A stretch of 64,000 nucleotides of DNA from Capsaspora owczarzaki ATCC 30864. Its lineage: Eukaryota > Opisthokonta > Filasterea. Shown here piece after piece: positions 1 to 64,000 of the stretch. The position numbers were made by a program, and so were the translations under genes. The stretch lies in contig NW_011887297.1 of assembly GCF_000151315.2 (NCBI RefSeq), positions 1,341,587 through 1,405,586 of the forward strand, read 5' to 3'. Under the pieces are notes generated by a model. The model made no database searches, was not told the origin of the DNA, and saw only the letters and a program-made list of their open reading frames with translations. The stretch's first letter is position 1, and each line of letters starts with the position of its first letter.

Positions 1-811
1 TGCCATATTGCGTCAAGTTCAACCCAGACGAAGACAAGCAACACTTGTTCATTGCAGGATGTGCAGACCGCAAGATTGTTACGGTAACTTTGTTTTTTTG
101 GATGCAAATCTCTGTGAGGCAGTTTCCATACGCACGTCTACTCACTAAAATGACGCATTTTCTTTTTTGACTTTCCTAGTACGATGTCAATTCTGGTGAA
201 GTTGTGCAAGAATACGATCGCCATTTGGCCGCCGTCAACTCGATTACTTTTATTGACGAAAACCGCCGATTCGTCTCGACCTCGGATGACAAGAGCATTC
301 GCGTGTGGGACTGGGACACTCCCGTTGATATCAAGTACATTGCCGATCCAGGAATGCACTCTATGCCGGCGGTCGCTGTCCATCCCAACAGTAAGAGGTC
401 GATTGTCAATGTTTGAGCTGTTGCATCTCGCGCCTGAACGCTGACCATCGCCATCTCATCTCGCTGTACTCAATCCAACCAATTGCAGAAAAGTGGATGC
501 TCATGCAATCGATGGACAATACCATCAACGTATACTCGACGCGAGACAAGTTCCGCGCGCACAAAACCAAGAACTTCCGAGGCCATCTGTCTGCCGGCTA
601 CGCATGCCAGCCTGACATGTCACCGGACGGCTCCCATGTCATTTCTGGCGATGGCGAAGGCAAGCTGTGCATCTGGGATTGGAAAACGTGCCGCTTGCTC
701 AAAAAGATGCGTGGCCACGACGGTGCGTGCGTTGGAGTGCTGTGGCATCCACACGAAAAGTCCAAGGTGGTTTCTTGCGGCTGGGACGGCAACATTCACC
801 TTTGGGATTAG
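1..811 (+). CDS. CDC40: Pre-mRNA splicing factor PRP17 (CDC40), 3' part
   Basis: This is the C-terminal WD40 propeller of the spliceosomal second-step factor PRP17/CDC40, cut by the window start. Exons are 1-83 (first full codon at base 3), 180-390 and 489-811, with GT-AG introns in phases 0 and 1. The joined frame gives about 204 residues. It reads [11 protein letters not shown] at the start, [10 protein letters not shown] and [18 protein letters not shown] in the middle, and [11 protein letters not shown] at the end, all close to the human protein as I remember it. Several WD blades with terminal W-D are visible, and the stop follows the last blade directly, as in the family. PRP17 acts in the nucleus in the catalytic spliceosome between the two transesterification steps. 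The N-terminal half lies outside the window. Identity is secure. Confidence 0.95.
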
Positions 812-1040
812 AGCTTCATCTGGGTCTGGCTTGTTTTGTTGCTGTTTTGGTTCCTGTGTCTTTTTGTGTTCTCATTGGTTGTTTTGCCGCTGTCGCTTCA
901 GTGATTTTTGTTTGTTTTTACAAAACAAAAGTGATTCATTCTAAGGCATTGCTGCTTGGACGTTGAGGTGATAGATGTGAATAGATCTCTGAAGAGCAGC
1001 GCAGTCTACTCTTTGTTCAACTTCGTGAGCACTCGACGAA
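812..1040. other. Intergenic spacer CDC40-ITFG2
   Basis: This 229-bp spacer lies between two co-oriented genes. The first 140 bases are T-rich (runs of tgtttt) and probably hold the CDC40 3' UTR. No reading frame or RNA gene is apparent. Confidence 0.5.
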
Positions 1041-3191
1041 ATGCAGCAGATGCGCGCAGTGTCGCTGGTCGACCGCCTCTCGCTGGGCTTCAACGGGAAC
1101 ATGTTTGCGCCTGCGATTTGCCTTGCCGACGTAGACAACGACGGCGACTCTGAGCTGGTTGTCGCGAACGTCAACGGCGAGCTGGCCATCTTCAAGGGCG
1201 GCCCGTTCGTCGACCCCGCCGCGCAGATGGCTCCGTGGCGCATGGCGAGCGATCTGGGCACCATTGCGTGTCTGGGCGTCGGCGATCTGCTCCAGTCCGG
1301 CCAGAACGTCCTCGTCGCCATCAACGCGATTGGCGAGTGCGTTGTCTTTGCGCTCGACCATGCGACGCAGCCGCCGGCCAGCAGCGGACCCGGAAGCAGA
1401 TCGGGTGCTGCTGGAGGAGCCCCGTCCTCTGCCACGCCGTTCCCTGCTGGGTTGTCAGGATCCGCGCCAGGTGCGCCCAGTGCAAGTGCAACTCCGGTGC
1501 CGAGATCGGCCGCGTCAACTCCGACGCCAGGCGCGAACGCTCCGTCCACTTCAAGCACATCCACCACCACCACCACCACACAAGCCTCAGCTAGTGGTTT
1601 GTCTGGCACGGCAGCGGCTGGTAGCACGGCCGCGAGTGGCCCGAATGCTTCCAGCACGCGCGACTTTCCATGCGAAATGGTCAGACCGGTCATGACTCTG
1701 CGTGTTGCAATCAATGTCAAGTCCATGCTGATTGCTGACATCGATGGAGATGGGAATAACGAGCTCGTGGTCGGGCGTACCGATCGTGTCGTCCATGCGT
1801 ACCGCTGGGAACCGGATGTGCTGGCGCCGACGACGGTTCAACCACCAGCAGTGTCAAGTACGCGCAGCTCAATGACCTCAGTTGCCACCATTCCTCCCGT
1901 CTCGGGCGGCGGATTTCCGAGCAGTAGTAGTGGTGGACTCGATGCAGGAATAGCTTCGTTGTCCGCCGACGCCCGGATACGTAATCTTCAGTTTGCCAAG
2001 GGGCGACTTGTTGCTGTCCGAAAGTAAGTGCAGCAAAATGTTCTGCGTGTCCTCGCCTCAAACTGCCTTCCTAACGTCTCCATTCCTCTTTTTTTCTCTC
2101 TCTCTTTTGATGCCAGATGGGACATGCCTGGACAGCTTGGCTCCATGTCGATGAGCATGCACCCCGTCACGAAAACGTTGCGGCTCATCATTTCGCAGCC
2201 AGGAGGCACGTTTGCATCGATCGAGCCGGACGGCAAGGTCGTGCATCACTCAGGCACCGGTGTCAATACAAGCGTTGGCGGTGTCAGCGATGCAAACAGT
2301 CCCGTGGATTCCAAGAGCGGCGTGACTGCGTCCTCGCCCGATCCCACGCTGCCAGTTTCGCCCGTCGATCCGTCCATGCCCAACCTCTTGCCCCTCCGCG
2401 ATCGAGACCGCGATCCTCTGATAGCGGCATCGATGGGAAGCATTTCGGGCTCGGCCCTTGGCGCATCCACTGAAGTCGCTGGCAACGTCGTGCGCTCGTC
2501 TGGCGTGTATGATCCGTTGCAGGCTGCCAGCAGTGACCAGGAGAGCACCGCAATCGCCGTGTGCACGCTTGACGGGTGTCTTCGACTGATGGACTTTGAT
2601 CGGATCTTGTGGGAGCTGTGCGTCGATCACCAGCTGTTTTCCATTTCCACGTTCAACGTCACTTCCGATCTTCCGCGTGGGCGATTCGATTCGACAATCC
2701 AAGATGGCGCTGCCAACAAGCCAACGGCCCAGTTGGAAGAAAACGCGCCTTTCGTCCCCATGCACCACGTCGCAGCGTGCGCATGGGATGGCATGACCTA
2801 CATTGTGGACTCTCGACCAAGCGCCATTCGCTTCCAATTTGAAGAGGATGTCTGCGCATTTGCCGCCGGCTATTTTGCTGTTGAGCGCGGCAACAACGTT
2901 CCAGTGCTCGTTTACGTGACATTTAGCGACCAGATTTATCTCTACTACAACATCGGCCTCGAATCCATTGGCGACCGGAGGTTGCTGGCCGATGTTCTCA
3001 ATTCCGACTCTGACCGAACTACCCTCAACCAGCTATCTGCGCCGCCCGCCCCTGGTGCCGAGATCTCACTACGAGAACAGTATGCCAAAACCATTTCGAC
3101 CGCGCTCTACGGCGCATCGCCCGATGAACTTCGTGCTTTGATAAGCCGTCTCAAGGGTGGGAATGCGGCCAGTAGTCCGAGCATTGAATAG
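1041..3191 (+). CDS. ITFG2: ITFG2-like KICSTOR subunit (FG-GAP/beta-propeller protein)
   Basis: Two exons, 1041-2023 and 2117-3191, are joined by one GT-AG intron in phase 2 and give 685 residues. The start is the ATG giving MQQMRAVSLVDRLSLGFNGN, which aligns with the human ITFG2 start. The FG-GAP-like blocks AICLADVDNDGDSELVVANV and IADIDGDGNNELVVGRTDRV are diagnostic. In animals ITFG2 sits with KPTN, KICS2 and SZT2 in KICSTOR on the lysosome. There it recruits GATOR1 and restrains mTORC1 when nutrients are low. The protein is about 240 residues longer than human ITFG2. The excess is Ser/Thr/Pro/Gly-rich inserts at roughly residues 115-215, 270-325 and 375-470, while the propeller blades between them are kept. 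The gene is convergent with TBCB, 130 bp away. Confidence 0.88.
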
Positions 3192-3321
3192 ATGATTGTG
3201 TTGGGGGGGGTGTCATAGACTGAATGTTACGAAAGAAAAGTTGTTTTGTGTTTTTTACATCTGCAATAATTTCATAAAGAAGCGAAAAAAAAAAAGCATG
3301 TCTACTGTTGTCCAACTTGAT

Positions 3322-4362
3322 CTACATTTCGTCTAGATCACTATCAAGATCAACCTCAGGGTAGTCACCCACGCGAACATAGGACGGGCGAACAAACGCG
3401 CCATAACTTTGGGGACAAACAAAGTACTTGACGCCGTCTACGGATCCATTGTTCTTGCCCAATGGCTCGTCATACTGCACACCAACCCAGTATCCTGGCT
3501 TGAATTGCGTCCGCCCAACAAATCGAACAACGCCGCGCTTTGCCATCGACGCATCGACAGTAACTTCGCAACGTTGGCCGACCGTGATGGCAGCCGCCTC
3601 TTCCTTGCCTTCGTCATTCGGGTCCTTTGCATCGTCTGCAAAGCGGCCTAGCTTGTTATTGCGCTTGAACGATCGCACGGTATCTGCACATCCCAATAGC
3701 AAAGCGGTGAGACCACGAAAAGTGCCGGGTGGACTTCAAGAAGGAGGTAACTTTGTATCACAAACCTGCTCGCTGATCATATTGCTCCTCGTTGAGTTCA
3801 AACTTTTCCACTTGAGATAAATCCTCAAACTCGCCGACACGCTTGGATGGATCGAGGTCAACCACCTAGGATGTCATCAGCATGAGCAAGTTCGCCCGGT
3901 TTTTTGGTTGCAGTCACGTCTCCGTGCAAATCTCTTCCCCGCAAAGCATGCACAGAAATCCACTCAATGAAAATGGACAGAGCGAAGTGGCTTGCCATAC
4001 ATGAATGCGCCAGTTGTCTTCGGCTGGGTAGGCGCCGAGCATGGCGTCGTCGTCAGCCATGTCGCCAGCGAGCTTGTCCCGCGGATCGAACAGCTGCAGC
4101 TGCATCTTGGAGTTGCTTGATCCAACCATCATCTCAAGCTTGACCTGCACAGAGTCGGGGAGCGGGTCGGGGGACAAACCCAAAAACGCGCGGGAACGGT
4201 AAGCATCTGCAAACGGGCATCCCGCATCAGCGAACGAACGCAGGTTTGTGCGTGATGGGCTACCTTGAGTTGACGGATGGTAAGTGCTTTGTCAAACCGA
4301 GCCTGGCGCGCAATGGCCTGACTTGAGAGCGAGCTGGTGACAAACAGATTGATCGTCGACAT
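3322..4362 (-). CDS. TBCB: Tubulin-folding cofactor B
   Basis: Four exons on the minus strand: 4264-4362, 4001-4144, 3766-3865 and 3322-3683. All introns are GT-AG and the product is 234 residues (human 244). Residues 1 to about 80 form the ubiquitin-like N-terminal domain (MSTINLFVTSS...KALTIRQLK). Residues near 155-225 form a CAP-Gly domain with FKPGYWVGVQYDEPLGKNNG, where the usual GKNDG reads GKNNG. The tail ends DLDEM, matching the acidic terminal DE-hydrophobic motif of the family. TBCB works with TBCE in the cytosol to separate tubulin heterodimers during folding and recycling. The start is the first ATG upstream of the ubiquitin-like fold. ATE1 ends 166 bp upstream on the same strand. 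Identity is secure. Confidence 0.93.
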
Positions 4363-4528
4363 GCTTTGCTGCTGTGAAACAAAAAGGTAAGACTGAATCC
4401 GTTCGCTTGGTGTTGAGATGTCTGTCATGTTGGAATAGTGTTGTTTATTCAGGCGCGACGCAGATAATGGACACATCGAAAAGGGAGGCGGGGGGGAAAT
4501 AACCAAAGCGAAACGACTGGCCACAAAA

Positions 4529-6618
4529 CTACCTTGCGTTGACGAACAAGACAAAGCGATCAGTCATCTGCTGCGGGGAGACAAGCACGGCGAAATGCTT
4601 GATGAGGCGAATCAAGTCTACCGGGAGAATGCCAGCTTTTAAGAGTGTCTGTGCAAGTTTCACCAAAGAGGACAGAAGCGAAACTGGTCAGTCAAAACAA
4701 ACAACTTACCAACCCAACTGAATCAACTACATGTGAGCCAAGCTGTCGGCCTACCTCAAACTCATAGCGAGATTGGCCTATTTGCACTTGCAATCCGGCC
4801 AATTTGACGGTCGCTATCTTGGCACGGGCGATGAGGTTGTCCCCAGGGATCGGGTTGAGCCGCGCGTACGGCGATGCCTCGAGCTTCGGGACGCATTGCG
4901 CCAAGGGAAACCATTCAAACGACTCGGGGCACTGGAGTTCGGACGGGGCGTACTGGCCCTTGTAGCGCATCTTTTGGCAAGTGTGCAGGTAGTAGCCGAG
5001 GTACTGGTACCGCAATGATGGTGTTGTGCGAACCAGCTGGCGAATAGTGTACTGCTCATACAGCGCAGAGAAGACGCCGAGGCCGAGCTTGGCGTAGACG
5101 GGGTCGTAGAAAAAGTAGACGGACGACAGGCAGTGCGGAAGAAGGTCGATCACTCCCACGGCCACCAAAACTCCATCGATTCGGTACTGCTGGTGGAAAG
5201 AGCCGTAACCGACCGAAGGCTGTGGCACGCACGTGGTGTAGTCTGGCTGGGTGATTGTAGGCACCAATGGCGAGTCACACAAGAATCGCTTGTAGGAACT
5301 GCGCGTGGGATGGTCCTTGTGGATTGTCGATTGGTACTTGAGGTACAAGGCGTATTCTTCATCTGAGAAGGAAGAAGGCACAAGCGAGACCTAAAGCAGG
5401 TATGGGGGAATGTTCAGGCCAGTTTCATTCAGTATGATTTGGAAACGGGTCGGGAAGAAACCAAAAAAAAAAAAAGAAAAAAAAAAGTACTTTTCAACAT
5501 ACCTCCAATTTGTGCTTGTTGTCGGGAGCGGTGAGTTCACTCATCAGCGATTCAAGAGAACGGGGCTGGTTTCGTGCCTTTTTGCTGGCCCGCACGGCCA
5601 AAATGTCTTCCAGCGTGGTCGCCATCGGTGTTGGCGGGACGGGTTGTGGAGCGGCTCCAGTGCTTGGTGTAGGACTGTCATTTGAGGCCGCGACCGATGC
5701 AGTCGTTTCTGACGTGGTGTCAGGACTGAGAGACATGCTCTTGGCCTGAAACAGCTCGCTCTGCTTGCGTTCGTGCTGATTCATGTCGGACGAGTCGGCT
5801 TTGGCCGCTTCTCCCTCTTCCTCCCCATCCGAATCAGTGTGATCGCCAAGGCCGACGCCCGTGCGCAAGTACTTTGCAATGCGCTTGATGTGCTTTTTGT
5901 GAGAGTGATGAAGCGCAATGTTGGTTGCGTCGCATCTATGATGAAAAGCAGCGACCCAGTGAGTTTTGTTACGAACAAAAAGTGTCATTGTTTTGGCAGC
6001 CTGTGTCCTGTGCATCATACCGGATTGTGTATAATACGCAGCACGTACTCTCGAGCTGAGGCTTGTATAAAAACTTGCCAGATCTACCAACCGCGCAAAC
6101 GCAGCCAAACGCTCAGACAATCTTCGACCAAAAGCTAAACGAGCCGAAGCAGCAACTCTCACCGTCGCCAGCCGCAGTCAATCATGGCTTGATAGTCATC
6201 GCAGAGCAATAGGTGTGCATGAGCTCCTGCCAAAACACGCGACACATCCAAAAAGTCAATCTCTCCTTGCGTTCTCAGACTTGCTCAGAATTGCCACGCT
6301 CTGAGCTCTCGTGTTGCTGCCCGCACCGTAGTTCTTGCTGTCGGGTGCGATCTTGCCCTTCTGGTCGCAGTAGCCACAGTCGCTCCCGTACAGCCCCTCC
6401 AGCGAGACGACCGATCGCGGCAGAGACGACGAAGGCTTCTTGGGCGGTGGTGGTTGGTGTGTTGCCGCGGTGGTTGCGCCTGACACTGTGGTTGCATCAG
6501 CCGCCTGCTTTGGCTTGGCTGTTGCTTCCGAGCGCTTGTTCTTCCCCTTCGCACTGGCGGCGGTGGCGGTGGCGGTGGCGGTGGCGGGCGACGGGCCTGG
6601 GGCTGAAACTGCTTCCAT
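4529..6618 (-). CDS. ATE1: Arginyl-tRNA--protein transferase (N-degron arginylation)
   Basis: Six exons, 6327-6618, 6163-6226, 6021-6083, 5503-5935, 4755-5390 and 4529-4648, join in phase to 535 residues (human 518). ATE1 moves arginine from Arg-tRNA to acidic or oxidised N-termini and so marks proteins for the Arg/N-degron pathway. The N-terminal cysteine cluster is present: CGYC in exon 1 and STCCVLYTIRC across exons 3 and 4. These are the positions that bind a metal or Fe-S cofactor in the family. The GNAT-like C-domain has GYGSFHQQYRIDGVLVAVGV and YKGQYAPSELQCPESF. The last exon was found beyond an apparent stop and ends TDRFVLFVNAR. A low-complexity Ala/Thr/Pro-rich stretch of about 80 residues precedes the Cys cluster. 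The start ATG at 6616-6618 is the first in frame. It is divergent with a membrane-protein gene. Confidence 0.94.
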
Positions 6619-6956
6619 TGTTTGCTTGTCTCTCTCTCAAGGAGACAGACAGACGACCCACCAACAAAAGGACTAGACTACGATTCAAATTCATTCAAAA
6701 CAGACGAATTTTGTCTTTGAAGCAGATGGTCATTGATGTTTGAAACCCCATTTCATCGACTCACTCACCTCACTCGTCATTCGTTGTGGTTCCCAAGTGT
6801 GGTTTGGTTGAGTTTGCTGCTGTGTGTAGGATTTTGACACATTTTTATTGGTCTTCCCCGACGAACGACGCACGACGAAACGACGAATAGCGTTCCATTC
6901 TCAGAAGCCGGCTTTGCTAAGAAGTAGTGCTCAAGTTATTGGTTTCAGACCCCAGA
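6619..6956. promoter_or_regulatory. Divergent promoter region ATE1 / 7TM gene
   Basis: There are 338 bp between two start codons facing away from each other. No reading frame spans it. A shared bidirectional promoter is inferred from spacing only; I see no clear TATA element. Confidence 0.4.
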
Positions 6957-8092
6957 ATGCTGCCTGTGCCGGGACGACTGCGCACGGCGAGGGGTCTGCG
7001 TGCATTGCTGATCGTTACAATGGTCGCCATCATCATTCTGCACGGGTTCCCATCCGTCTTGAAGGTGCAGATCTGGCGCGGGATGCGGTTGAGCGACGCG
7101 CTCGAGTTGGCCGTGCCGCTGATTGTCTGCGCACTGCTCTTCACGCTGATGCACGCACAAGTCACTGGAGTGCGCCAGACGCTTGGTGCCATGGCTGATA
7201 TGCTGCGCGGCCGCAGGAGCCGGCAGAATAGCGACAAGCCGTGGCGCGACGGCGGCGCGAATCAGGAGGAACTACGTCCAATGCCAGCCAATCTCGACCT
7301 CCCGCCGTCCGCTCAAGCAGACCCGGCAGCCGGCGGAGGTGGCTTGCTGAGCTCGGACAGCTCTGTTCTCGTGCCCGAGCCGCGCGCGCTTGCTGCCGGC
7401 TATTCAGTCACCATGCTCGAATTGCTCTGCTTTGTCATTCCAGCCGCCATCTACGCTACCGGCCACGGCGCACATACATTTGCCAATAGGATCAAGGGCT
7501 TGCTCAAGACGGAAGTGCCCGAAACCAGCAATGTGTTTATCGTGGCCGACTTTCTTGACGAGAAGCTGTCGCATTATGTGTCGATGGCGGGATTGTACTT
7601 GATGCTCCTCGCATTGGTGTGGCGGTGAGTTGTTTTCCACTGCCTTTTTTTTCTCTTTTGCGGGTTGCAAAAGCGTTGGAGGCCTGCTTGTGGTGGTTGG
7701 TGGTCGAATTTGGCTCACAGAATTGTGCTCCTTACCTCCTGCTTCTGCTTTTTAGACACTCGACCAGTCTCCCGACCTTCCCAATCACGAACGCCACAGC
7801 TGGCCGGATACTGGCTCACAGGATTGGTCTTGTGCTAGCTTCTCTCTTTTTTGGCGTGTTTGTTGGTCTGGCTGGGCTGCAAGGGCACGTCGCACCTGTG
7901 GCCATCGCTCTGTTTGCGATTCAGACCATCGGTTCGTTGTATGTCTTTCGAAAAACCCTCAGCCGAGACTTGATAGTGGAGCACGCTCGGCCCGTGTGTG
8001 CTGCCATCGTTTATGCCTATCCGGCGGCGATTGTCACGATGGTTGCATTCGCCATCAAAGACGGCGGATTTTCCGGCGACAACATTTTGTAG
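6957..8092 (+). CDS. Unrecognised seven-helix membrane protein
   Basis: Two exons, 6957-7624 and 7756-8092 (GT-AG, phase 2), give 334 residues. The ATG is the first after an in-frame stop at 6918. I do not recognise the family. About seven hydrophobic helices can be seen: LRALLIVTMVAIIILHGF, LELAVPLIVCALLFTLMHA, MLELLCFVIPAAIYATGHG, YVSMAGLYLMLLALVW, IGLVLASLFFGVFVGLAGL, APVAIALFAIQTIGSLYVF and AAIVYAYPAAIVTMVAFAI. A hydrophilic Arg/Gly/Pro-rich loop of about 75 residues lies between helices 2 and 3. No GPCR signature (DRY, NPxxY) or transporter motif is evident. There is no signal peptide separate from helix 1. It may be an organelle membrane protein, but location and function are unknown. 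It is divergent with ATE1 and convergent with the amine oxidase gene. Confidence 0.75.
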
Positions 8093-8423
8093 CACGCTCT
8101 TGTTTATTTTCAGTGATTCTGTGTGAGAATTGATTGTTCTTCTTAATACCAAAGTACTTCAGGCATTTTGTGAGGTCTCTGCTTCGGTCGCCTCAAGCCT
8201 CCCTCGCCATTTCCTTTCGTTTTTGCTTCCATGTGGTTGAGTAACGTCAAGGGCGTAGGGATGGTGGTGGGTAAAAAGGCTATTTATTGTTGTAGCCCGA
8301 CAGACACTTGACAACAAGTAACAAAAACAACAACAAAAAAACACACAAAAACACCAAAAACTTTACACTAATCCTCCCCCAAAGGAGTGCAAACACAACG
8401 CGGAACGCCGTTCATGTTCAAGT
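8093..8423. other. Convergent 3' spacer
   Basis: This 331-bp stretch lies between the 3' ends of the 7TM gene and the amine oxidase gene. An A-rich tract occupies 8320-8360. No gene is seen here. Confidence 0.5.
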
Positions 8424-11400
8424 TCAGAGGAAGTGAGGAGTACCCTCATACAAGAAAGGGAACTTGGGAGCAACGCATTGCTGCTTGATGGCCAGTGTGT
8501 CTTCCAGCACGTTGCCTGGCTTGCGTTCCGGCGGCGACGCAAGCTGCTCCTTCAGAGGAACCATGGGACGGACGTTGCCTGCCGGCTCGCCATTTGCCTG
8601 AACAAAGCGGCCCTGTGCGAGGTCCATTGCGGGGTTGGTATCGAAAAAGTTGAAGGGCTTGAGCACAAACCCAGTCATGGAGCCCACGGTGAGCGTGATG
8701 GGAACGTCTTCGGCGTGCGGCTGGTGCATCATGCCAACAGCCACCCAAGCGACAATGTCCTGCTGGACAATGTTTTCGTCGTTGGCCAGAAAATCGTCAA
8801 ACGAGACGATCGGGTCGTCGGGGGCCTGCATGTCGTACAACGATTCGGTGGAGCGCTCCTCGCTTTCGTGGCGAACGGTGACGGCAAGATTGTACTTGGA
8901 CCACGACGCAGCCTTCATGAACTCGGTTTCCGGGGGCATAATGTTGACAATCGTCGCCATTGGCTGGATGCGGTAGCCTTTCGTCACGCCCCAGGTGTTG
9001 GTTTGGTCCAGGTTGACAATGTTCCAGTAGGACGGCGAGGTCGTATTCAGAATGGAAATCGAATTCTTCTCCGAAGGAACAGTCACGCGGTCGACATACT
9101 TCATCGTCTTGCTCGGGGGCAGGTAAGGATTCTTGGGGAAGACGCCAGTGCGGAACATCATCTTTTGGTATGAGTTTTGGAGGCCGCCAATGTCAAAGTC
9201 AATCTGTGGCGTACAAGCATGTGTACAAACAATTCAAGTGAGTCAAGTGCCACACACATCACGGCGAGCTCTCGACTCTGCCCATCAGTTACCTTGTATC
9301 CAATAATGTGATCGTGAAGATTGCCCATCGTATCGCTGTGGACGTGCTGGCCGTACATGTTGTCAGAGTTGTCGGCGTAGAACCCACCTTGCAGGTACCC
9401 TGTCGCTGACATTCGCACCTGTAATCAAGTCATCAACACGTACATACGCTTAGTCAGATCTTCAACAACTGAGAGACTCCCAGCAACCAATAATCCAGCA
9501 GACCATCACCAACCTCGATGGTGCCGTCCAGATGGAAAATGTAGTCGTAGACATAGTCGTAGTTGTACACGGTCACGGCAGTGCGGAGGATCATGTGCGA
9601 GCTGCGAACACCGCCAGCGCTCGAGTACGTCATTGAAAGCTTGGGCTTTGAGTAGTGGCGGAACATGGGCCCGGATGCGTCCACCTCAAACAGACAGATG
9701 GCGTTGTGCTGGGTCATGACGTTTCCAGCATTGGCCAAGGCATGGGCATCGAGGAAGGTGGCCGTTTCTGGGCAATCGACGCCGCGAATGAGCTCGTAGG
9801 ACGACCAGCCCATGCCCCAGCCAGAGTCGAAATAGTTGGACGTGGCCTGGGAGGGCTGACGACCAGCGTAGCCCGCGTAGGCATCCTGGATGGCAAGCTC
9901 GTAAATGATGCGCTCGCCCTTAAAGCGAATGTCGCGCAGGTTCAAGCCAGAACGAATAGACGAGGTCAGCAAGAATTCCCAGCCGAGATACGAAATGGTC
10001 GAGCCGTCGACACGGAAGCGCGCGCCGTCGGGATAGTACGTGCGCGGCGCTTGCAGAGTGGCAAAGGCACGGCGCTCTGCGTTTTCGCGAGTTCGGATGG
10101 AGCTCCAGACGGGGACGGAATTGTCCGGCTGCTGCAGGGGCTTGGAGGAGGAGGCAGCGGCGGCAGCACGGTTGCCATTCTTGAGAGCCTCTTCACGCGC
10201 CAAATGCTGCGCCTCGGTGCCGGGGAAGGTCATCTTGATCTTTTGGAAAGTGGCATTGTTGTTGTACTGCCACATGAGCTCTGCGGCCGACGCAAACGGG
10301 CCCTGATTGTTGTAGACAAAGTTGGTGATAAACCAATTCGCCGGGTTGAGGTCGAGATGGTTGATTTGCATTTCAAGACCGAGACAGTTAATGTACTCGC
10401 CCTCGACAGCGTACATCATCCAAATCCAGCTGTGGCGGGTCAGACGGGTGTAGCCGCGCGGCGCATTGTCGGTGAAAAAGATGCCGCCGTCGTCGTACGT
10501 CGTGCCGTAGCTCTCCTGCAGCAGCGTGGTCAGGGATCGCATGGCTCCGCGAATGATGGGGTCCCAGGCAACGTACTCGTTTGCAGCGACCGGTCTCATG
10601 ACCCACGGAATGGGTCCGCGCCAAAGAACAACGCGGCAACCATCCTCATCGTAGGGATCGTCGCTCTCCTTGATGGGAAGCGGCCCAACCTGGTACTCGT
10701 TCACCACCGGAGAGTCCCACGCGCCGTGGTACACAATGACGCGGGCGTAGCGCTTCGGGCGCGGACCACTGTGATCGAGAAAGTCGAGCATGGCAGCTTT
10801 GGTCGGGGGCAGCAGCTCCATCGCATAAATGAACGAGTCGCGCACGCCAGCCGTGCCAAACGGCGTCAACGCCAATGAGGCATTCCGCAGCATGACATCG
10901 CGCACGGCTTCGAGTTCGTCAGGCGAGAGATTTTCCAGAGGATGCTGCTGGGCAGGGGTCGTGGCACCAGCAAAGGCGTGGTCCTGCAGACCGTTCAAAG
11001 GGCAGGTGGCCAGATCGGGATTGGGGTTGACCTGCGGGGGAGCATTCACGCTGGTACCGGATGAAGAGCCGGAGAAGTGCGTACCAGCCATGGCCGCTGC
11101 AAACGCAAGGCAGCCGACAACGAGGATGCATCCGGCCAGGCGCCAATACGAACGCGTGCGCCAGCCATCCGCGCGAATGTACTTGCGGCTGTAGCTATTG
11201 CTGGCAAGCCGCGCCGCCGAGCTGTTTGGTACGAACTTGGAGGACCTGGAGGACTTGGAGGACTTGGAGGATGGCAGCAAATTTGGAAGGACTGCGTGCG
11301 CTGCCAAACTCCTTGTCGTTGTCGTTGTTGTTCTTGCTCTCCTCGTGAGCGTGCAGCTCATCGCTGCTGTCGTCGCTCAACTCCACAGTGTCTTCGTCAT

Positions 11401-11566
11401 CGCTGAAGGCACTCGAGTGACCTTGGAGCAACGGAGCGCTGGCAAAATGCTCCGCGGCGGTAGGACCGGCATAATACTCCACCACGACAGACGAGTTCAA
11501 GTTGCTCGAGGAGATGCGTGCGTGGTCAAACGCCACGTATGCCTGCTGCGGCACCTCTTGCGACAT
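8424..11566 (-). CDS. Copper amine oxidase, single-pass membrane type
   Basis: Minus-strand exons are 9514 to about 11361 or 11566, 9293-9418 and 8424-9203. Counted from the ATG at 11361, the product is 917 residues. Copper/TPQ amine oxidases deaminate primary amines to aldehyde, ammonia and H2O2. The TPQ-forming tyrosine is in NYDY (codon 9559-9561). The catalytic-base aspartate is in NYFDSGWGMG. Copper ligands are LHDH in exon 2 and MHQPHAEDVP in exon 3. One hydrophobic helix (LAGCILVVGCLAFAAAMAG) near the N-terminus predicts a type II membrane enzyme like vertebrate AOC3. The N-terminus is unresolved. An acidic frame from ATG 11564-11566 (MSQEVPQQAYVAFDH...) runs into a 9-bp repeat at 11235-11270 in a different phase from the enzyme frame. 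A missed intron, a uORF, or a sequence error could each explain this. Enzyme identity is secure; the start is not. Confidence 0.9.
11235..11270. repeat. 9-bp tandem repeat in amine oxidase 5' coding region
   Basis: There are four copies of a 9-mer (acttggagg, one with c for t). The period is a multiple of three, so copy number does not shift the frame. It encodes Ser-Ser-Lys/Arg units in the enzyme frame and Val-Leu-Gln units in the overlapping frame. Confidence 0.85.
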
Positions 11567-13022
11567 TGTAGTAAATGTATGGTGCGGCTGGGAGGTGTCT
11601 GCGAGCCAGCGAAACACAAAAAACAAAAAAACAAAAAAGATTATATGTGAAATAAGAAGTGAGCTTTGCCTCTGTAAATCAAACAAAACAAGACGTCCCC
11701 CGAGCAAAACTTGTCTGCATTGTTGCGCGCTGAAGTGCGAGCCCACTTCGATAGGATGTGTGGAGTGGCTATTTTTGATGACAGCGTCCAAAATTTGAAA
11801 ACACAAAAAAACAAAAAAACAAATTCGAAATGAACGCTGGCATTGAAGAACAGACGATTCAGTTTTACGACAACGCAACGCGTGTGCAATGACACAAGCA
11901 GCACCAATGAATGAGAAGGAGACTCGGCAAGCTCAAAAACCCCCCTCTTGCTCAAAAAAGTACAAGTCATGCAGGGCACAAAGGGAGCGACGCGAAGACA
12001 AACAAAAAAGAAACAGTCACCCAAAACAATACTGGTCGCGTCATTACACCAGCATAAAAAAAAATGAATAAAAAAACCTAGTTCGCTTACCGAGAGCAGC
12101 AATAGACGACGGTTGCGACGTTAACTTTGAATTGTCAGACAGGTTCGACGCAGGCAGATGCTGAACAGGCATGCGGGACAAAATCAAAGCAAAGCGAAAA
12201 AAAACGAAACCGAAAAAAAAAAAAAAAAAAAAAACGAAAAAGAATGCGTCAAAAACGACAAAACGCTTGGCTCAGCCCATTGAGTTGGTTGCAAGTTCGG
12301 CCACGGAGTCAAGAGCACGATATCGGATGTGAGACGGGATGATAATCCGACAGGCAGAATTGTGCACGAGGTTGAGTTGGAAATGAAAAGAAAGCAAGAA
12401 CGACAAAAAAAAAAAAAAAAAAAAAAAAGAGGAATGGTTTCACACCCCCAAATTCGGCCAACCAACTCGTTCGGAAGACCATCGATTTGGACCGCCCCGG
12501 CTCGAGACAGCGCGCTCCCGGTCACATAACCGCCACAAACAGTCCCTTACGCAACCGTTTTGGGAGTGCGGGCAGCTCGCATGGCGTCGTGGATGCGACC
12601 ACCACTTGTCAACGCTGAGCGTCATCAGAATCTTGTGCAATCGTGTAATTTTTTGGTTTTTCGCCCCGTTTCTCCAACAAGTTTTTTTCCCCCGCATAGT
12701 CAGGCCAGACCTCGTGAGCCAAAAGGCAAGAAATTACCCAGACGGGTTCGTACAAGGTGACTTTGTCCCCACAAAAAAAAACGAAAAGACGAGACGAGAC
12801 ACAATGAAATTATTACAAGTCAAAATGCAACAAAGGCTCAAGTGTGAAACAGCAGATGACACGCAAAGACAAAGCAAAAACAAGGCAAAAAAACACAGAT
12901 CAAACGAACAAAGGAATAAAGGAAGCCAGTCAGAGCGAGGCACAGAAAAATAAGTGAAGTGATTGCACAAAACTAAATAACTCCTTGGCTGAAAGAAACG
13001 CAGGTTGTCTCTTGTTTGGTGT
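11567..13022. other. Intergenic region, amine oxidase 5' / myosin VI 3'
   Basis: About 1.45 kb contains the amine oxidase leader and promoter and the myosin VI 3' UTR, both on the minus strand. The plus strand is A-rich with poly-A runs at 12209-12233 and 12405-12428, so the transcribed strand is T-rich. A minus-strand acceptor-like ctcgcag lies about 40 bp upstream of ATG 11566 and could end a 5' UTR intron. I see no gene of its own here. Confidence 0.5.
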
Positions 13023-16000
13023 TTACTTCTTCTTGCTCTTGGCAGCCTTCTCCTTCCAGGCAGGCGTCCAGGGCTCGCCACCATACTTGGTCCAAGCCTC
13101 GTCAAACTCCTCGACCAGAATCTCGGCACCGCGCTTGCGGCACAGACCAGTCTCCTCGAGCGAAAGCTCGCACATCTCGAGGTCGTCGCGGCCAGCGAGC
13201 AGGAGAACGGGGTCCTTCTCGGGGTGCCACTCGAGCTGACGGGCAATCCATTGGCCATCAAAGTGGGCGTACCACCAGCCCTTCTTCTTGTACATCTTGG
13301 CCTTGTTGGCAGCGTTCTGGTCGGAAGGTCGGATGAACGGGATCTTAAAGTAGCGCTGCTCGCGGTTCTCGGCCTTGCTGGCAGTGCGTGGTGGCGGCGG
13401 GGGAGCGCCAGTGTCGTTGATTTCGGCAGCGTTCTCGAGCACTTCGGACGGGGCACGCTGGTCTTCCTCGGCAACGACCTCGGCAGCTTGCGCGCCACCG
13501 GGACCCGACGTGGCAGCGTTGGTCGCCATGTTCTTCTTCATGTGTTTCATCTTCCAGGCGTGGTAGACCTTCAGGCGGCGATGGAACTCCTCGCGGCAGG
13601 CCTCGAGCAGCTCGAGATCGACGGACGTGTTGATCGTGTCGCGGAGCTCGGCGTACTTCCACTTGGACAGATCGTGCTTGCCCTTCTTCTTCTCCTTGCC
13701 CTTGGCGGCCTCCTTCTGGCGCTTCTCCTCCTCCTTGCGAGCATCTTCGAGGACATCCTTGCCCTGCGACGTGTCCTCGGCAACACGGACGGCGAGCTCG
13801 AGATCGCGCTTCTCCTGCTCCTCTTGCTGCTTGCGCTGCAGCTCCTCCTGGCGCTCCTTTTCGAGCTTCTCCTGGAGCTTCTTGTTGGCAGCCTCGGCCT
13901 CGCGCTGCTTGCGGAGCTCCTCCTGGCGCTTGCGCTCCTCCTCTTCGGCCTTCTTGCGGGCAGCCTCGAGCTCGGCCTTCTTTCGGAGCTCCTCCTCGAG
14001 CTCGCGACGCTTGCGCTCCTCCTCTTCCTTGCGGAGACGCTCCTTCTCCATCTCCTCGGCGAGCTTGCGCAGACGCTCCTCCTCCTCCTGCTCCTTCTTC
14101 TTGGACTTGAGCTCGGTGAGTTGGCGGGCAATCTCGTCGTTGGCATCCTTCAGCTTGGCAAAGATCGTCTTGGGGTCGATCGTCCAGAGGCCCTTGGAAA
14201 CCTCCTCGATAGAGTCCTCGACAGGCTTGAGCTTCTTGGTGAACTTGTCGCCGTCCTTCTTGAGCTTGCTGATAATGTCGTTGACAATCTTGAGGTGCTC
14301 CTGGATGGCGAGCAGCTCGCGGCGAGCGCGGATGCGCGGGCGGATTTTGTTTTGTGCGTTAAAGCGACGAATGACGCTCTGGACAAGCAGCGCAGCGTTG
14401 CCGCGGTAGGTGATCTTTCGTTGGAGCTTGATGGTCGACAAGACGCCGAAAATGACCTTGCGCCAGCGCTTGCGAACAAGCCACCGTGTGACAGTCTCGA
14501 TAAGCGCCTTGAGGTTCTCTGGGTCGGCCTTGGTCATCTTGTCAAACTCGGCAAACTTGCCAGACTTGAAAAAGACCTTGGACATGCCAAACTGGAAGTG
14601 GGTCTCGTCCATGCCGAGCGCCTTGAAGAGCGCCTGGCAGAACGTGCGGGGGTCCAGCGAGGAGAGCTTGGCGGGCAGGAAGCCCTTGTACATTTCGTAC
14701 AAATCCGAAAAGGCCGTGCGCGACGGGTAGCCGCCCTGGAGAAGCGTCAGCACCTCAACCATGCCAGCGCACTGCAGCTGCGACAGAATTTCGGCACCGC
14801 TGAAAATGTTGGGCAGCATCTTGAGGTTGGGCTTGATGCAGCGGACAAAGTTGGAGCGGGTGGCGCGGAGCTTGTCCATGAGCTCGGTGAGCTGGCTCGA
14901 GAACTTTTTGCCGACCGACTCAAAGTGCAGCTTGGCGCGCTTGCCATTGTCCTTGCCAGAGTCCTTGGCGTCGCCCTCCGCGGAGGCAGGCTTGCTGAAG
15001 AGCTCCTTGATGAAGGCGTCCTTGGTCTCGTCCAGCAGCATCTCGAGATCGGCGTGCAGGGCATCGTTGTTCTTGTCGACAAAGCCGACAACTTCGTAGC
15101 AGACGGCACCGGCGTAGTGACGAATCATAAAGGCCTCGTCGTCGGTCAGCTTCTTTTGCGAGGGGACCTTGCTCTTCTTGGGCGAGACAAAGCGGAAGTG
15201 CTTCTTGAACTTGTTGTGCAGCGTCTGGGAGAAGTGCTTGTCGAGCGGGGTGGGCAGCTTGGCCTCCTCGTCGAGGGCGGCGAGAATGCCCTCCTTCTTG
15301 TCCTCAATCATGTCGATGACGTCCTGGTTGTCCAAGTACTCAATTTCGCGGTAGGTGATGCCCTCCTTGGCGTAGATCTCCTGCTCTTGCTTGAGCACCT
15401 TCTCGTTGAAGAACTGCTGCAGCTTCTCGTTGCAAAAGTTGATGCAGAACTGCTCAAACGAGTTGTGCTGGAAAAACTCAAAGCCGGCAATATCGAGGAC
15501 ACCAATGTAGTTGACAGACTCGCTGAAGGGGAAGCACTTGTTGACACGGGCGACAATCCAGTCAAAGAGGCGCGAGTAGATGGTCTTGGCCATGGCGTCA
15601 CGAGCCGACGAGGCCTCGCCAGTCTTGAGGGGCACCTTGTAGATGGTGCCCATGGCACCACCGCGGGTGGTCGACATGACGCGCGAGCAGAGCTTCTCCT
15701 TGAGGTCGTCCACGTTGACACCGAGCAGGTTGGCGACGGCGGTCGCGACAGTGATCGAGCTGCCGGCAACCTCCGAGCCGCCCTTGTTGTCCTTGGTGCT
15801 CTCCTCAAAGTCAATGTTGCCGAGCTGGAGCACAGCGCCGACAGTCTTGAAAATGTTGACCTGCTCCTCCTGCGACATGCCAATCAAGCCCATGGCCGTG
15901 GTGAGCTTGAGGAAGTCGCCCTTGTCGTCGAGGCCCTTGAGCGGGGTGGTGGTGCCCGACTTGAGGTAGCGGAACTTGTCGGGGGTCGAGAGGCCGAGCG

Positions 16001-16887
16001 CGCCAGCCATGTCTGCGGGGGCGCCGTGGCACATCTGGTAAAAGATGTGGTAGTTGCGCTCCTCCGACGCCTGGGAGACGATGCGGGACTTTTCGAGCAG
16101 GTAGTGGGAAATGTAGGCGCCCGAAACCGTGGACTTCGAGTCAAAGTGGATTTCAACAAACTTGCCAAAGCGCGACGAGTTGTAGTTGCGGGTGGTCTTG
16201 GCGTTGCCGAACGACTCGAGAATCGGGTTGGCCTGGAGAATGCGCTGCTCGAGGTCGCCGCTGGACGAGAGCGAGTCGGTCAGGTAGCGGATAATGTACT
16301 TGGTCGACTCGGTCTTGCCGGCACCAGACTCACCAGAGACAATGACGGACTGGCTGGTCTTGGACGCCTTCATGTCGCGGTACGCCTTGTCGGCAATGGC
16401 AAACACGTGCGGAGGCTCAACACCAAGCGACTTGCCGCGGTAGCGCTCAATCGACTTGCCGTCGTAGATGGGCAGCGAGGCGTACGGGTTGACGGCAATC
16501 AAAATGTTGGCAGTGTACGTGTAGATGGCACCCTTGGCATAACGCTTGCGCAGGTTGTGCAGCAGCGACGCCTCGTTCAAGAACATGAGCGCGCAGTTGT
16601 CGTCGACATCATTGTTGTCCGCGTCGTCAGCGGGGAAGACGCGATCGTACGAGACCTCTCGAGCCTGGACAATGGGCCAACAAAAAAAAAGCAGGAGGGA
16701 GGAGTCGCAGCAAAAAGTGAGTTTTTTTTTTCAGAGGAACAACAAAGGAAACCATTCAAAGGTTGCGACTTACCGCGCCACCGCCAGAGACGGGCTGGGC
16801 AGTGATGGTCTCGACTGCGAAATCGACAATGTCGCAGAGCTCGTAGCCCTCGTTGGTGTTTGGCGCCCAGACACGCTTGCCCTCCAT
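13023..16887 (-). CDS. MYO6: Myosin VI heavy chain
   Basis: Two exons, 16774-16887 and 13023-16664 (phase 0), give 1251 residues (human about 1290). Myosin VI is the minus-end-directed actin motor used in endocytosis and vesicle traffic. Exon 1 reads MEGKRVWAPNTNEGYELCDI, the class VI start. The P-loop GESGAGKT is at about residues 149-156. The class VI insert-2 / converter region (RWRKVIFGVLSTIKLQRKIT) follows the motor. A long highly charged E/R/K helix lies at roughly residues 830-980 and probably forms a single alpha-helix lever. The tail has KYDLSKWKYAELRDTINTS, the RRL site in EFHRRLKVYHAW (about residue 1069) and the WWY site in KKGWWYAHFDGQW (about residue 1168), which bind cargo adaptors in animals. 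Identity is secure. Confidence 0.97.
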
Positions 16888-19800
16888 GATGGATGTTGGG
16901 GTTGAAAGATCTGTTGAAGGATTCAAAAAAATAAAAAAATAAAAAAAAAATAAAAAAAAGTCAGTTTTGTGGCAACACTGTGGTTACAAAAAAAAAAAAA
17001 AGGTGTCGGGTTGCTTTTGCGGGGCGCGCTGTCAACCGAATGGGGAGGTCGGGTGTTTGTTGGATGCAAGTGAAGCAGCAGCATGCAGATCACGTTTCGT
17101 GGTGGAAGAACTGTGTCGCGAAGCAGCAGCGTGCACCAGAAATATAAAAGAAAAAAAAGGCAAAAAGAAAAAATCAAAAGCCAATCACAAACTGGAGGCG
17201 GCCGACCACAAACAGTCGCTCGCGATCCGCCCCCCCCTCCCCAAAAAACAGAGCAAACAGACAGGCGCGCATTTGATGCCAAGGTTGCTCGAACGAGAAG
17301 ATGGACAAGAGGGGAAGGACGCGATCGCAGAACTTGGATCCCAATCTCAACAAACAGATCAGAAAAAAAAATCAAAAAAAAAAAAACACGCCCAAAAAGA
17401 AAAAAAAAGCGCAACCACAAAAAGAAACAAGCCAAAAAAAAAAAAAACTTGACGGTTGATGCTTGATGTCGACAGAGTGAGATGGCCCAAAACGGAACGG
17501 TCATGGAACTGCAAACAGACCACTGGCAGGGCTCCAGATGGGGCAGGGTGCCCGAATGAGAGCCAGCCACAGCTGAAACGGCGAAAGAAAAAAAAAAAAG
17601 CCAAAAAGCGATTTGTAATGGTTTTTCTTCTTCTTTTTTTTTTTTTTTTTTTTTTTTGTTGTTGTGTTTTGTTCTTTTCTGTGTTTTGGTTTTGTTTTTG
17701 TGAAGTTGGTGTTGCTGCTGGGCGACCGTGCGCGCGTGGCACCAGAGTGGAAGACCGCTACAGCCAGCACTGAGGGACAGGCGGGCCGCCAGCCGATCCC
17801 AGGATCAGGCCAACACAAGCAGCGCTGCAAACTGAACCATAAAAATAAAAAAATAAAAACAGATCTCCAACAACAACAGCAGGGACACTTTTCGGATGAG
17901 CCTCGTGTTCGCACGCATGACGAGCGCGCATGCCCTCAGTGACGCCCTGCTCCAGTCCACCCAAGAACGCGCGTGATGGCGCGGGCGCCCCAATGCGCTC
18001 GTGAATGGAGGCGGAAAGCGCGTTCGGGCAAACTTTCATTCAAAACGGCTTTGTTTTTTTTTTTTGTTTTTTTGGGGGGGGGTTTGTTTTTTTGAATTCT
18101 TTTTTTTTTTCGATGGCCTTACCTGGAAAACCAAAAGATGAGAATAGACTGAGAATTGGACAAATCGGGACAAAAGCCGCTTGATCGAGTTTCAAACATG
18201 AGGTGCTCACTTTTTGCACTACAGTTTCTCGCTCCAGGTCTGGGGGTTTGAAGTGAATGTAGCACCACAAAGAACCACACTTTTGATTGACTCGACTTTA
18301 GCTCTGAAACGTCCTGCAGCCTGGGTCGCTACTAAAGTATGCTGGCATGGAGGCAGAATTATCGTGTACGAAGAATATAGTAAAGATGAGCCACTCTAGG
18401 ACCGGCATTGAGCTCAATTCATATCAAATCCAACCATGCAGCAGCTTTGCACAATACACCTTGTCAGCTGTCCCATCAGAGCACCAGCAGTAATGACAAC
18501 AGCAGCAGCACACAGCATGGGTTGATTATTGTATCAAGCTGTTGCTGCGTGTCGTGGCCGCGCTCGTGCATCAGGGCTGGTCCTTGTTGCCGGCTCCGAC
18601 TTTTGGCGGGACCTTTTGGCAGAATATGATAGATGTCGAAAGAACTGCTCGAACAGCCGCAAGCTCTGCTCACGTTGGTTCTTCGGTGTCACCAAGACCT
18701 TGATGCTGTTGCACTTTCTTGTTTCGGGACTTTTGGGGTGCGAATTTAAAGGCGCGCGTGCAACATTCGCAGATTGGCTTGTTCTCAGTCCTGGTCTGCC
18801 GTGCCTCAGACCCAACCAACGGAGCAGCAAGCGTGCACTCGCTCTCACTAGTTCACTGGCACGCAGTCTGCAGTGACGCTAGTCGCAGGGATCTAAACTG
18901 CCACCCAAAAAAGGCCCAAACGACATCACACCAAAACAACAAAAAAAACTACCAAAGCACCAAAAACACCAAAACCACCCGTCAGAGCAAATAATAAAAA
19001 AAAAAAGCTACAACAAGAAGGCAACAAAATTCACCACTGCCACGGAGTTGACCCTATGGAACTCTCGCTATAGAACTCACCGAAAATCATGAATTTCAGC
19101 AAGTCAGTCAAGTTTTTGTAAGCCTATTTTTATTATTTATTGTGATTGTGTTCCTTTTATTTTTCGGTTCTTTTTTTATTTTTTATTTTATTTTTATTAT
19201 TATTATTATTTTGGATTTTTCGTGTCTTTCAGCCGCTGCTGCCCTCGACGGTGTGTTGGCCTGCTGGTCTTGCCGCTCTCAAGGCTGCTGCACTCAACCG
19301 GCTTTTCTTGTGTCTCCTCTTCAGCCCACTGACTGCTGTTCGTCCGTCAGCGCACAATGTGTGGCAGTGGCTTTTTTTTTTTTTTTTTTTCACCCCTCCC
19401 TCCTCTTTTTTTTTTTTTTTTTTTTTTGCCTGTTCTTCTTCTTTAGCTCATTTTTTTTTTCCCTTCTTCTTCTTCTTCTTTGACTTCTTTGGCGTCTGGC
19501 CGTATCGCGTGCATCAGTCATTCATTTGCGGTGCCTTGACCTCCCCCGACCCCCGCCCATCGTCGTTGTGGAGAGGACCGACGTTTTGACAGAGCCAGAT
19601 TGGCATCAAAATTCGCATCCTTTTTATTTTTTGTATTTATTATTTTTTTCTATCAGTATTTCGGTTTCATCTTTTGTTTTTCAACTCTTTCGACCCGTAC
19701 TATGCTCCACTCTCAACCGTGTCTCTTTCCACCGCGCACATGTTCTCCATCATAGAGGCGAGAGAGTGTTGGGTGGGAGAGAGAGGGGGGGGGAAAAGCT

Positions 19801-21471
19801 GCGATGCAATCAAACAAAAATTAACCACTCAACAGATTGATGGTGGCAATTGCATGCAGTAGTGCATTTTTCGTATGAGCTTTCTCGTTTTAGACGGGTT
19901 TGAGTGACTGATAGTAGCTGGACCCACAAAAACGAAAAAAAAAAAAAAATCTCATCGCTCTCCGGTCGCCCTCTTTTCTTCCTCCATCCCAAATCCTCCT
20001 TTGGTCTTCGCTCTGGCAAACGCCTTGAGGCTCTGTAGGCCAACAGCCCGCCATTGCCCCCCGGACGCCCCATTCCTGCTCCAAATCGCCCATCAAAGAA
20101 AACACAAAAAATCCGTTTGAATCAATCTGTCTCATGGCTTTCAACAGCTTGTGACTGTGCGGTTGCATGGAATTGGCTCTGGGCGCTTTGCTTGGATGCA
20201 CCAATCCATGCGCTGCTCCGTCGCCCTGCGGTGTCTGCGCTCGCTCGCTTTTCAGGCGTCATCTTTGGCTTGAGGTGCAAAGCGATCACACTGGCTTTTT
20301 GCTCTTTTTTTTTTTTTTCCTTTTTTTTTTTTTTTTATTGTCCTCGGCCATCCTCTGCTGCTCCGCTTGCATCGCTCTCCTTCGATCTTGTCGTTGTACG
20401 TCCGACGTGCGATTGCTTCTCCAGGCTTGTCCTTGGAAGATGAGGAGCGGGCGGGCGGTTGCTACGTCGACTGGTGGCCGGTGGGGTTGGGTTCCGGTTG
20501 CAATTCTGGTTTCGATCCAACTTTACGTTGTTGTTGTGCTTTTTTTTTTTTTTCTATTTCTTTTTTTGAAGTGTGGTTTTTTTTTTTTTTTTCAATGTTC
20601 CTTCCTTTTGTTTCTCGTTCCATCTCGCTGTGTTTCTCTCTCTCTATCGATCTGTCTCTTCTTTTTGTGTGTGTGTGTGGGACGGGTGTTGACTGCCCAA
20701 TGCAAGAGTTACTCCTGCACCCGCGGCAGAGCGGAGCGAACACTATGCGAATCGCGCTTTCGTCACGTTGGCGCTGCTGAGTGCCACACTCCCAATCCGC
20801 CCCATCGCAACAGCCCCTCGTCACGACCTCTCGTCTCTTCCTCGCCATCATCCGTTGCTTTTGATGGCGACTGCACTATTTTGTTTTGTTACATGCATGC
20901 TCCACTCGAGTGTCTGGTGGGCGCGAGCACGGCATTGTTTCTTCCTTGTTTTTGGTTTTCTTTTCCTTGTCTTTTTTTTTTTTCCGAATGAGCAATCCCT
21001 TGGCACCCCTTGTGACTCTCTCTCTCTTGCCTGCGTGTGTCTGCCACGGGATGGGCGGCTCTGTTTTTTGGCTCCATTGTATCTCCACCGCTTTGCACCC
21101 TTGCTTGATTGTGTCTCTGTCGTTGGCATGTTATTGCGGAGTGTTTTTTTTTTTTCCTTTGCTTGATGCTTGTGTGCGGTTCTTTTTTTCTTTTTCTTTT
21201 TCTTTCCCATAGAGTTCTTTTTGGCACTCACCCCTCAGCCTGCTCTGCATTTGTTCTTTGTCTGTACACGCAGGAAACACTCCAACTTGCTCTCTGTTCG
21301 TTTCGTCTTTGCCTCCCGGGTCGTTCTGTTTTTTTTTTCTCGCTCCGTCCACCTTTAATTTTTGCCGAGTCTTTGGCTGTCTTTTGGAAAAAGCCAAAAG
21401 CCAAGCAAAGTAGCTCTTTCTAGTCTCAACAGCAACCCGTCGCGCTGCTTTTATTTTCACGCAATCCACCA
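16888..21471. other. Gene-poor region with strong strand bias
   Basis: This 4.6-kb region separates the 5' ends of myosin VI (-) and the CTD phosphatase (+). From about 16920 to 17470 the plus strand is A-rich; from about 19130 to 21420 it is C/T-rich with many T runs. Each flanking gene is therefore preceded by a pyrimidine-rich transcribed strand. The middle (about 17700-18900) is mixed. A minus-strand frame at 18123-18270 ends at a good donor (CAG|gtaagg) and could be an untranslated or missed first exon. I found no convincing protein or RNA gene. Long 5' leaders, leader introns and promoters are the likely content. Confidence 0.5.
17629..17657. repeat. Poly-T tract
   Basis: A near-pure run of T, more than 20 bases long. 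It is one of dozens of A/T homopolymers in the non-coding parts of this window. Confidence 0.9.
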
Positions 21472-22648
21472 ATGAGTGATGCACCCTCTATTATAACCCA
21501 GGTCAACCGGGACGGCACGCCTGCACACACAGCAGCAGGAGGTAATAACGATTGTCGCTTGTTTCGCTTTGATCCTTCAACAAACACCCCACACACACGT
21601 TTTGCTCACCGTTATGGTGCTTTTTTTTTTCCAGGCAAATCTGCCCAAAAAGCCAAGTACCCAGCAAGGCGAGGAATCTGGTCGTTGCTGTTCTGTTGCG
21701 GTCGGGGCACGCAAGAAGCCGAGAGCCCCGAGCATGTCACAGACCGAACAGTTACTGAATCTGTAAGTGCTTCGATCCGATGCCCTTCTTCTTTGGATGT
21801 GATCGAGGGCGGTGGTGCTGACTTTGTTCTGTTGTTCCTTCCTAAAAAAAATTAGCAATCGGACTACAATGGCGAACCCCTTCTTGGGCCACTCCGCAAG
21901 GATGACAAAGGAAGGAAATGTCTAGTATTGGACCTCGACGAAACCCTGGTCCACAGCTCCTTCCGGGTAAATACATACGGGGCTGGCACTGCTTTTTTTT
22001 GTTTGTTTGTTTCCAACGGCCTTTCACTTGCTCACCTGCCGCACTCTTGTCTCTGGTACCTTCACAGCCCATCCCTAATCCTGATTACATCATCCCTGTT
22101 GAGATTGAAGGCATTGTCCACCAAGTCTATGTCTTGAAGCGCCCCTACGTGGATGAGTTTTTGAAACGAGTCGGCCAATTGTTTGAGTGTGTTTTATTCA
22201 CTGCCAGTCTTGCCAAGGTATGTCCGGAGCTTGTGTGTTGCGATACTGCTGTCGAGTGAGACATGTTGGTTGATAATGTGGAATACTCACCATTGCCCCT
22301 CGTTCTTCTGATTCTCTTCCTGCCAACAAACAGTATGCCGACCCAGTGTCCGATCTACTGGACAAGGATCGGGTTTTGCGCTCGCGCTTGTTCCGCGAGT
22401 CGTGTGTGCAGCACCGTGGCAACTACGTCAAGGACTTGAGCCGCCTGGGTCGCGAGCTGAGCCAGACGGTGATCATTGACAACTCCCCCGCATCGTACGC
22501 CTTCCACCCTGACTATGCGATTCCCATCGTCACATGGTTTGACGACAAGAACGACACTGCATTGTTGGACCTCATCCCATTCCTCGAGTACATTGCCAAA
22601 GTGGACAACGTCCAGACGGCGCTGCGTGCCAAGCCCCCACCGCGCTAA
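21472..22648 (+). CDS. CTDSPL: CTD-type small phosphatase (SCP/CTDSP family)
   Basis: Five exons, 21472-21541, 21635-21762, 21856-21966, 22068-22217 and 22334-22648, give 257 residues. SCPs are Mg-dependent aspartyl phosphatases that act on RNA polymerase II CTD and on transcription factors. The catalytic DxDxT is in [16 protein letters not shown] (Asp about 92 and 94). It is followed by [32 protein letters not shown] and [15 protein letters not shown], all typical. The N-terminus [12 protein letters not shown] and the [11 protein letters not shown] segment match vertebrate CTDSP1/L, where the Cys pair is a probable palmitoylation site. All introns are GT-AG and phases agree. Assignment to the SCP group is firm; choosing among the three vertebrate paralogs is not meaningful here. 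It is convergent with prefoldin 3. Confidence 0.95.
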
Positions 22649-23235
22649 ACAAGTCAAAAAGTGGCAACCCAGTCATTCGGAGAGCAAAACAGGCGGCAAA
22701 TGCGGGAGGGGAGAAAGGGGGGTTTGGAAACAAACACACCTTTTTTCTTTCTCTTGTTCTTTTGTTTTCTGGCCTGTTTCTCGCCGTTTTCTTGCCATCT
22801 TTTCTCGCAAGAGTGTGCGTTACGGTATTCTTCCGCTATTCGCCCATGATGTTTCTTAACGCTGTTAACCTTTGTTTTGTTTTGTTGCTGCGAACCAGCA
22901 CGCGTTTATAGCTCTGCTTGTTCGTGCGTTTCTCTTTTGTGGGGTGTGTTTGTGTGTGTGTGTGTGTGTGTACTGGAGTTTTCCCGTATCGTGATTGGGT
23001 TGTATGTGTGGCTGTACCTTGGTGGCGAACTTTGGATTTTTTTGGTGTCCTCCTCCATGCTTGTTTTTCTGTTGTGTGGCGTTTGCGTGTCATTCGGTGT
23101 ATTGTTGTCAAAAGATTTCTTTTTTTCAATTTCATGATGCAACGTGAAAGAGCTGAGAGAGAAACACTAACAACGAATGCGAGAAGTTGGCCTTTTTTTT
23201 TTTTCATTCTTTTGTTCAAATTGGTTGAGGTCGAG
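22649..23235. other. Convergent 3' spacer with GT repeat
   Basis: This 587-bp region lies between the 3' ends of the phosphatase and prefoldin genes. It is T-rich and includes a (GT)n microsatellite at 22950-22971. No gene is seen. Confidence 0.5.
22950..22971. repeat. (GT)n microsatellite
   Basis: About eleven GT dinucleotides in a row in non-coding sequence 3' of the CTD phosphatase gene. Confidence 0.9.
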
Positions 23236-24435
23236 TTACTTCTTGGCTGCTGGTGCTGCGCTTGAAGCGGGTGCCGCGGCGTTTTGCTTGTCCTTTTTCT
23301 TTTGAGCAACGCCCCAGTTGTGCAGCCGTGCAATGTTAACTTCCATTGTCGTGAGTTGCTCCTTGACAAACCCAAGATCCTCGCCGAGCTGATCAGAGTT
23401 GCGCTGGGCCTTCTGGAGGTTGCCTTGCAGCAGAGTTTGGGCCTCGTCGATGTCGTACTCGAGCATGACGTTCGCCTGTCAATGGGACACGACCCGCAGG
23501 AGTGTTAGGACCAGAAATACACACACACACACACACAAACAAGGGGAGCAGGAAATTCTGTCACGTACACCAAGCCAAAGGCCAACTTTCGATGTGGGCT
23601 TGATGTCAGCGGTGGCGTAAAGGTTGTCGCAGAGCTCAAACTGTGTTCGGATCGGCTCGGAATCGTGCTGCTTCTCCTTCAGGTGCGCAATGGCATCGAG
23701 GGCAGACTGCATTTCCGGAACCTGTGTGTGTGGACACAGCCGAAAAAAAAATCGTTGCAGTAGGATTCAAACAATGTCATCAAAGAATGCATAGCATGTA
23801 CAAGAAGAAGTGAGCGACAGTGAGGGTGCATAGAATTCATAGAAACGTCAAAGTCAGCTTTTCGACCCAAAAAACAAAAAAATACAAAAAATACTAATAA
23901 AAATCTGAAACACATGCTGGCAAAGCTCGTCGACGCTCGGCCTGTCTCTGTGCGCAGCTCGAATCAACGAGCTCAGAGACGAGACAGATGTGGCTTTTTT
24001 GTCATCCGCAGTGTTGTGGCGGAAGCGAGCGCGCGAAAGAGAGTTGTTGCACTGCGATCGAGATCTCTGGAACACACAAGCACGACACAAGCGAGAATCC
24101 CCCCCCCCACTGACCTTGGTGATGAGGGTGCGCTTGCGCTGTGCAAGAGAGGCCTCGAGCGTCTTGTACTGCTGGTGTTGGGTCTGGAAGCGCTCCATGG
24201 CGCCCTCGAGGCCACCGCTGGCGTTGCTGGCGAGGAAGGCCTCAATGTCGGTCTGCACAATTCCAGCAACAACGGACAGAGAAGCAGGGTTAGGGAATCG
24301 TGCAAAGCTGAGCTGGATGAGCTTGTGCCGAGTGTGCATATGGAATGGCGAGGGTGGGGCAGGGCAGAGCAGGGCACTTGCAATGAAGACGGCCTTTGGG
24401 ATGGCAGTTCTGGGCTTTTCGGCTTCAGCACTCAT
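23236..24435 (-). CDS. VBP1: Prefoldin subunit 3 (VBP1)
   Basis: Four exons, 24382-24435, 24115-24252, 23569-23721 and 23236-23475, all phase 0, give 194 residues (human 197). Prefoldin is the hexameric cytosolic chaperone that hands actin and tubulin to the TRiC chaperonin. Subunit 3 is an alpha-type subunit with two coiled coils. Exon 1 is MSAEAEKPRTAIPKAVFI, matching the IPEAVF start of the human protein. Later blocks are CDNLYATADI, KVGLWLGANVMLEYDIDEAQ and TTMEVNIARLHNW. The first intron uses a GC donor (att|gcaagt), which is the only phase-consistent join and restores the family sequence. The third intron (23476-23568) contains a short (CA)n run. Identity is secure. Confidence 0.93.
23519..23537. 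repeat. (CA)n microsatellite in VBP1 intron 3
   Basis: About nine CA units inside the intron between exons 3 and 4 of the prefoldin 3 gene. Confidence 0.85.
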
Positions 24436-25058
24436 TCACGTTCAACGCCAGATTAGACGACTGGCACGCTGCGTCGCCGTCCCAATCGAGCATGCACTCG
24501 GTGTGAAATATGGTTTCATGTTTATTGACAGTGTGTCTGTCGAGTGTGGGGGACTTGATCGCGGGGAAACGAGACGGTGAACATTGGATGGAAATTCAAA
24601 GTACAGTACGCAACCGTTGTACTCGTCGCGCCGCCGTCAGTTTTGATAATTGTGATATCTCGGATTTTGTAAGTTTGATTTAGAGTCGTTGGTCCAGAAA
24701 CGACGATTGGTTGACAAAATTGACACTTTGGTGAATATTGCTCATGTCAACTGAAAAAACCAGGATTCTGCCAAATTGCCATTCACAGCCGCTCACAGTG
24801 AAAAAAGCTACCGCGGTATTTTTTGTCATTTTGATGGGTTTTGTCGTTTTTGACTCGATAGACAGGTTTTACGGTCACGGAGATTTCGATGTTGCCATAA
24901 AAAGGCAAATAGCCGTGCTCATGAGACCACAACATTCCTCCGTCCTTTTTTTTTCACGCCTCCAGGGTTTTTTTTTTTATTTATTATTATTATTATTATT
25001 TTTTTCGATTAATAATATTTTTATTTTTATTTTTATTTTTTTTGAGCCATAAATAAAT

Positions 25059-25553
25059 TCATTGCTCGCTGATCGCGGTGCTGTCGTGAACGAGAGCATC
25101 CGCGATTGCGAGAACCATTCTCGAGCCATTGCGTCTCGATGGCGATGAAGCCAATGCACAACGAGAACGAGACACGGGAAGCGGTGCAGGTGTTGGGACG
25201 GGCAGAAAAGTGAACGGGCGCACTTGAGGTTGTCGCATTGTCCCGCGTGTCGACATCCACAGTGCTGGAGGATGCGGTCGAAGGTGGGAGAGTGGTTGTT
25301 CCTGCGTGTGAAGCAGCTGCTGGTCGTGCATCTGTATCCATTGCCGTGCCGCATCCGCCACGACTGGAGTGGCTGGAAGAGGGGACTGGGCTGTTGCTTC
25401 ATTGTTGACCAGAGCGAACGCTACGGACGGCAGACTTACATCATCCGCTGCCGACACGAGAAGAGACGCTTCCTCCGTTCTCCGCTGACAGTCTTGAAAT
25501 GAATTCAAGGCTTGCTTGTTGATCTGATCCACACATCCAAACAAACAACCCAA
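25059..25553 (-). CDS. Doubtful hypothetical protein
   Basis: A 164-residue uninterrupted frame lies in a GC-rich island, which by itself suggests coding sequence in this AT-rich neighbourhood. It begins MGCLFGCVDQINKQ. The Met-Gly-Cys start could allow N-myristoylation with nearby Cys palmitoylation. The first 60 residues look protein-like, while the rest is Pro/Ser/Arg-rich. An internal GATGAT|gtaagt at about residue 37 is a good splice donor, so the real gene may be spliced into another frame. Two other minus-strand frames overlap downstream. I do not recognise any family. It may equally be part of an untranslated transcript. Confidence 0.25.
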   Translation of the reverse strand: MGCLFGCVDQINKQALNSFQDCQRRTEEASLLVSAADDVSLPSVAFALVNNEATAQSPLPATPVVADAARQWIQMHDQQLLHTQEQPLSHLRPHPPALWMSTRGTMRQPQVRPFTFLPVPTPAPLPVSRSRCALASSPSRRNGSRMVLAIADALVHDSTAISEQ

Positions 25554-26059
25554 TCAAAAAATTAGCCAAGTTGAATTTTCGTTTGCTGAAAATTCACCAT
25601 CTCAAGAACAGTGTGTTTCCCGCGCTTTTACTATCAGTTTCAACACCGTGCTCTCAAAAACTGGATTGAAATTGAAGCTCAAAATCCCTTTTCACCCTCC
25701 CCAGCGTCCGCGTTCCCCGAATTCACGCCAATCGCGACGCAATTCCGTCAAGGAAGCCATGACAATTACAATATGCTTGGCGGCAGCGCGCTCCGGCGAA
25801 CGGCTGCTGATCTGCAGGACCGAGAGCAAACTGAAAGCTCGTTTTCGCGCGCTTTTTGCTTTTCTTCTTTTTTTTTTTTTTTCTTTCACCATGCGTGTTC
25901 TTTGTTCTTTCTGATGTGTGTTGAAAGAATTGCTCTCTCAGGAGGAGAACGATTGTAATTGGTCATGACTTACGTTCCCGCACTGCGAAGGACAGATACG
26001 ATTCGCTCGCTCGGAATCTGTTGGTGCTGATTCGACATTTGCAATGCAAAAGAAAGAAA

Positions 26060-26300
26060 AAATACAATGCTTTTTGCAATGAAATAATAAAATAAAAGTA
26101 AGTAAAATAAAATACAAAGACTGTGGAGAACAGAAAATAAAATAAAATAAATAAAAATAAAAAATAAAAAAATAAAAAAATAAAATAAAACCATTGGAGT
26201 GACATTGGTTTTTCTTTTTCTTTTTTTTCTTTTTTTTTTCTTTTATTTTTTTGTTTGAGTGCATTGCTTTTTCCATTGTCAAAAAAAAAAAAAAAAAAGG
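26060..26300. repeat. A/T low-complexity tract (aaaat-type)
   Basis: The stretch is rich in irregular aaaata and aaataaa units on the plus strand, followed by T-rich and then poly-A sequence. It looks like slippage-grown simple sequence rather than a mobile element. I see no target-site duplication. Confidence 0.7.
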
Positions 26301-27860
26301 CAAAAAGAGCAAAAGCAGGGAATCGAACCTCGTCAGGCGCGAAAGATGCACAGTGACGGCTCAACTGTTGTCCGGTTGGGCAAAACGCTACTTGATGCAT
26401 CAGTGCCTAAATGTGAAACGTCTCAAGACTTTTTGACGTCCCGTCGTCTGACAATCACATAATTAATCTCTAGAATATAATGTGCCAATCGGCTGGTTGA
26501 TTGCGGCAAGCAGGAGCTGGAAATTCGCTCGTAAAGTTTACCGGCAACTTTGGAACGGCCTTTTGGTCGTCCTACGGCTCTCTACCTCGCAGCTCATGAT
26601 CAATTATGATGTGTATAATTGTAACAAGTATGTATGCTTGTGTTGGACAGTTGTAGTTCTCGATAATGATGAGAACATGTTCATGGGCGATACTTTGAAT
26701 GAATCCGACTGAAACTGCTATGTTCACAGCCCACTTGCTGATGATGCGCCAAACCAGTCTCCACTATTTTGACCGCAACCATAGCACAAACGCAAAGAAC
26801 ATATCACTGCCAATCACTCCGTCCCAGGAGTGTACCGGAAAACGAGATTGTCAGCTGGCATCGACCTCGATTGTCGCACGCAGAATTCTGCACACGTATT
26901 TGCGATGCTAGAGCTTACCACCGAGACCGATTTTTGACTATATGGTCATGAATTATATTTGAATCATTACGGGGTAGATTCGAGGCTGACTGCTCCATGC
27001 CGATTGGAAGAAATGGATACAGGAAACACGTCCGATTATTGAAGGATAATGAACAATAATCTGTTTCACGTCCTTTTCCGTTGCGGCTGCGGGCCTTGCA
27101 CAGCGATATTCGACAAAGATCCACGATGTCCGTTTGTGTGGCATACACAGGTTGTCTGCGCCAGACATGTCCGTGATCAGTTGCTCCCAAGGGAGAAGTA
27201 CGTCTGCGCTTGTATCAATTGCATCGTTGATGATTGGTAGGAATACAATGAAACACATTGAAAAAAATAAAAAAATAAAAAAATAAATCAAAAATAAAAT
27301 ACAATAAATCAAAAATAAAATAAAAAAAATGAAAAAAATCCCAAACGGGACGACTGCCACAAAAAATGAAAAAGAAAAATTCGCAAAAATCGAAAAAAAT
27401 GAAAATAAAATCGAAAAAAAATCAAAAAAATCACACAGCCGACGGAAAACACGCCTGCACCAGACACTCTAAACTGCTTTCGCCTGGATCTGCTCTCTGG
27501 ATGGAGCTACACGAACGCCCGTTGCAGTGTTCGAATGTACACACGCAGGACAATACACTGTCAAAGGCACAGAGCCCAGGGACGCGTTTTTATCGAGCTC
27601 GACATAACGGGGTAGACCGGTAAAACGGTTTCTTTTTTCACTGTGGCTGCAACAAAAAATCATGTCACTTAGGTAAGCACAACAACAATGTATTTGTAAT
27701 CGTGACCTGAAAGCCCGCTAATCCGAGCAGGGTTGACACCATTCTCAAACTTTGACCGCCTGTCATTCTTGCTTTTTGTTTTTTGTTTGATCGCTTCCAA
27801 AGTCTCAAAAGACACCTGACTGAAGATCGGCACTTTAGCTAAAACCAAAACCTCCCAAAA

Positions 27861-30413
27861 ATGCTGATCCAAAGCATCCCGGCTCGGAAGCCGATCAACG
27901 CGACGACGGCCAAATCGCTGCGGATTGTCGCGCCGTTACTTGTTGCTCCCGAAGACCAACTGCATCCCAGAGCACGACCGACGCCCACATCCATCGCCAG
28001 TCATGCTACTCCAATAGCCTCTGCTGCTAGAAGTGCACCGGGCATGAAGAGTCGGGCGGGCTCGACTGCAGCTGCTGGCAGTGGAACCGCAGGGACGCGT
28101 GAAACAGCAGCGCGAAACGGTTTCAAAACCGCTTCAAATCCTAGTTCTGCAAGCAGCACGACTGCAGCGTCAAAGCACCAATCCGGCGATGTAAGCCAGC
28201 AGTGGAATGCGTGGCATCGTCAAATCGAGCGTTTGGAGGCTGCACGGAGGCTGCTTGCGGGAACAAGCTTGACCTCGAGCGCGGGAGTCGCCGCCGCGAT
28301 TGAGCGGCACGTCGCCTATCTCCAAGTGCTCGACCAGTCCGGCGACGCCTGGGACAAGCTGTGCGCAGAGTACGTGTCCTTTGTTTCGAGCACCGACAAG
28401 GGCAAAAAGCTGCAAAAGAAGGGCGGCGTGCCGACGCTCCCGGCAGTGTTTCATTGGCTCGAAGCCGGAACCAAGGCAGTCGAAGTCGCTCATAGTAGCC
28501 TGGCCACCGAGCGTGCTACCGTTGTGTATAACATTGGCGCTCTTTACTCGCTGCTGGCGGCGAGCCAGGTCATGTGGGATACGGATGGCATTCGCCAAGC
28601 GTGCAAGTACCTCCAAATCTCAGCAGCCATCTTCCTGCAGCTGCGAGACGAGTTGGCACAGAGTCCATCACCAACCACGGCCCGCGACCTCGAGCAAGAG
28701 ACACTGGCCGTCATGACACACCTGGCCATTGTTCAAGCGCACGAGTGTCTGTGGACTGCCATTGTTGTATTTGCCGGAGCAACTGGCACCCTTCCCAGTG
28801 ACTCTTCCCCTGGCAGCAGCGACCCTCTTGCACGCCAACAGGTGTTGTCATCGCAGCAGCAGCAGCAGCAGGCACCCTCGTCTCCTTCTGGGCAGGCTAC
28901 CAATGGACTTGACGCGATGGCTCAGGAGCTCATCGACGGGATGCAACGCGAGGAGTCCAGTGACGCCGTGGCAGCGATGCCTGCTTCGTTGGCGTCGACG
29001 ATTTCTGCAGTCACGCTCTCAAAGGTCGCTGCTCACATCGCGGACGAGTACCGGTTTCTCCTTCTTGGCCTGGGGGTTTCTCCCACAGCCATCACACCCG
29101 CCGTGATCGGGGCAGTTCCAACGCTTGCGCATCCCTTTGCCGCGACTTCATACGAGACGGGCACTTTTTACAAGCCCGCGAGCTCCACGCCAACGGGTCC
29201 AACCAAGCACGTTCGAATCGAAACGTGCGATGCGCTGGAGAGTCTTGTGCATCGGGCCAGCCAGCGGAAGGCCAAGGATCGATTCCAGTTTCCGGCAGAC
29301 TGGCAATCGGTCTTTGATGTCAAGCGCGATTGGTTTTTGAGCGAGGCCCACCACTTTCGAGCCCGAGCACTGTTCAACAGCGAGGCGTATGGTGACGCGG
29401 TCGTTCATTCCGCCATGGCAGTATCTCTCGGTACAGCCGCAGTAGGTAAAGCTGCACACTTTAGGGTTCTCAACGAGAGCGCCAAGCACTGGGCAATCGC
29501 ACTGCGAGACCGGATTTCGCCACAACAGGCGCGTTTTGACCGCGAAAACCGGACCGTGTACTTTTCTCGCATTCCCGCTGGGTCTGAGCTGTATCCGCCT
29601 GCACGAAGCTCAGTGCTTCGGCCGCTGACAGACCTTGTTCCGGGTATTTTGAACGGTACGCTCGCTACTGGAGGTGTGCCATTGACAAGGCCGATCCACC
29701 AGGAAGAACAGACCCCGGCAAGAGAAACGGGTCAGCCGGACGAAGATGGCTCTCGGATCTCTGTCTCCAGTGCAGAAAATCGTCCGCCTGGAACAGGGGA
29801 GGCGAACGATACAGCTTTGGACAAACCATCAGCGCAGCCTGCCACCAACCCAAAGATGCTCGCGTCTCCCGATCAGGCGGAGGCTCAAATCACACCAAGG
29901 CAGCTGACCGCAGCCGAGCTGCAACATGAATTGACAGCGCGTATTGCGGAGGTGCAGGACATGCTGCACGACCTTGCCCTCATCCGAAATGCTCCTGATC
30001 TCGCCAGCGCGGTGGCTTGCGACGAGTGTCAGCAAGTGTTGGTGTATCTCGACTGTGTGGAAGATTGCGAGACGTCGGATTTTGACACCCTGGCACACTG
30101 CAAACTTCCCCATTGCAGCGAGGTGCGACAGTTGTGGGAGCTCTTGTGCAAAGCGTCCAAGTCGAAAGCAACTGCCGAGTCATCCGAGTCGCGCCGCACC
30201 ATCGAGCGTCTGACTGTGACATTGACCCTTCTGGATCAAATCGAGGCCGCAGTGCAAAGCTCCATTCACGAGCTTGAACGACTGGCGGATGTGCTCGGCG
30301 AAGAGCCGCAACAAGGCGAGCCGTGCAGCGCGCGACGAGCCTCACTCCATGCCACCTGCGAAGGCCAACTTGCCGCTTGCAAACTGCTTTCTGCCAAGCT
30401 TGATCAGTACTGA
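27861..30413 (+). CDS. BRO1-domain protein (ALIX/HD-PTP/BROX group)
   Basis: A single uninterrupted frame of 850 residues, which is unusual among intron-rich neighbours. BRO1 domains bind CHMP4-type ESCRT-III subunits in endosomal sorting. After a low-complexity Ala/Thr/Ser-rich lead of about 110 residues, the helical BRO1 region spans about 115-560. It carries the recognisable ERATVVYNIGALYSLLA block, then DGIRQACKYLQISAAIFLQL and a helix with THLAIVQAHECLW. A Gln-run insert lies near residues 330-350. Residues 560-700 are linker. The C-terminal 150 residues are helical (AAELQHELTARIAEVQDML, RRTIERLTVTLTLLDQIEAA) and may form a short coiled coil. No Pro-rich or phosphatase domain is seen, so it is neither a full ALIX nor HD-PTP. 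Domain assignment is by pattern only. Confidence 0.72.
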   Translation: MLIQSIPARKPINATTAKSLRIVAPLLVAPEDQLHPRARPTPTSIASHATPIASAARSAPGMKSRAGSTAAAGSGTAGTRETAARNGFKTASNPSSASSTTAASKHQSGDVSQQWNAWHRQIERLEAARRLLAGTSLTSSAGVAAAIERHVAYLQVLDQSGDAWDKLCAEYVSFVSSTDKGKKLQKKGGVPTLPAVFHWLEAGTKAVEVAHSSLATERATVVYNIGALYSLLAASQVMWDTDGIRQACKYLQISAAIFLQLRDELAQSPSPTTARDLEQETLAVMTHLAIVQAHECLWTAIVVFAGATGTLPSDSSPGSSDPLARQQVLSSQQQQQQAPSSPSGQATNGLDAMAQELIDGMQREESSDAVAAMPASLASTISAVTLSKVAAHIADEYRFLLLGLGVSPTAITPAVIGAVPTLAHPFAATSYETGTFYKPASSTPTGPTKHVRIETCDALESLVHRASQRKAKDRFQFPADWQSVFDVKRDWFLSEAHHFRARALFNSEAYGDAVVHSAMAVSLGTAAVGKAAHFRVLNESAKHWAIALRDRISPQQARFDRENRTVYFSRIPAGSELYPPARSSVLRPLTDLVPGILNGTLATGGVPLTRPIHQEEQTPARETGQPDEDGSRISVSSAENRPPGTGEANDTALDKPSAQPATNPKMLASPDQAEAQITPRQLTAAELQHELTARIAEVQDMLHDLALIRNAPDLASAVACDECQQVLVYLDCVEDCETSDFDTLAHCKLPHCSEVRQLWELLCKASKSKATAESSESRRTIERLTVTLTLLDQIEAAVQSSIHELERLADVLGEEPQQGEPCSARRASLHATCEGQLAACKLLSAKLDQY

Positions 30414-30552
30414 AGCGAGGGGCTACTACACTGTAAAGTTGCGTTTCTTGGACGCGTTTGTGATAATTTAAACATACAACGATTTTCGATGGATCTGTGA
30501 TTTTCAGCATTCAACAACTACGATAGTGACAGACAAAGTCAAAGTGATTTGC

Positions 30553-31852
30553 TCAAATCACGGCCCGCGACAAGCCTGGAGCAAAGAATGTGACTGTGTG
30601 GTCTTGAATTTTGTAGTGGAGCTTGGACTGAGGCGCTGGTCGTTCGTCCAGCCCTGAAGCGCGCGAAATATACAACTGATTGCGGAGGCAAGGCAGAGGA
30701 GGCAAAAAGATCCCCAGGGTGACCAAAGGACAGTGAGATGTGCTTGGCAGAAACAAGGAAACCACAAAAGAAGCGGCAACCAAAACTACAAAGTACAAAA
30801 ATCGACCAAACAAACAATTCTCACCTGGCCATGCACATCCTTGGAATAGCCGCTAGGCAGGCCAGACACGGTTAGTGTGACCTGGGCCTGATGTTTGAGA
30901 GTGGCAAACAGGGCTTTGGCGCCGCCAAACAGGGCGTCGGCGTGAACAGAAACCACCAAGCAGGGGGCGGGGGCAACGAGTGGGAATGACCGACAAGAGT
31001 GAATAAAGCCAAGTAGCGCAGCAGGGGTGATGGCACCGCCAGTTGCATGGAACAGGGTGTCAACCGAGTCCAAGATGATGCAAACGGGCGTTTGCGTTGC
31101 GTCTTCACCAGCTGGATTTGCCGCGCGCCGACTGGCTTCCATCGCCTTCAATGTGTCTTGAATCCTCTGGTGTAGCTCCTTGAGCGGAGCAGGGTTGCTC
31201 AAATCGAGGTGAAAGTCTCCAGAAGAAGGTTGCGATTGAGCGTCGGTCGACGGCACATCGAGCCCTCCGATGAAACGAAACATGCCACGCGCCTCGAGTT
31301 GTGCCAGGTTGATGCCCTGCATATTGCATTCCCAAAAGCATAGACACACAATTGTGTTGGCAAATGTGAGTTCATGTGCTATGAACCGACGAGAATGGGA
31401 CAAAAGTGCGGCCAATGCGCAGCCCGATCGAAGCACCAATTTTTTTACCAGCTTGCGTGCCACAAGTGCAAAGTGATTCTGGATGTGTGCGAATGACACG
31501 AGCACGACGGCGGCGCCAGTCTTGAGGTGCGTGGCGAGCCAGTGGTGCAGCAGGAAGCCGCCGTCCGCCTCGAGTGTGTCAGCGCACAGCACCAGCGAGC
31601 CCTGACAACCAAGCAAGCAAAGCAGGCTTCCATCGTGAGGATACGTGCATGATGATGGCCAAGATGGACGAGCTTTCATGTTGGCCGTTGGGCTGATGTC
31701 AAAAGCCGAATGAATGCCCCTGCCAATATCGACCCCGTATGCAATGCTATTCACCAAGCACTAGTAGTCAATAATGCTGTTGGCCTCACCTGCAGCTCGG
31801 TTGGTGGAGCAGTGTTGGACAGGCTCAGCGCTGCGTTCAACCCCTCAAACAT
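30553..31852 (-). CDS. ELP6: Elongator complex subunit ELP6
   Basis: Four exons, 31790-31852, 31449-31601, 30825-31316 and 30553-30675, all phase 0, give 276 residues (human 266). ELP6 forms with ELP4 and ELP5 the RecA-like ring of Elongator, which is needed for wobble-uridine modification of tRNAs. Matching blocks include MFEGLNAAL at the start and LEADGGFLLHHWLATHLKTG. Later blocks are VSFAHIQNHFALVARKL and YSKDVHGQLYISRASG, and the end is YKIQDHTVTFFAPGLSRAVI. The acceptor of exon 4 (ccgcaatcag|ttg) was chosen because it keeps phase and restores the HGQL-I junction. No Walker A motif is present, as expected for ELP6. It is convergent with the BRO1 gene (139 bp) and divergent with the TMEM9-like gene. 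Confidence 0.88.
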
Positions 31853-32221
31853 TTGGAGTCTGAGAGAACGAGAGAATGAAACAAAAAAACAAACTGAAAT
31901 ATACAAAAAAAGGAAGAGTGACAGTTTTTGTTGTTGTTGTTGTTGTTGTTGGATGAAAAATCAGCCAGTCTGAGAAAACGCAACGCTGAAAAACAAAACG
32001 CCGGAAGAGCAAAGAGTAACCGATTCAGAGTGAACCAACGCGACTAAACATACGGAAACTTCACTAGTGGTTGTTAGAATTTGGTAGTTCAGTACTCAAT
32101 CCAAATCCAATCAACGGAGCTCTATCCACCGCGACTTGATCTACGACGGATATCTCAGTTTATCATCATTCACATTACATTTGGCTGGCCTTCAGTCTCT
32201 ATTCACACACACTTTGCAGTC
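31853..32221. promoter_or_regulatory. Divergent promoter region ELP6 / TMEM9-like
   Basis: There are 369 bp between divergent start codons. It includes a (TTG)n run at 31928-31951. Bidirectional promoter function is inferred from spacing only. Confidence 0.4.
31928..31951. repeat. (TTG)n trinucleotide repeat
   Basis: Eight TTG units in the presumed ELP6 upstream region. Confidence 0.9.
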
Positions 32222-33176
32222 ATGGGACGCTTGCATTGGAGCTTGGCTATGATGGTTTTGCTGACGGTGGCTGGGCTGACCATTGCCGCCGCCGCCGCCG
32301 AGACCCAGAACCAAGCATTGGCTAATAGCAACAACAAGCAGCAACAGCAGCAGAGCAGCGTGAATGAGCGGAGAGGGACGCGCAACCTGCTGCTCGACAC
32401 TGAACTGGCCGCGCAGGGCAACGTGTCGGACACGAACAACCCGTACCGCTGCAAGTGCACATGCCCAAACAACACGACCATTGCCGAAGTCGCAACCGAG
32501 GCAGACTGGTGAGGCAGCCCGTGGAGAGGGGACTGGTGGAGGTCCAACTCGCTTCTCCTTTGCTCTATGATTGCACTACCATTGCATTGCATGCACTCAC
32601 TCAAACCATGCCAAACCAATGCTCTACTTTTGTATTGTTGAAAACCATGATAGCGATTGCGACCAATTGCTGCACCGTGCGGATTGCATGGCCTGCTCGT
32701 GCGTTTACCAAGCCCGCAACGACGGCATGATTCAGGTAATACAGCGCTCATCCCCCCGTCAACTCGGGATGTGATTTGTTCTATTCGACACTAACACTTT
32801 GGCATGCCCGACAACCGTGGTGGATATTTTCTTTGCTGGTGGGGGTGAAACACACAGGCCATGGTTTACATTTTCATGACCATTCTCTGCATTTTGTGTT
32901 TGCTTGTCGCTCTCACTCCCGTCGCCAAGTGGTACATGATGGTAAGTGACACAAGTCGTCATTGTCGTGTCGTGTATATGTGGTGCTCGGTGTGGTTTTT
33001 TCTCTCCCCTCCAGAAAAGCGACGCTTCTTCTTCTCACTTCTTCTCACTTTGCACAAAACAACTTTGTACAACGCATCAGGGTCGCAACTCGAGGTACTT
33101 TTCCTCCCGAGGAATACCCCAAACACATCACCTCGACACTTTCTGGGAAACCCTCCTATCCAAGCCGAACAAGTGA
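32222..33176 (+). CDS. TMEM9-like single-pass membrane protein
   Basis: Four exons, 32222-32508, 32654-32735, 32858-32941 and 33015-33176, give 204 residues. A cleavable signal peptide is evident (MMVLLTVAGLTIAAAAAE). A Gln/Asn-rich linker follows, then YRCKCTCPNNTTI, EADCDCDQLLHRADCMACSC, and a transmembrane helix MVYIFMTILCILCLLVAL. This order (signal, RCKC-CP with N-glycosylation sites, DCxC, CxxCxC, one helix) is that of TMEM9/TMEM9B, lysosomal and endosomal proteins linked to v-ATPase and ClC transporters. The cytosolic tail encoded by exon 4 is Ser/His/Thr-rich and does not show the family's usual conserved tail, so exon 4 is uncertain. Family assignment rests on the Cys pattern. Confidence 0.6.
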
Positions 33177-33325
33177 TTTCATTGTTGTTGGCAGTGTCGA
33201 CTTTTTCGATGTTGTCATGCATCTGCAGCTGCGACTTGTGTCCTTGTGTAATTTTGTCAAAATGTAAATGTTGATACAAAAAAAGCCAATGAAGATAGAA
33301 CAACTTCAGCTTTCAAAGGAAGACA

Positions 33326-36095
33326 TTATTCATCCTCCTCCTCTTCATCGCCATCGAGTGCCTCTGGCATTTTGGGTGCAAGCGAATTCGAAGCAGAGTG
33401 ATTTCCATTCGCATTCGCCAGCGCCGCCGCAGTCAGAGGAATGATCTTGATGCAGTTCTTAGTGAGCTTTGTTGGAGTAAACCACCGGCCAAGACGATGT
33501 TCTTGGCCAACTCCGACAATCAGACGCGAGCCGTCGCTCGTAAACGCCAAGGAGTTGATGAAGCCAAGCTGTAGGCGAAAAAGAATGACAAGCAAGGTGA
33601 AAAGAACAAAAAACAAAGAGTCGTAGTTCAGGATGGAACGAATGAGCCTGCAAGAAATACCACAAGTTTCCAAAACGGGGACAAACACGTACCACAGGGA
33701 TGGCTGCCAGGGGCGAAAGCGTATGCAACCCATTTGTGCATCGCCACAAGCGCACAACACCGTCATTGGAACCTGCAATACGAAAACAAAAACAAAACAA
33801 AACAAACACGAGGTTGGTACAAGTGTACTTCGGCATGGTCCCGACCCCACGTCCCACGTACCGGACGCAACAAGATCCGTGTAGGGAAGACTGGCAACAG
33901 CAGACACCCAGTTGTCGCGGGGAAAAAGAGCAGCTGGCTCAGTTTCGTCATCGGATTCGGGCAAGGGAGCCTTGGCCTCGGCAAGCATCCTGGCGTTCAT
34001 CCAATCTTGATCTTCCACGTGGTGATGGACCAACGAATGTGGCTTTTTCTTCTGGAAGCTCCATAGTGCGACCATGCTACCAACGTTTGTTCGTATGTTA
34101 GCAGTGTGTTTGTTGTGGATGGCACGAGTTCGCAGCCCCCAAACATCAAAAAACCAGACTTACCCGTCCTCGGATCCCGTGATGAAGGTCTCGTCATTAA
34201 CAAGTTTTAGGCAGTCCAGAGAGGTCATGGTGCAGTTGAAAACCAATTGCGACTCTTCCACAATCTTCCAAGCGCGCGTGGACTTGTCACGGCCGCCTGC
34301 AGTCAGCGGTCGTTGCTTGTACAAGCAGTCCACAGCGGTAATGTGATCTTGATGGCCAAACCTGTTGCATGTGCACACATGCATAAAGCAAAGGATATCA
34401 TGTTGTGAGGAGGAACGAAAATGCAAACAATTAATTTCAACCTGTCCTCGCTCTCAACTTACACTGTCTCGACATAGGTCATCTCGTCGAGGTTCCAGAC
34501 TTTGAGTGTTCGGTCATGCGAAGTAGAGTAGAGCTCGTGTGTGCCCCGTCGGAATGCCAGACCACTAATCGCGTCTCGATGGCCTTCAAACCGCTTGATC
34601 AGAGCCAGCGTTTGGGGATCCCAAATGAACAGGCTCTTGTCGCGGCCGCCGGAGGCCAAATATCGCCCATCGGAGGAAATGGCGATCGCTAGAATGTGCT
34701 CAGTGTGGCCGGGGAACGGCGGTGGCGCAGGAGCTCCGCCCTGTTGCCGTTGCTTTTCCAATCGCTTGAATCGGTTGGTCTGCTTTTTGCCGCCTTCAAT
34801 CGTCCGCATCCGGCGACCCGTTTGCAAGTCCCATTTGATGATTTTGCAGTCTTTGGCGGCAGTAAACAAGAATCGATCGTCCGCGCTTATGCACAAGCAA
34901 GTGATTGGCAAATCGTGTCCTCGCAGCACTCGAGCGCGTTCTGCCGCCGCACCAAAGTCCCAATCAGCGTATTCAACAGCAACCTCACGTTGGAGCTTTC
35001 CAGCTTGTTCCAGTGCGTCTTCTTGCAAGCTGGGGGGGGGGTTCGGAATCAAGAGAGGAGGAGGAGATAAGATGAGTGTTGACAGAAACTCATTTTTCAA
35101 CGCGGCTAGCAACCGACATGCACTGCAATCAAACAACGCTGCGACTGTCGGTTACCGGTGCGCAATGGCGTCACGATCGACCTCGTCGTGATCACGGTCT
35201 GTGCGTTGCTTTTCCTCGAGGTGGTCAATGTACGATCGAGCCAACCGAATGCGCTACCAAAACAAAAAAGCGAAAAAAGCGAAGCCCAAAGCGCAACGGT
35301 GAACCACCCTAGTTAGTACCCTTGCTACACTTTGCATGCCGTCCATATGCTCGTTTGAGCCCGTCCCCCATCTTCAGCGTTCGACTCACCTTCTCTGCAG
35401 CCGTTTCGACCTCTTCCTCGCTGCACAAGTTCCAATCATCCAGCCAGACCAGCCGGACACCAAAAGGATCAAAACAAACGTGAGTTCTCCAAATCCAACA
35501 CGCAAAATCCAAACCCTCCACAGCAGCTGAGAGTCGTTGCGCCTCGGTTGCTGGCTTTGGTGAGGGTTTGCATTGGAGCACATGGACTCGCGTCCACACG
35601 AACATGCACCTCCGTTGGCGTTTACCTGTCGTCCGCGGCACCTGCGCCGTTGGCATCGTTGTCGTCATCGTCGTCGCCATGGTCAATCGCCTCCAGATCG
35701 TCGTCCTCGTCGTCGTCGGCGTCGTCGTCAACGCGGGATCGCTTGCTGGGATGGCTCGAGCCAGAGCCTTTTCCCCTCGCTGAGCCACCAGCCGCCGCCC
35801 CGGACGCGCCGCCACGGCCACCACGCGCAGGACCACCCATGGAGCCAGAGCCACCACGCCCGCCGCGTGGACTGCCGCTGCCACCGCGGCCGCGACCAGC
35901 ACCGCCGCCACGTGTGGATCCGCCTGCCGCAGCGCCGCCACCACGTCCCCCGCGTCCGCCGCGCCCACCGCGCCCGCCACGGCCAGCGCCAGATCCAGAT
36001 CCAGATCCAGAGCCAGAGCCAGAGTCGTAGTGGGGCGCGTCGCTCCTGCGCTTGGTGCCCGACGAAGGCAGGAAGAACGAGTCCTGCTTTGGCAT
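33326..36095 (-). CDS. RRP9: U3 snoRNP-associated WD40 protein RRP9
   Basis: Eight exons, 35636-36095 region ending at 35626, 35390-35420, 35156-35253, 34463-35029, 34164-34361, 33862-34076, 33693-33772 and 33326-33568 (exon 1 is 35626-36095), give 633 residues. RRP9 (U3-55K) binds the U3 snoRNA box B/C motif and is needed for early 18S pre-rRNA processing in the nucleolus. Signature blocks are RVLRGHDLPITCL, AAKDCKIIKWDLQTGR, GHRDAISGLAFRRGTHELYS, AGGRDKSTRAWKIVEESQLV and GVGQEHRLGRW. Exon 2 is a 31-nt microexon (SEEEVETAAEK). Exon 1 adds an RGG/GS-rich and then acidic stretch of about 155 residues, much longer than the basic N-terminus of the human protein. The acidic tail ends DGDEEEEDE. 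Identity is secure. Confidence 0.94.
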
Positions 36096-36419
36096 CGTTC
36101 CTTGCAATGGAAGAACGATCAAACAAAATGAGAGTGAAGCTCTATTGTATAGTGTAGTGTAAGTTGTTGCATCGACTACTCAATGCTTGACGAGCAATGT
36201 TGAGGACAGCTTGTGAGCTTGTGGGTTGGAGTAACAAATCGCACGGAATCCCAAAGTGATCGATGCATGGGCCTTTGATCTCAGCGTTTGCACTGTAGAT
36301 CTAGTCCTGTAGTATTGATGATGAGGGGACGGGGGCGAGTGTTCCATCCATGCGTTGCTTGTCTCAGACTTCTCAGATTCGCGTTTCAGTCCTCTTTTCG
36401 TTTCAATCCTCAAATACAC
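36096..36419. promoter_or_regulatory. Divergent promoter region RRP9 / Cys-patterned gene
   Basis: There are 324 bp between divergent starts. The downstream gene's frame stays open to an ATG at 36288, so part of this could be coding. The ATG at 36420 was preferred because the upstream residues are atypical. Confidence 0.35.
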
Positions 36420-37157
36420 ATGTCCGAGACTCCGGTCGAGCCGAACGCAGGCTCTACAAGCACAAGCTTCAGTGAACCCACGCCCAGAGGCCCACCGCCG
36501 TCCGTCACGCTAGAGCAGCCAGAGATGCATGCGCGCGTGTTTACGCCCGACCAGCTCAACGACGCGCCGTTCGTCATGCTGCCCAGCGGCGCTCCCAAGG
36601 CCGACATTCTCAACGGGGTCAATCTATGGTACACAACAAAAGAAGAGGGAGGGGTCGGCGGGAAGAAATCGGTGCTTGTTCTCACTACAGCTTTTCATCT
36701 GGATTTCAACCATTTGCAGTGAATCCACGTTCAAGGACATGGTATCCTGTCTCCGTCGAGGGAAATCGGAGGCCATCTGTCAGGATCAGTTGCTGGCTTT
36801 TTTGATCTGCCGGAATCGGAGGGTATGCAATAATATGTCGGTCAAAATTCAAACATACTTCCGAGTCTTTCGGGCAACTCATCGCGCGTGGGATGGTGCT
36901 TTTTGTTGTTCTTGCAGAACGAAGCTATCGCAATGCGCGTACGTGAATGGGAGACACAGCGGCTTGCGGCCATGTCGCCACGAGAGCGGAGTGTGCAAGT
37001 CAAGTTGACCGACGTTCTGATTCAAGAAACAATTGTCAAGGCTGCTGATGCGTGCGGCTCACCAGAGTTGCAAAAGGAGAATGCACGGTTTTGTGCCCAA
37101 GTGATGAGCGAACTTCGGCACTTCCAAGCCTGGCACAAGCGGCTACAGAGCGAATGA
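36420..37157 (+). CDS. Small protein with C-x8-C-x9-C-x9-C pattern
   Basis: Three exons, 36420-36628, 36720-36822 and 36918-37157, give 183 residues. I do not recognise the protein. The N-terminal 65 residues are Pro/Thr-rich and probably disordered, then NLCESTFKDMVSC, LRRGKSEAIC and QDQLLAFLIC follow. The cysteines are at about 70, 79, 89 and 99, each 9-10 apart. The rest (RVREWETQRLAAMSPRERS onward) is helical and charged, ending AWHKRLQSE. Helices with Cys pairs spaced nine apart recall mitochondrial intermembrane-space CX9C proteins. Here, however, the pairs are consecutive rather than twin hairpins, so this is only a hint. No signal peptide or membrane helix is seen. An alternative start at 36288 adds 44 residues. 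It is convergent with thymidylate kinase. Confidence 0.65.
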
Positions 37158-37320
37158 GCCCCAGCATCATTCTCTCGCGCGTTTGTGTGCAACTGGCGTC
37201 AAGACTATTTATTCAATCGTAACACACTCCCTCTCATGGTACTGAAACAACTCCTAGACCACTCTTTTGCGCGATGCATCCGTCATCTGTGAATATTTGT
37301 TGTTGCAGCAAATCTGGACA

Positions 37321-38400
37321 TCACCACAGCTTGCCGACTGGGGCATTCTGGGCATCCGCAATCACTTTGGATGCAATGTTGAAAATATCCGCTTGAAGCT
37401 GGTCTATTGGGAGGCGTGCGTCCATCATCTATCAATGAAATGACAAAATAAACAAAACCATAAAACAAACAATCGCAACAATGTGTCCAAGGGTTAGACT
37501 TTGCACTACAGCGCCTCACTCGCATCGTCAATGAATGCCACTCTGCTGCTCAATGAAAAAATACGCACCATCCAGGACGGGGTCTGGAGCTTTTTGTATT
37601 GCGCAGCCACCTTTTCTTGGAAGGCGCGCGTTTCGTAGCGCTCGTTGCCAAAATCGCCTCGCTTCATCGCGGCTTCAATCGGAATGTCGAGGTAGATGAC
37701 AGCGTCTGGAGCAGGGAGTCCGGCGTCGGGTTTCTTGCACCACTCGAGATCAAGGCCCTGTCGCATTCGAGTTAGTTTGTGAATGCGTGAATGAATGAGC
37801 TGTGGCGCCTGGACGTACTCTCGACTTCCCTGCGATCCAAGTGTTCAAGACACAAGCACAAAAAGCATTACAATCGCGGCGACTTGGTCTTTCTTACCTT
37901 TGCAGACGAGAAGGCGACGCCAGAGAAGGCGTAGCGATCGACAACCAGCGTCGTTCCGTTTTTGAGCGCCTCAAGCATGGACGGACTGTTCCCACCACAC
38001 ACGTACAAGGTGCAATACAAATTAGATCCGTTGCACGCCATTGTGAGTCGCACTCGATTCAGGTCTTGGCACAGCCTACAAAGGACACGGATTTCCCGCC
38101 AAACTTTTCCCGCGCTTTTGTTCTGCCCCCCACCTTGTGGCGCTCCACTTACACGGCCTCCCAGCGGTTCTCGGAGAAGAGTTGGTGGATCTTGTCGTCC
38201 TGCATCTCACTTGCGTTTGCGAGGTAGGCATTGATCTTCTGGCCGGTCGGCGTCGAGCGGTCTGGGAATCGCAAGTGCTGGACGCGCTTGCCCAGCGCCT
38301 TGAGCCGCTCGACCAGCATCAGGCACTGCGTCGACTTGCCACTGCGATCGCAGCCCTCAAACACGATCAGTGCACCGCGAGCGAGCGAGGACGTCGACAT
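37321..38400 (-). CDS. DTYMK: Thymidylate kinase (dTMP kinase)
   Basis: Four exons, 38153-38400, 37898-37985, 37569-37757 and 37321-37428, give 210 residues (human 212). It phosphorylates dTMP to dTDP for dTTP synthesis. The P-loop FEGCDRSGKST is at about residues 14-25. The substrate block LRFPDRSTPTGQKINAYL follows. TLVVDRYAFSGVAFSSAK carries the DR(Y/F) motif. LDLEWCKKPDAGLPAPD and FGNERYETRAFQEKV match the eukaryotic enzyme. The exon 4 acceptor (gatag|atg) gives a Met triplet at the junction with exon 3; the phase is right and the C-terminus (PVGKLW) fits the family. Identity is secure. It is divergent with the FATP gene. Confidence 0.95.
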
Positions 38401-38776
38401 TTGTTCTGGTTCTGTGAGGAGTAGAGTTTGACTTGGAGCCAAGAGATTTAGACTGGGAGACTGAGACACTTGGATTGTCTTGGCTTATTCTCACCGAGTT
38501 AGGCTTCGATCACCTTCAAGCACGAATGTTCTGCCAAGAGATTCGCTGAGCGACTGAGACAGTCACGACGAGGGACGACATATACTTGCTCGTCCCCAAA
38601 GCGAGCCAACAAGCGGAGTGATCAAATGCCAGATACGAATTCGAGCGTTCTTTCCAAAATGTCAATGTCATCTTCATTCATTACATTGAGCAAGCAGAGC
38701 AATCAATACGCAGTCATTTTTACACATTGCACTGTACTGGAACTACAGCACTGTGCTGTACTGTACTAGATCACTG
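38401..38776. promoter_or_regulatory. Divergent promoter region DTYMK / FATP
   Basis: There are 376 bp between divergent starts. Near the FATP side, repeated ctgtact/ctgtgct motifs occur at about 38725-38770. Function is inferred from position only. Confidence 0.4.
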
Positions 38777-41453
38777 ATGGACTACCTCTGGTCGGCCGGA
38801 TCGGCAATTTCTTCCTTCTCGTAAGCAACGCTGTTTGTTGATCGCTTCTCATGCACTCGTTTGATGATGTCGTTCGATGTGCTTCTGTCTGTATCTGTAT
38901 GTGGGTTTCTTACTGACCAGCGTTCTGGACTGACTTGGCGAAATTGGCGTGCTCGCCCCATCCCACTTGCCACTTGCACTTGTCACTCTTTGGCAGGTCG
39001 AAGGTCGTGCGCGACGCCAGCTTCCTCGTCAAGCTGGTGCGGTTGCTGCGGATGACGCGGGCGCAGCAGCACCAAGCCAACCCGCCGTTCTCGGTGCTCT
39101 TCGACTGGGCTCAGCGCGTCCATGCAACGCCAGACCGCCCTGCCATCATCTTTGAGAACCAAACCCTGACATTCCGTCAGCTCGACCAGCTGTCGAACAA
39201 GGCGGTATGGGGGCTGCGCTTGCTGCTGTTGTTGTTGTTGCTGGTTGCAATGTCGATTCGCAGCGAGTTTTTCGCATTGCGCTGCACTCAATTCTCGTAC
39301 CACACTGTATTTATGCGATTGGACATGCTGGTAGGCGCATTGGCTCAAGTCTCGAAACATCCAGAAGGGTAACAGAGTCGAAAAAACAAGAGCCGGCCAA
39401 AGTCTTACAACATCTAACTCTTTGTTCAACAAACCTTTGATGATGGCGCATTGCAAAACACACACACAGGTGACATTATCGCCCTCTTCATGGAAAACAG
39501 ACCAGAGTACTTTATCACTTGGCTTGCAGCTGCGAAAATCGGAGCAGTCACGGCCTTGATCAACCACCACATTAAGGCCGGTCCGCTGGCGCACTCGATC
39601 AAAGTATGCTCGCCAAAGCTCCTGTTGATTGGAACCGAGCTCATTTCGGTCACGGAGGGCATCTTGCCCCAGCTGGGTGGCCTGCCCATCTTTTACGAGG
39701 GCCCGGCTTTGGATCACCAGCTCTCTTGGGCAACCTACGTCACGCCCTTGTGGGAGACGGCCAATTCCGCAGAGCCCATCTCGATCGCCGAGCTTGGCAC
39801 ACGTTATGACGACGATCTCCTGTACATTTTTACAAGCGGGACCACGGGCACCCCGAAGGCCGCGCGTGTAAAGCACTTCCGCTTTATCATGATCAGCCGC
39901 TCCTTCAACGAGTTTTTCCCCATGGATGGCACCAAAGATGTGATGTACTGTACATTGCCCATGTATCACTCGTCTGCTGGTCTCCTCGGCATGTCTTGCA
40001 TGGTGGGGCTCGGCATCCCAGTCGTGCTGCGTCGCAAGTTCTCGGCGTCGCACTTTTGGGACGACTGTCGGCGCTACAACGTGACCATCATTCAGGTATG
40101 GGTTTTCGTGTGTAACGTACGAGCATTAAAATTAGCAGCGGAATCGATGCAGTCCGACCTTATTTGCTTTTTTTTTTTTTTTTTTTTGCGCGTTTTCTTT
40201 TCGGAGAACAGTACATTGGCGAGTTGCTTCGTTTCCTCGTTTCCCAGCCACCTGACTCTGCCGACACCAAGCATTCTGTCCGATTGGCCATTGGTATGTC
40301 GTTCAGCTGGCTATTGATTTCTGCTCTCCGAGGTTGAGCAGCAAGCTCAAGCTGCATTGGTGCGTTTTTTTTTGTTCTTTCTTTTTTCCCTCACCATTCT
40401 TGCAACAGGCAACGGCCTCCGTCCGGATGTCTGGTCCAGGTTCCAAAAGCGATTCAACATTGCCATGATTGGCGAGTTTTATGCGTCAACAGAGGGCAAT
40501 GCTGTCCTGCTCAACGCGACTGGCAAAACCAATGCCATCGGCTTTGTTTCGCCGCTTGTTCAAACATTGTACCCTGTCAAGCTGCTCAAGTATGACGTGA
40601 CCAATGATGCTGTCATGCGAAATTCCAAGGGTCTTTGCATGACTTGCAGCCCCGGCGAGATTGGCGAGCTGGTTGGCTGGATTGACATGGCCGATCCATC
40701 GCGTCGCTTCGATGGGTACCTCGGAAACCAGGATGCGACCGAAAAGAAGATTCTTCGCAATGTCTTTAAGCAGGGCGACATGTACTTCCGCACGTGAGTA
40801 TCGAGTTGCTCCGCAAGGGCATAATACATGGGACGACGCCACGACTGACTTTTGGTGGAATTGTTTGTTGTTGCTTTGGCAGCGGCGATTTAATGGTGAT
40901 GGATACGGACGGATTCGTTTACTTTAAAGATCGGATTGGCGACACCTTCCGATGGCGCGGGGAAAATGTGGCCACGACTGAGGTTGCCGAAGTTCTGGGA
41001 TCGCATACAAGCATTCAGGTAGGTTGACTCGGTCAATCAATCAAACTGGGAGTCCCTTTCGCCTTCTCACCCTCGTTGTTATCATCTACTCTCGCTTGTT
41101 TGCACCAGGAGGCGAACGTCTATGGCGTCAACGTGCCTGGGTTTGAAGGTCGTGCAGGTATGGCCGCAGTCACTTTCATCCCGGATCTCCCATACGTTGA
41201 CTGGAGAGGGCTGTACGCGCACGTCGCCGCGCAGCTCCCAGCGTATGCCATGCCTCGGTTTTTGAGAGTGGTGGATGTAGACCAAGCAGACCGAACCGGC
41301 ACCTTCAAGCAATGCAAACCGCAGTACGTCCGCGATGGTTTCAACCCCGAAGTCGTCCCTCAGGTTTACTTTGCCGACCCGGCACAGAATACCTATGTGC
41401 GCATTGATGCTGCACTTTATCGTCGCCTGATTTCGGGAGAGGTTCGGCTCTGA
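38777..41453 (+). CDS. SLC27A: Very-long-chain acyl-CoA synthetase / fatty acid transport protein (SLC27A family)
   Basis: Eight exons, 38777-38820, 38997-39204, 39335-39368, 39470-40095, 40212-40293, 40409-40793, 40883-41018 and 41109-41453, give 619 residues, the usual FATP length. These membrane-linked enzymes activate long and very long fatty acids to CoA thioesters as they enter the cell. The AMP-binding motif [16 protein letters not shown] lies near residues 213-228, EFYASTEGN near the middle, and the FATP signature [15 protein letters not shown] near residues 480-495. The first exon ([15 protein letters not shown]) was inferred from a gtaagc donor in phase with the next exon and is the least certain part. 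Exon 3 is a 34-nt microexon that restores [16 protein letters not shown]. The vertebrate paralog cannot be chosen. An AATAAA lies at about 41577. Confidence 0.92.
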
Positions 41454-41669
41454 GCATGTTTTTTTTTTTTCTTTTTTTTTTCTGGTTTTGGTTGTCTCCG
41501 TTTGAAACTGCATTTGTTTTGCGCTTGGCTACGAACCGTGTTGTGTACAGAGCGAATTGTTTCGGAAGCAAAACGAAATAAAATCAATGACATGCGTGGA
41601 CGAGAGGGGTGTGTTGTTGTTTTTTCGCGACAAAAATTCATATGCATTTTCGCTACAATCATCGCGTCG

Positions 41670-43354
41670 TCACTGTTTGGATGCCTTGTCGAGCTGGTCC
41701 ATTTGGAGCTTGTGCACGGCGAGCGCAGCCAGACGGTTGTCGCGCCACTCACGACGTTTTGCGAGGTCTTCGAACGGCACTTCCTCACGCATGGCGGCGT
41801 TGATGGCGGCGACCGTTTCGGGCGAAGGATCCTTTGTCTCGCCAAAGTCCTTGCACACGCGAACGACGCCGGGGTTGTAACGCTTGCAGTAGTCATCCAC
41901 ACCTGCCAAATTGAAATACCATTATTATTCGCGGAATCAGAATTTGTTCACGCCGGCGCTAACGACAATTGCAATAATCTTCCCACTCACCTCCAGGCGC
42001 ATTCAAGTCGATCGTCTGGAACGGACCCATGAACGACCAGCGCAGACCAAGGCCCTTGCTAATCGTGGTGTCGATGTCCGCTGGCGAGCACACACCAGCC
42101 TGCAGTCACGACCGCAAGTCATCGTGTGAGCGAGGAAGTTATCAGAGAGTCACCATTTCGACAGCACTCCACATGGCGTTCAAACACGGCTTCGTACCTC
42201 AACCAAGCGATAGCCTTCCATGAGCAAGGCAAACTGCAAGCGGTTGACGAGAAACCCCTCGACTTCACAATTTAGCACCACTGGCGCTTGACCGATGCTG
42301 TCCAGAATGCGACGCGTCTCTGCCGTGACCTCGGGGCTGGTCCACGGGGCCGGGACGACCTCGACGACCGGGATGTAGTGGGGCGGGTTGATCTTTTGCG
42401 AACAAAGCAGAATCAAAATGACAAACATACAAGTTAGTTTAGTGGTTTGGGTGCCGATTCGCGCCGCTATTACTCGCCATACAGGATGGGCCACCAAGCA
42501 GCGCGAACGGTGCTTGAGTGGTTCGGTGAACGTGGACGCGGGAATGACCGACGTTGAGCTGGCAAGAATAATCTTTGAGTTTCCAGTCTTCTCGACCAGC
42601 GCGTCGAGTTGAGCAAACACGTTGCGCTTGAGATCAACGATATCCGGCACGCATTCCTAGAAAACAATAGAGTTTCACACGTTTCCACGTTTTTCCCGTT
42701 CAGCAAGTTTGTTCAGCATCGAGTTATTTCAGGACATACGGATGTGATTGACCCCGATTGCTGATCCACAAATCTCAATCGACCGACTCGACTGGCTGTA
42801 CCTGAAGATAGTCGGCGCCGGTGATGGCGCCATCGAGATCGGTCGTGGTTGAAATGCGCTTCAGAACGTCCGCCACGGCCTGGCCCTGGAGCAAGCCGGA
42901 GCTCTGCAGGCCCTTGAGCTTGGATTCAATGTCGTCCAGCGCGCCGTTGAGTTGGGCTGGCTCCTTGTCGTACAGCTGCACCGTGTTGCCGGCGCGCGCA
43001 AACAACTAGCACACCAAGACACATTGTACACATCCACGCATTGAAATGCATGTCGTCGACGTGAGCAACGCGACTTGACTTCAGCCGATCGGGGCGCGAA
43101 CGGTCAATTCAATTTTTGGACGGGCTCAAATTACCGCCCGCTTCGCCCTCCCTCCCACAGAGCCACACGGTTTCAAGGCAGCATCCGATCGCCTTGCAAA
43201 TTCAACACAATTGCACTTACAAGCGCCCAGCAGCGGCCGATGAGACCACTGTGATCCAATTCAACCAGAAAACGAGACAACGTCAGGTTTTGGAGTCAAA
43301 ATTTATGATGTTTCAAACTCAGATCACTGACCTTCCGAAAATGACAATCTTCAT
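41670..43354 (-). CDS. CRYL1: Lambda-crystallin-type L-gulonate 3-dehydrogenase / 3-hydroxyacyl-CoA dehydrogenase family
   Basis: Seven exons, 43332-43354, 43221-43248, 42802-43005, 42483-42656, 42198-42392, 41991-42099 and 41670-41902, give 321 residues (human CRYL1 319). CRYL1 oxidises L-gulonate with NAD in the uronate cycle. The Rossmann start is split over two microexons (23 and 28 nt) and reads MKIVIFGSGLIGRCWAL with GxGxxG. Then come VQLYDKEPAQ with the NAD-selecting Asp, LASSTS, the catalytic-His block VAHPINPPHYIPVVEVVP, EGFLVNRLQFALL and GLGLRWSFMGPFQTIDLNAPGG. The C-terminal RREWRDNRLAAL matches CRYL1 rather than mitochondrial HADH. No targeting peptide is seen, so it is probably cytosolic. 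Identity is secure at family level. Confidence 0.92.
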
Positions 43355-43484
43355 GATGTTGAGAAATAGAGACTGAGAATCAAAAGTCAGATGGACAAGG
43401 ACGGTAAAATAATACAATTGGGAAAAGACAATATCCAGTCCAAACATCGCTGCACAACAACACACAACAACAACAACAGGAGCA

Positions 43485-46290
43485 TCAAGAAATCTTGATG
43501 GAGGCATAGATCTTGCGAGTAAACCACAAGCAAGCCAGCATGCCGGCAGCGCCTACGTGCAAACAGCGTCAACAGGAAGCGACGAAATGAATGAGAATGA
43601 CATTCTCCGAAGAAAACACCACCCGAAACGCAAACAAGACACATTAAAAACCAATCAACCTACCGGCCATGATGCTAAATGTCAAAGCTGCAATAATCAC
43701 GACGATAAAATAGTTGAAGACGCCGCTGCCGCCCGAGCCGAACACGACGTTATGCGAAAGCAGGTTGAAGGCGCTTTGGACAAAGATTGGAATGCCCACA
43801 GCTGCTGGAGCAATAAATGAGACCCACCACCAGTGGTAGTTCTGAGAGGATCATCCCGCACAATCCAAAGCCAAAGTGAGCCAAGTTGGGAAAAAAAAAA
43901 CAAGAAAAAAAAAAAAAAAACAAGAAGAGGAACTTCAAAGCCAACCCTCCAATTTTCCCTACCTCTGCTCGCAGCCGCAAGTAAACAAACAGAACCACTT
44001 GTGTCGCAGTCTGCGCGAGGAACATGATCAAGGCCGTAAGAAGATACGGGAACCAAACGTAAAGGTTGGACGAATACAGGGCACTTGTCATTGCGACCCA
44101 TTCGATACCGATCGGGGCAAGCGAAACCAATCCGCAGACAACAATGATGGGCACCATCCGAGCGAAGAATGGCTGGTCAATCACATCAATGCAAAGAGAG
44201 GGAATTGAGCAAACACACCTTCTTTTGACCGACCAAAAACTGCAGACGGAGGTTCTTTCTCACCGAATGCTGCGGCAAAAACCGCGGCAACGTGTTGATC
44301 TTGACAGGGAAGCTAATCGGCGCAGTTCGAAACCCGATCAGGCCGGCAATCAGGCACAGTGGGAGCAGCAGGAAAATCCAGACCGCAAGCACAACAAACA
44401 CCGTCCCTGTGGATGCCGCATCAGCTGCATCGTGAGCTGCTTTGACGCCGTTGGCAATGACACCCAGCAGGAAGAGCAGTCTACAGTTGTTTGTGGGTTC
44501 AAAAAACAAGAAACCGAAGCAAAACCGTCAGTTCAGCTACACAACATCTAACCCCTTCGCCTGCAACAAGAGCACAGCCGCAGACATACCCAGGGAAGGC
44601 AGTTCCCGTGACAAGCAGCAAGGACTTCCAGCGCTCTCCACCAAGAGACTTGTACAAGCGAGCCGCGACAAAACCGGCAGCGGCGCCGAAAATCGCATAG
44701 GTGAACAAGACACACGATGCAATGCTGCCTGGCGTAAACTCGGACACGACGCCAATCGCGGCAAAGAATACAGTCAGAATGGCAGCCAAGGCAACTTGCA
44801 CGCCAGAGCCGACAAGGGCCGCGAGCAGGAGCGGTCGGCGCGGCGCGCGGAAGACGTCGCCATGCACGAGCTTCCAGCCAGCCTCCTCGGCGGGCGATTC
44901 GTCGTCCAGCCGCTCGTAGCGGGCAAAGTCCGAACGGAGGGCACGAATGACCACAAAAAAGAAGGTGGCCAGGATGACCAGGAGCACGACAATGTTGTTC
45001 ACCAGGCTAAACACGTGCAGTTCGTTCGCTTCATCTTCGTACGACCACGACGGGTCGCCGCGAATGAACAAGACAGAGTACGAGTACGTGACGGTCGCGT
45101 TGGTGTCCATGGTCAGCACACGATGGCCCAAGCCGGCAGACTCTGCGCACGAGTCTTCAGCGCTTGCTGCGTGCCGCAAGCTGGCAACACGGGCCTCTGC
45201 TGCTGTAATCATGTCGTACTCATTCACATAGACTGTGATGGTAAAGTCGTTGTTCAGCGCGAGCGCTGTGGCCAGGTTGCCCATGGGGAATCTCGCGCGA
45301 CGATAGTTTTCAAATCCATTGTTGATTGGAATGTCCCCGATAGTCCTGCCAGCAAAAACAAATCAAGCATCGTAATTCAAGAAGAACAAGAAGAGGAAGA
45401 GCAAGGTTGACAGACTCGTGAGTTGCGTCGCGGGAAGTGCTCATACATGCTTTTCGCGTTTTTTACCAGTGATGCTGCACTAAGGCTTCGGCGGCTTTGA
45501 TAATTCGAGTTGATTGCTCAGGACTGTACGTCTTGGTGCACATGACTTGGCAGGTCGTGTTCTGCATGAATGTGACCTACAAACAACAACAGGAAAATCG
45601 ACATGAATGGATTTCTCAACCAATATAGCTCCAAATCGCCACGTTTTGCCGGCTCCATTCGATGCTTGGAAATCATTCAACCCATTTGCCCATCGGCCCA
45701 TGCATCGCAGCGGCAATCACTTTGAAGGGGGGGGGGGAAACGCCCGTCGCGAATGCCAGCTCAGCAAAATCCGAAACATTTAGAGAGCTTTACGTTCATG
45801 GGCAGGACGTGCGCGTTGTCGCCGAGCAGCCGTTCGCCCAGCGTTGCGTCAAACTTGTCCTGCTCAGCCTCGGAAGTCGGTCCGCAGAACCCCAGGCTCA
45901 GGTGGTCGTGCGCAAAGACGTCCACAAAGATGGATCGCAGCGGATGCGCGAGCACGACGACCGGTTCGCCCTATTCAAGCCAAGCCCCAAGCAAACAAAA
46001 AAGCAAGCATGCATACAGTTGAGTTTGCCACAATGAGTGAGGAAACGGCGGTTGGGGAGCGGGGAGGCGGTGCTGAATGGCGGGGGAAACGCCTCTGTCA
46101 ACCGGTGACGACGACCAAAGACCCAGGCCTGGTCCACACAGAGTCACAGCGATGAGTGTAGGCTTGTGTGTGTTACCTTGTCGTAGGAGCGATAGGGAGT
46201 CAGTGGCTTGACGAAGGCGGCAGAGACGAGCGAAGTTGACGCAGTGGCAACCAGAAGCACGACCAAGAGCAGATTCAGCCAACAACGCAT
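43485..46290 (-). CDS. TM9SF1: Nonaspanin (TM9SF/EMP70 family)
   Basis: Eight exons, 46177-46290, 45794-45970, 45467-45576, 44590-45345, 44264-44480, 43963-44172, 43664-43841 and 43485-43552, give 609 residues, the normal nonaspanin length. The protein has a signal peptide (LNLLLVVLLVATASTSLVSA), a luminal domain with DHLSLGFCGPTSE, and nine membrane helices. The family hallmark GWKLVHGDVFRAPRRPLLL precedes helix 2, with ARLYKSLGGERWK and ENYHWWWVSF later. Nonaspanins sit in endosomes and Golgi and affect sorting of membrane proteins and phagocytosis. The C-terminus ends KIYASIKIS and lacks the usual terminal Lys-x-Asp/Glu that interacts with COPI. It seems nearer the TM9SF1 group than TM9SF2/4, but that is a weak impression. 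Confidence 0.9.
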
Positions 46291-46459
46291 AGTGGACACT
46301 CGCATAAGGAGAAACAAAAAGGAATGACTTGAAGACTGATTGAAAGCAAATAGACACAGAGAGGCAGGTTTTGTTTTTGTTTCGAACAGAATCATGCAAC
46401 ATTTCAACAGCAGACGAAAAAGTCATCCGAGAATTGAAAACGAGGCTCTCCCCTCAATA

Positions 46460-48014
46460 TCACTCTTGGACGGCAGTGACAATGGTCGACTTGGCAGAGG
46501 AGGCGACGTTGAGAATCACTTCCTTCTCGGGGGTTGGGGCCTCGAGCTTGGATTGGAGCTGGGTGAGCTGGACTTGCTGGAGGGCGAGCAGCTGCTGGAT
46601 TTGGTGGTGCTGCAGGTCAATTTGCTGCTGCAGGAGCGCCGGATGAGACAGCAGCTGCTGCTGGATGTGAGATGGCGCAACAGTCGGAGCAGCTACATCA
46701 GCAATGGTGGTCGGGACAGGTGTTGCCGGCGGCTTGGCTGCGGCAATCGCATCGGCCGATGCGCTGCCTGGTTCCGGGGCCTTCTCTTTCTGTTGCTTGC
46801 TGAACGACATGGGCACTGACTCGAGTTGGCGAAGGTACTCGTGTGCCGCATCGCTCGTTCGGTCGACACAGCGGACGGCGGTTCCGTAGCACAGAACGTA
46901 CACGGACACGCCCGTGATCTTGGTTTCGGTGCAGGCATTCTGATAGCGCACGCGAATAATGCTTGTTGCACCCTAATGGAGCGGTGCAAAAAACAATCAC
47001 ACGGGTTACAGTGAGCATGGCGTGGCGAAGAGTGAGAGCACAGCTCATGAACAAGCAATTCGTTTACCAAGGCCTCTGCTTCTTTCATGGCCTGCTCTGT
47101 CGCTTCGTTGGTGGCTTCAGTGAACATTTCCTAAGCGTTTCAAGCGGAATTGGCCCGTCAGTCAGGGCGAAGTTTGCTCAAAAAGCCGCGTTCGAGTCAA
47201 AAACTCACGCTGTACGATGTTAGCTCGCCTCCCAGAAAACCTCTGAGACGTGTCCACAGGTCGACCAGAAAGTTTCGGCTTCGTGCGCTCGATCCAGCGA
47301 CAATGCCCAGCTCTAGTGGCAAATGAAGCGCGCGCAACCGCGATGAGCCGTTTTGGACGAGACATTTGTGACTTGGAGCCACATATAACCCGTAGTTTGA
47401 TCTACATTATGTGTCTTTTTGTCTTCTCGTTTTGTTACCTTCGACGATGAGGCGACCTTGGACAGAGTCGCGCGTTGTGAGCCGGACTGGGTCTGGCGCT
47501 GGTGCTTCCGGGTGCGTTGCGATTTCCTCTGCAACGTGTGTCTGAGCTGTATTTCAATTCCAACAGCAAAGCAGCAAAGCAACAACAACAACAAAAATCG
47601 AATCAGTTTGTGAGCTGTCGAGGTTCTAAACGGCTGAGAATTGGAGCAAGAATTGGAATTGGATGATCCCGGATTCAAGCTCTCCAGCCTCCCGACGACG
47701 CTGCAAACAACCATCCTTGGCCAAAAAGGGATGCCATGATCCATCCATCAAAGCATAGTCGCGGGTCGGGGGTGGTTTGCAGAATGGAGTTGTTGGGTTT
47801 TGTTACCAATCTTGAGGCTGGTTGTCATTGATCGCGCACTCCCGCCGCTGCCGAGGCGCGCTCCGTGCACGGGCTGCGCTGATGCCTGTCGCAGTGCCAT
47901 GCCCATGCTCAGAGTGGCAGCGCGGGTTCTTGTTCCCCCGAGTGCCAGCGCGGGTTGCTGCACAGCATACAATCGCATCAACGCTGATCTCGCTGCCGTC
48001 GCTCTTCCCAGCAT
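46460..48014 (-). CDS. UPF0145/YbjQ-domain protein with mitochondrial presequence
   Basis: Five exons, 47807-48014, 47439-47528, 47209-47312, 47068-47130 and 46460-46972, give 325 residues. Residues 1 to about 68 are Arg/Ala/Ser-rich with no acidic residue (MLGRATAARSALMRLYAVQQ), a good mitochondrial presequence. Residues about 95-195 form a YbjQ domain: GRLIVEELGIVAGSSARSRN, LRGFLGGELTSYSEMF, EATEQAMKEAEALGATSIIR and VLCYGTAVRC, matching bacterial YbjQ block by block. The function of YbjQ is unknown; bacterial members form oligomers. Residues 200-325 are Pro/Ala/Gln-rich with a Gln-rich helix. The exon 3 acceptor (ccactag|agctgg) was chosen because it completes the YbjQ start. An internal ATG at 47382 would give a shorter protein without the presequence and with a worse domain match. 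It is divergent with pdxT, 119 bp away. Confidence 0.8.
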
Positions 48015-48133
48015 GTCTGATTGTAAAGAGAACTGAATGGATGTGAGATTTACAATTATGATACTGTATTGAGAGTTTTTTGACATCAGTCTTTTTAATA
48101 TTTTTGTTGAGTTTTTGTCTCAGATTTTCGGAA
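48015..48133. promoter_or_regulatory. Compact bidirectional promoter, YbjQ-domain gene / pdxT
   Basis: Only 119 bp separate the two start codons. The segment is AT-rich and holds both leaders and core promoters. I see no canonical TATA box. Confidence 0.5.
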
Positions 48134-50000
48134 ATGGCGTCGCCGGCTGTCAAGATTGGCGTCCTTGCGCTTCAAGGCGCCTTCATCGAGCACATCCACG
48201 GTAACAAAAAGAGAAGCCTTCTTTTGTTGTTTTTGCATTCATTCTCGCAGCATTTGAGCGTGGTGGTGGAAGCAGCAGCAACAGTGCAGTGCGCGGTGAA
48301 TAGGGAGAGATTCTCCGTTGATCACGACGTCGTTGGTGGTTGTCGTCGAGGAGGGGTTGGTTTTTTGCTTGTCTTGTTTTGACTTGCATTGAGAGTGAAG
48401 TTGAGAATGGTTTCGTTGCGAGTTGACCAGTGTGGAGAGTGATCCGTGACCAGTGACTGTGACTGAGAGTGAAGAAGTGAAGCGTGTGTGGCCCTTCTCA
48501 TTGAGCAAAAGCCTGCTATCATCCTGCTATCAGCCATCCATTGATCAAGCTGTTCAGCAGCCCATCCATACAACCACACTACAGCTCCAAATCACAAATT
48601 GGAGGGATAGCTCAGTGAGCAATTTGGAGACATCGAACAAAGCTGCACTGACGCTGCTGGTCATCGAACAAGCTGCAAAAACCAATTTGCTTCTGGTTTT
48701 GTATTGCGATGAAAGCACGTCAAGTGGCTGGTTTTGAGCAGGTTGGTTCTTTGGCTTAGTGGGGGATGTAGTTGGGATTGGGGATTTGGGAATGGAGGAG
48801 AGCGGACTTGATGGAGGGGGGGGGAAGGCTGGCGGAGATCAATGTGGAAACGATACGAAAAAGTGACGCGTGGCCTCGACACTCAGAGAACGGGGTTCGA
48901 CCGGACCGACAGTCGAGCCTCGACATTGAATCATGCTGTTGCTGTGTCGTTGAATTGGGCAACAAAAAAACCGAATCGATCGGGGTTTGAGTTGAGTTGA
49001 GGTTGGGGGGAAGGTCGAGTTCGATGAATGGAAACAACGGAACAATAATGGGACAAATGGCACCAGTCTGAGTATGGGCTCAGTCTGAGTCGCAATCCGG
49101 TTTTTTTTTGTGTGTGTGTCTTCCACCAGCTCATTAAAACGCGTCATCGAGTGCTTTCTTTTGCCTTCGTATTCTGTAAACTTACCTGCTTGTCTGTTGG
49201 CTGCATTTCTGATGTTCAGTGCTCGGTCGCATCGAAAATGTCACTGCCGTCCAAATCCGCACACCAGCGGAAGTCAACGATCCCACACTGGACGCCCTCA
49301 TCATTCCAGGTACGTTTTCACGCAAGAACGCATCATGGCTGTTCAACGGTTCTTGGATGAGTGCTGAAACGCTGATGTTTTTTTTGGTTTGTTTCTGGGT
49401 TTGAACGCAAACAGGCGGCGAAAGTACCACCATGGGCCTTGTTGCAGAGCGGAGTGGCATTGTCGAGCCACTCAGGCTATGGGCACACCAAGGAGTGAAG
49501 CCAGTCTGGGTAGGTCGCAAGCGTCATTGCATTTCCAAAATTGTTTGAGCAAGGTGTAACTCACCGCTCTCGCCTTTTTGCAACACCAGGGAACGTGTGC
49601 AGGCATGATTCTGCTGGCGAATAGCGCACTGCAGATGAAGATTGGCGGCCAACCGTTGCTCGGTGGACTGGACGTTTGCGTTGATCGCAACCACTTTGGC
49701 GCGCAGCTGCAGAGCTTTGAGATGCCAGTATCCATCCCCGTGCTCGGCGAGGAGCCCTTCCAGGCAGTGTTCATCCGCGCACCAGTGATTGTCAGCCACA
49801 AGCCGAATGTCACGGTGATTGCCAAGCTTGAAAAGAAGAATGCCGACGACGAGCACGAGCGGATTATTGCAGCCCGTCAGAGCAACCTTCTTGCCACGGC
49901 CTTCCATCCCGAGCTTACTGGCGATTCCCGATTTCACCGATACTTTGTCGAAATGGTTCGCACTTCGAAGCTGGCTCGTCAGCAAACAGCATCGTCGTAA
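48134..50000 (+). CDS. pdxT: Pyridoxal 5'-phosphate synthase glutaminase subunit
   Basis: Four exons, 48134-48200, 49220-49309, 49415-49509 and 49590-50000, give 220 residues. PdxT (SNO in fungi, PDX2 in plants) hydrolyses glutamine and passes ammonia to PdxS (SNZ/PDX1) for de novo vitamin B6 synthesis. The start [15 protein letters not shown], the oxyanion block PGGESTTMG, the nucleophile Cys in [11 protein letters not shown] and the His/Glu pair in [10 protein letters not shown] form the complete glutaminase triad. Length and order fit the class I amidotransferase. The first intron is 1019 bp, ten times the local norm. Animals mostly lack this pathway, whereas fungi, plants and some protists keep it. 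PdxS is not in the window. Confidence 0.95.
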
Positions 50001-50267
50001 AAGGGGCATCCGAACGCGCAACGGTGCAGGCAATTTTTCCCCAATTTTGCCCTGTTGTGCCCTTGTAACAACAATACAAAAGCTGTAAAACTCATGTGCA
50101 CACTGAAGTTGGACAGAAGCAATTCAAATACGGATGGCCGATTTTGAGAGGGGGGACCACACAACAGAAGAGAGAGAGAGAGCAGGCCTTGCCTTGTACC
50201 CCAACAGCAGAACATACAGAAAAAGAAACCAGCACAAAAACAAACACAACAAACAAAAAACAAAACT
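50001..50267. other. Convergent 3' spacer
   Basis: This 267-bp stretch lies between the 3' ends of pdxT and the MLKL-like gene. It is A-rich near 50215-50265. No gene is seen. Confidence 0.5.
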
Positions 50268-53200
50268 TTAAGCCTCGGATTCAACATCAGCAAGCATGCC
50301 GCCGAAGGCATAACTGGCCGTGCTCAAGTACATGGTGGCGGGCGTGGAGGCGTAGAGATCCGCCTCCTCTTCGACGGTGGGCTTGGTGAGAATCGAGTAC
50401 TCGTTCGGCGGGTTGGAGGGTTGCGTGGGGACATGGCCACCCACAGCGTAGGTGGGCTCCTCGATCACCTTTGCACGCTGGAAGTAGGAGATGGCCGCTT
50501 CGCGGTTGCCGAGCTTGTTGTACGCCTGTCCAATCTCTCGAAGCGTGACGGCGAGTTCGGGATGCTCGGTGCCGTAGACGCGGCTCTGGATGCCCAAAGC
50601 ACGTTCAAGCTCGTTGCGCGTCTGAATCCACTCATTCAAGCCAGCGTGAGCACGCGCCTTCTCAACGTACACGACGGCTTGCGTAATGTGACCATCACCG
50701 AGGTGTTGACGCAGCACGGCCAAGGCGTGGTCAAACTGACCCAAGGCAACGGCGTAGTCGCCGACGAGATTGTTTGTGCGGCCAATCTCGAACGTGAGCA
50801 GCACAAATTCAATGTGGTCGGCCTGGTGACGCTGCGCCTTGATGTGCTGGGCGCGGTTCAGAAGAGCATGGGCGGCCGCGTGATTTCCAAGAGCATTCTC
50901 GCAACGAGCAATTTCCATCAGCGTGTTGGCCACGCGCTCGTGCTTGGGGCCGAACGTTGTCTCTTGCACGGCAAGCAGCTGCTGGAAAATCTCCATCGCC
51001 TCCTTGGGCGAGCCGGTGGCCAGACACGACTTGGCAAACTCAAAGCGCGTAGCAAGGGTGACGACGTGGTTGGGGCCGAAAATCTTCTCCTGAGTCGTCA
51101 GGGCCTGCTGGATGAGCGTGCGGGCCCGAGCGTGCTCGCCAGACACCAAGCACGCCTTGCCCAGCTCCAGAACGATGCCAGCGACATGCACGTGCGACGG
51201 GCCGTAATGCTTGGTGTACACGTCCATCGCATACTCGATGCATGGCTTGGCTTGCTTCGTGGCACCACGACGCATCAGGTCCTTGCCATACTGGAGCTGC
51301 TCGGTAGCCTCGGCGACAGAGCCGACGGCGTACTGCGAGACTGGACGCTGCGGCAGCGGCTGGGGGCCCGAGTCTGCAGCCGCTCCGCGCGGCGCACGAG
51401 GAGGGAGAGGCAGGGCGTTGGACACTGTCTTGACAGGGACTGCTGGCGCTGCAGGAGCCGGAGTAACCGCAACAGAAGTGCGTTTGGGCGGCAGCGGCGG
51501 AGGCGCCGCGCCTCCCTGCACACTGCTCGCCGGCGGAAGCGGAGCGCCGTCCATGCTCTGGTACAGGGGGCCGGCGTTGGGCGCTGCCGCGGTGCCGTAA
51601 AAGTTTGACGCCGTGCCGTAAAAGCTCGACGCCGGGCTGGCCGAGACGTCGGCAATCTGCTGCACCAAGTCGCCCAGCTGAGAAAAGGTCGGGCGCGATT
51701 CGGGAGACTGGTCCCACGAGCGCGAAATCAGAGCACGCAAAGTCGGCGTGGCGTCATCGGGAATGTCCGGGCGATCTCCTTCGTTGACAGCCGAGCGAAT
51801 GGCCTTGTCGTTCATGCCCTTGTACGGCAGTTGGCGCGCAGCCGTCTCCCACGCAACAATGCCAAAGGCAAAGACGTCCGACTTTTCGTCTGCGGGCACA
51901 TTCTCGGACGTCAGCAGCTCAGGGGCCGTGTAGTGCAAGGTGGCTTCGGTTGGCGGATGCGCAGCGGCAGTTTCCTGGCGGATGCGGGCGTACCCGAAAT
52001 CCGACACCTTGGCACGCATTTCCGAGGTGATCAGCACGTTGGAAGACTTGAGGTTGCGGTGGACAATGCCGGCGCGGGCGAGGCAGGTCATGCCACGCGC
52101 AGTGTCCTGCAAGATGCGGCCGCGCACGGCCAGTGTGAGCGTCGGGTGGGTTGCCGTGTCCGCGAGCAGTTGGCGCAGACTGCCGCTGGGGAAGTACTCG
52201 AGCACCAAGGCATAGTTGTTGGCGTCAAAGCAGGCGCCGAGCAGCATGGCAATGTTCTGGTGCTGGATGCGCCCGTGCGCCAAAACCTCACGACGAAACT
52301 CGTCAAGCAAGCGCGCATCGAGCTGCGTGAGGATGAGCTGCTTGATGGCAACTGTCTCTTGGTTCCACTTGCCCAGGGAGACCTTGCCAAAGGTGCCGCT
52401 GCCGAGAGCCTTTTCAAACTTGAGAGTCGCGTGCGGGATGGACAGCGAGCTGGCGTTCGCCGAGTCGACGCCGTCTGAAAGGCTGCCAGAGTTTTGGTAA
52501 ATGTTGCTGGCGGTGGGAGCAGGCTTGCCAGCGACCGAGGCGTTTTGGTAAATGGCGCCGCTCACACCCGAGTTTTGATAAATGGCACCGCCAGCAGCAG
52601 CAGCAGCACCCGAGTTTTGATAAATGGCACCGCCAGCAGCAGCAGCAGGAGTAGCAGCACCAGCACCCGAGTTTTGATACACAGGGCCACCGGCGCTCAC
52701 ACCAGAGTTTTGATAAACAGGAGCACCAGCACCAGAGTTTTGATAAACCGGACCACTGCCGCTGACGCCAGAGTTCTGATAAACAGGAGGAGCACCGGCA
52801 CCAGAGTTCTGGTAGATGGAGCCGCCAGGAGGCGCAACTCCGGGCGCTTGATAGGTAGAGTCAGTCGCTTGGTAGATGCCCGTCGCTTGGTAGCCTGCAT
52901 CTGTCGCCTGGTAAATGTCCGTCGCTTGGTAATGAGGGCCAGGCGCTTGGTAGGTGTCGGAGGAGCCGTAGATGGCGCTGTCGTAGCCGGGGTCGTTCGG
53001 ATTTTGGTAGTTGGTTTGCTGCTGATGAGCTCCGGTTTGATACGTGACGGCACCGCCATAGATGGACTTGGGGGTGGCACCGGGAGCCTGGTAGGTGGAT
53101 TCGTAGATGGGTGCGGCACCGCCGGCACCATTGCCGACAGCGGCGTAGCTCGAGGTGGAGCCGTACGTGTTGGTTGACACCGTCACGTTGTTACTGGCCG

Positions 53201-53885
53201 CCTGGCCGTAGCCGTAGGTGGAGGTCGACACCACCGTCACGTTATCGACCGCCTGGTAGATGGGGTTGCTCGGCGGGGGTCCAGGCGGGTTGTTGCCAGG
53301 ACGAGCGGCAGCCGTGGTTGAGCCGTACAGCGAGAAGGCAGGCGGACCCCCCGTCGGCGGCGGAATGACACTCGCGGGTCTCGGAGCGCTGCTGCTGCTG
53401 CTGCTGCCACTCGCCCCGGACGACTGGTTGCCTTGGAGGGACAGGGAAGCCAGGCGCGCGATGGCAGCCTCAATCTGCTGCTTGTTCTTGGTGATGAATT
53501 TTGCGTCCTTGTTCTGGTCGTCCGTGTCCTGGGAGCGGTCAAAGACACTCTTGACCTTGATGTTGAGCTTGAGGCCCTGCACGGCAGCGAGGAAGCGGTC
53601 GTTGATGTCGGTGAAGGCGGCCTTGTCGGTGCCCTTCTGGACGACCGTGTGGGCCCACTCTTCAGCCGAGTAGACCTCGACGAGCTCCTTGGCGTCGACG
53701 AACGTGCGCGCCAGTGCCCCGAGCAGCTTGGCCGACGTGTCTGCAGGCAGCTTCTCGATCGCAGGCATGCACGCCTGCACGCGCTTGGCCAGGCGGCTCG
53801 TCTGCTCGTAGTTGATGTTGACGTACTCGATCGCCTTGACGAGTGCGCGTCCCAGCGCCGCAACCGAGCTCGGTGTGTCGCTCAT
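50268..53885 (-). CDS. MLKL-like pseudokinase with tyrosine-motif array and TPRs
   Basis: One uninterrupted frame of 1205 residues. Residues 1 to about 165 resemble the MLKL N-terminal helical bundle and brace: SRLAKRVQACMPAIEKL, ELVEVYSAEEW, AFTDINDRFLAAVQGLKLNI and KNKQQIEAAIARLASL. Residues about 200-465 are disordered and full of tyrosine motifs, first YQA(T/P) units, then about nine I/V-YQN-S/A units. Residues about 488-745 are a kinase domain with GSGTFGKV, VAIK (K515), an HRN loop in GIVHRNLKSSN (N611 in place of Asp), DFG (D629) and TAPELL. Residues about 850-1140 hold kinesin-light-chain-type TPRs (KHYGPSHVHVAGI, EKIFGPNHVVTLATR, VYGTEHPELAVTL). Loss of the catalytic Asp predicts weak or no phosphotransfer, as in MLKL. 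Role unknown; a scaffold in tyrosine signalling or a membrane-active adaptor are both possible. Confidence 0.85.
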   Translation of the reverse strand: MSDTPSSVAALGRALVKAIEYVNINYEQTSRLAKRVQACMPAIEKLPADTSAKLLGALARTFVDAKELVEVYSAEEWAHTVVQKGTDKAAFTDINDRFLAAVQGLKLNIKVKSVFDRSQDTDDQNKDAKFITKNKQQIEAAIARLASLSLQGNQSSGASGSSSSSSAPRPASVIPPPTGGPPAFSLYGSTTAAARPGNNPPGPPPSNPIYQAVDNVTVVSTSTYGYGQAASNNVTVSTNTYGSTSSYAAVGNGAGGAAPIYESTYQAPGATPKSIYGGAVTYQTGAHQQQTNYQNPNDPGYDSAIYGSSDTYQAPGPHYQATDIYQATDAGYQATGIYQATDSTYQAPGVAPPGGSIYQNSGAGAPPVYQNSGVSGSGPVYQNSGAGAPVYQNSGVSAGGPVYQNSGAGAATPAAAAGGAIYQNSGAAAAAGGAIYQNSGVSGAIYQNASVAGKPAPTASNIYQNSGSLSDGVDSANASSLSIPHATLKFEKALGSGTFGKVSLGKWNQETVAIKQLILTQLDARLLDEFRREVLAHGRIQHQNIAMLLGACFDANNYALVLEYFPSGSLRQLLADTATHPTLTLAVRGRILQDTARGMTCLARAGIVHRNLKSSNVLITSEMRAKVSDFGYARIRQETAAAHPPTEATLHYTAPELLTSENVPADEKSDVFAFGIVAWETAARQLPYKGMNDKAIRSAVNEGDRPDIPDDATPTLRALISRSWDQSPESRPTFSQLGDLVQQIADVSASPASSFYGTASNFYGTAAAPNAGPLYQSMDGAPLPPASSVQGGAAPPPLPPKRTSVAVTPAPAAPAVPVKTVSNALPLPPRAPRGAAADSGPQPLPQRPVSQYAVGSVAEATEQLQYGKDLMRRGATKQAKPCIEYAMDVYTKHYGPSHVHVAGIVLELGKACLVSGEHARARTLIQQALTTQEKIFGPNHVVTLATRFEFAKSCLATGSPKEAMEIFQQLLAVQETTFGPKHERVANTLMEIARCENALGNHAAAHALLNRAQHIKAQRHQADHIEFVLLTFEIGRTNNLVGDYAVALGQFDHALAVLRQHLGDGHITQAVVYVEKARAHAGLNEWIQTRNELERALGIQSRVYGTEHPELAVTLREIGQAYNKLGNREAAISYFQRAKVIEEPTYAVGGHVPTQPSNPPNEYSILTKPTVEEEADLYASTPATMYLSTASYAFGGMLADVESEA
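52485..52822 (-). repeat. Coding tandem repeat, Y-Q-N-S/A units
   Basis: About nine degenerate units, each holding ttttgata/ttctggta on the plus strand (Tyr-Gln-Asn on the coding strand), are separated by 5-16 Gly/Ala/Ser/Val-rich residues. A related YQA array lies just upstream in the protein (about 52840-52965) and another YQN at about 53000. The repeat is in frame and spacing varies, so it is a protein-level repeat rather than a microsatellite. Confidence 0.85.
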
Positions 53886-54631
53886 TTTGTCCGTCCGTTC
53901 GTCCGTTCGTTCGTTCGTTTGTTGGCTTTGCGTCGAGTGAATGACTTTCTGGCTGTTGATGTTGTTGAGCGCAGAAAGAAAAAGAAAAGCGGGAAAAAAA
54001 CGAAAAAAAAAAAAAAAAAGTGGGGCTTTTTTTTTTTGATCTGCTTTTGGAAGAAACCGACGTCGAAAAACAAAAACAAAAACAAAAACAAAATCAAAAC
54101 CATAACAAAACAAATCCCAACAAAATTTTAACCAAAGCAAAGCAAAAGAGAGATCAATCTATTATTGGATAGAGTCAAGTGAGAAAGGGAGAGAGAGAAA
54201 AGGGGAGGGCGAAAGTCAGAGGGAAACTGCACCGGGGTGGAAAAGAACAAAAAAAAAAAAAAAAAAAAACCGAAAGGCAAAGTAAGAGCGGCAGACGATG
54301 GTGACACGAAAACACAACAAAGGAGACATCATTGAATGATGCTCGACTGCACCCGATGATGGTGTGACCAGAGATTGTTATGATGTGTATCTGTATTTGG
54401 AGTGTGTTCACTCGTCGCTTTGTCTAAGTGAAGTCTCTTGTTTCCCTATTATCACTCTCATCATCAACCCATTACTCGTATCTTCGTGGAAGGATCTCTG
54501 ATCATAACAGAGATCGTTCGAACAAGTACAGTCAAATGAACGAAAGCATGTCCATGTTTATTAACAGGATCACAGAATACAAAACGTATCACCAGTCATG
54601 ATTCACTTGTGAACCCGTTTTCGCGCCCACC
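53886..54631. promoter_or_regulatory. Divergent upstream region, MLKL-like / 476-residue gene
   Basis: These 746 bp lie between divergent starts. Next to the MLKL-like gene is a (cgtt/cgtc)n run at about 53890-53922, then A-rich tracts on the plus strand up to 54270. The transcribed strand of the MLKL-like gene is therefore T-rich. No gene is seen. Confidence 0.4.
53890..53922. repeat. Tetranucleotide repeat (cgtt/cgtc)n
   Basis: Seven to eight degenerate four-base units directly upstream of the MLKL-like start codon, in the presumed 5' UTR. Confidence 0.8.
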
Positions 54632-56062
54632 ATGCACGTCCAGTTCCGGTTCACCCCAGGTGCTCCTCAAGTCGCACAACAACAACAACAACAACCACAA
54701 GCTCCTGCCAAATCTCAAGATCAACATCTTGCCGATGCACGCAGATGGTTGGAGAAACCGCTCGCCACCTTGTCGCTTGCCGAGACAAGCGCTACGCTTG
54801 AGACCGCGCTGCATCTTGTTGCTCAAAACCACCAGACAGCTCAACAACTGGCAGATCGTGCTTTGGAGCGTCTGCCACAACTTATGGAAAGCATGCAGCC
54901 GAGCAAAGCGCTTGCTGCAGCACAGCTCGCGTTGTCGAAAGGTGTGATCGTGTTTCTGATCGCCGACTTCCAAGAGGACAACCGTCTGCCACGCGCAGAA
55001 ATCGGCGAACGGCTGGTCTTAGCCTACGAGTACCTTCTACAAGCAATTCACACTTGCCTCGATGTTGCAAGCTCGCAAGACGAGTGGCTGCTGATGCTGA
55101 AAGATGCTTACTTTGGTTGGCTTGAACCCGTGAATCATTTCTTCGCCCTTTGTCCGGCTGAAGATTTGTCCCTTCAGACGGCGATCGCTGCTAGTCTGTT
55201 CTACAACGAGTTTGTTGTGCTTTGCTGGCACAATCCTCAGATTCGATTCTGTGGTGCTAGAGGGCTGTTGGTGAAGCTGAAGCATGCGATCAGCTCTAAG
55301 AGCAAGCCGCCGGTGGGCCGCATCTTGGACACTGCTGCTCTGGTGCTGCGATTCATCCTCGCATTTCCTGTGGGCGCTGTCGGGGACATTCTTTGTGATC
55401 TCATCTGCGTCCTTGACGATGAGCTCAAGAACCTTCGGCTCCACTCCACTCGCTCCTCGATCTTGAGCTTGGTTTTACAATTGGTCAACCCTCTCCGCAG
55501 TGGCTATTGTAACCTGGTCGCGCGGCAAGGAGACGCCGCTCCCAGGCCGTTTCAAGCACCAGAATCAGATCCTTCGGATGAGATTGCGACCAAAATCAAA
55601 ATCGTTCTGTACTATTTGCAGCAGCTCGTGTTCAGCGCCAAAACTTGGTCTATGAACACCAGCGATGCATTGCGTTGTCGTGCCTCATTCGTCGTCAAGC
55701 TTAACGCATTCGTGGACGCCTTGCCAGCGTATGGGAGAATGTCAAGCTTCCTGCGGGCAGTCGCCGCTTCTCCTGGAGACAATCTTAGGCGTCAGGGAAT
55801 CAGCATCTCACCTGACGACAGGCAGTACACAAAGTTCGCCCTCCAAGAGCTACCCACAGCGAGACTTGCGAACGCGTACTTTGAAAGCTTTCCGGCTCCT
55901 TCTCGGTCGGTGCTGTTTGACAACACCGGCGACTGGTACTTGCATGATCAGAAGTCGCGGGAAGACCAGCCTGTGCACTTGCCATGGATGAATTTGTTCC
56001 TGCGCGGCCTTCATGACGATCAGTCGGATTCTGATGGCGTTGATCCATATACACGGTGTTGA
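54632..56062 (+). CDS. Unrecognised 476-residue helical protein
   Basis: A single uninterrupted frame starting at an ATG in good context (caccATG). I do not recognise the family. After a Gln-rich lead (residues 12-32) nearly all of it is predicted helical: ALHLVAQNHQTAQQLADRAL, PSKALAAAQLALSKGVIVFL, AIHTCLDVAS, ILDTAALVLRFILAF and ILCDLICVLDDELKNL. The amphipathic helices suggest an alpha-solenoid. No signal peptide, membrane helix or catalytic motif is clear. The C-terminus is hydrophilic and acidic. The absence of introns contrasts with its neighbours, and the sequence is somewhat less GC-rich than theirs. It could be a lineage-specific or fast-evolving gene. A real protein is likely; its role is unknown. 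Confidence 0.7.
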   Translation: MHVQFRFTPGAPQVAQQQQQQPQAPAKSQDQHLADARRWLEKPLATLSLAETSATLETALHLVAQNHQTAQQLADRALERLPQLMESMQPSKALAAAQLALSKGVIVFLIADFQEDNRLPRAEIGERLVLAYEYLLQAIHTCLDVASSQDEWLLMLKDAYFGWLEPVNHFFALCPAEDLSLQTAIAASLFYNEFVVLCWHNPQIRFCGARGLLVKLKHAISSKSKPPVGRILDTAALVLRFILAFPVGAVGDILCDLICVLDDELKNLRLHSTRSSILSLVLQLVNPLRSGYCNLVARQGDAAPRPFQAPESDPSDEIATKIKIVLYYLQQLVFSAKTWSMNTSDALRCRASFVVKLNAFVDALPAYGRMSSFLRAVAASPGDNLRRQGISISPDDRQYTKFALQELPTARLANAYFESFPAPSRSVLFDNTGDWYLHDQKSREDQPVHLPWMNLFLRGLHDDQSDSDGVDPYTRC

Positions 56063-56367
56063 CTCAAACATCTGGACGATGTGATTTGAATGGAGCTGCG
56101 ACAGCAGCTCGAGGTGTTCATTGATGGATGAGGAAAATGCATTTTCGTGATAAAACCACACCATCCAGTAGTGATTTCATGTTGTTTGTTCAAGAGTCTG
56201 ATTTTGCTGAGTGCTTCCGCTTGTCTGAGTTTTCAATCTCGTTTCATTTCTCTCGTTTCTGTTTTCTTTGCTTTGATTTGCTTTGACTCTTGCTCGATTT
56301 CCTTTTTCCTCTGTGACTTGTTTTTGTTCCCCAGTCTTTCTTCATTTTCATCATTCACCTCAAACGG
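56063..56367. other. Intergenic spacer, T-rich
   Basis: This 305-bp stretch holds a T/C-rich plus strand upstream of the next gene. No gene is seen. Confidence 0.5.
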
Positions 56368-59300
56368 ATGCCTCTTCTCGGTCGCTATCTGTTTGGCGGG
56401 TTGGTTGCTCACGACGGCGCCGGTGAGTTTCTGCTGCGTTTGACCTCCATCTGGCCACCCCCCCACACGCACACACAAATATATGTTTATGCTATTATTC
56501 CTCTGGCGTTTATTTGCCAATGTTGCGGCCTTGATGTTGAGTGACCGAGTGCGCAGCGAGTGAATGCGATTTTGAATTCTTCTTCATGTCAGATTGTTGA
56601 GTGGGAAATGCATTGCAACACCATCGCCAGCCCCACCGAACCTATCAAACGACTACTCACGTTGAACCACATTGCTCCTTGTATCGTGCGCAGAGACGCA
56701 GCAGGTCTGGTTCCGCGGGGCCGAGCGGCTTCCGCAGCTGCTGGTGCCCGTCATCCGAACCAAGCAGGACGAGCTGCTCGAGCGCGACGCACCCGCCCAT
56801 CACGCTCACTCTGGCGCTGCTGGTTCTGCTGGGCAAGCACGTCGTCAGGACGGTAGTGGTGCTGGTGCTGGTGCTGGTGCTGGTGGCAAGTCGGCGTCCG
56901 AGCTCGCCGAGCAGGCCGACCGCGACTTTCTGCGCGATCGCGTTGCGCGTTGCAGCATCTCGGAAGTGATGGACGAGCTGGCTGCAGTCACGGCATTCAT
57001 GTCGTTTAGTCAGTTCGAGTCAGAGTCCGACTCTGCGGCCGCGGCTGCCACCGCTGCTGCGGCAATGGGCGGCCAAACCGCACGATTTCAGGGCACGATG
57101 GGCACGGCAGCGGCCGCCAAAGCCCGCACAGCCAAGATGAAGGCTGTGCTTGCGCAGACAATGAGCGGCTCCACGGCAGCCGGAGCGGCGGGCGAGCCAC
57201 GCACGGTCGCCAGTCTGATGCTCGCCTCTTGCAAAATTCTTTCCGCCATTCCGTCCCATTCTGCAGCTGCGAAAAAGTCGGGCAAGCACGGCGCCTCCAA
57301 GGCTGCACCCAGCAGCATTCCTGTAGCCACGACCGAGTTTTTGCTGCAGCAGCTGACGCACCAGCTCACGCAGTTCCTGCTGGAAATCTACCTGGCGGGC
57401 AACCCAACATCCATGGCCGAATCCATGTGTCCTTTGCTCGAGCTGGTCACCGATGCGACCTTCCCGATTCGTCAGGTTGTTGCCTTTGACATCATCTTCA
57501 ACCTCGCGCTGCGGCTGGACGTGATTGTGCACATCCAGCGCACCGCACGCTCGGGCACCTCTGCCCAGGACTTGTTTGCGTCCACCAATCCCCAGTCGCC
57601 GGGCTTGACCCGCACGGCCCGCCGTCAGCTGTCTCAGTCAAAGCTGGGCCAGCATTTCGGGCCTGGTGATGATGACGATGGCGACACGAGCGCTGACTCT
57701 TCCGTCGACTCTTCCCGCACCAACTCTTCGTCGTACGAATCGCCCGGCTTTGGACTCGGCGGCACGGCAGCGCTGAGAAAGACCTCCATGACGCCCACAA
57801 AGACGACCGACATTGTCGCGTTTGCTCGGCTGACGCTGCTGTCGTCCCTGGCAGAGATGCTCCTGTCGCTCGTGCAGTTGGAAGTCACCTCGCCCGACGT
57901 GTGGGAGTCGGCCATCAAGTGTGTGCTCTTCCTAGCCCAGCGAGATGCTCGCACACGTCAACGGCTGCTTGCCTTGGTCGACGTCAGGCTTTGGCCCACC
58001 TTGCTCTTCCGCACGCTCCCCGCCACGCAGTCGGCCTTTGCCTTCAACGCCAGTGCCGACGCTCCCATCGTGTCGAGCATCGCCGCCCCTTCGCCTTCCT
58101 TCCAGCAACTATCGACGGGCGTCGCGAGCATGCGGTATCTCTCGCCAGCCATCGAAGGAGAGCTCGCCACGCTTTGGAAGCAGGCGCTCTTCCGCTTTGG
58201 CTCGCTCGACACATCTCAGCTCGTGTACTCGATTTCTTCCATTCCAGACAGCGGTCCGCATGGCGTGGCTGTACTTGTGGGGCTGTTCTCGTTCACTCGT
58301 TCGCTGCAAGCCAAACAAGCCATCTTTACGCTGTTGTTCTACTATGTTGTATCCAAGCTAGCTCCCAGCAACAGTGCCATGCGAGCGGATGGTATGAGAG
58401 TTTTGGGTGTGGTTGTGGTGTTGGTGGTGTCGTGTGCAGAGGGAGCCGGGATATGCGCCAGTTTTTATTCTCACTTGCGCTTTGCTTTGGCACAACCGCA
58501 ACTTTGCCGCAGCTTCCGAGGTGACCAACGTGTTTGAATTTCTTCTCCACCATGTGCATGCCTACTCGGGATTTGATGCTCTTTTCAAGTTTGTTCCCGA
58601 GCGCCTTGTCGAGTCGGTTTCGTGCTTTTTGCTCGTCGACATTCCCAAACAAGGCGGCGAATCGGCCGGTGTGGCCGCCCGTCTCTCGCGCACAGTCCTT
58701 GTTGCTGTGCTTTGCGAGCTCGAGCAGTTGGCCGTTTCGTATTTGAAGGTAGAGGGGTGGCTTTGTCGTTTTATTTAGTTTTTTGCGTTGCGTCCGCGTT
58801 GACAATTTCTCTAACGCTCTGTTGCGTTTGGCAGCTTCACTCTACCCTCTTACAATCCATTCCAACAGTACCTGAGGCTGATCGCGTTGGAGTTTTGAAA
58901 GCCCTCCTGACGAGCGAGGAGCCTTCAGACCGCAACCAGGGCGAGGTGCGAAACCCACCGTTGTTGCGGTGTTTTCGTGAATTAGACCCGGTTGCTGACA
59001 TTTGCTTCTTGTCTTTGCACTTTGCGTCTTTGGTGCTTAGCGATGGCTGTTCAACCTGCTGCTCGAGCCATTGCAAAATAACTCGCTCAAACTGAAAAAA
59101 TCGTCCAAGCCGACACCTGAAACCATGTTGCTCGAGCTTTTGTCATCATCCAACCCCAAGGTATGAGAACACTTTGGTGCGGGTGCGGGTGCCACACGCC
59201 GTGTTGCTTTTCTGTTTGTGCTCACGCTGGTCGCTTTGTTCTTGGATTGCGTTCAGGTTCGACTGATTTACTTGCGCATCTGCGATCGAGTGCTTCTTTA

Positions 59301-60220
59301 CTACCGAAGCCAAGTACGTTTGCGCTTTCTGAATCCATTTGTCATGAAATAGCCGCTGTTGCTGACCATGCTGTTGCTTGTAGGCTCTGAAAAACGTCAA
59401 TGCCGTGTACGACGTCATGAAACTGTGCAACGAGCTTTTCGGTTTTGTGCTGCTTGTTCAAGAGCGAGACGAAGGCAATCTTGCGGTGTTGGTTGACTTG
59501 CTATTCAATCTTCTCTGCGTTCCTACTGGTGAGACAGCACGAGAGTGTCTTCTGCGTTTGTTGGGCCTTTTTTTTTTTGTTGTTGTTGTTGTTTCCTTGC
59601 TCACTTTCCTTCTTTTGCCGCACGCAGAAACCGGTCTGCGCGAGAACAAGTCCCGAAGCATGGTCGAGCTCTTCTTGGCCGGAGAAGCTTACGTTTCTCG
59701 TAATCTGTTGGAGTCGCTTCACGTGGTTGTGCTGCAGCACTTGCTCGATGCCTTTGAAGCCGAGCGAGCTGCACTGCTGCTGCTCATCATTGAGCTGTGC
59801 AAGGCTTCGCCCACTTTGCTTGATTCTGTCGGTGGTCGAAGCTACTTTCGTCGCCTGTGTGCGTCGCCTGATGCTCGCCTTGCTCTGTAAGTTTGACGTT
59901 TTTGGTCTTGATGCAAACTGGCGGGCAAGAAACTGTTTTCTCACCTCTGTGTCCATATCTCTCTCCCCGCGGGCGCTCTTTCACCGCTGATCAGTCATGC
60001 TAGCGAATTCCTGATTGACATGTTCAAGAGCGCGCATGCCAAAGAATACCAGCAATTTCTCAAGTTTTGGGCGGATGGCTCAAGAGCAGCAGGCGACGAC
60101 TCGGACAGTACAGCACAGCTCCTTCTCGAAAACCCTTACTTGCAACTCAACGCAATCATGGAGCAGCTCCACAGTGGTGCTGGAAACGCCGGCACGACGA
60201 CCAGCAGCAGTCGTGCGTAG
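56368..60220 (+). CDS. Unrecognised large armadillo-like helical protein
   Basis: Nine exons, 56368-56422, 56694-58391, 58513-58748, 58835-58945, 59041-59160, 59257-59313, 59384-59528, 59628-59886 and 59995-60220, all GT-AG and phase-consistent, give 968 residues. I cannot name the family. It looks like an alpha-solenoid: VTDATFPIRQVVAFDIIFNL, FARLTLLSSLAEMLLSLVQL, LIYLRICDRVLLYYRSQ and HVVVLQHLLDAFEAERAALL. Low-complexity Gly/Ala and Ser/Thr inserts lie at about residues 55-90, 130-205 and 310-370. The C-terminal third is dense and conserved-looking (TGLRENKSRSMVELFLAGEA, ERAALLLLIIELCKASP, LLLENPYLQLNAIMEQL), which suggests a known but unrecalled eukaryotic family. No membrane helix is seen. 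Confidence 0.75.
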
Positions 60221-60518
60221 AAAGTGCCCTGTTTTTTGTTGAGATTTGAAGATTTGAAGCTTCGTTTCTTTTGTTGCTGTAGATTGAATACATTTGATTC
60301 GACTGGTGATGTGGAGTTTGACGCAGCGAGTGCGTGCTGGTTCAACTCTGGGACTGAACGACACCCAACGCAGCGATGAGCGAGGCACACACTTTTGTGC
60401 TCGCTTTCTCTTTTTGTTCCAAAATCGAAAACACACAAAGTCAACTTCCAATTGTGGCGGATTTGTTTACTCTTTTTTTATTTTCTTCTGAGTTTTCTTT
60501 CTTAGCCAAAATCCAATC
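60221..60518. other. Intergenic spacer and ALAS leader
   Basis: 298 bp. The last 60 bases are T-rich and end in ttttctttcttag 14 bp before the ALAS start, a possible 5' UTR acceptor. Confidence 0.45.
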
Positions 60519-62962
60519 ATGCTTGAAGCAGTGGTTTCGACCTTCTCTCGCGCCTGCCCCTTCCTTCGCCACGGCGGCCACACCGCGCCGTCCGTCCTTC
60601 TGCGCTCGATGACCGCCAGTGCGATGCCCCAGTGCCCCTACATGGCGCAGGCGATGCAGCAGCAGCAGCAGCGCAGCCTGAGCAACAGCAGCAGCACCAG
60701 CACCAGCAGCAGCAGCGTGGCTTCTCCTTCGGCCGCAGTGACTGTCTCGTACTCGTCGTGCCCGTCCGCCCTGTCCTCCTCCTCTTCGTCATCGTCTTCT
60801 TCATCGTCATCCTCGCCGTGCACGCTCGTTGGCGATGGCGATGACTTTCTCGTCAACCACCTCGCAATGCACAAGCTCGACAATCCCGCTCTCTGCCCTG
60901 TGATGGGCGATGTCTGCATCCGCGCCGCCCGCGCCTCCTCCTCGTCTTCTGGATTGACTCTCAAGCACCCTCGCGCTGCGTCGCCCATCATTGCGCGTGG
61001 CAGTGGCAGCGGCGCCTTGGCTGCCTCGTCTTCTTCGTCTTCTTCCATTGCTTCCGCTTCTGCTTCCGCTGCTGGACTGCACGATGATCCTGCGCTCGTC
61101 CCCGACCAGGCGTCCACTCCCATCCCGCTCCCCATCGGTAAAGAGCTTTAGGGCTTTCCCTTCTTCACTCCTATCCTCAATTGCACCGTCCTCCCCAATT
61201 CAAACAAGCAAGCATCAGCCGATGAAAATCCTTTTTTTTTTTTCTTCTCTCTTCATCTTTGGGGAGGGGTTTGGCTGATTCGAGTCGAGTGGCTTCTGAT
61301 GAATGTGAGAGCACAGAGTATGTGTGTGTGTGTTTCATCAGCATCTGCAAAGTGAGAAGACGAGCAGAGTTGAGCAGAAGAAAAAAAAAAAAAAAAAAAC
61401 AGTTCGGAGTTTAAATCGTATGGTACGAAGCTTACTCACTATCAGTGTCACCGCAAAGTACCATTTTGTGCTTTAGCTTGTTCTTGATCGATCTCTTTCC
61501 CTCTTTTGTTCCTTTTTCGATCTCACTTTTGCCACACTCACCAAACAAACAAAACCTTGTCGTTGTTTTTGTTTCTGCGCTCTCAGACCAACGCGCAAAC
61601 GCATTCAACTACTCGGCCTGGTTCCACGACCAAATCCGCGCAAAGAAGGAAAACCACTCGTACCGCGTCTTCAACAACATCAATCGCTTGGCCAAGCACT
61701 TCCCGCAGGCCGAAACCCACCTCGTCAAGAACAAGGCCTCGGAGGAGCTCGAGCCAGAGCAAAAGAAGGACGTGACCGTCTGGTGCTCGAACGACTACCT
61801 CGGCATGAGCCGCCACCCGACCGTCCTCAAGGCCATGCACGACACGCTCGAAACACACGGCGCGGGCTCGGGCGGCACGCGCAACATTGCCGGCAACGGC
61901 TCCTTCCACGAGCGCCTCGAGCGCGAGGTCGCCGATCTCCACCGCAAGGACGCCGGCCTGGTCTTTTCGTCCTGCTTTGTCGCCAACGACGCCACGCTCT
62001 CCATCCTCGGCTCGATGATGCCCGGCTGCGTCATCTTCTCGGACGAGCTCAACCACGCCTCCATGATCCAGGGCATGCGCAACTCGCGCGCCAAAAAGCT
62101 TGTCTTCAAGCACAACAGCGTCGCGCACCTCGAGCAGCTGCTGCAGTCGGTCGACCCCAACGTCCCCAAGATTGTCGCCTTTGAGAGCGTCTACTCGATG
62201 TCTGGCTCGATTGCTCCCATCGGTGAGCTGTGCGACGTTGCGCACCGCTACGGCGCCATCACGTTTGTCGACGAGGTTCACGCCGTCGGCATGTACGGCA
62301 AGCGAGGTGCTGGTGTCGGCGAGCGCGACGGCGTCATGGACAAGATGGACATTGTCACGGGCACCTTTGCCAAGGGCTTTGGCATTGTCGGCGGCTACAT
62401 TGCCTCCACCGCGCATCTTGTCGACATGGTCCGCTCGTACGCGCCCGGCTTTATCTTCACCACCTCCATTCCTCCTCTCATTGCCGCCGGCGCACTGGCC
62501 TCGGTTCGCCACCTCAAGAACAGCCAGGTCGAGCGCGCGGGTCAGCAGGCTGCCGCCGCCCTCATGAAGCGCAAGCTCACGGACGCCCGCTTCCCCGTCC
62601 TCATCTCGCCCAGCCACATTGTTCCGGTCATGGTCCGCGACGCCCGTCTCTGCCGCCTCGTGTCTGACATGCTCATGTCCCGCCACAGCGTCTACGTGCA
62701 GTCCATCAACCACCCCACCGTCCCTGTCGGCACCGAGCGTCTGCGCATCACCCCGACCCCACACCACACGGCTGCCATGATTGATGTCTTTGTCGCCCAG
62801 CTCACCGACGTCTGGAACATTCTGGGCCTGCCCTTCATCACCGCCGAGGAGCACGCCGCCCAGCTCGAGCAAATCCGCCAGCTGCAGCCGCGCTCGCTTG
62901 CCGCCCCGTTCGTCGAGCCCCTGGTTCAGAAAGCGTCTCAGCTTGTCTCTGCCACTGCTTAA
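60519..62962 (+). CDS. ALAS: 5-aminolevulinate synthase (mitochondrial)
   Basis: Two exons, 60519-61137 and 61587-62962, give 664 residues. ALAS is the PLP enzyme that condenses glycine and succinyl-CoA, the first step of heme synthesis by the C4 route. The N-terminus is a mitochondrial presequence containing Cys-Pro heme-regulatory motifs: ACPFL (C13), QCPYM (C39), CPSA (C81) and LCPVM (C126). A long Ser/Ala-rich linker follows. The catalytic core begins [20 protein letters not shown] and has [39 protein letters not shown] and the PLP-binding lysine in TGTFAKGFG (about K469). The presence of ALAS argues for an alpha-proteobacterial-type heme pathway, as in animals and fungi, not a plastid one. 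Identity is secure. Confidence 0.97.
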
Positions 62963-63286
62963 AACGCGAGGTGCTGAACTTGTTTGTTTTTTTGGTTTGC
63001 CTTGTGGTTTTCGCAAGTGTACTGGATGTGCAGTTTTTGTTGATTTTTTTTTTTTTTTCGATGTTTGTGATGCGTTCTGCTGTTTTCACCGAGACATCCT
63101 TGTTGGTTTTGTCCCTGACTTTTTTGTTCCTACAAATAGCAAAACAACCGACGCGTTTTGTGTTTAACGTTGCAGGCATTCCAGTTTGTGATTTTTTTTG
63201 TTTGCATTTTGTGATCTTTCGATACTGAGCTGCTGGGATTCAGATTTGTCACGCCACTCCCCACTCCGTACTGAAGCAGCAGAGAA
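62963..63286. other. Intergenic spacer ALAS / ankyrin gene
   Basis: A 324-bp T-rich stretch with the ALAS 3' UTR and the next gene's leader. No gene is seen. Confidence 0.5.
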
Positions 63287-64000
63287 ATGGCAGTCAACCG
63301 AGCAGGCGCCTTGCTCTTGGACGCAGTGCAGGAGAGCGACATTGCGCGAGTCCGCAAACACCTCAGCGAGCCCGGGGCAGCGGCGCTGGTCCGCACTGTG
63401 CAGGACGCGACTGGCGCGAGCGTCTTACACTTGGCCGCTGGGCTCGGGTCGATTGAGATTGTGTACGAGCTGCTCCGTCGCGGTGCAGCCGCCAGCATGA
63501 ACACGGCGCACCCAACAACACAAGCCATCCCGCTCCATCTCGCTGCGGCGGCAGACCACGGCCTCTGCGTCGAGCTCCTGCTGCGGTCCAAGTGCGCGAG
63601 CGCGAGCCTCGCCATGCGGGATGCAAACCGCCTCACGCCACTCGAGGCCGCCGTCCGCGCGAAGGCCACCCACGCAGCCGCCATCATCGAGCGGCTTGCT
63701 GCGACTTGCATCTGCAGCGGGAGCGGTGGCGGCCCGGGGCTTGGAGCTGGAGCTGGAGCCGGAGCTGCAGATGGGTTTTTCGCATTGGCAAACCCGCCCG
63801 CCGCTGTTTCTGTTTCCACGGCACCCACGTCGTCGTCGTCGTCGTCGTCGTCGTCAAGTGGCACCACGCTGTTCTCTCGCAAGAAGAGCGCCGGCAATCT
63901 GTTTGCAAGCAAATCGCCGAGCTCTTCCGCTGGTTTGCCGTCGTCGTCGTCCAGTGGTAGCAACAATTTGCCACCGCCGCCGCCGGGAGCTGCCAACGCC
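63287..64000 (+). CDS. Ankyrin-repeat protein, 5' part
   Basis: Open from the ATG at 63287 to the window end, at least 238 residues. Three ankyrin repeats can be read in the first 125 residues. The first is a degenerate cap (LLLDAVQESDIARVRKHL). It is followed by TGASVLHLAAGLGSIEIVYE and AIPLHLAAAADHGLCVELLL, and then RLTPLEAAVRAKA. After that the sequence turns to Gly/Ala and poly-Ser linker with a (tcg)n run, then a Pro-rich stretch. Ankyrin repeats mediate protein binding. The C-terminal domains that would define its role lie outside the window. Confidence 0.8.
   Translation, partial: MAVNRAGALLLDAVQESDIARVRKHLSEPGAAALVRTVQDATGASVLHLAAGLGSIEIVYELLRRGAAASMNTAHPTTQAIPLHLAAAADHGLCVELLLRSKCASASLAMRDANRLTPLEAAVRAKATHAAAIIERLAATCICSGSGGGPGLGAGAGAGAADGFFALANPPAAVSVSTAPTSSSSSSSSSSGTTLFSRKKSAGNLFASKSPSSSAGLPSSSSSGSNNLPPPPPGAANA
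63826..63858. repeat. (TCG)n trinucleotide repeat, coding poly-Ser
   Basis: About ten TCG units in frame in the ankyrin-repeat gene, giving a poly-serine run. Confidence 0.9.

Follow-up and report, generated by a model that had tools for sequence, protein, structure and literature searches.

A single open frame joins an MLKL-type bundle, a pseudokinase and TPRs

Gene A lies on the minus strand of the window (the whole stretch of Capsaspora owczarzaki DNA analysed, 64,000 nucleotides) at 50268..53885, with its first in-frame ATG at 53885 and its stop codon ending at 50268. The gene is supported by the reading of open frames and by conservation in paralogues, and the single frame of 1205 residues described in the earlier note is present; since these residues run uninterrupted to the stop codon, the sequence appears to require no intron. 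The encoded protein comprises, in order, an MLKL-type bundle, a tyrosine-rich linker, an HRN kinase domain, proline-rich SH3-ligand motifs and TPRs, and all features below are on the minus strand.

The four-helix-bundle domain (MLKL_N, Pfam PF22215) covers residues 8-114 (53544..53864) and is followed by a putative first brace helix at residues 116-155 (53421..53540). A low-complexity linker over residues 156-475 (52461..53420) contains 28 tyrosines, 10 of them within YQN motifs that a motif count places in residues 293-465 (52491..53009), consistent with the tyrosine-motif scaffold proposed in the earlier note. Residues 488-737 (51675..52424) match PK_Tyr_Ser-Thr (Pfam PF07714, E 1.3e-53). 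VAIK and DFG are intact in this domain, and HRD is changed to HRN at residues 609-611 (52053..52061), where mouse MLKL has lhrn; by this catalytic loop the domain is classed from its sequence as a pseudokinase, as had been claimed. A proline-rich stretch at residues 790-835 (51381..51518) carries the PxxPx[KR] motifs PPLPPK, the overlapping PLPPKR, and PAVPVK. The expected TPRs were recovered as a kinesin-light-chain-type array at residues 899-1138 (50472..51191), which is matched by TPR_12, TPR_10 and other Pfam families up to residue 1138 and for which kinesin light chains are the best matches among solved structures (PDB, best E 8.7e-17). An acidic tail with a net charge of -9 and five tyrosines closes the protein (residues 1141-1205; 50268..50465).

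Homology between the N-terminus of A and the MLKL bundle

In Pfam, MLKL_N matched A at residues 8-114 with an E-value of 3.4e-12 and a score of 46.5 bits, where the cut-off is 27, and when residues 1-183 were searched alone it was the sole family listed at E<=1 (E 1.3e-13). The bundles of HeLo and RPW8 are regarded in the literature as relatives of the MLKL bundle; neither Pfam model matched residues 1-183 at E<=1. Searched against the PDB, a profile built from the three related N-termini of the genome ranked MLKL first, with E-values of 4.7e-15 to 9.6e-11 for seven distinct sequences, and the first non-MLKL match in the same search had an E-value of 0.0086. The N-terminus of A as a single sequence reached mouse MLKL only at E 0.061, so the strong support for the bundle comes from the profiles rather than from a single-sequence match. 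An HMM made from paralogues B and C only gave 48.4 bits for A and 41.1 bits for mouse MLKL, whereas 4000 shuffled sequences (2000 shuffles of A and 2000 of mouse MLKL) reached at most 12.0 bits, indicating that the N-terminal match is not due to chance. Therefore, sequence comparison shows homology between the N-terminus of A and the four-helix bundle of MLKL, and the MLKL-like helical bundle of the earlier note is borne out by Pfam, PDB profile search and shuffle control. The brace is less certain: an Asp-Arg pair at residues 116-117 is invariant across A, B and C, a low-confidence structure model contains a helix at residues 121-154, and the profile alignments extend past the bundle as far as mouse MLKL residues 157 and 162, which gives the first brace helix partial support; the second received none.

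The available text of one study names nine bundle residues of rotifer MLKL at each of which a single change impaired killing (PMC11476962). When these residues were mapped onto mouse numbering by spacing and identity, B kept eight of the nine, A five and C three; three further positions in A hold a similar hydrophobic residue. With net charges of +2 for A, -2 for B and +1 for C, the bundle shows no strong basic membrane face by bulk charge. Relatives of the N-terminal alignment were also sought in viral contigs and prokaryote genomes, and none was confirmed among 129 and 79 pattern matches, respectively.

Two paralogues carry the same bundle fused to a kinase domain

The 27.5-Mb genome encodes two paralogues of A, here named B and C, and all three of its MLKL_N matches are fused to a kinase domain. 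Paralogue B comprises the bundle, an HRD kinase, TPRs and a Src-type SH3, while C comprises the bundle, a coiled-coil-like stretch, a YxN linker and an HLN pseudokinase; the catalytic-loop triplets were read from the A/B/C alignment. The kinase domain of A scored 254 bits with B, 125 bits with C and 97 bits with the next kinase (141 of 370 candidates scored). A search of the genome with the TPR array of A at E<=1e-10 returned A itself and not even B. The earlier note had proposed either an early relative of MLKL or a bundle re-used as an adaptor; the layout of C makes a link of the family to the MLKL layout more likely. Judged from sequence, the best reading is that A, B and C form a single MLKL-like family in which the bundle is joined to a kinase-like domain and to signalling parts of the animal type.

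The kinase tree was built from at least 37 matches at E<=1e-20 (141 of 370 candidates scored), of which 30 were defined as loci (L008-L010 being A, B and C) and the seven without loci were excluded; its 34 rows are thus the 27 loci L011-L037, A, B and C, and four references. The kinase domains of A, B and C form one branch (support 92/93, not starred), and together with RIPK1 they already make up one side of a branch with support 39/0. MLKL does not group with them in the best tree. Constraining A, B and C with mouse MLKL gave a p-AU of 0.251, with long branches and an unsettled bootstrap, and constraining them with CTR1 gave 0.506. The bootstrap correlation was 0.969 and the long branches are MLKL, C, L021 and RIPK1, so the placement of MLKL in the tree is tentative. 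A profile of the A/B/C kinases scored CTR1 at 225, RIPK1 at 180, FGFR3 at 167, Src at 165 and the kinase part of mouse MLKL at 126. As sequence evidence, the kinase trees speak neither for nor against direct kinship with MLKL.

Tyrosine motifs and potential partners

YxN motifs, which we take to be of the GRB2-SH2 type, embed 10 of the 28 linker tyrosines in A and three of the four in C; none was found in B. The 10 motifs in A compare with a mean of 1.83 and were reached in 0 of 10,000 shuffles. However, the linker contains tandem duplications and part of the YxN copies fall within these repeats, so both copy number and shuffle result overstate independent selection, and we dropped the enrichment as stand-alone proof. 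The three motifs of C, which lie outside repeats of this kind, are better evidence. A GRB2-like SH2 is encoded in the genome (likeness judged from the SH2) and shares with GRB2 a tryptophan in the same alignment column; SH2 matches in the genome number 34, some of which are pieces of one domain. The genome also has two NB-ARC matches (24.1 bits and 22.8 bits, the latter 45.7 with in-frame neighbours) and one Z-alpha match. HeLo (Pfam PF14479) was unmatched in the genome, as it was in the control genomes.

A tentative mechanism and its alternatives

We tentatively propose, with somewhat less than even confidence, that A belongs to a family of MLKL-like proteins coupled to phosphotyrosine signalling, in which the bundle is the effector and B the candidate activating kinase. 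By analogy with MLKL, the bundle of A would bind membranes and oligomerise, and would be held off or apart by the remaining parts of the protein. The YQN tyrosines of the linker could be phosphorylated by the organism's own tyrosine kinases and then bound by the GRB2-like SH2 protein, while the TPR array would serve to bind cargo or an upstream ligand. Rather than phosphorylating others, the pseudokinase would itself be phosphorylated and act as a switch. B would be the best candidate to activate it: alongside the bundle and TPRs that it shares with A, it has an SH3 and a kinase with HRD intact. Kinase and pseudokinase might be assembled through their shared bundles, a likeness to RIPK3-MLKL in logic and not by demonstrated descent, and the output would be bundles clustering on a membrane; lysis may follow. 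The phosphotyrosine wiring is proposed because of the YxN motifs in A and C, the GRB2-like SH2, the SH2 matches and the SH3 of B. The 320-residue linker between bundle and pseudokinase, unlike MLKL, makes direct autoinhibition by the kinase doubtful. A stronger version, a self-contained pre-animal filasterean membrane-death system in which B phosphorylates A and C under tyrosine gating by GRB2-like adaptors, we consider unlikely.

It is quite possible, although we lean away from it, that the bundle now serves, without lysis, for oligomerisation or docking, and that A is an adaptor collecting SH2, SH3 and TPR partners in tyrosine-kinase signalling or motor-cargo traffic. Most of A looks adaptor-like, with its YxN stretch, PxxPx[KR] motifs and kinesin-light-chain-type TPRs, and the SH3 of B and the GRB2-like SH2 would suit such a role; the near-neutral bundle charge and the loss of several death-linked residues in C, which together with the lack of YxN in B count against the mechanism proposed above, fit it as well. 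However, B and A retain most and over half, respectively, of the residues needed for rotifer MLKL killing, and two reports, in their accessible parts, describe relatives of the bundle from animals, plants and fungi as death or membrane effectors (PMC12881547, PMC10951266).

True orthology, with a single pre-animal bundle-kinase fusion retained in deuterostomes as MLKL, would explain the shared order of bundle then kinase, the HRN change common to A and mouse MLKL, and why a clade of A, B, C and mouse MLKL is not rejected. Against it, the best tree separates MLKL from A, B and C, and their profile ranks CTR1, RIPK1, FGFR3 and Src above the MLKL kinase part; since B retains HRD, the HRN of A probably arose separately. 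No MLKL was found in Radiata or Ecdysozoa according to the available text of a survey of metazoan phyla, a patchy pattern that disfavours simple descent (PMC11476962), and plant fusions of the bundle with another kinase type, described in the portion accessible, make more than one fusion plausible (PMC10951266). We therefore regard orthology as quite improbable. Low-confidence single-sequence structure models (mean pLDDT 44.9 and 55.8), whose fold searches gave no significant match, would fit an unrelated coiled coil resembling MLKL by chance; yet all three sequence tests (Pfam, the profile search of the PDB and the shuffle control with held-out sequences) point to MLKL, and this reading, already contradicted at the sequence level, is extremely improbable.

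The MLKL-like family reading bears on where MLKL comes from. When 34 metazoan phyla were surveyed in 2024, MLKL was found in deuterostomes and bdelloid rotifers and nowhere else; in its accessible sections that study calls the origin of MLKL unclear and assays invertebrate MLKL N-termini in HEK293T cells by LDH release (PMC11476962). Three bundle-kinase proteins in C. owczarzaki would place candidate MLKL relatives just outside animals, and through A, B and C the origin of MLKL becomes testable at the bench. The YxN coupling suggests that a death-type bundle and tyrosine signalling were combined in a unicellular organism; were the unlikely membrane-death system true, necroptosis-like killing and tyrosine signalling would have been joined there.

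Comparison with known systems

The earlier note knew of no described protein with the domain order of A, and none was found in searches of open-access papers; likewise, the available text of open-access papers on Capsaspora and MLKL describes no Capsaspora MLKL homologue. In animal MLKL (mouse 4btf; human 2msv, 6lk5) the bundle is matched by profile and a pseudokinase lies downstream, as in A. The HRN loop is shared with mouse MLKL, which has GFE where A has DFG. The layout of bundle, brace, pseudokinase and nothing more is absent in A, which adds the 320-residue tyrosine-rich linker and, after the kinase, the proline-rich part and TPRs. These TPRs are of the same type as in kinesin light chain, and in A the array comes after the pseudokinase.

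The MLKL homologues of Glomeromycotina with Sel1 are a close analogue, joining alpha-solenoid repeats to an MLKL homologue, but they are fungal, their repeats are Sel1 rather than kinesin-light-chain-type TPR, and the text available describes no tyrosine scaffold (PMC8778642). The fungal HELL domain, reported in the accessible part of one paper as fused to a kinase or pseudokinase, likewise places bundle and kinase in one chain (PMC12881547); in the genome of A the PF14479 search found no match, although it was empty in the controls also. MLKL_NTD-like domains of basidiomycete NLRs are N-terminal bundle effectors of larger proteins, as proposed for A, but are joined to NLR parts, with no kinase described in the sections available (PMC9815663). 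Plant Pm13 and other MLKL_NTD-kinase proteins combine the same two domains as the A family, and the kinase of Pm13 is predicted to work, as is that of B; Pm13 differs in its LRR_8B plant kinase subfamily and, as far as the accessible text goes, is a 476-residue protein described with two domains only (PMC10951266). Layouts related to that of A exist in fungi and plants, according to the portions of these reports available.

An MLKL-like bundle at the N-terminus of a kinase-TPR protein

Gene A runs on the minus strand from 53885 to 50268 and is unbroken from the first in-frame ATG to the stop, encoding 1205 residues. Residues 8-114 matched the Pfam bundle family MLKL_N (E 3.4e-12) and residues 488-737 a Pfam protein kinase family (E 1.3e-53); Pfam TPR repeats extend as far as residue 1138, with kinesin light chains as their best match. 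From the unbroken frame and these placements, the bundle, kinase and TPRs named in an earlier note are therefore present over this span. That note also described a brace, the helices joining bundle to kinase in MLKL; its first helix received partial support and the rest none.

The MLKL-like character that the note had proposed for the N-terminus was borne out by Pfam, by a profile search of the PDB and by a held-out profile compared with shuffled sequences. Residues 1-183 alone scored 51.1 bits for MLKL_N against a cut-off of 27, and zero other Pfam families matched them at E up to 1. A profile built solely from the N-termini of A and its two paralogues in this genome, B and C, had seven distinct MLKL sequences as its top PDB matches (E 4.7e-15 to 9.6e-11), followed by CHMP1A as the first non-MLKL match (E 0.0086). 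In single-sequence searches MLKL ranked first for B (E 2.6e-5), and mouse MLKL ranked first for A, yet with an E of 0.061. With A held out of the profile, which was built from B and C, the scores were 48.4 bits for A and 41.1 for mouse MLKL; none of 4000 shuffled sequences exceeded 12.0 bits. Two single-sequence structure models were both of low confidence, and searches by fold yielded no significant match. Judged by sequence, the bundle of A is homologous to that of MLKL.

Elsewhere in the window, a myosin VI gene (13023-16586, minus strand) encodes motor, lever arm and cargo-binding domain within a single frame. An ITFG2 homologue (1041-3191, plus strand) consists of two consecutive same-frame ORFs with one stop codon between them, which is probably spanned by an intron.

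Three paralogues in the genome

The genome to which the window belongs (27,456,641 bases, 29 contigs), probably that of Capsaspora or a very near filasterean, contains MLKL_N matches at three places, A, B and C. B (L006:4223-7153, contig C5, plus strand) encodes 977 residues in a single frame: the bundle comes first, a kinase that retains HRD follows, and a proline-rich part, TPRs and a C-terminal Src-like SH3 complete it. C (L007:3773-5932, contig C1, plus strand; 720 residues) has a bundle, a charged stretch that looks coiled-coil-like by eye, a linker with YGN, YQN and YGN, and an HLN kinase, a layout that is the nearest of the three to plain MLKL. Both retain the VA[VI]K lysine and DFG. 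Of 370 candidates in the genome 141 were scored; among these, B has the kinase most similar to that of A (47% identity, 254 bits), C comes second (36%, 125 bits) and no other kinase exceeds 97 bits. A tree of 34 kinase domains joined A, B and C in one branch (support 92/93, unstarred by the program). Because these kinases group together, bundle and kinase have probably been inherited as a unit in this lineage, and the catalytic Asp was probably lost in A and C but kept in B.

Scored with a profile of bundle plus kinase made from A, B and C, plant CTR1 reached 225 bits, mouse MLKL 182 (bundle 54.5, kinase 125.7), RIPK1 180, FGFR3 167 and Src 165; for a chain carrying two copies of the EGFR kinase the sum was 225, at 112 each. 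A alone matched CTR1 best, then EGFR with its two copies, then a Src-Abl ancestor and then RIPK1. We read the kinase as one of the TKL kind, with no particular leaning towards MLKL. A tree constrained to join MLKL with A, B and C was not rejected (p-AU 0.251), nor was one that joined CTR1 with them (p-AU 0.506). A and mouse MLKL have HRN in common, and since B retains HRD this is probably parallel loss.

Among the other kinases of the genome, twenty-three (L013-L037 without L017 and L021) form one branch (support 100/100), which is a lineage-specific expansion; its loop reads HLDLK[TS]xN in 22 and HRDLKTDN in one, and KDQEL-type coiled-coil repeats precede the kinase in all four frames inspected. 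L021 (contig C12:25232-26059) appears by eye to be another pseudokinase: it looks KSR-like, its cysteine stretch is of C1 type, its loop reads HRN, and GFG stands where DFG would be.

Tyrosine motifs and a possible working

The linker of A holds 28 tyrosines in 320 residues, ten of them in YQN, and that of C holds four, three in YxN; no YxN occurs in B. YxN is the known GRB2-SH2 motif, a preference that in GRB2 is set by a tryptophan. SH2 matches in the genome number 34, some being fragments of a single domain; among the SH2 domains encoded is one with GRB2 as best PDB matches (E 2.9e-30), and its alignment contains that tryptophan. PxxPx[KR] motifs occur in A, B and C, and B carries the SH3. 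A perfect 42-base tandem duplication (window 52565-52648) inside the YQN linker suggests that the array is still changing in number; the YQN motifs lie partly in tandem repeats, and the ten should therefore not be counted as independent events.

Bundle homology, catalytic change, motif content, paralogues and a GRB2-like SH2 are observed. In the working that we propose, the bundle would bind membrane and oligomerise, B would phosphorylate A and C, linker tyrosines would become phosphorylated and a GRB2-like protein would be recruited. Killing by rotifer MLKL depends on nine single residues (PMC11476962), counted without E22, whose mutant stayed active, and without the unmapped T77-K78 pair; placed by us onto mouse numbering, five of the nine are kept in A, eight in B and three in C. 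These residues may reflect fold more than lysis. The near-neutral bundle charge (A +2, B -2, C +1) and long linker call for caution. We consider a non-lytic adaptor a real possibility, well short of an even chance; that the bundle of A is a membrane effector is a tentative reading, held at just under even confidence.

The Z-alpha domain of ZBP1 can trigger necroptosis in vertebrates, and because of this the one Z-alpha domain in this genome with MLKL-like proteins (L046, contig C13:409894-410049, a short frame) is noteworthy. Z-alpha in C. owczarzaki is reported in PMC11293857, and 16 chromosomes are given for this species in PMC10232365.

Comparison with known bundle-kinase proteins

In the accessible portions of the literature on Capsaspora with MLKL, pseudokinases or necroptosis, or on MLKL with choanoflagellates or holozoa, A, B and C are undescribed. 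Bundle-kinase fusions are represented in animals by MLKL and also occur in plants, Pm13 among them (PMC10951266), and in fungi (PMC12881547). MLKL_NTD-like bundles are present on basidiomycete NLRs (PMC9815663), and Sel1 repeats on MLKL homologues of Glomeromycotina (PMC8778642). What is new to us beside these is that a tyrosine scaffold is present, that B carries an SH3 and that the proteins come from what is likely a unicellular holozoan.
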